From: Candidatus Kaiserbacteria bacterium
Lineage (GTDB): Bacteria > Patescibacteriota > Minisyncoccia > Phycocordibacterales > Phycocordibacteraceae
DNA length: 40,221 nucleotides
Assembly: GCA_023264445.1 (NCBI GenBank)
Contig: JAHFMN010000001.1
Coordinates: 29,707 to 69,927, forward strand
Reading direction: 5' to 3'
The notes beneath the pieces were generated by a model. It saw only the letters and a program-made list of their open reading frames with translations, was not told the DNA's origin and searched no databases. The translations under genes were made by a program, and so were the position numbers. Below are positions 1 to 40,221 of this stretch, piece after piece (the first letter of the stretch is position 1; every line of letters begins with the position of its first letter).

Positions 1-373
1 AAAACGCACTTGAAGGTGCACCGACGAACGCCGGCACCTACTCAGTCATCGCCTCCTACGAAGGTGATGAAAATCACAACGGCGGCTCAAGCGATCCCGC
101 TACGATTATCATCAACAAGGCCGAGGTCTCAGTCTCCGTTTCAGGTGATGAAGTCACCTACGATGGCGAGCCGCACGGCGCCACCAGCGACGTGGTGACC
201 GGCGTCAACTTGGAGACCTCCGCCTCCTACCTCACGTACTACGACGCCGATGAAAACGCACTTGAAGGTGCACCGACGAACGCCGGCACCTACTCAGTCA
301 TCGCCTCCTACGAAGGTGATGAAAATCACAACGGCGGCTCAAGCGATCCCGCTACGATTATCATCAACAAGGC
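1..373 (+). repeat. 252-bp tandem repeat inside the MBG protein gene
   Basis: Bases 1-121 and 253-373 are identical, a period of 252 bp or 84 codons, which is one MBG domain. The first copy is cut by the window edge, so more copies may lie upstream. Identity at third codon positions points to recent duplication or gene conversion rather than purifying selection alone. Confidence 0.9.
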
Positions 374-1847
374 TGAACCAAGCATTACAGTCACTCCCTA
401 TTCTGTGACATACGACACAGAAGCCCATACAGCGACGGCAACCGTGACTGGAGTTCAAGATGAGGAATTGAGCGGGCTCGACCTCTCGGATACCACGCAC
501 ACAAATGCCGGCGACTATACTGGCGAATTTGCTGACTCATGGACCTTCACGGATGAGACAGGAAATTACACCGATGCGGACGGCACGGTCGGCAATACAA
601 TCGCGAAAGCTGATGCCACCATCACCATTGCCGGGTACACCGATGTCTATGATGGGGAAGCGCATGGTGCCTCGATTACGACTGCCACCGGTGTCGGCAC
701 TGATACCGACTTGAGTAGCTCCGTTACTCTTGGCGACAGCTTCACAAACGTTCCTGGTGGTACCGCCCATTGGACCTTCAGCAACGCCAACTACAACGAG
801 CAGAGTGGCGACGCCTCTATCACCATCAACATTGATCCCGATGCTACTTCGGCAGTCCTCACGACGACCACTAATGGCGACGGAACGAAGAGTGGAACCG
901 TTGCCAACGCATCATCTCTTCCTGTCGACACCTCGATCGGAACCGTGACAGTTGATTTGCCAAGCAATCTCAATGTCACCGGTCCTGCAGGCTGGGATGG
1001 GACGCTCAACATGCCGAGCGTGACCTCCTCGTATACGTCTCCAACACTCGCTTCTGATATCTCCTCAAGCGTGACTCTTGCGATTGAAGTGGGTTCTTCT
1101 ACCGCAGCCCTGACCTTCGATAAAGGGGTGCGCCTTGTCTTCCCTGGGAAAAAGAACAGCCGTATCGGATGGTCACGCGGCGGTACATTTAGCGAGATAA
1201 CAATCGTATGTACTGCGGACTCACAGACGGTGGGAGATGCACTTCCAGCGGGAGGCGACTGCGAAATAAACTCAGGCTCTGATCTCGTGGTCTGGACGAA
1301 GCACTTCACTACCTTCCTTACCTTCACTGCAAGTACAAATGGAACGAGTGGTGGTGGCGGAGGTGGCGGTGGTGCGATAGCATTCCAGTCCAGTTCTCCC
1401 ATCAGTGTAAGTTCTGTTACCCCGACACCTGCAGCTCCTGTACAGGGTCAGGTGCTCGGCGCGGCGATATACAACTTCACCAAGACGCTCACTATCGGCT
1501 CGCGTGGCGCAGACGTAACGGCCCTTCAGCAGTTCCTCGTTGATTCCGGCTATGCGATACCGGCCGGTGTGACAGGATACTTCGGTTCGCAGACGAGGGT
1601 AGCGGTCATTGCCTTCCAGAAGGCACGCGGCCTCGCACCAGTTGGCATTGTCGGCCCGCTGACGCGCATCGAGCTCAATAAGGGCGTCATTGCGACGGCT
1701 CCTGAAACTACTCCAAGCACGAGTCAGACGGCGTCGGCAGTCTCTGCACTAACGGCTTCACAGGTAGATTCGATCATATCGCTTCTCGAGGCCTTCGGTG
1801 CCGACAAGGAGGTTATTGCCCAGGTGCGCGCTGAACTCGCGAAGTAA
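3..1847 (+). CDS. MBG-repeat surface protein with C-terminal peptidoglycan-binding domain (5' partial)
   Basis: The reading frame is open to the left window edge, so only the last 614 residues are seen. They begin with MBG-type beta-sandwich repeats of about 80 residues (pattern VTYDGEPHGA ... NAGTYSVIASYEG), continue through a less repetitive beta-rich region, a run of eight glycines, a Pro-rich stretch ending in QVLGA (Q483-A487 of the visible part), a peptidoglycan-binding type 1 domain (IGSRGADVTALQQFLV ... GYFGSQTRVAVIAFQ ... IVGPLTRIELN) and a C-terminal helix (LTASQVDSIISLLEAFGADKEVI). MBG repeats are known from large bacterial surface adhesins; the C-terminal domain probably ties the protein to the wall. 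The role as an adhesin or stalk is inferred. The number of upstream repeats cannot be seen. Confidence 0.85.
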   Translation, partial: NALEGAPTNAGTYSVIASYEGDENHNGGSSDPATIIINKAEVSVSVSGDEVTYDGEPHGATSDVVTGVNLETSASYLTYYDADENALEGAPTNAGTYSVIASYEGDENHNGGSSDPATIIINKAEPSITVTPYSVTYDTEAHTATATVTGVQDEELSGLDLSDTTHTNAGDYTGEFADSWTFTDETGNYTDADGTVGNTIAKADATITIAGYTDVYDGEAHGASITTATGVGTDTDLSSSVTLGDSFTNVPGGTAHWTFSNANYNEQSGDASITINIDPDATSAVLTTTTNGDGTKSGTVANASSLPVDTSIGTVTVDLPSNLNVTGPAGWDGTLNMPSVTSSYTSPTLASDISSSVTLAIEVGSSTAALTFDKGVRLVFPGKKNSRIGWSRGGTFSEITIVCTADSQTVGDALPAGGDCEINSGSDLVVWTKHFTTFLTFTASTNGTSGGGGGGGGAIAFQSSSPISVSSVTPTPAAPVQGQVLGAAIYNFTKTLTIGSRGADVTALQQFLVDSGYAIPAGVTGYFGSQTRVAVIAFQKARGLAPVGIVGPLTRIELNKGVIATAPETTPSTSQTASAVSALTASQVDSIISLLEAFGADKEVIAQVRAELAK

Positions 1848-1856
1848 ATAGTAGAT

Positions 1857-1894
1857 ACGCAATCCCGTCCGCCAGTCGGCGGACGGGATTGCGT
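1857..1894 (+). terminator. Strong hairpin after the MBG protein gene
   Basis: A perfect 17-bp stem (1857-1873 with 1878-1894) with a 4-nt loop begins 9 bp after the stop codon. No T-run follows, so it is terminator-like in position and stability but not a textbook intrinsic terminator. Confidence 0.65.
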
Positions 1895-1926
1895 GCTTCA
1901 CTGATTCATTGTATCGTTATCGATAC

Positions 1927-2904
1927 ATGCAGACTCCTCGTAAGCCCCTCCATCATCACTTCGTCGACTATTTCTTTCCGCACGAGCGCAACAACTACCG
2001 CCCACATCTCTTCAGTGCAACGTCTGTTGCGGTTCTTATCATTGCTGTCGTTTTTTTCGAAGGCGCGTATCTGGTGCAGACGAAATTCGTCTTTTTCAAG
2101 ACTGATTTCCTCGCTTCCGTTTTGCCGGGAGCGCTTGTCTCGCTTACCAATCAGGACCGGGCGACCGAAGGTCTCGCGAGCGTCGCCGAAGACTCGCTTC
2201 TAAGCCAGGCAGCGCAGGCAGCCGCTGAGGATATGGCGGCAAAGGGGTATTTCTCGCATATCTCTCCAGATGGAAAGACTCCATGGTACTGGCTTGATGA
2301 AGTCGGTTACAGCTACAGCTACGCTGGAGAAAATTTGGCAGTGAACTTCACTGACTCGGAAAACGTCCAGACGGCATGGATGGCCTCGCCGACGCACCGC
2401 GCAAACATCGTGAAGCCGCAATACACACATATCGGCTTCGGCACGGCAAACGGTATGTATGAGGGACGAGAGACGACGTTCGTCGTTGAGTTCTTCGCGA
2501 CACCCGCGGCCGCGAAAGTCGCGGCCGCTCCTGTGGTAACAGGTACTCCCGTAGTTGAAACCTCGGTGCCCACTTCGGCTCCGATACAGGTGCTCGGCAG
2601 CCAGACGAATCAGCCAGTCGCGGCTGTCGCTCCTGCGTCCCCGAGCTGGTTTGCACGCCTTCTCGCATCACCCCAGCATACGCTCATGGCGATCCTCACC
2701 ATTCTTTTCATCATCATTGCCACGGTATTTGCTATCGCTGTCCTCGTGCGGGTTAAAGCCCAACATCGGAGTGTCATCATCGGCGGCACGCTCCTCCTCG
2801 CGTTTATCGCGTTTTCAATGCTGCTCAGTTTGGAGCTGACGGGTTCCGTCCAGCTGCCTGCGGACTCTCAGACGGCAAGCGTCAGTGCGGCGTTTATACG
2901 CTAA
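1927..2904 (+). CDS. Membrane-anchored SCP/CAP-domain protein
   Basis: The 325-residue protein has an N-terminal membrane segment (about 30-50, ATSVAVLIIAVVFFEGAYLV), a CAP/SCP domain (about 70-200) with the characteristic QAAQAAAEDMAAKGYFSH, YAGENLA and SPTHRANIV-type segments, a Pro-rich linker holding QVLGS, and two C-terminal membrane helices. CAP domains are widespread secreted modules of varied function in bacteria; no enzyme activity can be assigned. The ATG at 1927 is preferred because a TATCGT hexamer ends 9 nt before it; an in-frame TTG at 1909 would lie on top of that box. The last bases overlap the end of a small minus-strand gene. Confidence 0.85.
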   Translation: MQTPRKPLHHHFVDYFFPHERNNYRPHLFSATSVAVLIIAVVFFEGAYLVQTKFVFFKTDFLASVLPGALVSLTNQDRATEGLASVAEDSLLSQAAQAAAEDMAAKGYFSHISPDGKTPWYWLDEVGYSYSYAGENLAVNFTDSENVQTAWMASPTHRANIVKPQYTHIGFGTANGMYEGRETTFVVEFFATPAAAKVAAAPVVTGTPVVETSVPTSAPIQVLGSQTNQPVAAVAPASPSWFARLLASPQHTLMAILTILFIIIATVFAIAVLVRVKAQHRSVIIGGTLLLAFIAFSMLLSLELTGSVQLPADSQTASVSAAFIR

Positions 2905-2993
2905 AAGCCGCCGGTAACGAGGATCGGGAAGAGCGCTCCAATCATCCCGAGCGCGAGCAGGACGACTATGATAATGGCGAGTGCACGTTTCAT
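2901..2993 (-). CDS. 30-residue single-pass membrane peptide
   Basis: A short frame encodes a peptide starting MKRALAIIIVVLLALGMIGA and ending LVTGGF: two basic residues, then one hydrophobic span of about 22 residues and no further domain. GGGGAA lies directly before the ATG, and TATAGT sits 6 nt upstream of the start, the same arrangement seen at many verified-looking genes here. Its stop codon overlaps the stop of the convergent CAP gene by 3 bases. Function is unknown; it could be a small membrane-protein partner or toxin-like peptide. The main doubt is its size, but composition, start signal and placement in an otherwise empty gap all support a real gene. Confidence 0.6.
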   Translation of the reverse strand: MKRALAIIIVVLLALGMIGALFPILVTGGF

Positions 2994-2999
2994 TTCCCC

Positions 3000-3024
3000 A
3001 CTATAGCAAGAAGTATATTATAGT
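3000..3024. promoter_or_regulatory. Divergent pair of start-proximal -10 boxes
   Basis: TATAGT on the minus strand (3005-3000) lies 6 nt from the small peptide ATG, and TATAGT on the plus strand (3019-3024) lies 7 nt from the ATG at 3032. No clear -35 is seen for either, and there is no ribosome site for the plus gene. Confidence 0.55.
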
Positions 3025-3031
3025 GCACGAT

Positions 3032-4054
3032 ATGAGGTTTTTTAGAGAACAAAGATACCCCGCGCTTGCCTGTCTCATACTTGGTCTGGGCATCGGGTTC
3101 CTAAGCGGATATTCAAGCGGCAAGGTAGGAGTAGAAAACGCGATCAAACAATCACTCCAGCCAATAAACGAATCAGGGACTTCATACAAATTCGTGCGTC
3201 CGCTCCTTGCGTACCGAACTCCCGAAGCAACACTATTTGGTGAATACATTTCGCTTAAGGCCGATTTGCAGGCGCGGGCAGATAAGACAAAGAGCACCGG
3301 AGCATCACGCGTCTCGATTTATTTTCGTGATCTCGACGCTGCTCAATGGATTGGCATTGATCAACAGGACTCCTACTATCCCGCAAGTCTCCTGAAGGTT
3401 CCGACCATGATTGCCTATTACAAGGAGGCGGAGGTGAATCCTTCGATTCTCCGCGAAACTCTTTCCTACGATCCGCGCATTATGCCATCCGAATCTTTCT
3501 CTGCACCATCGGTGCTTGTTCCGTCCAATCTGTATTCCGTGAAAGACCTCATCCGAAGCATGATTATCGATTCTGATAATGGCGCGACCTTTACTCTTTT
3601 GAGTCGCATAAACCCGAACTTTCTTCATGCCGTATACGTCGCGCTCGGCATACCGGATCCAGGGGACAACTCTGCTGATTATCAGATTTCTGCCCGAACC
3701 TATGGCCTCTTCTTTCGCGTTCTATATAATGCTTCATACCTTTCACCCGACTATTCCGAGCAGGCACTGAAGCTCCTTTCGCAGACGACCTTTACCGAAG
3801 GCCTTGTTGCAGGCGTCCCGGAGGGGACGCAGGTCGCCCATAAATACGGTGAACACATCCTCTCAGAAAACGGTCTGGCAAAGGGAGTAGAACTTTCCGA
3901 TTGCGGCATCATCTACTATCCGGCCCATCCGTATCTTCTTTGCGTCATGACGAGCGCCGCAAGCGAATCATCCGCACAGGGAATCATCGCCGACATCTCC
4001 CGCATCGCATACACGGCGGTCTCCGAACACTACGCCGCTACGACATCGAAGTAA
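3032..4054 (+). CDS. Membrane-anchored class A beta-lactamase-like serine hydrolase
   Basis: The 340-residue protein starts with a membrane anchor (about 9-28, ALACLILGLGIGFLSGY). The catalytic core shows the penicillin-interacting motifs: S119-L-L-K122 (YPASLLKVPT), S181-D182-N183 (IDSDNGAT) and K271-Y272-G273 (AHKYGEH) where the third motif is normally KTG or KSG. It therefore belongs to the beta-lactamase/serine hydrolase family, acting outside the membrane on peptidoglycan peptides or beta-lactams. Tyr in the third motif makes true beta-lactamase activity uncertain; a wall-modifying DD-peptidase or esterase role is equally possible. TATAGT sits 7 nt before the ATG; an in-frame ATG at 2981 lies upstream of that box and inside the neighbouring promoter. 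The 3' end overlaps the convergent oxidase gene by 17 bp. Confidence 0.8.
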   Translation: MRFFREQRYPALACLILGLGIGFLSGYSSGKVGVENAIKQSLQPINESGTSYKFVRPLLAYRTPEATLFGEYISLKADLQARADKTKSTGASRVSIYFRDLDAAQWIGIDQQDSYYPASLLKVPTMIAYYKEAEVNPSILRETLSYDPRIMPSESFSAPSVLVPSNLYSVKDLIRSMIIDSDNGATFTLLSRINPNFLHAVYVALGIPDPGDNSADYQISARTYGLFFRVLYNASYLSPDYSEQALKLLSQTTFTEGLVAGVPEGTQVAHKYGEHILSENGLAKGVELSDCGIIYYPAHPYLLCVMTSAASESSAQGIIADISRIAYTAVSEHYAATTSK

Positions 4055-5702
4055 TCATATTCTTCTCGATGTCGGCGAAGGTACCGCCTACTTTCTTGCC
4101 GGGGTTGAGGATATTTAGGGGGTCAAAAATCTTTTTCGTCCTTTCAAACAGCGCGATCATCTCGGAGCCAAATAGCATGGGGAGGTAGGGCGTGCGGATG
4201 ATGCCGTCGTTGTGCTCCCCGGTCGTCGTGCCACCTTCCTTGATGACGAGCTCATAGATTTTCGGCGCAAGCTCGAGAATGATTTTTCGATTCTCCTCCT
4301 TGGAGAGGTCCATGAGCGGGATGATGTGGAAGTTCCCGTCGCCGACGTGGCCCGCGATGGTGTAGATGAAGTGTGAGGAATAGTGAGCGAGGAGGGCATA
4401 GAGTTTCGGCAGGAAGTCGGGGTAGCTTGCAGGGGGGACGACGAAATCGTCTATGAAAGGCGAAGCATAGAGTCCGTGGAGATTCTTACGCAGGAGGGAG
4501 AAGCTCTCGCGCCGGACGATCCAGTATTTCTCGGATTCCTTCTCATTCTTTTCGATTTTCGTCTGCACGTGGAGGCCGGCAAGTGCCTCTTTCGCCTGGA
4601 CTGCTTTCCGGTCGGCTTCCTCTATCGTATCCTCGGCGAATTCCGCCATGAGAATCATCTTCGGCACGCCGCCGGTGGCGACCATGGCCGCTTCAGGGAT
4701 GAAATCAATGCCGAGCCGCGCGGCTCTCACGAATCCCATCTGAGAAAGCATTTCGGGTAGAAACTTCACCGCAAGCTCAAACGTATGACTATCGTATGAC
4801 TCAAATGATTCCGGCTCAAAGGGCAGTATGCGCTTCACGATTTCCGGCAAGATGGCGAAATCGTAGAGAAAGGCGACGAGCATCGCGCGATGTTCCTTCG
4901 GCTTCACGAGTGCGAGCTTCGCCTTCGTCCAGAGCGCAAGCGTCCCCTGGGAACCGCAGATGAGCTTCGCGAGATTAAAAGACCCCGTCTTCCGATCAAC
5001 GACACTCCAGAGCGCATAGCCGGCAGAGTTTTTAGATACGCGGGGCCGGTGGCCCTCGATAAGTCCGGCGTTGTCGGCCAGAAGTGCACCCATCTCCCGA
5101 TAAATCTTGCCTTCAAGTGTGTCCAATTTCTTTTTTTCTTTTAGTTCCGCTACAGTGAGCTCCTTGAAGGTCGCTTGAGAGCCATCAGATAGGACGACAT
5201 CCACTTCCTCCACATATTTCTCCGTCTTGCCGTATTTGAGCGTGCGCTCGCCGCCAGAATTGTTTGCCACGATGCCGCCCATGGCGGCTATCTCGCGGCT
5301 GGCAGGGTAGGAGGGAAGTATCAGATTCTTCTCAAGCGTCGCTTTCTCGAAATCCCTATAAAACACTCCCGGCTCGGTGTAGGCATAGTCTGCGCCGACC
5401 TCGCCCATATGATTCATGTGCTTGGTGAAAGAGACTACGACCCCGGTGGTGAGCGGGCCGCCCGACATATCGGTCCCCGCCGCACGCGCCGCAAGCGATA
5501 CTTCCGCGCCCGCTCCGCGGGCGCGCGCCACCTCCTTCACCACTGCACTCACATCCTCTACATCTTTCGGATACACCACCAGTCCCGGCATCCGCTCAAA
5601 GAGCGACGTATCGCGCGCCGCTGCGCGCCGCGCATCCTCGGCATCCGTCACCTCACCCCTCATCGCTCCCATGAGCGCGTTTTTCAAATCCTCGGACTCC
5701 AT
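4038..5702 (-). CDS. FAD-linked oxidase, D-lactate dehydrogenase/glycolate oxidase GlcD type
   Basis: The 554-residue protein has an N-terminal PCMH-type FAD-binding domain (about 38-230; AARAAGTDMSGGPLTTGVVV, GGIVANNSGGERTLKYGK) and a C-terminal FAD-oxidase domain with HVGDGNFHIIP, TTGEHNDGI and the final FDPLNILNPGK. Family members oxidise 2-hydroxy acids such as D-lactate or glycolate to the 2-oxo acid and pass electrons to a quinone, ferredoxin or partner protein. The exact substrate and acceptor are not readable; no Fe-S partner gene is adjacent. TATACT lies 7 nt before the ATG. GGAGGA directly abuts the ATG, too close for normal ribosome-site spacing. Confidence 0.9.
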   Translation of the reverse strand: MESEDLKNALMGAMRGEVTDAEDARRAAARDTSLFERMPGLVVYPKDVEDVSAVVKEVARARGAGAEVSLAARAAGTDMSGGPLTTGVVVSFTKHMNHMGEVGADYAYTEPGVFYRDFEKATLEKNLILPSYPASREIAAMGGIVANNSGGERTLKYGKTEKYVEEVDVVLSDGSQATFKELTVAELKEKKKLDTLEGKIYREMGALLADNAGLIEGHRPRVSKNSAGYALWSVVDRKTGSFNLAKLICGSQGTLALWTKAKLALVKPKEHRAMLVAFLYDFAILPEIVKRILPFEPESFESYDSHTFELAVKFLPEMLSQMGFVRAARLGIDFIPEAAMVATGGVPKMILMAEFAEDTIEEADRKAVQAKEALAGLHVQTKIEKNEKESEKYWIVRRESFSLLRKNLHGLYASPFIDDFVVPPASYPDFLPKLYALLAHYSSHFIYTIAGHVGDGNFHIIPLMDLSKEENRKIILELAPKIYELVIKEGGTTTGEHNDGIIRTPYLPMLFGSEMIALFERTKKIFDPLNILNPGKKVGGTFADIEKNMITSMS

Positions 5703-5807
5703 TCCTCCGAGTATAGCAGTGAGTTTAATGGGAAATTACATTTATCCCAACAACTTCTTCAATATGAATCCCTAGAGAGTAAATAGACTCACCAACGTCT
5801 TTGCCTC

Positions 5808-5849
5808 GTTGTCGCAATTTTAAACCTATAGGTTTAAAATTGCGACAAC
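5808..5849. repeat. 42-bp perfect palindrome abutting the stop of the PaaX/Cas2-like gene
   Basis: Two 21-nt arms meet at the centre of AACCTATAGGTT with no mismatch; the outer ends read GTTGTCGCAATTTT and its complement. The last base (5849) touches the stop codon of the minus-strand gene at 5850. As RNA it would form a 21-bp hairpin and could end transcription; as DNA it could extrude a cruciform. Each arm also carries an outward TAAAAT. Confidence 0.95.
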
Positions 5850-6431
5850 CTATGCAAGTCTGAAATGCTCGCGCAGTCTCCGGTCAGACTCCAGTGCCTT
5901 GGCGACAAAACACAGCATCTCCCCAACTCCCGTTTTCAGATGGGCACGAATAAGCTCAATGAATTCCTCACAAGGATATGGATAGACCCATACACTGTCT
6001 TGAAGACGAAGAAAACCAGCATTTTGCAGGAGGATTCGGAGCCGTATACGAGTATTACGGCGCTTTTCACGGACGTCAAACATGACAATGCGCCACTTTC
6101 CATCCCAAAAGGCTGGTTCCGGAATACGGTATTCTTCTGCGTATATCGTCTCTAGAACCATATACCCCTTATCGGTCAACTCAACTCGACGTTGTCCACG
6201 CTCACCAGAGGTTTTTACCAATCCTGTATATTCAAGTTTTGTTATTGCCTGCGTGATTTTCCGATAGAGATCTGTACGATTGACGCTTCCGCGGTCAAGT
6301 TGTTTTAAGAGATTTAATGTCTTGGGTGCCACAAGTGCAACAGTTAGTACGCCGCTCGTCGCAAGAGTACGGATAATAAGATTCCGTATAGGGAGGTATG
6401 GACGTCTCCTTTCCGTTCTCATTTTTCTCAT
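5850..6431 (-). CDS. PaaX-like protein: winged helix plus Cas2-fold domain
   Basis: The 193-residue protein has a basic N-terminus, an N-terminal winged-helix region (about 15-95; LNLLKQLD ... LYRKITQAITKLEYTGLVK, then QRRVELTDKGYMVLE) and a middle domain matching the Cas2-like fold of PaaX regulators (about 108-180; KWRIVMFDVREKRRNTRIRLR, then GFLRLQDSVWVYPYPCEEF). PaaX proteins repress phenylacetate genes, but no such pathway is here; there is also no Cas1 and no CRISPR array. The Asp in FDV matches the conserved acidic position of Cas2 strand 1, so nuclease activity is possible but unproven. The gene is bracketed to the base by palindromes at 5808-5849 and 6431-6468. TATAAT lies 7 nt before the ATG, inside the second palindrome. 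DNA binding to these palindromes is inferred. Confidence 0.8.
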   Translation of the reverse strand: MRKMRTERRRPYLPIRNLIIRTLATSGVLTVALVAPKTLNLLKQLDRGSVNRTDLYRKITQAITKLEYTGLVKTSGERGQRRVELTDKGYMVLETIYAEEYRIPEPAFWDGKWRIVMFDVREKRRNTRIRLRILLQNAGFLRLQDSVWVYPYPCEEFIELIRAHLKTGVGEMLCFVAKALESDRRLREHFRLA

Positions 6432-6468
6432 GTCGCAAATTATAACCTATAGGTTTAAAATTGCGACA
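6431..6468. repeat. 38-bp near-palindrome at the start codon of the PaaX/Cas2-like gene
   Basis: It shares the AACCTATAGGTT centre and TGTCGCAA ends with the palindrome at 5808-5849. The arm away from the gene matches that perfect arm exactly; the arm next to the gene differs at three positions (6439, 6442, 6443). These changes create TATAAT on the minus strand, 7 nt before the ATG, so this copy doubles as the gene's promoter. Confidence 0.9.
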
Positions 6469-6536
6469 TAGAAAATAATGCACAGTGAATACTATTTTAT
6501 AAGGATTCGTTACAGTGAGAGTGGTATTGTGGAACA

Positions 6537-9398
6537 ATGCGCTGGAATACTGCGTTGTTTCTTTTTGTTTATGTCTTTTTCTTTGGCGTTCAGGCGCATG
6601 CGGCAGTACTTGATTCCCAGATGGATGATAGCGCACAGGCCATACGACCTACGACAAACATCTATCTTGCGGCTGGGTATATACCGACAAATGATTCTCG
6701 CATTTCGGGTGTTCGTTTCCGCGTAAATACAAGCGGCGGGGGAACATATCTATGTCCCTCAGGTGCAATACTCCAATACAATGGTACCTCCACGCCTGTT
6801 GTTTGGGGTAATGGATTGACGGTTGGTTCGATTATTTCAATTGCAACGACTACACCCGATACAAATGGTAATTGCGACTACAGAGTAACGGATGTTTATG
6901 GGCTAGCCAATTCGATCCCAGTATTCAAGCGCAATTTCTACGTTTTCTTCATGATTATCGGCGGATCACGCGATAATTGGGTTTCAATGAGCGGAAAACC
7001 ATATACGTCACAAAAGTTTTTTGGCTATCGGCATGCATTTTCAGAGACCTATACGTGGGGGACCAGCGGACTCGATGCGCCTTACTTTGAAATATTTGAT
7101 ACTGCTCCCCCAGCTTCTGTCCCACCCGATCCTTGCGCCGTACCGAATGCGTGTGCCTCCAACGTACTTTTTCTGCCCGGTATCGAAGCAAGTCGGCTCT
7201 ATCGTCCGGATGGCGATGGAGAGAAAAGAGTATGGGAACCAAATCTCAACGACACCCTGCAGGACCTTTTTCTCACTCCAGAAGGGAAGAGTCTACGCGG
7301 CGATGTCTACACAAAGACGGGGGATGTCATAGATGAGACGCCTGTCACCGGTGCCAATATCTATAAGTCGTTTATTGCGAAAATGGACGATCTTGTTGGC
7401 GCAGGGACCATCAATGATTGGGAAGCAGATCCCTATGATTGGCGTCTCTCACTTGATGATATTCTCATCAGCGGCAAGCAAACGAACACTCGCATCTCAT
7501 ATCTTGATGCAACTAGTACGCCCTATATCATCCAGGAACTGAAACATCTTGCCGCTACTTCAAAAACGCACAAAGTCACGATTGTAGCGCACTCAAATGG
7601 TGGGCTCGTAGCAAAGCGATTGTCAGAATTACTCGGACCGGACGCCTCGACGCTCATCGACAAGATGATTTTTGTTGCGGTACCACAAGCTGGCACGCCT
7701 GTGGCCGTTGCTGCCGATATGCACGGGTATGGACAAGCATTCGGCGGCGGCCTGTATGTTTCTCAGTCGACTGCGCGAACGTTCGCAAGTACTTCTCCAA
7801 TGGCATACAATCTCTTGCCGTCAGCAAAGTACTTCACTCAAGTGGATAATCCCATTATCTCCTTTGACCCATCACTTCCAGACTGGATCTCCCGTTATGG
7901 TGCGACGATTCATTCGGAGAGCGGTCTCCATTCCTTCCTTACCGACTCATATGGAAGAGTGAATGCACAAACAGGCGATATCAATCAACCAATACAATCG
8001 AACAGTACACTTCTCTCCGACGCTGAAACTTTGCACGATAAGCTTGATAATTGGACTCCGCCCACAGGTGTTCAGCTCATACAAATCGCCGGGTGGGGAG
8101 TGCCGACGACGGTATCTGGCATTACCTATAAGAAAAAAGATGCAGGCGTGCAGCCCGAACCTGATTTTACTATCGACGGCGATGGTACGGTTGTCGTGCC
8201 AAGCGCACTGTGGACGAGTATCTCAGTAGGCGCAGTGAATTATTTGGTGGACTTGCAAAGATATAACAAGGATAATAGTTTTTCTAGCGGTTTCGGTCTT
8301 TTCCCTTTCAATCACTCCAGAATTCTTGAGGCCACGCAACTTCTTGATTTCCTATCTGACCAAATCACAAATATCTCTAAACCTCTCTCCAACTACGTCT
8401 ACCTCTCCACAGAATCACCACCATCAAATGACACTCACCTCCGTTATGCTCTTCACTCACCGCTGACTCTCAATCTTTATGACGATCAGGGCCGCCATAC
8501 CGGCGTCTCCACTACGACGGGACAAATAGAGGAACAAATTCCCGGGACCTACTACACAGAATTTGGTGATGTGAAATATCTTTTCTCGGACGCTTCCATG
8601 AGCGGACACATCGTGATGGATGGTTACGCGCCCGGGACGTTTACCTTCAATGTTGACCAATACAATGGAGATATTCTCACTGCAAGTACGACGTTCAAAG
8701 ATATCCCAACGACCGCAAGTACTATGGTCACTCTAGATGTACAATCCGATATTTCTACTCTTTCTCCGATGGAGATAGATAAGAATGGTGATGGTACTAC
8801 CGATGTTATGTTGGCCCCAAGACTGGGCGACATCGTAATGCTCGATACCACCCCACCTGAAATGAAAATCACATTCAGCACCACGACAAAATCTGTTGCG
8901 TTCATAGGAACCGATGACGGTGGTATGGTTGAGCTTTCTGCAACGACGACCTTCCCAACGCTTAAGAAAAACCAGAAGGAATATCATGGCATTGCCACCA
9001 CGACCATCATTGCCTACGATGAAGCGGGCAACACTACGGCACTGGTCTATACTGAAAAAATTCCATCTTCGGCGGGAGGCAATACGATTACTCTGCGGGA
9101 GCTTGTATATAACGGGGCTACGACGACGCTCTCTTCAGCTGCACTCTCGTATAAATGGAAAAACAATAAAACCGGCCTCTACCAGGTATTTGCATCATAC
9201 GTACACACCTCTTCTACGATGCTTGAATTGCATTATCGCTTGAAGAAGGATAAGTCGATCATCATGACTAAGCCGCAGGAGCTGGATGACTCCGAGGACG
9301 ACGATGACTTGGATGTGCGATCAACGAAGCAAGTACTACCTGGGATGGTGGTACCATATATAGCAACAAAGAATGGAAGTTTGATTATTGGTTATTAA
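6537..9398 (+). CDS. Large secreted LCAT/PDAT-like alpha/beta-hydrolase (lipase or acyltransferase)
   Basis: The 953-residue protein begins with a signal peptide (MRWNTALFLFVYVFFFGVQAHA). After a beta-rich N-terminal region of about 180 residues comes an LCAT-family hydrolase: VLFLPGIEASRL, DPYDWR, the nucleophile elbow VAHSNGG (S353), then GDGTVVVPSA (D547 or D549) and FNHSR (H593), a plausible Ser-Asp-His triad. The last 330 residues are beta-rich, Ig-like, with a DKNGDGTTDV calcium-type loop. Family members hydrolyse or transfer acyl chains of phospholipids. In a bacterium probably dependent on others for lipids, a role in processing host membrane lipid is an inference. TATTGT lies 6 nt before the ATG. 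Base composition is AT-richer than the housekeeping genes. Confidence 0.8.
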   Translation: MRWNTALFLFVYVFFFGVQAHAAVLDSQMDDSAQAIRPTTNIYLAAGYIPTNDSRISGVRFRVNTSGGGTYLCPSGAILQYNGTSTPVVWGNGLTVGSIISIATTTPDTNGNCDYRVTDVYGLANSIPVFKRNFYVFFMIIGGSRDNWVSMSGKPYTSQKFFGYRHAFSETYTWGTSGLDAPYFEIFDTAPPASVPPDPCAVPNACASNVLFLPGIEASRLYRPDGDGEKRVWEPNLNDTLQDLFLTPEGKSLRGDVYTKTGDVIDETPVTGANIYKSFIAKMDDLVGAGTINDWEADPYDWRLSLDDILISGKQTNTRISYLDATSTPYIIQELKHLAATSKTHKVTIVAHSNGGLVAKRLSELLGPDASTLIDKMIFVAVPQAGTPVAVAADMHGYGQAFGGGLYVSQSTARTFASTSPMAYNLLPSAKYFTQVDNPIISFDPSLPDWISRYGATIHSESGLHSFLTDSYGRVNAQTGDINQPIQSNSTLLSDAETLHDKLDNWTPPTGVQLIQIAGWGVPTTVSGITYKKKDAGVQPEPDFTIDGDGTVVVPSALWTSISVGAVNYLVDLQRYNKDNSFSSGFGLFPFNHSRILEATQLLDFLSDQITNISKPLSNYVYLSTESPPSNDTHLRYALHSPLTLNLYDDQGRHTGVSTTTGQIEEQIPGTYYTEFGDVKYLFSDASMSGHIVMDGYAPGTFTFNVDQYNGDILTASTTFKDIPTTASTMVTLDVQSDISTLSPMEIDKNGDGTTDVMLAPRLGDIVMLDTTPPEMKITFSTTTKSVAFIGTDDGGMVELSATTTFPTLKKNQKEYHGIATTTIIAYDEAGNTTALVYTEKIPSSAGGNTITLRELVYNGATTTLSSAALSYKWKNNKTGLYQVFASYVHTSSTMLELHYRLKKDKSIIMTKPQELDDSEDDDDLDVRSTKQVLPGMVVPYIATKNGSLIIGY

Positions 9399-9406
9399 AT
9401 TTTTGT

Positions 9407-9802
9407 ATGTCAAAGAAAATTATTTTGTGGATTTCAGGTATCGCTACACTTGGTTTGTTTACAATAGGTACGTTTGGTACATACCAGATTTGTAGCAGCA
9501 ATGAAAATTGTATTAATACTCTGCATTCTTTTTTTATCCATTTTTTGCCGATCATCCCGGTTTTTGTTTTTTCGCTCATTACATACAAGATGCGGGAGGA
9601 GACTTATCACGCATGGGCCCGCTTCGCCTACGCATGGATACCGCTCTCCATGCTCCTCATCCTCCTTGCGCCGGAATATAGCTCTGACTGGATGTTCCCG
9701 GTGGTGAAGGGGACCGTCGCCTTCTTCTCCTCGCTTCTTTTCGTCATCATTTCCTCTCTCATCATCCTTTGGAAGCATTTGGCGCCACGGCCGGTGGAGT
9801 AA
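9407..9802 (+). CDS. Integral membrane protein, four predicted helices
   Basis: The 131-residue protein has hydrophobic segments at about 5-25, 42-60, 73-89 and 98-123, joined by short polar loops (ITYKMREETYHAWAR). It starts 8 nt after the lipase gene stops, so the two are probably co-transcribed; it may be a membrane partner of the secreted hydrolase, but nothing in the sequence proves this. No family was recognised. Confidence 0.65.
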   Translation: MSKKIILWISGIATLGLFTIGTFGTYQICSSNENCINTLHSFFIHFLPIIPVFVFSLITYKMREETYHAWARFAYAWIPLSMLLILLAPEYSSDWMFPVVKGTVAFFSSLLFVIISSLIILWKHLAPRPVE

Positions 9803-9808
9803 AGAGAA

Positions 9809-9835
9809 GCGCCTCGCTGCGGAGCAGCGAGGCGC
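9809..9835. terminator. Hairpin between convergent genes
   Basis: A perfect 12-bp GC-rich stem (9809-9820 with 9824-9835) with a 3-nt loop lies between the ends of the membrane protein gene and the HAD gene. No T-run on either side; it could serve both directions. Confidence 0.7.
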
Positions 9836-9847
9836 GGGTGAAGAAGC

Positions 9848-10528
9848 TTAGGAGGGGAGGAGCATCGTCTTGTTCCAGATCCACGACGGGAGCTCCCGGA
9901 TGGAGGGGATGACGTGGCTTTCCGGCACCGAGAACCCTCGGTGATGCTCGCTGCGGTACGGGCCCGTCTCCACGACAAGCGTCGTGATGCCGGCACTACG
10001 GCCTGCCTCGACGTCGTAGTACGTGTCGCCGACAAAGAGGCATTCCTCTCGGCGCACGCCCTGCCGAGCAAGCGTTTGCAGGATGCCGGTGAAGGCGCGC
10101 CCATCGGGCTTGGTGTAGCCGGAATCTTCGTACGCGGTGATGCGGGCGAAGTAATTCTGCAGGCGTTCGCGCGCAAGTATCGGCATGAGCCTCGTGCGGT
10201 AGCGCGAGGTGAGCATGCACACCGCGTATCCTCGATCGTGGAGCCACTTGAGCGTTTCGTGGGCGCCCTCGATGAGAGGAATGGGATCCACAATATCTAC
10301 CTCTTCCCAGTCCAGATACAGACGCCTCGCACGTTCCTGCTCGATACCGAAAGCGTTTTGCAGGAACTCAACGCCCGACTGGCCCCAGGTGGCGAGCATC
10401 TTCTGCTGAACCGCCGGAGAAAAATCGAGGTTGTTACGCTCAGCAAGCCGGCCCAAGTGCTTGAAGGCATGCCGGAATGAATCGAAAAGCGTCCCGTCGA
10501 AATCAGCAATCATCGCCTTGTAGTGCAT
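9848..10528 (-). CDS. HAD-superfamily phosphatase, phosphoglycolate phosphatase-like
   Basis: The 226-residue protein shows all HAD motifs: D9-F-D11-G-T at the N-terminus (nucleophile and acid), MLTSR (motif II), K in SGYTKPDGRAF (motif III) and FVGDTYYDVEAGRSAG (motif IV), with a helical cap between motifs I and II. Such enzymes remove phosphate from small metabolites; phosphoglycolate is the commonest annotation, but the substrate cannot be read. The start at 10528 is chosen because a perfect AGGAGGT sits 7 nt upstream. The gene also has a textbook promoter at 10566-10594, unlike most genes here. Confidence 0.88.
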   Translation of the reverse strand: MHYKAMIADFDGTLFDSFRHAFKHLGRLAERNNLDFSPAVQQKMLATWGQSGVEFLQNAFGIEQERARRLYLDWEEVDIVDPIPLIEGAHETLKWLHDRGYAVCMLTSRYRTRLMPILARERLQNYFARITAYEDSGYTKPDGRAFTGILQTLARQGVRREECLFVGDTYYDVEAGRSAGITTLVVETGPYRSEHHRGFSVPESHVIPSIRELPSWIWNKTMLLPS

Positions 10529-10565
10529 GGCACCCACCTCCTCTAGAAAGAATATGTCCGAGGCA

Positions 10566-10594
10566 ATAATAGGGAACAACTAGCCACGCGTCAA
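10566..10594 (-). promoter_or_regulatory. Canonical sigma70 promoter of the HAD gene
   Basis: On the minus strand TTGACG and TATTAT are separated by exactly 17 nt. The expected start point leaves a leader of about 30 nt that holds the AGGAGGT ribosome site. Confidence 0.75.
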
Positions 10595-10601
10595 TAAAGA
10601 T

Positions 10602-10627
10602 AAAAAAACGCCCCTATGTCGGGGCGT
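10602..10627 (-). terminator. Intrinsic terminator of the orphan gene at 10643-11278
   Basis: On the minus strand a 7-bp stem ACGCCCC/GGGGCGT with a 6-nt loop is followed by seven T residues. It begins about 15 nt after the stop codon and lies just upstream of the promoter of the next gene. Confidence 0.9.
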
Positions 10628-10642
10628 GTGTCCATTTCTCCT

Positions 10643-11278
10643 TCAGGTCGCTAGCTCGGGTTCTTCTACGCCCGTAACCATCCTCTTCATTACATCCTCG
10701 TGCTTTACGTAATGAGTCTTGCGATTCATCGCGCCGCGCGAATCAGAAGAAAGAATGATTCGATAGCTGACCGTGGCCTTGTCGGTCTCTGCGTGTTCCT
10801 CCACCACCTTCGCAACCTGGATCAAGTCCGGCATCATGGCGACGAGAATATGCTCGAACGCGCGGGGAATATTCGTGAGGTTCCTTTCCCCGACACGGTG
10901 CTCATATTCAAACTTCCCCCCGACATAGACCAAGATCGATACATGCGTGTAGCGCGACGTACCCGACAGTCCCTCCTTGATCCTCGAGTAAATGAAGGTT
11001 TCCAGGAGCTTACGAGCTCTTGATTCCATGCTGGAGCTGACTCTCCGCACCCGACCGGGGAGGGCAAAGCCCTTCTCCCAAATCGAGATGAGATGCTCCT
11101 CACGGACAAGAGCAATTTTGCATTCCTTATCGGGTGGCGAATAGAACAGAAAAAACAGCGTATTCCCGTCCGACCCTAGGTACACTGTGGCGCCTGCGGC
11201 GAGGATGGAAAGCACATCATCACTGTACATCTTGGTGCGGCCGTTGATGCGTTCGGCCGCGTGAACGGTGAACTTCAT
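10643..11278 (-). CDS. Orphan cytosolic protein with DUF4258-like N-terminus
   Basis: The 211-residue protein has no signal peptide or membrane span. Its first 65 residues (FTVHAAERINGRTKMYSDDVLSIL ... LFFLFYSPPDKECKIALVRE) resemble the small beta-sheet fold of DUF4258/RelE-like proteins, in which His-x-x-x-Arg and Arg residues are conserved; this is a weak visual match. The rest is mixed alpha/beta and unrecognised. The start at 11278 is set by GGAGG 4 nt upstream; an in-frame ATG at 11338 lies upstream of the promoter. The gene is a complete unit with its own promoter and terminator. Confidence 0.7.
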   Translation of the reverse strand: MKFTVHAAERINGRTKMYSDDVLSILAAGATVYLGSDGNTLFFLFYSPPDKECKIALVREEHLISIWEKGFALPGRVRRVSSSMESRARKLLETFIYSRIKEGLSGTSRYTHVSILVYVGGKFEYEHRVGERNLTNIPRAFEHILVAMMPDLIQVAKVVEEHAETDKATVSYRIILSSDSRGAMNRKTHYVKHEDVMKRMVTGVEEPELAT

Positions 11279-11309
11279 ACGGCCTCCAAAGGTTGTTGAA
11301 TCCACGAGC

Positions 11310-11338
11310 AATGTACATCGATTCTGGATAAAAGTCAA
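11310..11338 (-). promoter_or_regulatory. Canonical sigma70 promoter of the orphan gene
   Basis: On the minus strand TTGACT and TACATT are separated by exactly 17 nt, about 31 nt upstream of the ATG, leaving room for a leader with GGAGG. Confidence 0.7.
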
Positions 11339-11382
11339 CAGACCCTATCGGGCTTCTGACCGCTTTCACTCTGCTCAATTTG

Positions 11383-11463
11383 TGCCGGGGGAGAGACTTG
11401 AACTCTCATGTCTTGCGACGAGGGGTTTTGAATCCCTTGCGTATACCATTTCGCCACCCCGGC
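11383..11463 (-). tRNA. tRNA-Leu (CAA)
   Basis: The acceptor stem is GCCGGGG paired with CCCCGGC, discriminator A. The anticodon loop TTCAAAA gives CAA (anticodon at 11430-11428). A long variable arm (GTC...GAC) and the T arm GAGAG-TTCAAGT-CTCTC confirm class II leucine. The last anticodon-stem pair (31-39) is an A.C mismatch. CCA is not fully encoded (ends ACA). Confidence 0.93.
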
Positions 11464-11531
11464 ATGTCCTCCATAGCTTTACGCGACGGAGGGCGATGAA
11501 TTGCACGATACCATATGCTAAAATCTGTTGC

Positions 11532-12503
11532 ATGAATGATGATGCGCGCTACATCCCGACCAAATATGATTCGGTCTTCTGGATTGATGTAGACCGCATC
11601 ATCCCGAATCCATACCAGCCGCGAAAAGAGTTCAGCGAGGAGGGATTGAAGTCGCTTGCAGAGAGCATTCGCCAGTACGGCGTGCTTCAGCCGCTTGTCG
11701 TGAGCCGCACCGACGTCGAGAAGCCAGACGGCCTCGAGAGCGTGTACGAGCTCATTGCGGGTGAGCGGCGCTTGCGCGCAAGCAAGCTCGCGGGGCTGAA
11801 GCAGGTGCCCGTCGTCATCCGCCAAGGAGACAGTAATCTCACCAAGCTCGAACTCGCCATCATAGAGAATCTCCAGAGGGAAGACCTCAATGCGATAGAC
11901 CGGGCAAAAGCACTTCAGAAACTCATTGATGAGTTCGGCATCTCGCACGCCGAGACTGCGGCAAAAATCGGCAAGAGCCGCGAATATGTCTCCAACTCGC
12001 TCCGACTCCTTTCTCTCCCCGAGCATATGCAGACCGCTATCGTGAACAAGGAAATTAATGAAGGGCACGCGCGCCCGCTGCTCGCGCTCAACAGCCGCCC
12101 CGAGGAGCGAGAGACGCTCTTCAAGGAAATCATTTTGAAAAAATTGCCGGTCCGGGCGGCCGAGCGCATCGCGCGCTCCATCGCCCAGGAGCGCGTGCAT
12201 AAACACCATCGTAAGTCGCTTGAGATGGTCGAGATCGAAAAGGCGCTCACCGAAACGCTCGGCACCCGCGTCATCATAGAGACTAATGCCGAAGGCGGCC
12301 GGCTCCTTATTGATTTCTTTTCTCCCGACGATCTGCAACAGCTCGTGGCTGCACTGGCTGCCGAGCAAAAAGGAAAGGAGGCAGAAACGCCTGCATCACC
12401 AGTCTTTCCAAACACGACCCAGCTTCCGGACGACTTGATAGCGCCCGCCGCACCGGAAGAATCAGACGACGAGCTCTACTCGGTCAGCAATTTCAGCGTT
12501 TAA
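11532..12503 (+). CDS. parB: ParB/Spo0J-family chromosome partition protein
   Basis: The 323-residue protein has the ParB N-terminal domain (about 14-115) with NPYQPRKEF and the CTP/parS-clamp motif G77-ERRLRA83, followed by ENLQREDLNAID and a central helix-turn-helix region (ISHAETAAKIGKSREYVSNSLRLL, about 130-160) and a short C-terminal dimer domain. ParB binds parS and, with ParA, segregates origins. No parA and no parS-like palindrome were seen in this window. TAAAAT, preceded by TG, lies 7 nt before the ATG. The frame stays open further upstream but that extension crosses tRNA-Leu, so it is not real coding. Ends overlap the rel gene by 4 bp. Confidence 0.93.
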   Translation: MNDDARYIPTKYDSVFWIDVDRIIPNPYQPRKEFSEEGLKSLAESIRQYGVLQPLVVSRTDVEKPDGLESVYELIAGERRLRASKLAGLKQVPVVIRQGDSNLTKLELAIIENLQREDLNAIDRAKALQKLIDEFGISHAETAAKIGKSREYVSNSLRLLSLPEHMQTAIVNKEINEGHARPLLALNSRPEERETLFKEIILKKLPVRAAERIARSIAQERVHKHHRKSLEMVEIEKALTETLGTRVIIETNAEGGRLLIDFFSPDDLQQLVAALAAEQKGKEAETPASPVFPNTTQLPDDLIAPAAPEESDDELYSVSNFSV

Positions 12504-14092
12504 TTTATTTTCCTATGTTGATGTCGGCGTCGCCGGCGACCGGGCTTTGACGGCTCGGTCATCCCGAGTGCGTTCTTAATGTGTCGTCGGGCAAGGGACG
12601 TGCGCACAAAGTCAAGCCATTTCGGAGAGGGATGCGCCGAATCACGCCGTATGATTTCCACCACCTCGCCGTTGCCGAGCACGGTATCAAACGGGACGAG
12701 TTTGCCATTCACTTTTGCACCCTGGATGTGGTCTCCCAAATCGCTATGTATTGCATAGGCGAAGTCAATCGGCGTCGACTTCGCAGGTAGATCGATGACG
12801 TCCCCATCGGGAGTAAAGACGAATACGCGATGCGAGAAGAAATCTTCCTTCAGCCCCTCGACGAACGCTTCAGAACCCGCTATATCAGTATGCGCTTCAG
12901 CAAGCTCGGCAAGCCATGGCGGGATTTTTCCAACCCCCTTCGTCTCGTTGTTTTTCTTTGTGATTTTCATGAGCGAGGGTATGAGCGAGCGGATCCACGT
13001 AAATGAGAGCGATGAAAATCTACTTTTCTGCACGCTCTTATCGAGCCTCTCGATTTCTTTGCCGAGCTGTTTGTATGACATGTGCGACGCGATACCGAAC
13101 ATCGCATGCCGGTGCATCTCTTCGGTGCGAATCTGAATCTCAACGATGCCCGCCTGCGGCGTCACGATCGTGGTATGGAGCGACTGGTACCCATTTGGCT
13201 TCGGGAAGGCGATGTAATCTTTGAATTCTCCCGGCAGTGGCCGATAGAGTGCGTGCACGAGCCCGAGCGTGGTATAGCAGTCCTCGATGGTTGGTACGAT
13301 GAGGCGAAGCGCGGCAATATCGTGAATGAGGTTGATGTCCTCATTTTTCCGCTTCAGCTTCTGGTGCAGACTCCAGAGGCCTTTCATGCGAATGTCGGAA
13401 TCAACATTCTTCAATCCTTTTTTCGTGAGCTCGCGAAGTAGCTCCTTCTGCACGGCGGCGAGACCGTCTTCGGTTTCTTGGGTCTTCAGTTTGCGCAGTT
13501 CCGCGGTGTGTCGTGCAGCATCTGGATCGACAAAGGGAAAGGCGAGATCTTCCAGTTCGCGCTTTACCTTGCCCATACCGAGCCGATCGGCGATCGGCGC
13601 GTAGATCTCAAGTGTCTCAAGCGCGATACGGCTGCGCTTATGCCCGGGCACGTGTTCAAGGGTTTCCATATTATGAAAGCGGTCCGCGAGCTTCACGATA
13701 AGTACGCGAATGTCGCTTGCGGTAGCGACGAGGAGGCGGCGCAGCGATTCTGCGTGGCGTTCAGCACCGCGATATTTGTGCGTGCCGAGCTTCGTCACGC
13801 CATCAACGATGAAGAACAATTCCTTTCCAAATTCCTTTTCAATCTCTTCGCGCGAGATACAGCCGTCTTCTACAGCATCATGGAGGAGTCCTGCGGCGAT
13901 AGTCGTCGCGTCCATGCCGTATTCGGCAAGAATCTTTGCCACGGCTGCCGGGTGGACGAAGTATGGCTCGCCCGAGTAGCGGGTATGGCCCGCGTGTGCC
14001 TTCTTAGAGAGATCATATGCTTTTTCGATAAAGGCGCTCTCCTCTGGAGAAGCTGCCGACATTGCGCCGATAATCTCCTTGACGGTCGTCAT
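12500..14092 (-). CDS. rel: RelA/SpoT-type (p)ppGpp synthetase/hydrolase, short form
   Basis: The 530-residue protein has an HD hydrolase domain (H47, H71-D72 in LLHDAVED, then KLADRFHNM), a synthetase domain (LIHDIAALRLIV, GEFKDYIAFPKPNGYQSLHTT, EIQIRTEEMHRHA) and a TGS domain (VFVFTPDGDVIDLPAKSTPIDFAYAIHSDLG). Key residues of both catalytic sites are present, so it probably both makes and degrades the alarmone. It ends soon after TGS; the helical, zinc-finger and ACT modules of full-length Rel (over 700 residues) are missing, which should weaken amino-acid and ribosome sensing. TATAGT lies 8 nt before the ATG at 14092; an in-frame TTG at 14098 sits too close to that box. Confidence 0.92.
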   Translation of the reverse strand: MTTVKEIIGAMSAASPEESAFIEKAYDLSKKAHAGHTRYSGEPYFVHPAAVAKILAEYGMDATTIAAGLLHDAVEDGCISREEIEKEFGKELFFIVDGVTKLGTHKYRGAERHAESLRRLLVATASDIRVLIVKLADRFHNMETLEHVPGHKRSRIALETLEIYAPIADRLGMGKVKRELEDLAFPFVDPDAARHTAELRKLKTQETEDGLAAVQKELLRELTKKGLKNVDSDIRMKGLWSLHQKLKRKNEDINLIHDIAALRLIVPTIEDCYTTLGLVHALYRPLPGEFKDYIAFPKPNGYQSLHTTIVTPQAGIVEIQIRTEEMHRHAMFGIASHMSYKQLGKEIERLDKSVQKSRFSSLSFTWIRSLIPSLMKITKKNNETKGVGKIPPWLAELAEAHTDIAGSEAFVEGLKEDFFSHRVFVFTPDGDVIDLPAKSTPIDFAYAIHSDLGDHIQGAKVNGKLVPFDTVLGNGEVVEIIRRDSAHPSPKWLDFVRTSLARRHIKNALGMTEPSKPGRRRRRHQHRKIN

Positions 14093-14127
14093 AGACAACC
14101 ACTATACACCAAGCCCGCTTTGTGTGC

Positions 14128-16521
14128 CTATTTCAGGTATTCAGCCGCCTCTTCTGGCGTAAGCGCGTCGGATTTCACTGTCTCGGGCAGGTAGATGCGG
14201 CGGAGGCCTTTCTTCAGAAAGAGTCCCTGCTTTGATTTGTAGAGCACAAGCATTTTCCCGGTGCGCGGATGTTTGCCGATTTCTTTTACGATGTCCACGC
14301 CCTTAGGCGGTTTCTTCGGTTCGGCGAGGAGCGTGAGCGCTGCATCGAGCGTGATGGTATACGGATCGCCAACCTTTGCTTTAAGTGAGCGGAATTCGCC
14401 GTCGCTTCCGACATACGGCCCAAACTGTCCGGTTGATGCGAAGACTGGCTTGCCGGTTGAGGGGTGCATCCCCAGCTCGCGCGGGAGCGAGAGGTACTTC
14501 ACCGCGTCTGCAAGCGTAATAGTCGCGAGGTCAGTGCCTTTCGGGATACTCGCGCGCTTCGCGGCGGTCTTCGGCCGGCCCTTTCCACGTTTCGTCACTT
14601 TCTTTTTTCCTCTAGCAGTCAGTTCTGGATCTGGAGAGGGCGCTTCCTCGGGGAGGGCCATCTCTACATACGGCCCAAAGCGTCCGGTCTTGATATAAAT
14701 GGGTGCGCCTGTATCGGGATGATTGCCGATTGGTTCATCGGGTTTGAGCTCGGTCCCATCCTCCATGCGTGCGCCAAGGCAGTCAGGATAGCGCTTGCAG
14801 CTCATGAACACGCCACCGCGCCCGAGCTTGAGTTCCATCGGACTGCCACATAAGGGGCAGGGGAATTCACTCGAAACATCGCCGAGTGATGTCGCCTTCG
14901 GCAGCTTGTCTTTCGCACGCACTGCTTTCTCAAACGGGCCATAAAAAGCAGAGAGCGTTTCCGTGTAGCCGCGTTCGCCGCGCGCGATCTCGTCGAGCTC
15001 GTCTTCCATTTCTGCAGTAAAGGTGTCATTCACGTATTCCGGGAAATGTTCTTCAAGCCATCCGGAGACGACCATGCCGGTTGCTGTCGGCTTTAGAGAG
15101 CGTCCGAGCTTCTCAACGTAGCCGCGATCCACGATGGTCTTCATGATGGAAGCATAGGTCGAGGGGCGACCAATGCCGCGTTTCTCAAGCTCCTTGATGA
15201 GGCCCGCCTCGGTGTAGCGGTTTGGCGGTTCGGTCTGCTTTTCCTCGGCCATAAGCGAAAGGAGTGAGAGTATCTCGCCGATGGCGAGCTTCGGCAACTC
15301 AACGTCTTCGCCGCGCGCGCGCGTATCGAGCGCGAGCCATCCGGGGAAGAGTACACGCGAGCCATTTGCGGTAAATAAGGGGATCCCCACATTGGCCTTC
15401 ACTGAAACAGAGGTGCGCATGATGCGCGCGGCCGCCATCTGTGAAGCGAGGGCACGCGTCCGGATGAGCTCATAGAGCTCCGTTTCGTCCGGTGTGGTAC
15501 CCGCACGCGTTTTCCCCGGATCGGTCGGGCGCACGGCCTCATGCGCCTCCTGCGCATTCTTGCTCGTCGTTTTGTATACGCGCGTTCGTACATATTCTTT
15601 TCCAAATTGTTGTTCGACGACGCTCGCCATCTTTGCGACTGCCTCCTTTCCAAGATTTACCGAGTCGGTGCGCATGTAGGTAATATGACCCGCTTCATAG
15701 AGCTTTTGTGCCGCGCGCATCGTACGTGATGGAGCAAAACCGAGTCGAGTGGAAGCGGTCTGCTGCAAGGTTGAGGTAGTGAAGGGGGGACGCGGATTAC
15801 GCTCTTCTGCTTTTTCGGCGACATCAGCGACAGTCCATTCCGCACCTCTGCCCGCCTGCACGATGCGATCAGCTTCTTCTTGGGTCGCTGGTTGCTCGAT
15901 GCACGTGGTGGCGATATCGCCCGCCTTGCTCTTGAAGAGCGCATTCAATATGAAATAGGTAACGGGTATGAACGCTTTTATCTCGCGCTCGCGCTCGGCG
16001 AGGATACGGAGCGCCGGCGACTGCACGCGTCCGGCCGAGAGCCCGTAGCGCACCTTCTTCCAGATAAGGCCGGAGAGGTCATAGCCGACGATGCGGTCGA
16101 GGACGCGCCGCGCCTCTTGCGCCTCGCGCAGATGTTCGTCGATAGCACGCGGATGGGCAAGCGCTTCTTCGATGGCGGCTTTGGTGATTTCGTGAAAGAC
16201 CACTCGCTTCGGCTTCTTCAAGCCGGCGACTTCCTTGATATGCCAGGCAATAGCTTCACCTTCGCGATCAGGGTCGGTTGCCAGATATATTTCGTCCGCT
16301 TTTTCTGCCGCATGTTCTATCTTTGCAATCACCTCCCGTTTCTCCGCAGGCACGACGTAGCGCGGCACGAAGCCGCCCTCGATGTCGACGGCGTCTTTGT
16401 TGCTTTTCGGCAAATCGCGCACATGGCCCACTGAAGCAAGGACTGTGTAGTCTTTGCCCAGATAGTGCCCGATGGTGCGCGCCTTTGTCGGTGATTCGAC
16501 GATAAGTAATTTTTTCCCCAC
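14128..16521 (-). CDS. topA: DNA topoisomerase I
   Basis: The 797-residue enzyme relaxes negative supercoils by cutting one strand. The N-terminal Toprim domain carries the family signature (LLIVESPTKARTI, TDPDREGE at 82-89), and the active-site tyrosine is Y282 in ITYMRTDSVNL. Near residue 560 there is one C4 zinc finger (CPLCGSPMEL ... CKRYPDC), followed by three TopA C-terminal repeats of the form HPxTGxP ... GxFGPYV. The start is GTG at 16521, because MGKKLLIVE is the conserved N-terminus and the only nearby ATG is in another frame. It is followed after 35 nt by rel on the same strand. Confidence 0.96.
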   Translation of the reverse strand: MGKKLLIVESPTKARTIGHYLGKDYTVLASVGHVRDLPKSNKDAVDIEGGFVPRYVVPAEKREVIAKIEHAAEKADEIYLATDPDREGEAIAWHIKEVAGLKKPKRVVFHEITKAAIEEALAHPRAIDEHLREAQEARRVLDRIVGYDLSGLIWKKVRYGLSAGRVQSPALRILAEREREIKAFIPVTYFILNALFKSKAGDIATTCIEQPATQEEADRIVQAGRGAEWTVADVAEKAEERNPRPPFTTSTLQQTASTRLGFAPSRTMRAAQKLYEAGHITYMRTDSVNLGKEAVAKMASVVEQQFGKEYVRTRVYKTTSKNAQEAHEAVRPTDPGKTRAGTTPDETELYELIRTRALASQMAAARIMRTSVSVKANVGIPLFTANGSRVLFPGWLALDTRARGEDVELPKLAIGEILSLLSLMAEEKQTEPPNRYTEAGLIKELEKRGIGRPSTYASIMKTIVDRGYVEKLGRSLKPTATGMVVSGWLEEHFPEYVNDTFTAEMEDELDEIARGERGYTETLSAFYGPFEKAVRAKDKLPKATSLGDVSSEFPCPLCGSPMELKLGRGGVFMSCKRYPDCLGARMEDGTELKPDEPIGNHPDTGAPIYIKTGRFGPYVEMALPEEAPSPDPELTARGKKKVTKRGKGRPKTAAKRASIPKGTDLATITLADAVKYLSLPRELGMHPSTGKPVFASTGQFGPYVGSDGEFRSLKAKVGDPYTITLDAALTLLAEPKKPPKGVDIVKEIGKHPRTGKMLVLYKSKQGLFLKKGLRRIYLPETVKSDALTPEEAAEYLK

Positions 16522-16553
16522 GCTTCACTCATAGCGCGTATACCTATATATGG

Positions 16554-17333
16554 TCAAGTGATGCTCACGTGTATTGGATGATGATCAGAGCCGAATCGGT
16601 CCGATATGACGACCGCATGTGTGATGGAAAATGAGTGAGAAACGAGTATGTGATCGAGCTGGGATTGTGAGAGAGGATGCGTGATGCCGCCGATAAGCGG
16701 ATTAACGAGCTGATGCTCGACAAAGCGCCGCTGGATGCGGGTGCGCTCGCGGCTGTAGAGCGCTGCATCGCTGATGCCGCCGCCAAGGAGCCAATTCAGT
16801 ATGGAGATGTGCGGCGCTTCAATCGTATTGAAATCACCACAGACGATGGACGGCCGAGCTGCGTCGCGCTCTGCCATCGCCGCTTCAAATTCTTTCAGGC
16901 GCCATGAGGGGTGGGCAAGGATGAGATGGAGATTGAATACGCGTATGCTGCTTGGCATCCCTGCGACACGGATATCGGCGAAGATCGCGCCGCGGTTGCG
17001 CAGCTTCGAAAAACTAAAAAGCCGCATGAGCCGCACGAATAGGTGAGTGCGTAGTGGCAAGAGATCCCAGTAATCGGGGAAGGGAATCTCGCCCTGCGCA
17101 GTGATGGGGTGCTTAGAAAGGATGACGACGTAGTTGCGCACGACGCCTTCCCGGAAGACTCGTTCGCCATCGATGCGATAGGCGATGGAGCAGGGGAGCG
17201 CCTGCAAGCGCTTAAGAAAATCCTCAGGTACCTCCTGAAGGCAGAACACATCGAAATCGCTCTCCGCGATGAAGGCGTATGCGCGGTCGAGTTCCTGATT
17301 GCGGAACAGCATGTTCCAGGAGTAGATTTTCAT
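16554..17333 (-). CDS. Endonuclease/exonuclease/phosphatase (EEP) family protein
   Basis: The 259-residue protein has every EEP motif in order: SWNM, CLQEV, VFNLHL, CGDFN, LDHILVS and SDHHPI, the metal and catalytic residues of the DNase I-like fold. The family includes DNA repair nucleases and phosphodiesterases acting on lipids or metabolites; the substrate cannot be assigned. The start codon overlaps the stop of dprA (ATGA), so translation is coupled and a role in DNA processing is a reasonable inference. Confidence 0.88.
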   Translation of the reverse strand: MKIYSWNMLFRNQELDRAYAFIAESDFDVFCLQEVPEDFLKRLQALPCSIAYRIDGERVFREGVVRNYVVILSKHPITAQGEIPFPDYWDLLPLRTHLFVRLMRLFSFSKLRNRGAIFADIRVAGMPSSIRVFNLHLILAHPSWRLKEFEAAMAERDAARPSIVCGDFNTIEAPHISILNWLLGGGISDAALYSRERTRIQRRFVEHQLVNPLIGGITHPLSQSQLDHILVSHSFSITHAVVISDRFGSDHHPIHVSIT

Positions 17334-18187
17334 GTTCGGTGCCAGGAACCGAACTCCTCTTTTGCGAGACCGCGTAACTCAAGCGCGACGAGTGCAGTGA
17401 GGAGTTCGCCTGCGGCGCCTGCGGCGCCGCGGAGAATTTCATCCCGTGTTTTTGGCTCTTCTAGCATATTCCAGATAACAAGCTCGACCTCCTCAAGGTC
17501 GCTCGGTGTCGCGCCGCGCTCGCTGACCTCGCGCGGCGGTATCCCAAGTACCTCAAGGATATGAAGCGGTTCGCTCACTAATGCCGCGCCGAGACGTATA
17601 AAAAGGTGGGGGCCAAACGCATGCGGATCGCCTATGCGGTGGGGAATGCAGAGCAGGTCGCGGTTGTATTCGCTCGCAAGCCGCGCAGTGATGAGCGTGC
17701 CGGACTTATTTCCTGCTTCTATGACCAGCACGGCATCTGCCATTCCGACCATGATGCGATTACGGGAAGGGAATTCTTTCAGCCACGGCTTATGCATCGG
17801 TTCCTGTTCCGATATGAGCGCGCCACCTGAGGCAAGAATATCTTTGGCAAGATTGAAATTCGTACGCGGACTGATGACCGCATCATCGAGTCCGGAACCG
17901 GGAATGGCGACGGTATGCAAGCCGGAGGCAAGCGCCGCCCTATGTGCGCAAGCATCGGCACCAAGCGCAAGTCCGCTCACGATGGAGATGGGATAGCCCG
18001 CAAGACCCATGATGAGTTTCTCGCATGCTTCCTGCCCATACCGCGTCATCGCACGACTGCCCACGACGGTGAGATAGCTCGTCCCATCCGGCGGCAGGGC
18101 ACCTCGTATCCAAAGCTTTTTCGGCAGTTGCGGTATCTCGAGAAGCTGCTTCGGCCACTCAGCGTGTTCCAATTCTCGAATCTCCAT
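17330..18187 (-). CDS. dprA: DNA-processing protein DprA/Smf
   Basis: The 285-residue protein has the DprA Rossmann core (about 40-225): VVGSRAMTRYG, SGLALGADACAHRAAL, VAIPGSGLDD, EFPSRNRIMVGMADAVLVIEA and SGTLITA, then a C-terminal winged-helix-like domain. The usual N-terminal SAM-like domain is short. DprA protects incoming single-stranded DNA and loads RecA in natural transformation, in keeping with reports of competence genes in this group of bacteria. TATACT lies 6 nt before the ATG and is shared, on the other strand, with serS. Confidence 0.93.
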   Translation of the reverse strand: MEIRELEHAEWPKQLLEIPQLPKKLWIRGALPPDGTSYLTVVGSRAMTRYGQEACEKLIMGLAGYPISIVSGLALGADACAHRAALASGLHTVAIPGSGLDDAVISPRTNFNLAKDILASGGALISEQEPMHKPWLKEFPSRNRIMVGMADAVLVIEAGNKSGTLITARLASEYNRDLLCIPHRIGDPHAFGPHLFIRLGAALVSEPLHILEVLGIPPREVSERGATPSDLEEVELVIWNMLEEPKTRDEILRGAAGAAGELLTALVALELRGLAKEEFGSWHRT

Positions 18188-18193
18188 TCGTGC

Positions 18194-18201
18194 AGTATAC
18201 T
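18194..18201. promoter_or_regulatory. Symmetric -10 element shared by dprA and serS
   Basis: The 8-bp palindrome AGTATACT reads as TATACT on both strands, 6 nt from the dprA ATG and 8 nt from the serS ATG. The whole intergenic space is 22 bp. No -35 is evident on either side. Confidence 0.65.
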
Positions 18202-18209
18202 AGGAGCAC

Positions 18210-19478
18210 ATGCTCGACATACATTTTATCCGAGAGAACGCCGATATCATGAAGGCGGGTGCGGCGAAAAAGCATATCGAGGTAGACCTCGATCGTCTGT
18301 TCGCCGTTGACGATGAACGCAAGCGCCTGCGGCTAGAACTCGACACGAAACGCGCGGAACAGAATCGCCGGAGCAATGAAATTCAGCTTCTGAAGGGCGA
18401 TGAGCGCAAGAACGTCATCGAGCAGATGCAGCATCTGAAAGCCGGCATGAGCGAGACTGAAGAACGATTGAAGGAAGTAATGGTGGAGTGGCAGCGGCTG
18501 ATGCTGACGGTGCCGAACATTCCGGATATGTCGGTGCCCGATGGCGCGAGCGACGCCGAGAACCTGGAGGTGAAGAAATGGGGCACGCCGACGGAGTTTT
18601 CATTTACGCCGAAGGACCACGTTACTCTTATGACGGCACTCGACATCGCCGACTTCGAGCGCGGGGCAAAGGTCGCCGGCTTCCGCGGCTATTTCCTCAA
18701 AGGTGATGGCGTCCTGCTCGCAAATGCCGTCTGGCAGCTTGCGCTCAAACATTTCTCCGCGAAGGGCATGACGCTTATGAGCGTGCCGAGCTTGGTGCGC
18801 CGCGAAGCATTTCTCGGCACCGGGTATCTGCCGCAAGGAGAAGAGGATTTGTATAAGACGCAGGATGGAGACTATCTCGCCGGCACGGGCGAGGTGGCGA
18901 CGATGGCCTATCACATGGATGAGACGCTCGACGGCAATGCATTTCCGCTGAAGTTTCTCGCATTCTCTCCCTGCTTCCGCCGGGAAGCAGGCGCGCACGG
19001 TAAGGACGTGCGCGGCCTCATCCGCGTACATGAATTCTTCAAGTGGGAGCAGGTCATCCTCTGTAAAGCCGAGCATGATGAGTCAGTCCGCATGCATGAG
19101 CGGCTGAACCGCAATACTGAAGAGTTTATAGAACTGCTCAATATCCCGTACCACACGGTTGCGGTCTGCGGCGGCGATCTCGGGCTCGGACAAGTCAAGA
19201 AATACGATATCGAGCTCTGGGTGCCCGGTGAAAACACATATCGGGAAATCAGCTCGGCGTCGTATTTCCACGATTTCCAGACGCGCCGACTCAATATCCG
19301 CTATCGTGATGCCGAAGAGAATCTGCGTTTTCCGCACTCGCTGAACTCAACCGCGATTCCGACGCCGCGCATCCTCGTGTCTATCATCGAGAATTACCAA
19401 CAGGCCGACGGCACGATCAAGGTGCCGGAGGTCCTGGTGCCGTATGTTGGAAAGAGCATCATCGGCGCCGCAAGGTAG
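18210..19478 (+). CDS. serS: Seryl-tRNA synthetase
   Basis: The 422-residue protein has the N-terminal two-helix coiled-coil arm that contacts the long tRNA-Ser arm (about 30-105, rich in RLRLELDTKRAEQ), and the class II catalytic core: motif 2 FRREAGAHGKDVRGLIRVHEF starting at F256 and motif 3 near LNSTAIPTPRILVSIIEN. Length is normal for the family. TATACT lies 8 nt before the ATG. The 3' end overlaps the ftsQ-like gene by 35 bp. Confidence 0.96.
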   Translation: MLDIHFIRENADIMKAGAAKKHIEVDLDRLFAVDDERKRLRLELDTKRAEQNRRSNEIQLLKGDERKNVIEQMQHLKAGMSETEERLKEVMVEWQRLMLTVPNIPDMSVPDGASDAENLEVKKWGTPTEFSFTPKDHVTLMTALDIADFERGAKVAGFRGYFLKGDGVLLANAVWQLALKHFSAKGMTLMSVPSLVRREAFLGTGYLPQGEEDLYKTQDGDYLAGTGEVATMAYHMDETLDGNAFPLKFLAFSPCFRREAGAHGKDVRGLIRVHEFFKWEQVILCKAEHDESVRMHERLNRNTEEFIELLNIPYHTVAVCGGDLGLGQVKKYDIELWVPGENTYREISSASYFHDFQTRRLNIRYRDAEENLRFPHSLNSTAIPTPRILVSIIENYQQADGTIKVPEVLVPYVGKSIIGAAR

Positions 19479-20262
19479 TGAGCGGCTCGCGGCGCGGCGG
19501 CGCCAGAGGCGCCGCCGCGCCCTCATCGCGTCTTTCATACTGCTCCTGCTCCTGCTTTCTGCGGCTATCTATGGTCTTCAGCAAAACGCCGTGCGCATCT
19601 CGCACGTAGAGGTTTCTGGGTCGGATGGCTCTCTTGCAACATTAGCGACCAACGCGATGCAGGGAAGCTATCTTGGGCTCATCCCGCGCGATTCCTTTTT
19701 CTTTTTTCCTGCGTCGCGCATCCGCAGCGACATCCTAGCCGCGCATCCAGAGGTCGCTGCCGTCTCCATATCTCGAAGTGGCCTCACGAGCATCTCTATC
19801 AAGACGAATGAGCGAGTCGCTGTCGCTCGCTGGTGCGGCCTTGCCCCTACTGTCGGCGTGGAGGAGTATTGCTACGTCTTTGATGCAAGCGGGTTTATCT
19901 TCGCCGCTCTTGCGACAACGACCCAGACTATCAACATATTCGCTCTGTATGCGCCGCTTGAAGGGGAGACGTTAGAGCCGCTTCACGCGCACATAGCCCA
20001 CGCCGAGAAGATCCCGGTGCTATTTGATTTTGCGCGACAGCTCGATACGCTCGGTTCTCCTACGACGCATGTCGTCCTGCGGGGGGATGAAGTGGATGAT
20101 TATCTTGCAAGCGGGACACGCATTACCTACGTGCTCGGGCATGAGCAAGACGCCTTCACCGCCCTTGTCTCTTCGCAAGAGAACATCCATCTCGCTGACG
20201 GTTCCATTGAATACGTAGATCTGCGCTTTGACGGAAAAGTGTACCTCAAGCGTAAGGAGTGA
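19444..20262 (+). CDS. ftsQ: FtsQ/DivIB-like POTRA-domain cell division protein
   Basis: The 272-residue protein has a strongly basic cytosolic tail (RLAARRRQRRRRA), one membrane helix (about 27-45, ALIASFILLLLLLSAAIYGL), a POTRA-like domain (ISHVEVSGSDG ... ILAAHPEVAAVSISRSGLTSISIKTNERVAVARWC) and a beta domain. This is the architecture of FtsQ/DivIB, which links early and late divisome proteins. No other division gene is next to it, so the name rests on architecture. The ATG at 19444 lies inside serS; no in-frame ATG lies between it and the membrane helix. A perfect GC hairpin falls within its first codons. Confidence 0.75.
   Translation: MLERASSAPQGSERLAARRRQRRRRALIASFILLLLLLSAAIYGLQQNAVRISHVEVSGSDGSLATLATNAMQGSYLGLIPRDSFFFFPASRIRSDILAAHPEVAAVSISRSGLTSISIKTNERVAVARWCGLAPTVGVEEYCYVFDASGFIFAALATTTQTINIFALYAPLEGETLEPLHAHIAHAEKIPVLFDFARQLDTLGSPTTHVVLRGDEVDDYLASGTRITYVLGHEQDAFTALVSSQENIHLADGSIEYVDLRFDGKVYLKRKE
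19491..19521 (+). other. 14-bp perfect GC hairpin inside the start of the ftsQ-like gene
   Basis: GGCGCGGCGGCGCC (19491-19504) pairs perfectly with 19508-19521 around a 3-nt loop, 12 bp after the serS stop. It encodes the Arg-rich tail of the downstream protein. No T-run follows. It could attenuate readthrough or translation, or simply reflect Arg codons in GC-rich sequence. Confidence 0.6.
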
Positions 20263-20274
20263 TACCGTCTCCAT

Positions 20275-21249
20275 ATGTCGTTCTGGAATAAGCTACGAAA
20301 GCCGTTTTTTGCCATGGCACCCATGGCAGACGTCACCGACGCCGCTTTTCGCGCACTCGTCGCAAAGCGGGGCAAGCCAGACATCTTCTGGACCGAGTTC
20401 GTCTCTGCAGACGGGCTGTATTACACGCGCGAAGTGAAGAAGATGAAAGACGAGGAGAATCCGCTCATGCGCGACCTCGCGTTTGGAGCGGAAGAGCGGC
20501 CGATTGTCGCGCAGGTGTTTTCAAGCAAGCCCGAGATGATCGCGTATGCGGCGAAACTCGCCGAGAAGCTCGGCTTTGATGGCTTTGACATAAATATGGG
20601 CTGTCCCGATCGCACGATTGAGAAGCAGTGCGCAGGCGCGGCGCTCATGAAGGACCCGGAGCGTGCCGTCGAGCTTATCCGCGCGGCACAAGAAGCCAGC
20701 GCTCTGCCGGTCTCGATAAAGACGCGCGTCGGGTATAACAAAGAATCGCTCGATGAATGGCTCCCGCCGCTTCTGGAGGCGCATCCGGCCGCCATCACGC
20801 TCCACCTGCGCACGCGCAAGGAAATGTCGCTCGTACCCGCACAATGGGAGCTCATGAAAAAAGCGGTGGAGATTCGCAATCGCGTAAACCCGGATGTACT
20901 GCTCATCGGCAATGGCGATGTGCAAGACTTGGATGATGCGCGAGCGCGAGTCAGTGAGTCGGGATGCGATGGCGCGATGATCGGCCGCGGGATGTTCGGC
21001 AACCCGTGGGTCTTCGCCGGGCGAAAGTCAGAAGACACGCCGCTTGCAGAGAAGCTCGCGGCACTGCTTGAGCTCGCGCACGGCTTCGAGAAACTATCGC
21101 CGCCGAAGCATTTCGCTATTTTGAAAAAGCATATCAAGGCGTTCGTCACCGGCTTCGATGGTGCGGCCGAATTGCGCGCAAAATTCATGGACGCGAATTC
21201 CGCTCACGATATGGAAAAGATAATTGACGCCGCCACACCGCTCATATAG
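20275..21249 (+). CDS. dus: tRNA-dihydrouridine synthase
   Basis: The 324-residue FMN enzyme reduces uridines in the tRNA D-loop. It shows the family signature in the TIM barrel: FAMAPMADVTDAAFR at the N-terminus, GFDGFDINMGCPDRTIEKQCAGAALM with the catalytic C119, VSIKTRVGYN, LHLRTRKEM and IGNGDV ... GAMIGRGMFGNPWVF near the phosphate site. It starts 12 nt after the ftsQ-like gene; AAGGAG lies about 14 nt before the ATG, and GATACC lies 8 nt before it. Sub-family (DusA/B/C) is not assigned. Confidence 0.93.
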   Translation: MSFWNKLRKPFFAMAPMADVTDAAFRALVAKRGKPDIFWTEFVSADGLYYTREVKKMKDEENPLMRDLAFGAEERPIVAQVFSSKPEMIAYAAKLAEKLGFDGFDINMGCPDRTIEKQCAGAALMKDPERAVELIRAAQEASALPVSIKTRVGYNKESLDEWLPPLLEAHPAAITLHLRTRKEMSLVPAQWELMKKAVEIRNRVNPDVLLIGNGDVQDLDDARARVSESGCDGAMIGRGMFGNPWVFAGRKSEDTPLAEKLAALLELAHGFEKLSPPKHFAILKKHIKAFVTGFDGAAELRAKFMDANSAHDMEKIIDAATPLI

Positions 21250-21275
21250 CTTGGAAAGCAGAAAGGAGGTTCCTC

Positions 21276-21470
21276 ATGGACAGAATCAAGATTTCAAACT
21301 CTCTGGATGAGCTCGACAAGCTTGCAGGACGCATCGGCAGTGCTGGGTCGGGACCGTTGCTTTCAACGGCGACGGGAGAATGGGCTGCAACGATGCAGTT
21401 TCGCATCGGAGAGCTTCGCAAGGAGCTCGGGATTCAACCCGTGACTGCAGTTTCTGCCAAGGCGGCCTGA
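21276..21470 (+). CDS. 64-residue orphan protein with strong ribosome site
   Basis: The small soluble protein (MDRIKISNSLDELDKLAGRI ...) is mostly helical with no recognisable domain. Its ribosome site AAAGGAGGT, 5 nt from the ATG, is among the strongest in the window, so high expression is likely. A possible promoter, TTGACG and TATAGC 15 nt apart, lies in the end of dus. It has its own hairpin terminator. Function unknown. Confidence 0.7.
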   Translation: MDRIKISNSLDELDKLAGRIGSAGSGPLLSTATGEWAATMQFRIGELRKELGIQPVTAVSAKAA

Positions 21471-21490
21471 CCCGCATGGCTTCTATCGCA

Positions 21491-21516
21491 ACGGCCGACT
21501 GTCTCCAGTCGGCCGT
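21491..21516 (+). terminator. Hairpin after the 64-residue orphan gene
   Basis: A perfect 10-bp stem ACGGCCGACT with its complement around a 6-nt loop, followed by CATCTTTG. It ends 9 bp before the -10 of dnaX. Confidence 0.75.
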
Positions 21517-21540
21517 CATCTTTGATATACTCGAAATACT

Positions 21541-22572
21541 ATGGCGCACCAGTCTCTCTATCGGATACATCGCCCTGCAACTTTCGCGGATGTCGTGGGG
21601 CAGGAGCAAGTGACGAAGCCGCTTGAAGAAGCGGCGAAGTCGAAGAAGATAGGGCACGCGTATCTCTTTGCCGGTTCGCGCGGGCTCGGGAAGACGTCCG
21701 TCGCGCGCATTTTCGCGAATGCTATTGGTTGCGGCGAGAATGATCTCTATGAGATAGACGCGGCAAGTAATAACAGTGTAGACGACATTCGCACGCTTGC
21801 CGAAGGCGTCTACACGCTCCCGTTCGCATCTCCGTATAAGGTCTACATCCTGGACGAAGTGCACATGCTCTCCAAAGGGGCGTGGAACGCTTTCTTGAAA
21901 ACGCTTGAGGAGCCACCTGCGCACGCAGTCTTCATCCTCGCGACGACGGAGCTCGAGAAGGTGCCGGAGACCGTACAATCGCGCTGTCAGGTATTTGAAT
22001 TCAAGAAGCCGACGCGTGCCGTGCTGGCGAAAATGACGACAGCGGTCGCGAAGAAGGAAGGGTACGCGCTTGCGAGCGATGCCGCAGAGCTCATTGCGAT
22101 GCTTGCCGAGGGCTCGTATCGCGATGCGCTCTCGGTCTTGCAGAAAGTATTTTCGGGAACAGAAGGGAAGTCGCTTTCGCGAGAAATGGTGGAGGCGGCG
22201 ACGGGCGCTCCGCGCCGCGAGCAGGTGCACGTGCTTGTGGCGGCGCTCGCTATAGGAGAGCGCGGCAAAGCGCTTGCCGCCATCGAGCAGGCGGCGAAGG
22301 CCGACGTGGACATGAAGCTCTTCCTCGAGCTCGTACTTGAAGCACTCCGCGCCACGCTCCTCATCCGCTACGCGCCTGATCTGCGTGCCTCGTTCGCAGA
22401 CGAGCTCGGCGCGGATGAATTCTCCGTGCTTGAAAAACTGGCAAAGGAGAAGGGAATTACCCACGCGACAATGCTCGCCTTCCTGAATGCCGCTGAACGC
22501 ATCCGCTATGCGCCCATCCCTGCGCTCCCATTAGAATTAGCCGTCTTGGAACTCTTTCCCGTCTCGCAGTAG
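21541..22572 (+). CDS. dnaX: DNA polymerase III gamma/tau-type clamp-loader ATPase, minimal form
   Basis: The 343-residue AAA+ protein carries Walker A GSRGLGKTS, Walker B VYILDEVHML, sensor 1 ATTE and the SRC arginine finger (VQSRCQVF). It drives loading of the sliding clamp. Two features are unusual: the four-cysteine zinc module that normally separates the ANxxxC helix from EIDAAS is deleted (only AIGCGENDLYEIDAASNN remains), and there is no tau C-terminal extension. TATACT lies 9 nt before the ATG. A hairpin overlaps the stop codon. Confidence 0.93.
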   Translation: MAHQSLYRIHRPATFADVVGQEQVTKPLEEAAKSKKIGHAYLFAGSRGLGKTSVARIFANAIGCGENDLYEIDAASNNSVDDIRTLAEGVYTLPFASPYKVYILDEVHMLSKGAWNAFLKTLEEPPAHAVFILATTELEKVPETVQSRCQVFEFKKPTRAVLAKMTTAVAKKEGYALASDAAELIAMLAEGSYRDALSVLQKVFSGTEGKSLSREMVEAATGAPRREQVHVLVAALAIGERGKALAAIEQAAKADVDMKLFLELVLEALRATLLIRYAPDLRASFADELGADEFSVLEKLAKEKGITHATMLAFLNAAERIRYAPIPALPLELAVLELFPVSQ

Positions 22573-22605
22573 CGAGCCGAGGCGAGCCCGAGCTACTGTG
22601 AGACG
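22560..22605 (+). terminator. Hairpin overlapping the dnaX stop codon
   Basis: A 14-bp stem with one mismatch (22560-22573 with 22592-22605) includes the last codons and stop of dnaX. No T-run follows, so it may only partly stop transcription into the GIY-YIG gene. Confidence 0.55.
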
Positions 22606-22636
22606 TCTCGGCTGACCGGAGGGAAGACGGACGAAC

Positions 22637-22879
22637 ATGTATTTTGTATACGTATTACTTTCTGAAAAAGCAAAGAAATCCTACGTCGGTTCCACCGCTG
22701 ATGTCACTCGACGCCTAACGGAACATAATGCGGGTCAAAGTCCATTTACAAAAAGATTCAAGCCTTGGGACCTTGTTTATACTGAGTCATTTCAGACTTA
22801 TGCGGAAGCTTTAAAACGTGAGAAGTACTTAAAGACGCACGCTGGAAGAAAATACCTAAAGGAGGTAGTGTTTAACTGA
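22637..22879 (+). CDS. Single-domain GIY-YIG endonuclease
   Basis: The 80-residue protein is one GIY-YIG domain: YFVYVLLSE ... SYVGSTADVTRRLTEHN ... ALKREKYLK, with the Tyr, Arg and Glu of the active site. It resembles the UPF0213/YhbQ-type small nucleases common in this group, whose cellular role is not settled. The stop codon ends 1 bp before tRNA-Gln, so gene and tRNA must share a transcript. Base composition drops sharply compared with dnaX. Given the rearranged tRNA 3' end next door, a role in that insertion is possible but unproven. Confidence 0.85.
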   Translation: MYFVYVLLSEKAKKSYVGSTADVTRRLTEHNAGQSPFTKRFKPWDLVYTESFQTYAEALKREKYLKTHAGRKYLKEVVFN

Positions 22880-22880
22880 T

Positions 22881-22951
22881 TGCCCGATCGTCTAATGGTA
22901 GGACAGCGGCCTTTGAAGCCGTGAATTGGGGTTCGAATCCCTGTCGGGCAG
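22881..22951 (+). tRNA. tRNA-Gln (TTG)
   Basis: The acceptor stem is TGCCCGA with TCGGGCA, discriminator G. The D arm is GTCT-AATGGTA-GGAC, the anticodon stem GCGGC/GCCGT, loop CTTTGAA (anticodon TTG), and the T arm TGGGG-TTCGAAT-CCCTG. All stems pair. Downstream reads CAA, so CCA is not encoded here; a second copy of the 3' end followed by CCA lies 166 bp downstream. Confidence 0.95.
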
Positions 22952-23118
22952 CAAAAGTGCGGAGCAGCTTTTGCTGCCACGAAGCAGGCGCGGGGCGCCT
23001 GCGTCAGGGATTCGAAGACCTTGCGAGCATAATTCGCGATTTCCTGAAGCGAATTATCCGCAAGGTGTACTGAAGCTGTAAGCTTCGAAAAGCGTACTCG
23101 CGGTCCCTGTCGGGCAGC
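22938..23118 (+). repeat. 15-bp direct repeat of the tRNA-Gln 3' end bracketing an insertion
   Basis: TCCCTGTCGGGCAGC occurs at 22938-22952 (in the tRNA) and at 23104-23118. The second copy continues as GCCA, that is discriminator plus CCA, while the copy in the working tRNA continues as GCAA. This is the pattern expected when an element inserts in a tRNA 3' end, restores the gene and displaces the original end. Confidence 0.8.
22947..23098 (+). other. Hairpin-rich segment, possible structured RNA
   Basis: Four inverted repeats follow each other: 22947-22957/22968-22978 (11 bp, uses the tRNA 3' end), 22984-22990/22996-23002 (7 bp), 23018-23037 with 23049-23066 (17 bp with one bulge) and 23072-23077/23081-23086 (6 bp, 3-nt loop). 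No open frame covers it. It also contains the reverse complement of 12 nt of the tRNA T arm (23005-23016). Nature unknown: structured RNA, mobile-element ends or recombination site. Confidence 0.55.
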
Positions 23119-23127
23119 CAGTTTGAG

Positions 23128-23529
23128 ATGGTTTCGGAATCTGAAGAGTGCAGAGACTTCATTTGTATTACAGATAGATGTAGAATGCATATGATGCTTA
23201 ATATAAAAACAGGAGAATACCAAGTCTTTGACTCCGGCGTCGTTCATGTGATGGAAGAGGGGAAAACAATCATCTCTTTGGGAGAGACGAATATAGAACT
23301 CATTTTTGAAACAAAAACCGGAGAAGAACAATCAGTAGACTTTAAGGCCGTCGATAAAAAGAACGCTCAAATTCGATTCACGAACGTGCAAGGCTCCCTT
23401 GGTTTCGGTACGACAAGACCATTCCAAATCGGTGAAAGTGATGGAAGGGCTCTTTTCCTTACATTTGTTACTCGTTCATTGAATGATACATACTTGCGAA
23501 CCTTTGAGTACACTTTGTATATAAAATGA
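23128..23529 (+). CDS. Orphan soluble protein, first gene of a two-gene unit
   Basis: The 133-residue protein is beta-rich, without signal peptide or membrane span, and was not recognised. It overlaps the next gene by ATGA, so the two are co-translated. The start is uncertain: ATG at 23128 has no promoter or ribosome site, whereas TAGAAT at 23181-23186 lies 7 nt before an in-frame ATG at 23194, which would give 111 residues and fits the local rule. Codon use is AT-rich. Confidence 0.55.
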   Translation: MVSESEECRDFICITDRCRMHMMLNIKTGEYQVFDSGVVHVMEEGKTIISLGETNIELIFETKTGEEQSVDFKAVDKKNAQIRFTNVQGSLGFGTTRPFQIGESDGRALFLTFVTRSLNDTYLRTFEYTLYIK

Positions 23530-23786
23530 GCAACGTTGAATTACAAGGTGATTCGTCACCAAAAAGTAGTCCTTCCACTCTCCCTGAAAAACAGGAAAAT
23601 ACTCGGGGTTGGTTAGCAAAAGGAACTTTCCTATTGTTTGCCATAGTAATCGTCGGGATACTTTTAAGTGCAGTTTTTGCAAATCTCACACCCGATCGGC
23701 TTAACTTCTTGCTGTCAGTACTATCTGCAATTACTGGGACACTTGGATTCGTAATGGGCTTTTATTTTGGTCAAAACCAAAAGTAA
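23526..23786 (+). CDS. Small membrane protein with two helices
   Basis: The 86-residue protein has a polar Ser/Pro/Glu-rich N-terminus (about 1-28) and two hydrophobic segments (about 33-52 and 60-80, ending MGFYFGQNQK). It starts inside the stop codon of the previous gene. The pair may form a membrane complex; no function can be assigned. Confidence 0.65.
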   Translation: MSNVELQGDSSPKSSPSTLPEKQENTRGWLAKGTFLLFAIVIVGILLSAVFANLTPDRLNFLLSVLSAITGTLGFVMGFYFGQNQK

Positions 23787-23817
23787 ACTTGTTTAGAGGA
23801 GAGTCAGTTATAAAAAA

Positions 23818-23856
23818 GTCGCCAGTAAACCTCTTGTAGTGTCTCGCGGTACAATG
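23818..23856 (+). promoter_or_regulatory. Promoter-region repeat, copy 1, upstream of the M23 peptidase gene
   Basis: This 39-bp block (GTCGCCAGTAAACCT ... CGCGGTACAATG) recurs with changes at 24811-24847. It ends in TACAAT, 7 nt before the ATG at 23863, so it carries the -10 of the peptidase gene. Confidence 0.6.
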
Positions 23857-23862
23857 CTAGAT

Positions 23863-24756
23863 ATGCAATCGTTTCTCAAAATTCTGGTGGAAGGACTCAA
23901 GAACTTCTTAGCGGCCCTTCCTAAATCAAGGGTTCAGTCCACCCCTGTTCCCATTACTCCATCTCCGGCCCCGCAATCTATAACGCCGCTGGTAGTTGTG
24001 CCACCAGTGCCAGAACCGGCTCCTGCGCCAATCGTGCCACAGCCCACACAAATTCAAATTCAGAGAACGGGATTCTTGGTATGCCCAATTCAAGCAACAG
24101 ATGATAAGGGCAATCCGGTAACTTCACGTACGGCAAAAATAAGTGCGATAGTGGATCATTCCGGAACCGCAATTGATCCGCAAAGTACTAAGCGCTGGGG
24201 AGTGAATGCCAAGGACCAGAAAGTGAGGGCATTCAACGGAGAAATTGGACAAGGTCCCCAATGTCCTCAGGAACCATGCGGCTATCCTAGTGCGGGCACA
24301 ACTGAATTCTTTGCAAAGAAGGAAATTAATTATGTTGGCGTTGCGAGCGATGGAGGAAAGAAAATTCTCCAATATGACGGTCATGCCGGATACGACTTCG
24401 CCTACTCACTTAATACGCAGATTGTAGCTCCAGCAGATGGAACCTTGTGCAAAGCCAAAAGGGGAGACGATCTAATCTATGGCGCGAGTTGGGACAAAGA
24501 CCACTCTTTCTACATCAAACATGACAACGATTTTGTAACCTGGTTCCGCCACTCTAATAACTTGGAGGGTTCTATAGAGCAGAAGCTGACGACATCTCCA
24601 AATGCACGAGTATCAAAAGGAGAGAAAATTGCTCGTCTTGGGAATTTTGAAAACTATAAAGTAGGCGGTACCGCGGTCCACCTACACTTCGAAGTTCGAA
24701 ACCCGCAAGGGGAAATTACCGACCCGTATCAGGATCAGACATGGGAAGATTATTAG
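23863..24756 (+). CDS. M23-family (LytM/lysostaphin-like) metallopeptidase
   Basis: The 297-residue protein starts with an amphipathic helix (MQSFLKILVEGLKNFLAALP), followed by a Pro-rich linker (about 25-70), a beta-rich region, and an M23 domain with zinc ligands H174-x-x-x-D178 (HAGYDFAY) and H273-x-H275 (VHLHFEV). Such enzymes cut peptidoglycan cross-links. There is no classic signal peptide, so export is uncertain. A frame-matched GTG at 23839 is upstream of the TACAAT box and is rejected as the start. The gene lies in the AT-rich island after tRNA-Gln and could act on the cell's own wall or a neighbour's. Confidence 0.82.
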   Translation: MQSFLKILVEGLKNFLAALPKSRVQSTPVPITPSPAPQSITPLVVVPPVPEPAPAPIVPQPTQIQIQRTGFLVCPIQATDDKGNPVTSRTAKISAIVDHSGTAIDPQSTKRWGVNAKDQKVRAFNGEIGQGPQCPQEPCGYPSAGTTEFFAKKEINYVGVASDGGKKILQYDGHAGYDFAYSLNTQIVAPADGTLCKAKRGDDLIYGASWDKDHSFYIKHDNDFVTWFRHSNNLEGSIEQKLTTSPNARVSKGEKIARLGNFENYKVGGTAVHLHFEVRNPQGEITDPYQDQTWEDY

Positions 24757-24810
24757 TGAAAAGTGTCTAATTTCGTCCCTGTTCGAAGAGAGTTGAAATG
24801 ATCCTGGAAA

Positions 24811-24847
24811 GTCGCCAGAAAACCTGATGGGGTTTGGCGGTATAATG
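24811..24847 (+). repeat. Promoter-region repeat, copy 2, after the M23 gene
   Basis: GTCGCCAGAAAACCT ... GGCGGTATAATG matches the block at 23818-23856. Here TATAAT is followed 11 nt later by an ATG that opens only 7 codons, so this copy drives no visible gene; it may be a remnant or serve a small RNA. The rest of 24757-24913 shows nothing else. Confidence 0.5.
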
Positions 24848-24913
24848 TTCGAATCCGATGAGGCCAGCTAGCTTGGGGTAATTATGAGAAACGTATTGTT
24901 TTAAAAATATTTT

Positions 24914-25483
24914 ATGAACAAAACATTTATTGCCATAATTGGACTCATTGTACTTATCGGCTGGGCGTTTTTATATCTATATCCAATCAATAAAGAACAG
25001 CGAGACGCATCCTATATTTCAAGCAAGTACGGTCTTTCATTTCACTATCCGCGGAACTATTTTGTTGCTTTGGAGCAATCATTTAATGGTGAACGACAAC
25101 AGCACGCCATAGTACTTGCCGAAGATACGCCGGCAACGCAAGATCTGTTTTCCAACCCACAATCTGCTACCGAAGGACCGCCGACAATTACCATAACTAT
25201 TTTCCAGAACAATCTTGATCACTATACGCTTCAAAGTTTTGTGGAAGGCACTAATTTCTCAAACTTCAAGCTATCTGATGGGAACAAGACGGAGGTGATC
25301 GTAGGTGGAGAAATCGCGTGGCGCTATCATGCAACCGGTCTTTACGAAAACGAGAATATCGTCGTCGTGCGCCCAGACTACGTGTATATGCTCACTGCTT
25401 TCTTTAACTCGCCCAATGATCAAATTCTTAAAGACTTTGAAACTGTTCTGGAAACCATGACATTTACGGAACCAATCGGATGA
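24914..25483 (+). CDS. Membrane-anchored PsbP-like surface protein
   Basis: The 189-residue protein has an N-terminal membrane anchor (about 4-24, FIAIIGLIVLIGWAFLYLYP) and an exported alpha/beta domain beginning YISSKYGLSFHYPRNYFV and ending in a helix DQILKDFETVLETMTF. This layout is typical of PsbP-like domains found in many small exported bacterial proteins of unknown role. TAAAAA lies 6 nt before the ATG but the area is AT-rich, so the promoter call is weak. Confidence 0.7.
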   Translation: MNKTFIAIIGLIVLIGWAFLYLYPINKEQRDASYISSKYGLSFHYPRNYFVALEQSFNGERQQHAIVLAEDTPATQDLFSNPQSATEGPPTITITIFQNNLDHYTLQSFVEGTNFSNFKLSDGNKTEVIVGGEIAWRYHATGLYENENIVVVRPDYVYMLTAFFNSPNDQILKDFETVLETMTFTEPIG

Positions 25484-25526
25484 TTTGAGATAGACCCAAG
25501 CTTCGTAGATGATAAAATAAGGAAGC

Positions 25527-25931
25527 ATGAATACCTATAATTGGTACTCGCAACTGATTAAGCCGGCATGGGCTCCGCCCGCATGGCTCTTCGGACCGGT
25601 ATGGACGGTGCTGTATGCGATTATCGCCGTATCGTTTGGCACCGTGTTTTATAAAGCATTCAAAAAAGAAATTCCGTGGATGGTGGCGTTGCCGTTTGCC
25701 CTCAATCTCGTTTTTAATTTTGCATTCACACCGATTCAATTTGGACTCAAAAACAATCTGCTTGCTGCGATTGACGTCCTACTCGTCCTCGGCACCCTTG
25801 TCTGGGCGCTCTATGCAATCTGGCATGCTTCGCCCAGCTTACGCTGGATCGTCTACGTAAACATCCCGTACCTTCTTTGGGGCGCATTTGCCACCTGTCT
25901 GCAACTGACCATAACCTACTTGAATGTATAG
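25527..25931 (+). CDS. tspO: TspO/MBR-family membrane protein
   Basis: The 134-residue protein matches TspO: the N-terminal signature LIKPAWAPPAWLFGPVWTVLY, LNLVFNFAFTPIQFGLKN, and the C-terminal PYLLWGAFATCLQLTITYLN, over about five helices. TspO binds porphyrins and sterols and is linked to stress responses. It is slightly short for the family (about 155). TAAAAT lies 8 nt before the ATG, and AAGGA also lies within it. Confidence 0.92.
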   Translation: MNTYNWYSQLIKPAWAPPAWLFGPVWTVLYAIIAVSFGTVFYKAFKKEIPWMVALPFALNLVFNFAFTPIQFGLKNNLLAAIDVLLVLGTLVWALYAIWHASPSLRWIVYVNIPYLLWGAFATCLQLTITYLNV

Positions 25932-25977
25932 CTCCATTTGGAGGGTATAGGGATGATACGCTGGAAGCATCAAGAAA

Positions 25978-26196
25978 ATGAAAACAAAAATCTTCCTCTA
26001 CCATCTCGCGGTTTTTATCGGGGGCTCTGCTGGCATCGCGTTCTACCTGTTTCAAAAGTTCTCTCGCGCTGGACTCGCAATAATTGTTTTATTCCCCGTC
26101 ATGCTGGCCTTTATCGTCGGTTTCGGCATACTATGCCTCTTCTCTTTACTCATCTTCCTCTTTGTTTCTTATATTCGAAATAAGCGGAAGAAATAG
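25978..26196 (+). CDS. Small membrane protein with two helices
   Basis: The 72-residue protein has two hydrophobic segments (about 5-26 and 31-65) and a basic tail IRNKRKK, so the C-terminus is probably cytosolic. It follows tspO by 46 nt. No clear -10 lies close to the ATG, so it may be read from the tspO promoter. Family not recognised. Confidence 0.6.
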   Translation: MKTKIFLYHLAVFIGGSAGIAFYLFQKFSRAGLAIIVLFPVMLAFIVGFGILCLFSLLIFLFVSYIRNKRKK

Positions 26197-26210
26197 GGTA
26201 GTATTCCAGT

Positions 26211-26366
26211 ATGAAAAATCTGAAGTTCGGAACCAACTTTGCGGTGTTTATACTTTTCTTCGGCCTTGCCGCTTTCGATGCGGTTCAGACGCAGAATTGG
26301 TGGCGAGTGTCAGTTTTTATGGCACTCGGTCTTCTATGCCTTTGGGCCGATGCGAAGAAGAGTTGA
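26211..26366 (+). CDS. 51-residue membrane protein
   Basis: A short frame starting MKNLKFGTNFAVFILFFGLA has one or two hydrophobic spans and ends WADAKKS. It lies 14 nt after the previous gene and 30 nt before the copper ATPase. TAGTAT lies 6 nt before the ATG, matching the local promoter rule. Function unknown; it may work with the neighbouring transporter. Confidence 0.6.
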   Translation: MKNLKFGTNFAVFILFFGLAAFDAVQTQNWWRVSVFMALGLLCLWADAKKS

Positions 26367-26396
26367 AAGGCAACACAATACGGTAGACTTTATATC

Positions 26397-28304
26397 ATGG
26401 ACCATTCCGCCCATGAGCAGGTGATGCATGACACGCATGCGGGCCACCGCACTGAAGATTTCCTGAAGAAGTTCTGGGTCGTCTTCCTACTCACCATTCC
26501 GATACTTCTGTACTCGGATCTTCCTGGAGCATTTTTTTCGTGGTCTGCTCCCGAGTTTCCCGGCTCACATCTCATGCAGTTCGTTGTGGGGAGTATTGTC
26601 TTTTTCTACGGCGGTCTCGTGTTCCTCAAAGGTGCGTTTGATGAACTGAAAGCGCGATTACCGGGCATGATGACACTTATCGCGCTTGCGATATCGGCCG
26701 CTTATCTCTACAGCGTCTGGTCGCTCTTTTTCGGCAATGGCATGACGCTGTTTTGGGAGCTTTCTACGCTAATTACCGTAATGCTTCTCGGGCATTGGAT
26801 AGAAATGAAGGCAGTACGAGGCGCAAAGGGCGCGCTCCACGAGCTTGCGAAGCTTCTGCCGGATACGGCGGAAATCATTCGAGATGGAAAGATACTGAGC
26901 GTATCAATCGGTGAGCTGCGCCAAGGCGACATCACGCTCATTCGCCCGGGAGGGAAGATTCCGGCTGATGGTGTCGTGATGAAAGGAAGATCTGATGTCG
27001 ATGAATCACTTATCACAGGCGAATCAAGACCCGTTTCAAAGGATATAGGTATGGAGGTCATAGCGGGGTCAATCAATGGCGATGGCAGTTTGGAAATACG
27101 CATAGAAAAAATAGGAGAAGACACGTTTCTTTCGGGGATTATGCGCCTGGTCGCAGAAGCCGAGGCATCAAAGTCGCGCTTACAACTCCTCTCCGACCGT
27201 GCCGCATTCTATCTCACCGTCCTCGCCGTTAGCGCAGGCATCAGTACCTTTGTGGCATGGATGTTCGTGGGAGAGGGTTTTAGTTTCGCGATTGAGCGAT
27301 TTGTTGCCGTGCTGGTTATCGCATGTCCTCATGCACTTGGTCTTGCGATACCGCTCGTGGCGTCCATTTCAACGACTATCGCCGCTAAAAATGGCTTCTT
27401 TGTGAAGCGTCGTCTTGCACTTGAAACGGCTCGAGAGGTGACAACCATCCTCTTTGATAAGACGGGGACGCTCACGCAAGGCGCTTTTTCCGTAACCTCA
27501 TTTTCCTCGCTCGAGAGTCTTGCACTTGCCGCCGCAGTCGATCGGCATTCGGAACATCCGATCGGTAAGGCGATCGTCGCCGAAGCGCAAAAAAGAGGCC
27601 TTACGATATCTGATGCGAAGAATTTCAAGCGGCTTCCCGGGGTGGGTGCGGAAGCTTTTGTGAATGGCACTACCGTATTTGTGGGGCATCGTGGCGGGGC
27701 AGATACGCTGGTTGAGGTTAACGGCGTACACGAGGGCGCAATTTCTCTTGCCGACACTCCTCGACCAGAAGCGAAAGAGGCGATTGATGCATTGCGGGAG
27801 ATGGGGCTTACCGTCGTGATGATCACCGGTGATGCCGAAGAGGTTGCCGCGCAGGTAGCACATGAATTAGGAATTAAGGAATATTTCGCCCGTGTCCGGC
27901 CGGAGGAGAAAGCACAAAAAGTAAAACTGCTCCAAAGCAAGGGCGCGCGCGTGGCGATGGTCGGCGACGGTGTAAACGATGCACCGGCCCTTACGCAGGC
28001 AGACCTCGGTATCGCCGTCGGCGCTGGGACGAACGTAGCGATAGAATCAGCGGGCATCATTCTGGTGAGGAATGATCCGCGCGATATTCCGAAAATCATT
28101 CAACTCTCGCGTCTGACGCATACGAAAATGATGCAGAATCTCTTTTGGGCGACCGGCTACAATGTGGTAGCACTTCCAATCGCCGCCGGTGCTCTCGCCG
28201 CTTACGGCGTCATGCTCCAACCCGCCTTCGCGGCCGTTTTCATGTCGTTATCGACAGTCATTGTTGCCATCAATGCTTCTCTTCTTAGGGGTGCCAAGTT
28301 GTAA
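26397..28304 (+). CDS. copB: P1B-type copper-translocating ATPase (CopB-like, CPH motif)
   Basis: The 635-residue pump has a His-rich N-terminus (MDHSAHEQVMHDTHAGH) in place of HMA domains, membrane helices, the actuator motif TGES, the ion-binding C310-P311-H312 in helix 6, the phosphorylation site D354-KTGTLT, the HP motif SEHPIGKAI and the hinge GDGVNDAPAL. A CPH triad with a His-rich tail marks the CopB branch, which exports copper (Cu+ or Cu2+). TAGACT lies 7 nt before the ATG. No copper regulator or chaperone gene is next to it. Confidence 0.93.
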   Translation: MDHSAHEQVMHDTHAGHRTEDFLKKFWVVFLLTIPILLYSDLPGAFFSWSAPEFPGSHLMQFVVGSIVFFYGGLVFLKGAFDELKARLPGMMTLIALAISAAYLYSVWSLFFGNGMTLFWELSTLITVMLLGHWIEMKAVRGAKGALHELAKLLPDTAEIIRDGKILSVSIGELRQGDITLIRPGGKIPADGVVMKGRSDVDESLITGESRPVSKDIGMEVIAGSINGDGSLEIRIEKIGEDTFLSGIMRLVAEAEASKSRLQLLSDRAAFYLTVLAVSAGISTFVAWMFVGEGFSFAIERFVAVLVIACPHALGLAIPLVASISTTIAAKNGFFVKRRLALETAREVTTILFDKTGTLTQGAFSVTSFSSLESLALAAAVDRHSEHPIGKAIVAEAQKRGLTISDAKNFKRLPGVGAEAFVNGTTVFVGHRGGADTLVEVNGVHEGAISLADTPRPEAKEAIDALREMGLTVVMITGDAEEVAAQVAHELGIKEYFARVRPEEKAQKVKLLQSKGARVAMVGDGVNDAPALTQADLGIAVGAGTNVAIESAGIILVRNDPRDIPKIIQLSRLTHTKMMQNLFWATGYNVVALPIAAGALAAYGVMLQPAFAAVFMSLSTVIVAINASLLRGAKL

Positions 28305-28377
28305 ATCATTCAGTGATAGCTGACACGATATCCACTCCTATCGGCAATGTACTCGTACAAAATGTTAGATTACCTAT

Positions 28378-28938
28378 ATGAATACTAAAACGATTGTGTG
28401 GGTAGTTGCTGCGATAGCGGTGCTGGTGAGCGCATGGTATTTCTTGTCGGCCCCTTCAGGATTGGACAACGGATCTCCTTCCGCTGCGGCACCGACGCAG
28501 ACAGTGAATGTGCCAACACAACAGACACCAAAAAAGTCCCCAGCACCTTCAGCACCGCAACCAACTAAAACCACGGCAAAGTTAGCAGGGGTGGATTCAC
28601 TCATAACCCTCATTAATTTGAAGCAGAATCTTGTCTGCTCGGTCAAGACCACGAGCGGGTCTGGGCGCATGGGAACGGCCTATGTCGCTAATGGTATGGC
28701 GCGTATTAACTTCACAAACTTCACAAGCGCGTCGATGATAGATGACGGTGTCTCTCTCTACATATGGGCGGATGGCGCTAAGACGGGTCTCCGACTCTCT
28801 GCCGCTTCGGGCGCAAGCGGTAGTGCAATGTTGACCAACGGCGGCATAGACCCGGCTACCAGCAACCTCTCCTACGCCTGCAATCCGTGGACGGTAGATA
28901 CGAGCATCTTCACTCCGCCGGCGTCGGTCTCCTTCTAG
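28378..28938 (+). CDS. Membrane-anchored exported protein, unknown domain
   Basis: The 186-residue protein has a membrane anchor (about 5-24), a Pro/Ala/Thr-rich linker (about 28-66) and a small beta-rich domain with two Cys (NLVCSV and YACNPW) that may form a disulfide outside the cell. The domain loosely recalls LolA-like folds. TAGATT lies 6 nt before the ATG. No function assigned. Confidence 0.65.
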   Translation: MNTKTIVWVVAAIAVLVSAWYFLSAPSGLDNGSPSAAAPTQTVNVPTQQTPKKSPAPSAPQPTKTTAKLAGVDSLITLINLKQNLVCSVKTTSGSGRMGTAYVANGMARINFTNFTSASMIDDGVSLYIWADGAKTGLRLSAASGASGSAMLTNGGIDPATSNLSYACNPWTVDTSIFTPPASVSF

Positions 28939-28961
28939 TCCTGTATCCACGTTCTATAAAA

Positions 28962-28988
28962 AAGAAGGAGCCACTGTGGCTCCTTCTT
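28962..28988. terminator. Bidirectional intrinsic terminator
   Basis: A 12-13 bp stem (AAGAAGGAGCCA with its complement) lies between convergent genes. On the minus strand it is followed by a T-run, making a textbook terminator for the gene at 29000-29278. Confidence 0.85.
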
Positions 28989-28999
28989 CCCTGATGGTC

Positions 29000-29278
29000 T
29001 CATGCTCCGTCTGGCCCGAGGAATTCAAGGGCATCTTCTAGGTAACTATAGGTTGAAAGCTTACCTCCTCTGACGAATCGAACTACGAAGACCAGGTCCC
29101 CGGATCTCTTCTCTACCAGATCGACGATGCCGTACTCCCCGGCGTGGGGATGGTAGGCAAACCCAGGGAAACAGAGAATAAAAAACGGACGGTAATCCAC
29201 CCGAACTCGCATATGCAGTCTGGGATCTTCCGCTTTTGCGGGTTTCCTCACACGGTTGATGCTAATGACATTGTCCAC
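29000..29278 (-). CDS. 92-residue orphan protein
   Basis: The soluble protein (MDNVISINRVRKPAKAEDPR ...) appears to form a small beta-barrel (FVVRFVRGGKLSTYSYLEDALEFLG). The start is GTG at 29278, set by AAAGGAGGT 5 nt upstream; the out-of-frame ATG nearby is not used. No convincing -35 and -10 pair was found upstream. It ends at an intrinsic terminator. Family not recognised. Confidence 0.65.
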   Translation of the reverse strand: MDNVISINRVRKPAKAEDPRLHMRVRVDYRPFFILCFPGFAYHPHAGEYGIVDLVEKRSGDLVFVVRFVRGGKLSTYSYLEDALEFLGPDGA

Positions 29279-29371
29279 GAAAGACCTCCTTTCCGGTAGT
29301 CAAAATCATGGTGTTCAATCTAGGGTGAAGCTTAGCGCTTTTTGCTTATGTCGGCTAGAATAGCCCCTGAC

Positions 29372-30442
29372 ATGACTACCAAGATACAAGTGGTGGGGGC
29401 GGTAATCGCCGTGGGTGCGCTTATCTATACATTTGGCTTCTCAAGTCTCGTCGCCACGGAGTATCGTTCCGCGACTGCTGATGCTGAAGGGCGATTCATT
29501 CCGCCGGAGCTCGACAAAGCCGATTACAACTCGCGCATGCTCGCTCTTGCACACGTCGCTAGCTCGACCCCTGTTTCCTTCACCGCCACGACATCCGTAA
29601 AAATCGCAACAACCACTTCACTTCGCTGGCCAGTGTCGCGGGTATACCCGAACGCCGGTGCACTCCTCCCATTCAAGCGCATTGTTGCGTACTACGGAAA
29701 CTTCTATTCCAAGGGCATGGGCGTGCTCGGAGAATACCCGACCGATCAAATGCTCATGATGCTCGCGAGTACAACCGCGCTCTGGACTGCTGCTGATCCG
29801 ACGACTCCGGCAGTGCCAGCCATCCATTACATCGCCGTCGTCGCGCAAGCGGATGCGGGCAAGGAAGGGAACTATATTCTCCGGATGCCGGACGACCAAA
29901 TAGAACATGCACTTGATCTTGCAAGTCGGATACATGGCATCGTATTTCTCGATGTGCAGGTGGGGAAGAGTACGCTCCAGCACGAGCTCCCCATGCTCGA
30001 GCACTATCTGAAGATGCCGCAGGTACACCTCGCGATTGATCCGGAGTTTTCTATGAAATTCGGCGACAGACCGGGGACAGTTATCGGGACTTTCGATGCA
30101 GCCGATATAAATTATGCAGCCGGCTATCTCGCGGGCATCGTGCGTGATAACCATTTGCCACCGAAGGTCCTCATCGTGCACCGCTTCACGCAAGCCATGG
30201 TGACACATTATGAGAATATTCAACCATTGCCGGAAGTACAGATCGTGATAGACATGGATGGCTTCGGATCAAAAGAAAAGAAATATGGAACGTACAGCAG
30301 GGTTATTTTCCCCGAGCCGGTGCAATTTACGGGCATCAAGCTTTTCTATAAAAACGATACGCGCCCGCCGGCAAACGGCCTCCTCTCTCCGGAAGAAGTA
30401 CTGAAGATTACTCCCGCACCCATCTATATCCAATACCAATAA
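29372..30442 (+). CDS. Membrane-anchored exported protein, possibly a TIM-barrel glycosidase-like fold
   Basis: The 356-residue protein has a membrane anchor (about 7-25), a Ser/Thr-rich linker, and a domain beginning FKRIVAYYGNFYSKGMGVLGEYP with strands such as HYIAVVAQ, GIVFLDVQVG, VHLAIDPEF and PKVLIVHRF and IVIDMDGFG, the alternation expected of a TIM barrel with acidic residues at strand ends. This suggests a secreted hydrolase, but the family was not identified with certainty. TAGAAT lies 10 nt before the ATG at 29372; the in-frame ATG at 29342 precedes that box. Confidence 0.7.
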   Translation: MTTKIQVVGAVIAVGALIYTFGFSSLVATEYRSATADAEGRFIPPELDKADYNSRMLALAHVASSTPVSFTATTSVKIATTTSLRWPVSRVYPNAGALLPFKRIVAYYGNFYSKGMGVLGEYPTDQMLMMLASTTALWTAADPTTPAVPAIHYIAVVAQADAGKEGNYILRMPDDQIEHALDLASRIHGIVFLDVQVGKSTLQHELPMLEHYLKMPQVHLAIDPEFSMKFGDRPGTVIGTFDAADINYAAGYLAGIVRDNHLPPKVLIVHRFTQAMVTHYENIQPLPEVQIVIDMDGFGSKEKKYGTYSRVIFPEPVQFTGIKLFYKNDTRPPANGLLSPEEVLKITPAPIYIQYQ

Positions 30443-30448
30443 AATAGT

Positions 30449-30474
30449 GAGACCCCACATTGCTGCAGGGTCTC
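30449..30474. terminator. Hairpin between convergent genes
   Basis: A 7-bp stem GAGACCC/GGGTCTC around a 12-nt loop. On the minus strand it is followed by TATTTTATT, so it mainly serves the gene at 30490-31071. Confidence 0.65.
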
Positions 30475-30489
30475 GAGGTCCGGTCGCCA

Positions 30490-31071
30490 TCAGAAACTGA
30501 AGTTGATGGCGAATACGGTCGTGCTTTCTTTTGTGGTCGGGTTGCGCAGAAGCGCTCCCCATACCTGCACGTCCTTCTTGATGTTGTACTCGAACCGAGG
30601 TCCGAGCCCGAGACCGGTTTCGTGCATCAGCCCAGCGCCGACGCTCTCGGTGAGAGCGTAGGTGCCGGTAATCTTATGCCACCGGCCGCTTGCACCGCTT
30701 TCGAACGCACCGAAGAAATTGATCTTCCTCCAGTTGGCGTCGAAAAACAATCCTCGGCGCACCGAACTGAACTCACCCGGCACGACCTCGCGGCCGATGC
30801 CTGCACCGAGCTTGAGCCACTCCGTCGGCTTCCACGTCGGACCGACATAGAATTGTCGGTAGCCATCGGACTCTTTCTCGGCGAATGCAAAGAAGCCGAT
30901 TGAATCCGTAAAGTCCTTCTCGTACCAGCCCATAACCCGCGAGGGATTACGGCTGACGACCTGGGTCTCGACCCAAAGGCCGAGACCATCATCCGTCTCG
31001 GTTGCCATTACGGGCATCCAGACGGAAAGACCGAACAACATCAGAATCAAAGACCAGCGCGTCTTGTGCAT
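30490..31071 (-). CDS. Secreted beta-strand-rich, outer-membrane-barrel-like protein
   Basis: The 193-residue protein has a cleavable signal peptide (about 1-23, LILMLFGLSVWMPVMA) and a chain of amphipathic strands (GLGLWVETQVVS, RQFYVGPTWKP, WLKLGAGIGRE, FFGAFESGASG, GLGLGPRFEYNI) ending in AINFSF. Alternating strands with a terminal Phe are the signature of Gram-negative outer membrane beta-barrels, unexpected in a lineage thought to lack an outer membrane. GAGGAG lies 6 nt before the ATG at 31071, and a consensus promoter lies upstream. Likely transferred or adapted to a surface role; function unknown. Confidence 0.65.
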   Translation of the reverse strand: MHKTRWSLILMLFGLSVWMPVMATETDDGLGLWVETQVVSRNPSRVMGWYEKDFTDSIGFFAFAEKESDGYRQFYVGPTWKPTEWLKLGAGIGREVVPGEFSSVRRGLFFDANWRKINFFGAFESGASGRWHKITGTYALTESVGAGLMHETGLGLGPRFEYNIKKDVQVWGALLRNPTTKESTTVFAINFSF

Positions 31072-31120
31072 TACCATCTCCTCGTGAGTAGGTGGTGCTT
31101 AGTTTCAGCAGCCTAGAGGC

Positions 31121-31149
31121 ATGATAGCATACCTGTGTCTACTTGTCAA
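31121..31149 (-). promoter_or_regulatory. Consensus sigma70 promoter of the barrel-like gene
   Basis: On the minus strand a perfect TTGACA and TATCAT are separated by exactly 17 nt, giving a leader of about 43 nt. The rest of the 31078-31281 gap holds a 9-bp direct repeat TGCTAGCAT (near 31166 and 31218), possibly extended -10 boxes for the divergent gene. Confidence 0.8.
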
Positions 31150-31281
31150 GTTCCTATAGGTGTGGTGCTAGCATGCGGGGCAAGAAGATTTTTGGTGCGG
31201 GAGGTCGTTTGTCGGCGTGCTAGCATATGCCACGGAATCGTTGTTGGCTCCAGTAATCCACTTCAATGAAAGGAGGACACC

Positions 31282-31665
31282 ATGGGCAAATTGTTGCTAG
31301 CAATTTTAGGCTCTTGCATCCTTGTCAGTTCAAGCGAGGTGCGAGCTCAAGAGTCGAAGCTCGAAATGTTCAATCTGAACGAAAGGATGAACGACGTCTT
31401 CGTCGCCTGCATCGATAGGTCAGATGCGATAGAGGTTGCCGACACTTTCAAGTCAAAGGACCAGGAGAAAGTACAGGCTCTACTCAGCTTCAGAATGACG
31501 GAGGGAAGGTGTGCTGTCATCGGAACCGCCGTCATCTATCGGCGCCTCGTGTATGAAAGCAAGACGCCGGAGGGTAATTCCGCTACCGTGTACATCGGCG
31601 AGGTGGGCGGCGTCTCGATCTACGTTCCGATGATCGGGCTTCGTCACAGGGAAGTAGCGATATGA
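31282..31665 (+). CDS. Small secreted orphan protein
   Basis: The 127-residue protein has a signal peptide (MGKLLLAILGSCILVSSSEVRA) and a soluble domain of about 105 residues with two Cys (VACIDRS and GRCAVIG) that may pair outside the cell. GAAAGGAGGA lies 5 nt before the ATG. It is divergent from the barrel-like gene and has its own terminator. Family not recognised. Confidence 0.7.
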   Translation: MGKLLLAILGSCILVSSSEVRAQESKLEMFNLNERMNDVFVACIDRSDAIEVADTFKSKDQEKVQALLSFRMTEGRCAVIGTAVIYRRLVYESKTPEGNSATVYIGEVGGVSIYVPMIGLRHREVAI

Positions 31666-31669
31666 GCGC

Positions 31670-31698
31670 AAGAGGGGATACCATCCCCTCTTAGCTTT
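31670..31698 (+). terminator. Intrinsic terminator
   Basis: A 9-bp stem AAGAGGGGA with its complement around a 5-nt loop, followed by AGCTTTTTG, starts 4 bp after the stop of the secreted orphan gene. Confidence 0.9.
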
Positions 31699-31756
31699 TT
31701 GTATACGATTGGGTACGCCATCTGGTGGTAATCACTCGTAACACCAATATTAACGC

Positions 31757-31800
31757 CACTGTATCAATTTTGAACCTATAGGTTCAAAATTGATACAGTG
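31757..31800. repeat. 44-bp perfect palindrome, orphan copy of the PaaX-flanking family
   Basis: Two 22-nt arms meet at AACCTATAGGTT with no mismatch. CAATTTT and the centre are shared with the palindromes at 5808 and 6431, but one inner base pair is G-C instead of A-T and the outer arms read CACTGTAT instead of GTTGTCG. No PaaX-like gene is adjacent. It lies in the gap before a Nudix gene; nothing else is visible in that gap. Confidence 0.95.
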
Positions 31801-31868
31801 ATGTATACGCGGATATGAACGAGTATGATGCATGCCTGCGGTGCATACGGAGATGGTACGATATTCTC

Positions 31869-32366
31869 ATGAGCACGACCCCGCAACTCCTCCATGAAGT
31901 CGTCATTACGGCGATCATCGTGAAAGACGGGAAATATCTCATCACGCGCCGCTCTCCGGCAAAGAAGCGGTTCGGCGGGATGTGGACGGTTCCGGGCGGG
32001 AAGCTCGAGACAAGCGACTACGTGAATTTACCGAAAGATACGAAGGACTATTGGTACAACGTGCTTGAGCAAGTACTACGCAGAGAAGTGAAGGAGGAGG
32101 TCGGGCTGGCAATACAAAATATTGAATACGTGACGTCGCTTGCAACCATTCATGCCGATGGCGCGCCATCCCTCGTCATCTCCTGCATGGCGGATTGGGA
32201 GAGCGGGGAGGTGACTCTCCAAGAGAGCGAAACCGACCAATTTGCATGGGTCTCGCTTGCAGAAGCAAAAGAGTATGAACTGCTTGACGGCATTTACGAC
32301 GAGCTAGAAATGGCTGACGCGCGGCGCAGAGGGAAGAAATCGGAGTGGAAGCGTGCTACTCGGTAA
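31869..32366 (+). CDS. Nudix hydrolase with insertion in the Nudix box
   Basis: The 165-residue protein has a Nudix fold: VVITAIIVKDGKYLITRRS, WTVPGGKLE and VLRREVKEEVGL. Between GGKLE and REVKEEVGL the box carries extra residues (TSDYVNLPKDTKDYWYN), seen in some Nudix subgroups. It hydrolyses a nucleoside diphosphate linked to another moiety; the substrate is unknown. TACGAT lies 6 nt before the ATG at 31869; the in-frame ATG at 31815 lies upstream of this box. Its end overlaps the convergent second Nudix gene by 11 bp. Confidence 0.85.
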   Translation: MSTTPQLLHEVVITAIIVKDGKYLITRRSPAKKRFGGMWTVPGGKLETSDYVNLPKDTKDYWYNVLEQVLRREVKEEVGLAIQNIEYVTSLATIHADGAPSLVISCMADWESGEVTLQESETDQFAWVSLAEAKEYELLDGIYDELEMADARRRGKKSEWKRATR

Positions 32367-32826
32367 AGGGGAGGAAGTCGATTCCTGAAAAACCTTTCGC
32401 GCGTTCCTGATACCAGACGTTGGCGGCGAATTTTTTCCCACTGACTACGAGCGGGAACCATACGCGGTCCGATTCAAGCATGCGCTCATACGGAATAGCA
32501 TCAAGGGCATGCCACTCGGGAACCATACTCTCCGTCTCTTTCGGCTCGCCGATAAAATCGCTCACACGATAGACGTGTACCTCGAAGTCCGGCACGCCTC
32601 CGGCATGGAAGGTGATGACCGCGCATTTCTCTGTAGCGGCTTCAGGCAGTTCGATATCCAGTTCTTCTTTAACTTCGCGGACGAGGCACTCGACGATTGA
32701 CTCGTTCGGTTCCTGCTTGCCGCCGGGGCCATTCAATGTTCCCTCGCCGATTTCCGGCTTGCCTTGCTTGCGGCCGAGCAAAATTCGATCATCTTTTGTG
32801 ATAATTGCCAGAGTTGCAACTTTCAT
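32356..32826 (-). CDS. Nudix hydrolase, MTH1/8-oxo-dGTPase-like
   Basis: The 156-residue protein has a canonical Nudix box (GPGGKQEPNESIVECLVREVKEELDI) and the N-terminal TLAIITKDDRILLGRKQGKPEIGEGTLNG, similar to the MTH1/NUDT1 branch that removes oxidised purine nucleotides. Nucleotide-pool cleaning is therefore the likely role. TACCAT lies 8 nt before the ATG and overlaps the promoter of the divergent DsbA-like gene. Confidence 0.87.
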   Translation of the reverse strand: MKVATLAIITKDDRILLGRKQGKPEIGEGTLNGPGGKQEPNESIVECLVREVKEELDIELPEAATEKCAVITFHAGGVPDFEVHVYRVSDFIGEPKETESMVPEWHALDAIPYERMLESDRVWFPLVVSGKKFAANVWYQERAKGFSGIDFLPFTE

Positions 32827-32834
32827 ATCGCCTC

Positions 32835-32844
32835 ATGGTATCAT
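32835..32844. promoter_or_regulatory. Overlapping divergent -10 boxes
   Basis: In ATGGTATCAT, TATCAT on the plus strand is 9 nt from the DsbA-like ATG and TACCAT on the minus strand is 8 nt from the Nudix ATG; the intergenic space is 27 bp. Confidence 0.5.
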
Positions 32845-32853
32845 CGCTTCTAT

Positions 32854-33552
32854 ATGGAAACCAACAATACAAACAGCAAATTTTTACCAGTCGCCGTTAT
32901 CGTCGCCGGCCTCTTAATCGCGGGTGCCGTCATCTGGAACGGCATGCGCCCCTCGCCACAGGCCGGAACGGCACCGACCGGTACGGCTGCAGCAGTTGAT
33001 ATTAAAAACGTGAAGACCGATGGTGACCCGTTTATCGGGAAGGCAGACGCTCCGCTCACTATTGCTTTCTGGAGCGACTTCCAGTGTCCATTCTGCAAGA
33101 GCTTTGAACTCAGTACGTTGCCGGACATCATCAAGGATTACGTAGACACGGGGAAGGTGAAGGTCGTGTTCATGGACTTCACGTTCCTCGGTGAAGATTC
33201 AACCGCAGCAGCTCTCTACAGCCGTTCCATCTGGAAACTGTATCCGAGCCAGTACTTCGCGTGGCGCACGGCGATGTATGTCGCGCAAGATGCAGAAGGG
33301 GACCAGGGCTTTGGCGATGCCGCTTCTATCGACAAGCTTGATGCGACCGTCTCTGGTATTGATGCAGCAAAGGTCGCTGCAGATGTGAAGGCAAACACGG
33401 CTGCCTACCAGGCGCTCGTGGATGCCGACCGCGCCGAGGCGCAGAAGTCCGGCGTGAGTGCGACACCATCGCTTATCATCGGTACGCAATTGATCGCAGG
33501 CGCATACCCGTATGCGAACTTCCAGGCAGCTATCGAGACGGCCCTGAAGTAA
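32854..33552 (+). CDS. Membrane-anchored DsbA-like thiol-disulfide oxidoreductase
   Basis: The 232-residue protein has a membrane anchor (about 10-28), a Pro/Thr linker and a thioredoxin-fold DsbA domain with C78-P-F-C81 (SDFQCPFCKSF) and the cis-Pro loop SATPSLIIG. It introduces or shuffles disulfides in exported proteins; several exported proteins here have paired Cys. No DsbB or VKOR partner is in the window. TATCAT lies 9 nt before the ATG. The open frame upstream overlaps the Nudix gene and is not used. Confidence 0.9.
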   Translation: METNNTNSKFLPVAVIVAGLLIAGAVIWNGMRPSPQAGTAPTGTAAAVDIKNVKTDGDPFIGKADAPLTIAFWSDFQCPFCKSFELSTLPDIIKDYVDTGKVKVVFMDFTFLGEDSTAAALYSRSIWKLYPSQYFAWRTAMYVAQDAEGDQGFGDAASIDKLDATVSGIDAAKVAADVKANTAAYQALVDADRAEAQKSGVSATPSLIIGTQLIAGAYPYANFQAAIETALK

Positions 33553-33564
33553 TCTGAGTGAGAC

Positions 33565-33599
33565 GCAGTGCGCAACCGGCTTCGCCGGTTGCGCACTGC
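33565..33599 (+). terminator. Terminator of the DsbA-like gene
   Basis: A perfect 16-bp stem (33565-33580 with 33584-33599) and a 3-nt loop, followed by TGTTTTA. Confidence 0.88.
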
Positions 33600-33670
33600 T
33601 GTTTTATGAGCCAAGCGACAAGGAACATGTTTGCCCGATGCTGTAGTCGAGTAGGTGATATCATAGAATT

Positions 33671-34396
33671 ATGATCGTTCTATGGGTTGCTCTAGCTGCA
33701 TCGGCGGCCACCTTCATCGGTGGTTCATTTGCGCTGAAGTTCCGTGACAAGCTGCATCTCATCCTCGGCTTTTCGGCAGGAGCCGTTGCAGGCGTGGCGC
33801 TCTTTGATCTTTTGCCGGAGGCGATTGAGCTCGGTACGAAATACTATGAACCAGCGACGATTGCCCTTTTCATCGCACTGGGACTTTTCGGCTATCTCAT
33901 TCTTGATCGGCTCATTCTCCTCCATACACATGAAGAGGACGACGAGGCGAATGCGCCTCGTGGATCGTTTGGTGCGTTTACGCTCTCCGCGCATAGTTTT
34001 CTAGATGGCATCGCAATCGGCATCGGCTTCCAGGCCTCTACGGCTATCGGCATCGTCATAACGGCTGCCGTGCTCACCCATGATTTTTCGGACGGTATTA
34101 ATACGGTGAATCTCATACTCAAGAATGGCGGGAGCTGGAAGCAGGCATTCCGCTGGCTTTTGGCCGATGCAGCAGCGCCGGTGCTCGGCGCTGCTTCAAC
34201 ACTCTTCTTCACTATCCCCGAATCCGTTATCGGGCTCGTGCTTGCCGTCTTCGTCGGCTCCTTCCTGTATCTCTCGGCAAGCGATCTTATTCCCGAGAGC
34301 CACCATCGCCATCCGCGTGCACTCACGACCATCATGACGCTTCTTGGCGCGCTCGTGCTCTACGTAGTCGTCTATCTGGTACAATTTCCGGTATGA
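33671..34396 (+). CDS. ZIP-family metal transporter
   Basis: The 241-residue protein has about eight membrane helices. Helix 4 shows H108-SFLDGIAIGIGF and helix 5 H137-DFSDGIN, the metal-binding motifs of ZIP transporters, and a His/Glu/Asp-rich cytosolic loop (LHTHEEDDEANAP) lies between helices 3 and 4. It imports zinc or a related divalent metal. TATCAT lies 6 nt before the ATG. It overlaps the next gene by ATGA. Confidence 0.9.
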   Translation: MIVLWVALAASAATFIGGSFALKFRDKLHLILGFSAGAVAGVALFDLLPEAIELGTKYYEPATIALFIALGLFGYLILDRLILLHTHEEDDEANAPRGSFGAFTLSAHSFLDGIAIGIGFQASTAIGIVITAAVLTHDFSDGINTVNLILKNGGSWKQAFRWLLADAAAPVLGAASTLFFTIPESVIGLVLAVFVGSFLYLSASDLIPESHHRHPRALTTIMTLLGALVLYVVVYLVQFPV

Positions 34397-34731
34397 AAAC
34401 GCTTTTTCATTGGTTCATTTCGGCGCTTGCTATTCTGATGGCCGCATACATCGTTCCCGGTGTTACCGTCACTCTCATTAGCTCGCTTATTGCAGCAGTC
34501 GTTCTCGGAGCTCTCAATCTCTTCATTCGCCCCATCATTCTCATCATCGCGCTCCCGATCAACATCCTCACACTCGGTCTCTTCTCGCTTGTCGTGAATG
34601 CGCTCCTCGTGATGCTTGCGGCATATCTCGTACCAGGGTTCACGATTGCCGGATTCTGGCCCGCATTCTTCTTCGCCTTTGCGCTCACCGTCATCAACTG
34701 GGTCTTTCACTTCTGGAGCAGGCCGATATGA
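34393..34731 (+). CDS. YvlD-like four-helix membrane protein (phage holin superfamily IV-type)
   Basis: The 112-residue protein has four hydrophobic helices and the family pattern AAYIVPGVTVTLISSLIAAVVLGALNLFIRPIILIIALPINILTLGLFSLVVNALLVMLAAYLVPGF is recognised by its segments LNLFIRPI, LPINILTLGL and AYLVPGF. The exact role of this family is unknown; envelope stress has been suggested for YvlD. TACAAT lies 7 nt before the ATG inside the ZIP gene, so it can be made independently. It overlaps both neighbours by 4 nt. Confidence 0.82.
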   Translation: MKTLFHWFISALAILMAAYIVPGVTVTLISSLIAAVVLGALNLFIRPIILIIALPINILTLGLFSLVVNALLVMLAAYLVPGFTIAGFWPAFFFAFALTVINWVFHFWSRPI

Positions 34732-34937
34732 TTGATCCCGAACTTGCGGCAAAGCTCGACGAGATAGGTGCTAAGGCCGAGCGGGCATACCGCGCAGCCG
34801 AATCCGCTCGGAAGTATCTTTTTTGGACGGGAGTTGTAACTATCGCCCTTATCGTCCTCCCGCTCATTGGCCTTGCCTTCGCTCTCCCTCAATTCATCAG
34901 CTCCTATACGACGACTTTGAACAGTCTGGGCTACTAA
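34728..34937 (+). CDS. Small membrane protein with N-terminal helix
   Basis: The 69-residue protein has a charged N-terminal helix (ELAAKLDEIGAKAERAYRAAESARK), one long hydrophobic span (about 33-56) and a short tail. It starts in the stop codon of the YvlD-like gene, the third member of a translationally coupled trio with ZIP. Function unknown. Confidence 0.65.
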   Translation: MIDPELAAKLDEIGAKAERAYRAAESARKYLFWTGVVTIALIVLPLIGLAFALPQFISSYTTTLNSLGY

Positions 34938-34942
34938 GCATC

Positions 34943-34977
34943 CTCGGCAAGTTTCTCCACTGGAGAAACTTGCCGAG
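34943..34977 (+). terminator. Hairpin after the ZIP trio
   Basis: A perfect 16-bp stem (34943-34958 with 34962-34977) and a 3-nt loop begins 6 bp after the stop. No T-run follows. Its 3' side overlaps the -35 of the next gene. Confidence 0.75.
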
Positions 34978-34998
34978 TCCAATGTATTATGGTATACA
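34970..34998 (+). promoter_or_regulatory. Sigma70-type promoter of the small zinc-ribbon gene
   Basis: TTGCCG and TATACA are separated by exactly 17 nt; the expected leader of about 29 nt holds GGGAG 8 nt before the ATG at 35034. Confidence 0.6.
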
Positions 34999-35033
34999 TT
35001 TTTTAGTTCTTTCACCGCATGGGAGATTTTTTG

Positions 35034-35237
35034 ATGGAAACTGAAGCGTACACGCCCTTGCCGTCTGGCAAGTATGTGGGGGGTACATTGCAATGCCCTC
35101 TCAAGAAGAGCAACAAAGAACCCTGCAGAAGCACCGGAGCGCACTACCCGAGCGGCAGTGCAAAAGATGCTGAAGGAAAACGGGTGCGGCGCTGGAAATG
35201 TGCCGACTGCGAAGGATTCTTCGCGCAGCCGTCCTGA
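35034..35237 (+). CDS. Small putative zinc-ribbon protein
   Basis: The 67-residue protein has Cys pairs spaced as in a zinc ribbon: QCPLKKSNKEPCRST near the middle and WKCADCEGFF at the end. Such ribbons bind nucleic acid or proteins. The start is set at 35034 by GGGAG 8 nt upstream; an in-frame ATG at 35019 would add five residues and lacks a ribosome site. It has its own promoter and terminator. Confidence 0.6.
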   Translation: METEAYTPLPSGKYVGGTLQCPLKKSNKEPCRSTGAHYPSGSAKDAEGKRVRRWKCADCEGFFAQPS

Positions 35238-35260
35238 ACCAGATGTGCGCGCATGCGTCA

Positions 35261-35290
35261 AAGGCCACCTTTCGAGGTGGTCTTTTCTTA
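35261..35290 (+). terminator. Intrinsic terminator
   Basis: A 9-bp stem (AAGGCCACC with GGTGGTCTT, one G-T pair) around a 6-nt loop followed by a T-rich tail; it lies between the zinc-ribbon gene and convergent dedA. Confidence 0.85.
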
Positions 35291-35293
35291 TTC

Positions 35294-35911
35294 TTATATT
35301 GCGCGCTTGCCACGCATTAAGTTGATGAGGATGGGGAGGAAGGAGAGGACGATAATGACGAGCGAAAGCGGAAGGATGTAATGCTCGCTGTTGGGAATGA
35401 CAGAGCCGAGGAAGTATCCAAGCGAAATCATGCCAGCGCCCCAAACACATCCGCCGAGTATGTTGTATGAGAGGAAGGTTCGGTAGGGCATGGACCCGAT
35501 GCCGGCGAGGATCGGCGCGATGGTGCGCACGATGGGTACGAAGCGCGCGAGTACGATGGCGCGTCCGCCATAGGTTTGGTAGAAGCGTTCAGTGCGCTTC
35601 AGGTATTCCTGCTTGAAGAAGAACGAATCCTTGCGTTTGAAGAAGTTAACGCCGACATTTGCGCCGAACCAGTAGCCGACCGAGTCTCCGACTATGGCCG
35701 CAGCGACGACGAAAAGGACGAGCGGGCCGAATGCGAGAAAATTGCCGGCAGAGAGGAGGCCAGCGGCGAAGAGAAGAGAATCACCTGGAAGGAAGATGCC
35801 GAACAGGAGCCCGCTCTCGGCGAAGACGAGGAATGCGAGTCCTAGATAGCCGCCGGCTTGCACCATTGCAATCGGGTCAAGATGTATACAGGCGGAGAGA
35901 AAGTCGAGCAT
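35294..35911 (-). CDS. DedA-family membrane protein
   Basis: The 205-residue protein matches the DedA/VTT family: AESGLLFGIFLPGDSLLFAAGLL, GDSVGYWFGANVG, RFVPIVRTIAPILAGIGSMPYRTF and NILGGCVWGAGMISLGYFLG, with about five or six helices. DedA proteins are flippase-like and help maintain membrane potential and lipid carrier recycling. TATACT lies 8 nt before the ATG, inside a long inverted repeat shared with the next gene. Confidence 0.93.
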   Translation of the reverse strand: MLDFLSACIHLDPIAMVQAGGYLGLAFLVFAESGLLFGIFLPGDSLLFAAGLLSAGNFLAFGPLVLFVVAAAIVGDSVGYWFGANVGVNFFKRKDSFFFKQEYLKRTERFYQTYGGRAIVLARFVPIVRTIAPILAGIGSMPYRTFLSYNILGGCVWGAGMISLGYFLGSVIPNSEHYILPLSLVIIVLSFLPILINLMRGKRAI

Positions 35912-35919
35912 GTCGGTGC

Positions 35920-35989
35920 AGTATACCCCGTTAGATATCCTCCCGAGAGTGAGTTGTTAACAAAATTGAAATATCTAACGGGGTATACT
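35920..35989. repeat. 19-bp inverted repeat holding both divergent promoters
   Basis: AGTATACCCCGTTAGATAT (35920-35938) and its exact complement (35971-35989) flank a 32-nt spacer that contains the small palindrome TTGTTAACAA. Each outer end is a TATACT box: 8 nt from the dedA ATG and 7 nt from the ATPase ATG. No -35 is visible, so the rest of the arm may be an operator. Confidence 0.85.
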
Positions 35990-35996
35990 AGAACAA

Positions 35997-38753
35997 ATGG
36001 AATCAACGCCGAAGTTGTCCACGCCCGAAGAGGAGCTCGCATACTTGCGCGAACAGATCGCACGGAAAGAAGCGGAACTCGCCGAGGGAACCCCTGACCG
36101 CGCACAAATCATTTCAGAAAAAATAATCGAGCATCACGCGGCACCGGCAAAAATCCTTGCAAAAGAGTACCGCGTGAGCGAAGCGACGAAAAAGAGCGAA
36201 GCGGAGGCGATACTCGCTGAGCTCAATCTCGGCGGGGGAGCGGCTGCCATCGACGCTTTGCGCCACACGATGGAGGAAAAAGGCATCAAGAATGCGCTCG
36301 CGGTAGCGGAAAAGCTCCACGATCCGCACATATCTGACGATTTCCACCGCTACCTGGTGCGCTATATCGGCGCAGGCATGTCTGTCTCGGGACTCGATGA
36401 AAAGGCGCCCCGCTTCCAGGCCCTCCGCATGACGCTCTTTGAGATCGCCCTTCCGGGACCAAAGAGCGTAGAACCGGGCGCCCGCGAGAAGTCGCTCAAG
36501 GAGCTCATTTCCGCGATGGAGCAACTTTATGCGGGGCTTTTATCGGTTGATAGTGCCGCAAGCGGCGAGTCCCGCTACTTCGCGCTTGAGCTTGCAGTCC
36601 CTGCAGATAGTCCCGAGCTCCAGTTTTATGCCGCAGTGCCGAACAGCAAGCGCGCCCTTTTTGAAAAACAGCTACTCGCCGTATTTCCTGATGCGCACCT
36701 GGTGCCGCAGCCATTTGATTACAACGTATTCGCTCATGGAGGAACGTCGCTCGCTTCGACCGCATCCTTCGCTGAGCATCCCGCGCTCCCGCTCAAGGAT
36801 TACAGCGATTTCGATTACGATCCATTGAATGCGATTACCAATGCCTTTGCCAAGATAGAGCACACCGGCGAGGGCGCCGCGCTCCAGATAATCATCGAGC
36901 CGCGCGGTGAGCGGCACGTGAAGCACTACCGCAAGATTTTGCAGGCACTGCGCAAGGGTGAAAAGCATTCTGCGGCCTTTCGGACGCCCGAGACCATGCT
37001 TGGAGAATTCACGCGGGACATCGGCAAAGCATTCTTCGGCAGCAAGCCGAAAGATGTTGAAAAGGCGAAAGAGGCGGAGACTCGCCAGGTAGAGGCGAAC
37101 AAAGCGTATATCGAGCAGCTGGAAAAAAAGATAGCCGCGCCGATCGTCGGCGCCACTATTCGTCTCGTCGTCTCCTCCGGCAATGAGCGCACGGCTGAGC
37201 AGGTGCTCGGCGATCTTGAGGCGGCGTTCAATCAGTTTGCGAACACGCAAGGGAATCGGCTGCGCTTTACGCGCGAGACAGGGCACCGTGCCGAACAGGT
37301 ATTTGATAATTTCTCTTTCCGATTACCGGATTCATCCGCGCTCCCGCTCTCGCTTCGAGAGCTTACGACGATGTATCACTTCCCGCCGTCGGGCATCGAG
37401 AGCTCGCCGCACTTGAAGCAATCGCGCTTCACGCACGCTCCCGCGCCGCTTTCTCTACCGAAGACCGGCGTCCTGCTCGGAGCCAACACCTATCGCGGGC
37501 AGGAGACGCCTATCTATCTTGATCCCGAAGATCGCCTGCGCCATCTCTATATCATCGGCCAGACGGGCACCGGTAAGACCGGGCTCATGAAGTCAATGAT
37601 TATGCAGGACATTAAGAATGGCGAGGGGTGCTGCTTCATTGACCCCCACGGCTCCGACATCCTGGATATTCTCGCCGCCGTGCCGCCCGAGCGATACCAG
37701 GATGTCATCTACTTCGATCCGGCCGACCTCTCCCGCCCCTTCGCGCTTAATTTCCTCGAATACGACCTCTCGCGCCCGGAACAGAAGACCTTCATCGTGA
37801 ATGAGCTTCTCGCTATCTTCCATCGCCTGTATGGGGATGTGCCGGAAAGCATGGGCCCGGCCTTTGAGCAGTATTTCCGCAACGCGACCCTGCTCGTCAT
37901 GGAAGATCCGGGCACCGGTTCAACTATCCTCGACATTGCGCGCGTGCTCTCCAACAGCGAGTTCCGCCGGCAGAAGCTCGCAAAGAGCATGAATCCCGTG
38001 GTGAATCAGTTCTGGAACGAAATCGCTACGAAGGCGGGCGGTGAAGCATCGCTCGAGAATATCGTCCCGTACATCACCAACAAATTCGATGACTTCACGG
38101 CAAACGATTTCATCCGCCCCATCGTCGGGCAGCAGGAATCCTCCTTCAAGTTCCGCGAAGTGATGGACTCGAAGAAGATACTGCTCATCAATCTCTCGAA
38201 AGGCCGCCTCGGCGAACGCAATGCGAATCTTCTCGGTCTCATTATCGTGGGCAAGCTCTTCATGGCGGCACTTTCGCGTGCAGATAATTCGCGCGCATCG
38301 CATTCGCCATTCTATCTCTACATCGATGAGTTCCAGAACGTCACCACGGACTCCATCCCCGGCATCCTCTCCGAAGCGCGCAAATATAAGCTTGCGCTCA
38401 CGATGGCGCACCAGTTCCTCAATCAGATAGAGGAGAAGACGCGCAATGCGGTCTTCGGGAACGTCGGCAATATGGCGATCTTCCGCGTGGGCGAGGAAGA
38501 TGCGGAGTTCTTCGCCAAGCAGTTCGCTCCGGTGTTTGAGACGCTTGATTTCGTGAATATAGAAAACAGGAACGCGTACGTGAAGATTCTGGCGGGCGGT
38601 GTTCCGCAAAAGCCCTTCGACATGAGGACGATGGACCTGCCGCAAGGGAACCCCGTCCAGGTTGATGATCTCGTGCACCTCTCATCGCTCACCTACGGCC
38701 GCGACCGTGCTACCGTAGAGACTATGATTCACGAACGCTATCTCTCGCAATAA
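35997..38753 (+). CDS. Large VirD4/TraG-like (HerA/FtsK-clade) ATPase
   Basis: The 918-residue protein has a charged, partly coiled-coil N-terminus (about 1-60), a long middle region (about 100-490) and a C-terminal motor: Walker A G521-QTGTGKT (YIIGQTGTGKTGLMKSM), FIDPHGSD, Walker B YLYID777-E778-FQNV, and an MAHQFLNQIEE sensor helix. This matches VirD4/TraG coupling and DUF87-type ATPases that move DNA or protein through a membrane. No other conjugation gene is nearby, so it may serve DNA transfer, pili or an as yet unnamed secretion process. TATACT lies 7 nt before the ATG. The next gene starts 3 nt after its stop. Confidence 0.85.
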   Translation: MESTPKLSTPEEELAYLREQIARKEAELAEGTPDRAQIISEKIIEHHAAPAKILAKEYRVSEATKKSEAEAILAELNLGGGAAAIDALRHTMEEKGIKNALAVAEKLHDPHISDDFHRYLVRYIGAGMSVSGLDEKAPRFQALRMTLFEIALPGPKSVEPGAREKSLKELISAMEQLYAGLLSVDSAASGESRYFALELAVPADSPELQFYAAVPNSKRALFEKQLLAVFPDAHLVPQPFDYNVFAHGGTSLASTASFAEHPALPLKDYSDFDYDPLNAITNAFAKIEHTGEGAALQIIIEPRGERHVKHYRKILQALRKGEKHSAAFRTPETMLGEFTRDIGKAFFGSKPKDVEKAKEAETRQVEANKAYIEQLEKKIAAPIVGATIRLVVSSGNERTAEQVLGDLEAAFNQFANTQGNRLRFTRETGHRAEQVFDNFSFRLPDSSALPLSLRELTTMYHFPPSGIESSPHLKQSRFTHAPAPLSLPKTGVLLGANTYRGQETPIYLDPEDRLRHLYIIGQTGTGKTGLMKSMIMQDIKNGEGCCFIDPHGSDILDILAAVPPERYQDVIYFDPADLSRPFALNFLEYDLSRPEQKTFIVNELLAIFHRLYGDVPESMGPAFEQYFRNATLLVMEDPGTGSTILDIARVLSNSEFRRQKLAKSMNPVVNQFWNEIATKAGGEASLENIVPYITNKFDDFTANDFIRPIVGQQESSFKFREVMDSKKILLINLSKGRLGERNANLLGLIIVGKLFMAALSRADNSRASHSPFYLYIDEFQNVTTDSIPGILSEARKYKLALTMAHQFLNQIEEKTRNAVFGNVGNMAIFRVGEEDAEFFAKQFAPVFETLDFVNIENRNAYVKILAGGVPQKPFDMRTMDLPQGNPVQVDDLVHLSSLTYGRDRATVETMIHERYLSQ

Positions 38754-38756
38754 AGT

Positions 38757-39248
38757 ATGTCTGAAGGCCTTCCTAAGTCTCCAGAGATTCCTTCCGAGCT
38801 CGCACGCATCTACGGTGATGCAGTTCCCGCGAGAGTTCTTGAAATGTATGCGAAGCTCAAGAGTAAAGGAAAAAGGGAAAGCTATCTGGCTACATTAACT
38901 ACCGATGAAGAGGAGAAAAAGAAGAAAAGACAAACGAGAGAGAAACCTTTCGACCCGCATTCCGTGGCCAGTGCTTTAACCATCGAAGACCAGAAACGAG
39001 CTCAGGAAATGCGAAGATATTTAGAAAAAGGAGGTATTATTTCTCCAGAATTAGTGCAATCAAAAGATGTAAATATTGAAGGTATTCGAATCAATCAATA
39101 TAGGCCGCACCCGAAGATGCAAGGCGATATGGATAGGATGGCCAGCGAAGCAGAATCATCGGTCTCGGAGGGAAAAGGCGAGCGCACGCCGCAGGAATGG
39201 CGCGAGGAGTTGCGCAAGACCATTGAAGGCGAGGGGAATAACCCATGA
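38757..39248 (+). CDS. Hydrophilic partner of the VirD4-like ATPase
   Basis: The 163-residue protein is highly charged and helical (EEEKKKKRQTREK; DQKRAQEMRRYLEKGG), with no signal or membrane span. It starts 3 nt after the ATPase gene, so co-expression is nearly certain; an adaptor or regulatory subunit is a reasonable inference. Family not recognised. Codon use in its middle is AT-richer than the ATPase. Confidence 0.65.
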   Translation: MSEGLPKSPEIPSELARIYGDAVPARVLEMYAKLKSKGKRESYLATLTTDEEEKKKKRQTREKPFDPHSVASALTIEDQKRAQEMRRYLEKGGIISPELVQSKDVNIEGIRINQYRPHPKMQGDMDRMASEAESSVSEGKGERTPQEWREELRKTIEGEGNNP

Positions 39249-39284
39249 TATACTAGCGCCCATACCGGGTATAATTAATCGCAT

Positions 39285-39818
39285 ATGAAACCAACTCAAA
39301 CTGGAATCGCCACTGCGCTTGCGCTCGTCGTCGTTATCATGTTCTTCGTTCTTCCAAGCCTCTGGCCTTTCGGGTCTTTCGGCTCGGCGGACCAGACGGC
39401 TTCTTTGAACACTGACAACGGGACGGTCGCCGGAACTTCTACTCAAACAACTTCAACAACTATGCCAACTGAAAATGTAACCGAATTGCAGGTAACCGAT
39501 GAAGTCGTCGGCACGGGCGCTACCGCAGCAGCAGGCGACAGCATCACGGTGAATTATGTCGGGTCTCTGACCAACGGCACCGTCTTCGACGCTTCCGCAA
39601 ATCACGGCACCACCGGCTTCACCTTCAGTCTCGGGACCGGACAGGTTATCAAGGGTTGGGATCAAGGTATCGTCGGTATGAAGGAAGGCGGCAAGCGTGT
39701 GCTCGTCATCCCCGCGTCGCTTGCATACGGCGAGCAGGCAGTCGGTGATGTTATTCCTGCAAACTCCACACTTGTTTTTGAAGTCGAGCTCTTGAAGGTG
39801 CAAAAAGCCGCTCATTAG
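39285..39818 (+). CDS. Membrane-anchored FKBP-type peptidyl-prolyl isomerase
   Basis: The 177-residue protein has a membrane anchor (about 8-25), a Thr/Ser-rich linker and an FKBP domain (84-171) with the active-site aromatics and acid in place: Y91, F101-D102, W125 and Y148. It catalyses proline isomerisation in exported proteins, complementing the DsbA-like enzyme as an extracellular folding helper. TATAAT lies 9 nt before the ATG. Confidence 0.93.
   Translation: MKPTQTGIATALALVVVIMFFVLPSLWPFGSFGSADQTASLNTDNGTVAGTSTQTTSTTMPTENVTELQVTDEVVGTGATAAAGDSITVNYVGSLTNGTVFDASANHGTTGFTFSLGTGQVIKGWDQGIVGMKEGGKRVLVIPASLAYGEQAVGDVIPANSTLVFEVELLKVQKAAH

Positions 39819-40221
<403 letters not shown>

What the first reader, a model, noticed from the sequence alone, without database searches (positions are those of the whole stretch)
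22938..23118. Insertion at the 3' end of tRNA-Gln with displaced CCA end
The 15-bp end of tRNA-Gln is repeated 166 bp downstream, and only the downstream copy continues with CCA. This is the footprint of an element that entered the tRNA 3' end and rebuilt the gene. The interval is too small for an integrase gene and is filled with four hairpins, so it looks like a MITE-like or integrase-in-trans element, or the remnant of a larger one.
Basis: partly seen in the sequence, partly recalled or inferred. Interest (0 to 1): 0.75.

Follow-up and report, generated by a model that had tools for sequence, protein, structure and literature searches.

The report
Hairpin element inserted at tRNA ends
A gene-less piece of about 166 bases sits at the end of a glutamine tRNA gene and belongs to a previously unnamed family found at the ends of almost every kind of tRNA gene in one order of tiny-genome bacteria; each copy carries a reversed copy of the very tRNA end it sits next to.

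Summary
The 15-bp end of tRNA-Gln (22938-22952) recurs exactly at 23104-23118, and only the second copy is followed by CCA. It is not a one-off. A covariance model of its core matches 191 of 397 genomes of the order (Nomurabacteria, Kaiserbacteria, Taylorbacteria and other Paceibacterota), and no match was found outside that order in a phylum sample. Of 132 distinct copies in hand, 78 directly follow a tRNA or tmRNA (14 tRNA isotypes plus tmRNA), always in one orientation. All are about 150-190 bp and none carries a gene. That antisense copy tracks whichever tRNA is adjacent, even when the core is 94-99% identical between copies at different tRNAs. Variable stems pair almost without G·T wobble, which points to DNA-level pairing rather than an RNA gene. 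No dedicated recombinase, reverse transcriptase or transposase tracks the element. Most likely it is a non-autonomous mobile DNA element recombined in trans as folded DNA; the enzyme is unknown.

The parts
22881..22951 (+). tRNA-Gln(TTG), still complete, with its 3' end formed by the upstream copy (acceptor TCGGGCA 22944-22950, G73 at 22951, then CAA)
22932..22952 (+). upstream copy U of the tRNA 3' end (T-loop TTCGAAT, T-stem CCCTG, acceptor, G73, C); the 15-bp direct repeat is 22938-22952
22947..22978 (+). terminal palindrome: acceptor end and tail GGCAGCAAAAG (22947-22957) paired with CTTTTGCTGCC (22968-22978), the antisense acceptor; in many relatives this loop is a perfect terminator-like hairpin
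   Evidence: relatives
22983..23004 (+). hairpin HP-A (AGCAGGCGCGGGGCGCCTGCGT), inserted between antisense acceptor and antisense T-stem; hypervariable but perfectly paired across the family
23005..23016 (+). antisense T-arm CAGGGATTCGAA, exact reverse complement of the tRNA's TTCGAATCCCTG (22932-22943); its stem part also pairs with the downstream T-stem copy
23017..23066 (+). core hairpin P2 (ACCTTGCG 23018-23025 / CGCAAGGT 23059-23066; inner stem 23029-23037 / 23049-23057)
23067..23103 (+). conserved GTACTG followed by hairpin P3 (GAAGCT-GTA-AGCTTC, 23072-23086), GAAAA, mini-hairpin P4 (GCG-TACT-CGC, 23092-23101) and GG
23104..23120 (+). downstream copy D of the tRNA 3' end with encoded CCA (T-stem 23105-23109, acceptor 23110-23116, G73 23117, CCA 23118-23120)
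23121..23150 (+). displaced original downstream flank (GTTTGAGATGGTTTCGGAATCTGAAGAG...), found directly after tRNA-Gln in genomes with the empty site

Best explanation
It is a gene-less, non-autonomous mobile DNA element of about 150-190 bp (here 166 bp) that inserts in one fixed orientation at the 3' end of tRNA and tmRNA genes of Paceibacterales and leaves the tRNA complete. SHOWN: insertion with a duplicated tRNA 3' end; empty sites; family-wide occurrence at many tRNAs and tmRNA; tandem insertion; an antisense copy of the local tRNA end in nearly every copy; perfect, hypervariable stems with almost no G-T pairs. INFERRED: it moves by the action of a host enzyme in trans. The working form is probably a folded single DNA strand (or cruciform) in which the tRNA end, its antisense copy and hairpins HP-A, P2, P3 and P4 form the recognised structure. 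The antisense arm can pair with both the upstream and the downstream copy of the T-stem, so it could align the two ends for excision or insertion. The arms stay matched to whichever tRNA is next door through hairpin-templated copying (palindrome correction) and/or because only matched copies stay active. The enzyme is not identified. The only recombinase class present in nearly all carriers tested is the Xer-type tyrosine recombinase, usually one gene per genome.
For: Direct repeat and empty sites. Family: 191/397 genomes of the order, 94/179 genera; 7/286 in the phylum sample, all seven in the same order; organism names. Context: 132 distinct copies, 78 with a tRNA/tmRNA end within 130 nt upstream on the same strand, 13 more second in a tandem array; 78 same-strand against 0 opposite-strand. 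Antisense tracks the local tRNA: T-arm 12-mer perfect in 46/78 and at most 1 mismatch in 65/78, against a mean of 3.6 mismatches to other isotypes; antisense acceptor perfect in 48/78. Antisense is kept even where the downstream acceptor is lost: among 30 copies with D acceptor at least 3/7 wrong, antisense acceptor averages 0.5/7 mismatches. Re-targeting: cores 90-99% identical at different tRNAs, e.g. His/Lys 99%, Ser/Arg 94% in one genome. Covariation of the core: 94% of cells paired, 33 of 35 pairs with changes on both sides, score 0.60 against 0.17 shuffled and at most 0.11 slid. DNA-level pairing: HP-A pairs 1-7 are 770 Watson-Crick, 2 G-T, 1 A-C, while tRNA acceptor stems of the same loci have 4.7% G-T. 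One Y-recombinase in the window's genome, and at least one in 58 of the 60 genomes tested.
Against: No mobility enzyme could be linked. Tyrosine recombinase numbers are similar in element-rich and element-free genomes, and Y1/RAYT, RT and IS110 genes are missing from many carriers. No excised form was seen. The antisense arm could also be maintained by selection for a host function at the tRNA. P2 and P1 do contain some G-U-type pairs, so a transcribed form is not excluded. About 31% of copies in hand (41/132) are neither beside a detected tRNA nor second in an array; several of these are displaced by other insertions, the rest are unexplained. The re-targeting pairs could partly reflect strong constraint on the core rather than recent movement.
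Confidence: 0.66

Rival explanations
1. A stable structured RNA gene or cis-acting RNA (terminator, processing signal or antisense regulator of the tRNA) that happens to sit after tRNAs.
For: Strong covariation in the core; folding z-scores -3.8 and -6.6; antisense complementarity to the tRNA is maintained after the downstream acceptor decays; many copies hold a terminator-like loop.
Against: Empty orthologous sites and turnover within a genus; downstream duplication of the tRNA end; tandem arrays; almost no G-T pairs in HP-A although tRNAs of the same loci have about 5%; no Rfam family.
Confidence: 0.13
2. A self-splicing or RNA-guided intron-like element: the tRNA is assembled from the 5' part and the downstream copy, with the antisense T-arm acting as an internal guide pairing with both exons.
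For: The antisense T-stem can pair with both copies; the predicted fold of the whole transcript pairs the 5' acceptor with the downstream copy.
Against: In 30 of 75 scored copies the downstream acceptor is lost while the upstream tRNA stays intact, so splicing cannot be needed; no group I/II or other ribozyme model matches; a terminator-like loop usually lies before the antisense arm.
Confidence: 0.05
3. Remnant (attL-attR scar) of a larger integrated element from which the middle was deleted.
For: A duplicated tRNA 3' end is the usual scar of an integrated island; kb-sized gene insertions at tRNAs exist in the same group (L069, L017, L167).
Against: More than 130 copies share the same short, covarying, gene-less build; no split or long forms were found among the fetched loci.
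Confidence: 0.04
4. No mobility at all: template switching at the tRNA terminator (fold-back copying, then return to the template) made the duplicated and antisense tRNA ends locally.
For: It directly explains why antisense arms and palindromes match the local tRNA perfectly without wobble.
Against: It cannot produce the conserved core (P2, GTACTG, P3, P4) shared at 90-99% between unrelated tRNA loci; it may still act afterwards to keep the arms matched.
Confidence: 0.06

Closest known systems
tRNA-targeting integrative elements (phages, ICEs, genomic islands using tyrosine integrases)
   Same: Insertion at the T-arm/acceptor end of tRNA and tmRNA genes, fixed orientation, tRNA 3' end rebuilt and duplicated
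   Different: No genes, no integrase, 150-190 bp; an antisense copy of the target inside the element; one family uses nearly all tRNA isotypes
MITEs and other non-autonomous elements moved in trans
   Same: Short, gene-less, multi-copy, no enzyme of its own
   Different: No terminal inverted repeats and no parent transposon found; strictly tRNA-targeted; target duplicated as a functional gene end
Integron attC sites / CALIN arrays
   Same: Conserved folded-DNA-like shape with variable sequence, unpaired hairpin as an extrahelical feature, tandem arrays, no local integrase
   Different: No GTTRRRY/RYYYAAC core; sits at tRNAs; carries the target's own sequence in both orientations; only a Xer-type recombinase found in the window's genome
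REP/RAYT and IS200/IS605-type ssDNA elements
   Same: Conserved GTA-rich tetranucleotide before a small hairpin, possible guide pairing between element and target
   Different: No match near ten Y1 genes, which are absent from 9 of 30 element-rich genomes; tRNA-specific; 12-26 nt antisense rather than 4-nt guides (the guide length is from general knowledge)
IS110 bridge RNA, group I introns (guide pairing with both sides)
   Same: One internal sequence complementary to the target and to the other junction
   Different: IS110 gene in only 1 of 30 genomes tested; no Rfam intron match

Membership tests
tRNA-integrating element with tyrosine integrase | direct repeat of the tRNA 3' end at both borders with an intact tRNA at one | tested here: met
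tRNA-integrating element with tyrosine integrase | integrase gene inside or beside the element | tested here: not met
   no room for such a gene in 166 bp; one Y-recombinase in the window's genome, far away on another contig (C3)
MITE | terminal inverted repeats shared with an autonomous transposon | tested here: not met
   one search shows no terminal inverted repeat of the interval; no longer relative among fetched loci
MITE | multi-copy, gene-less, target site duplication | tested here: met
   (multi-copy across and within relatives; single copy in the window's own genome)
Integron attC / CALIN | GTTRRRY and RYYYAAC core boxes | tested here: not met
   neither GTT nor AAC occurs in 22953-23103 as read
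Integron attC / CALIN | integron integrase in the genome | tested here: inconclusive
   only one Xer-type recombinase in own genome; classed by eye from the sequence, no IntI-specific model was run
REP/RAYT | cognate Y1 transposase (PF01797) in carriers, flanked by the repeat | tested here: not met
   absent from 9 of 30 element-rich genomes; no element match near ten Y1 genes
Group I/II intron or known structured RNA | match to an Rfam model | tested here: not met
   only tRNA above threshold
Retroelement | reverse transcriptase in carriers | tested here: not met
   13 of 29 element-rich genomes have one; 16 and the window's own genome have none
IS110-type bridge-RNA element | DEDD transposase in carriers | tested here: not met
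   1 of 30 genomes
Casposon | Cas1-type integrase | not tested

The most novel reading that the evidence does not exclude
A new class of self-guided mobile DNA: the element's antisense arm reads the tRNA end as a guide, aligning upstream and downstream copies during folded-strand recombination, and is rewritten to match each new tRNA on insertion, so that one family can colonise every tRNA and tmRNA gene of the order.
Probability: 0.22. Interest if true: 0.92.

Novelty: new variant of a known kind. Interest (0 to 1): 0.74.

Why it matters
tRNA genes are the classic docking sites of mobile DNA, but each integrase normally uses one or a few. Here one short gene-less family occupies the ends of many tRNA isotypes and tmRNA in about half of the sampled genomes of an order, and it re-matches itself to each target. 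How a non-coding element changes target this freely, and which enzyme of these very reduced genomes moves it, are open and testable questions. It also bears on annotation: tRNA 3' ends and missing encoded CCA in these genomes are partly products of this element.

Tried and rejected
Known RNA families (only tRNA). A dedicated tyrosine recombinase (similar in rich and free genomes). Y1/RAYT, reverse transcriptase, IS110: not required by carriers. GIY-YIG genes: about 3.9 against 2.8 matches per genome in rich and free genomes, weak, and two rich genomes have only one match, at the weak score typical of long UvrC-like proteins here. Split or long, gene-bearing forms of the element: none in about 155 loci. 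HP-A copied from nearby DNA: 36 of 63 against 28 expected, not meaningful. Viral contigs: no exact match to the core end. Shared protein-coding sequence upstream of displaced copies: none convincing. A G-T count with RNA-type scoring gave 41 G-T pairs because the stem could extend into the flanks; it was repeated with the register fixed. Literature searches gave no description, but the library lacks most subscription papers.

Full report
Observation. The window contains a complete tRNA-Gln(TTG) at 22881-22952. Its 15-bp end is repeated exactly 166 bp downstream (22938-22952 and 23104-23118); no other match with up to three mismatches exists in the window. The first copy continues CAA, the second CCA. 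The space between is non-coding and strongly folded.

Besides the direct repeat there is an antisense copy of the tRNA end. The T-arm TTCGAATCCCTG (22932-22943) is matched exactly by CAGGGATTCGAA (23005-23016), and the acceptor end plus tail GGCAGCAAAAG (22947-22957) by CTTTTGCTGCC (22968-22978). Between the antisense acceptor and the antisense T-stem sits one hairpin (HP-A, 22983-23004). After the antisense T-arm follow hairpin P2, GTACTG, hairpin P3 with a GTA loop, a mini-hairpin P4 and the second tRNA end.

It is a family. DNA search of relatives gave homologous inserts next to different tRNAs: Gln, Glu, Trp, Arg, Asn. A covariance model of the core found matches in 191 of 397 genomes of the order and 94 of 179 genera, often several per genome, but in a phylum-wide sample only in genomes of this order (7 of 286). 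Named carriers include Nomurabacteria, Kaiserbacteria, Taylorbacteria and other Paceibacterota. The window's own genome has one copy.

Context. Of 132 distinct copies, 78 have a tRNA or tmRNA end within 130 nt upstream on the same strand: Gln 15, Glu 11, Arg 10, Ser 9, Leu 6, Lys 5, Trp 4, Tyr 3, Pro 3, tmRNA 3, Cys 2, His 2, Val 2, Gly 2, Asn 1. Thirteen more are second in tandem arrays. No tRNA on the opposite strand lies upstream, so orientation is fixed. Some of the remaining 41 lie behind other insertions at the same tRNA (L069).

Insertion. The dnaX-tRNA-Gln order is kept in relatives. In L011, L017, L018, L019 and L029 the tRNA is followed directly by CCA without an insert; in L004 a homologous insert is present. 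The sequence following the downstream copy in the window follows tRNA-Gln directly in other genomes. The downstream acceptor copy is exact or nearly so (at most one mismatch) in 40 of 75 scored copies and lost in 30. In 54 of 78 copies the upstream end reads N73-CA rather than N73-CCA.

The antisense follows the local tRNA. The T-arm 12-mer matches its own tRNA perfectly in 46 of 78 and with at most one mismatch in 65; against other isotypes the mean is 3.6 mismatches. The acceptor 7-mer is perfect in 48 of 78. Where the downstream acceptor is lost, the antisense acceptor still matches the upstream tRNA (0.5 of 7 mismatches on average), and the downstream T-stem also stays close to the tRNA's own T-stem (0.4 of 5). 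Copies with 90-99% identical cores sit at different tRNAs, with arms matched to each.

DNA rather than RNA. Core helices covary strongly. But the hypervariable HP-A stem (59 distinct sequences among the 63 copies compared) is almost purely Watson-Crick: 770 Watson-Crick, 2 G-T, 1 A-C over its seven inner pairs. Acceptor stems of the tRNAs in the same loci have 4.7% G-T. Mismatches between tRNA T-arm and antisense T-arm are G-T 11 and A-C 8, with no wobble preference. This pattern is expected if the stems work, or are copied, as DNA; the step to 'folded single strand' is inference.

Enzyme. Element-rich and element-free genomes carry similar numbers of tyrosine recombinase genes, mostly one, and the window's genome has exactly one, Xer-like by eye. 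Y1 transposases, reverse transcriptases and IS110 transposases are absent from many carriers. Mobility in trans by the single Xer enzyme, or by an enzyme not tested, remains open.

Verdict. The element is a new, order-wide, gene-less family with an antisense copy of its target, most likely mobile DNA recombined in trans. Function and enzyme are inferred, not shown.

Noticed in passing
L017 1496-3056; L167 and L179; L069 1021-2303: Gene-cassette arrays anchored at tRNA-Gln (and one at tRNA-Asn): units with one gene or none, separated by near-identical sites GTTCCAACATCGTCCCAGACTNCCAG whose tail resembles the tRNA end; integron-like layout, with a single Xer-type recombinase found in the two array-bearing genomes tested (G012, G423).
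   Followed up: partly
window 23815-23832 and 24808-24825: Direct repeat AAAGTCGCCAGTAAACCT before the genes at 23839 (M23 peptidase) and 24914; the genes right of the element may be such cassettes.
   Followed up: partly
window 22637-22879: Solo GIY-YIG gene of 80 aa ending just before tRNA-Gln; similar solo GIY-YIG genes lie close to tRNAs in L002, L022, L032, L035, L078, L122 and L141.
   Followed up: partly
L009 1730-1915; L171 before 1501; L046 before 1196: A second kind of tRNA-end insert with another core (...GTCGAGAGTRCTTA...TTAGTAACTCGTGACCG + tRNA end), also with an antisense T-arm in L009, so the design is not limited to one core.
   Followed up: no
L010 near 1450-1500 and L032 near 1400-1500: Motif CTGAGGAGTCYTCGACGAAGGGC after tRNA-Gln, resembling part of a hammerhead-like core; not tested.
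   Followed up: no
L072 2362-2472, L050 471-581, L152 1501-1596: The element also occupies the 3' end of tmRNA genes.
   Followed up: yes
L043 1328-1502, L107 783-955, L123 2847-3022: Longer variants (173-176 nt core) that appear to carry an extra hairpin between P2 and P3.
   Followed up: no
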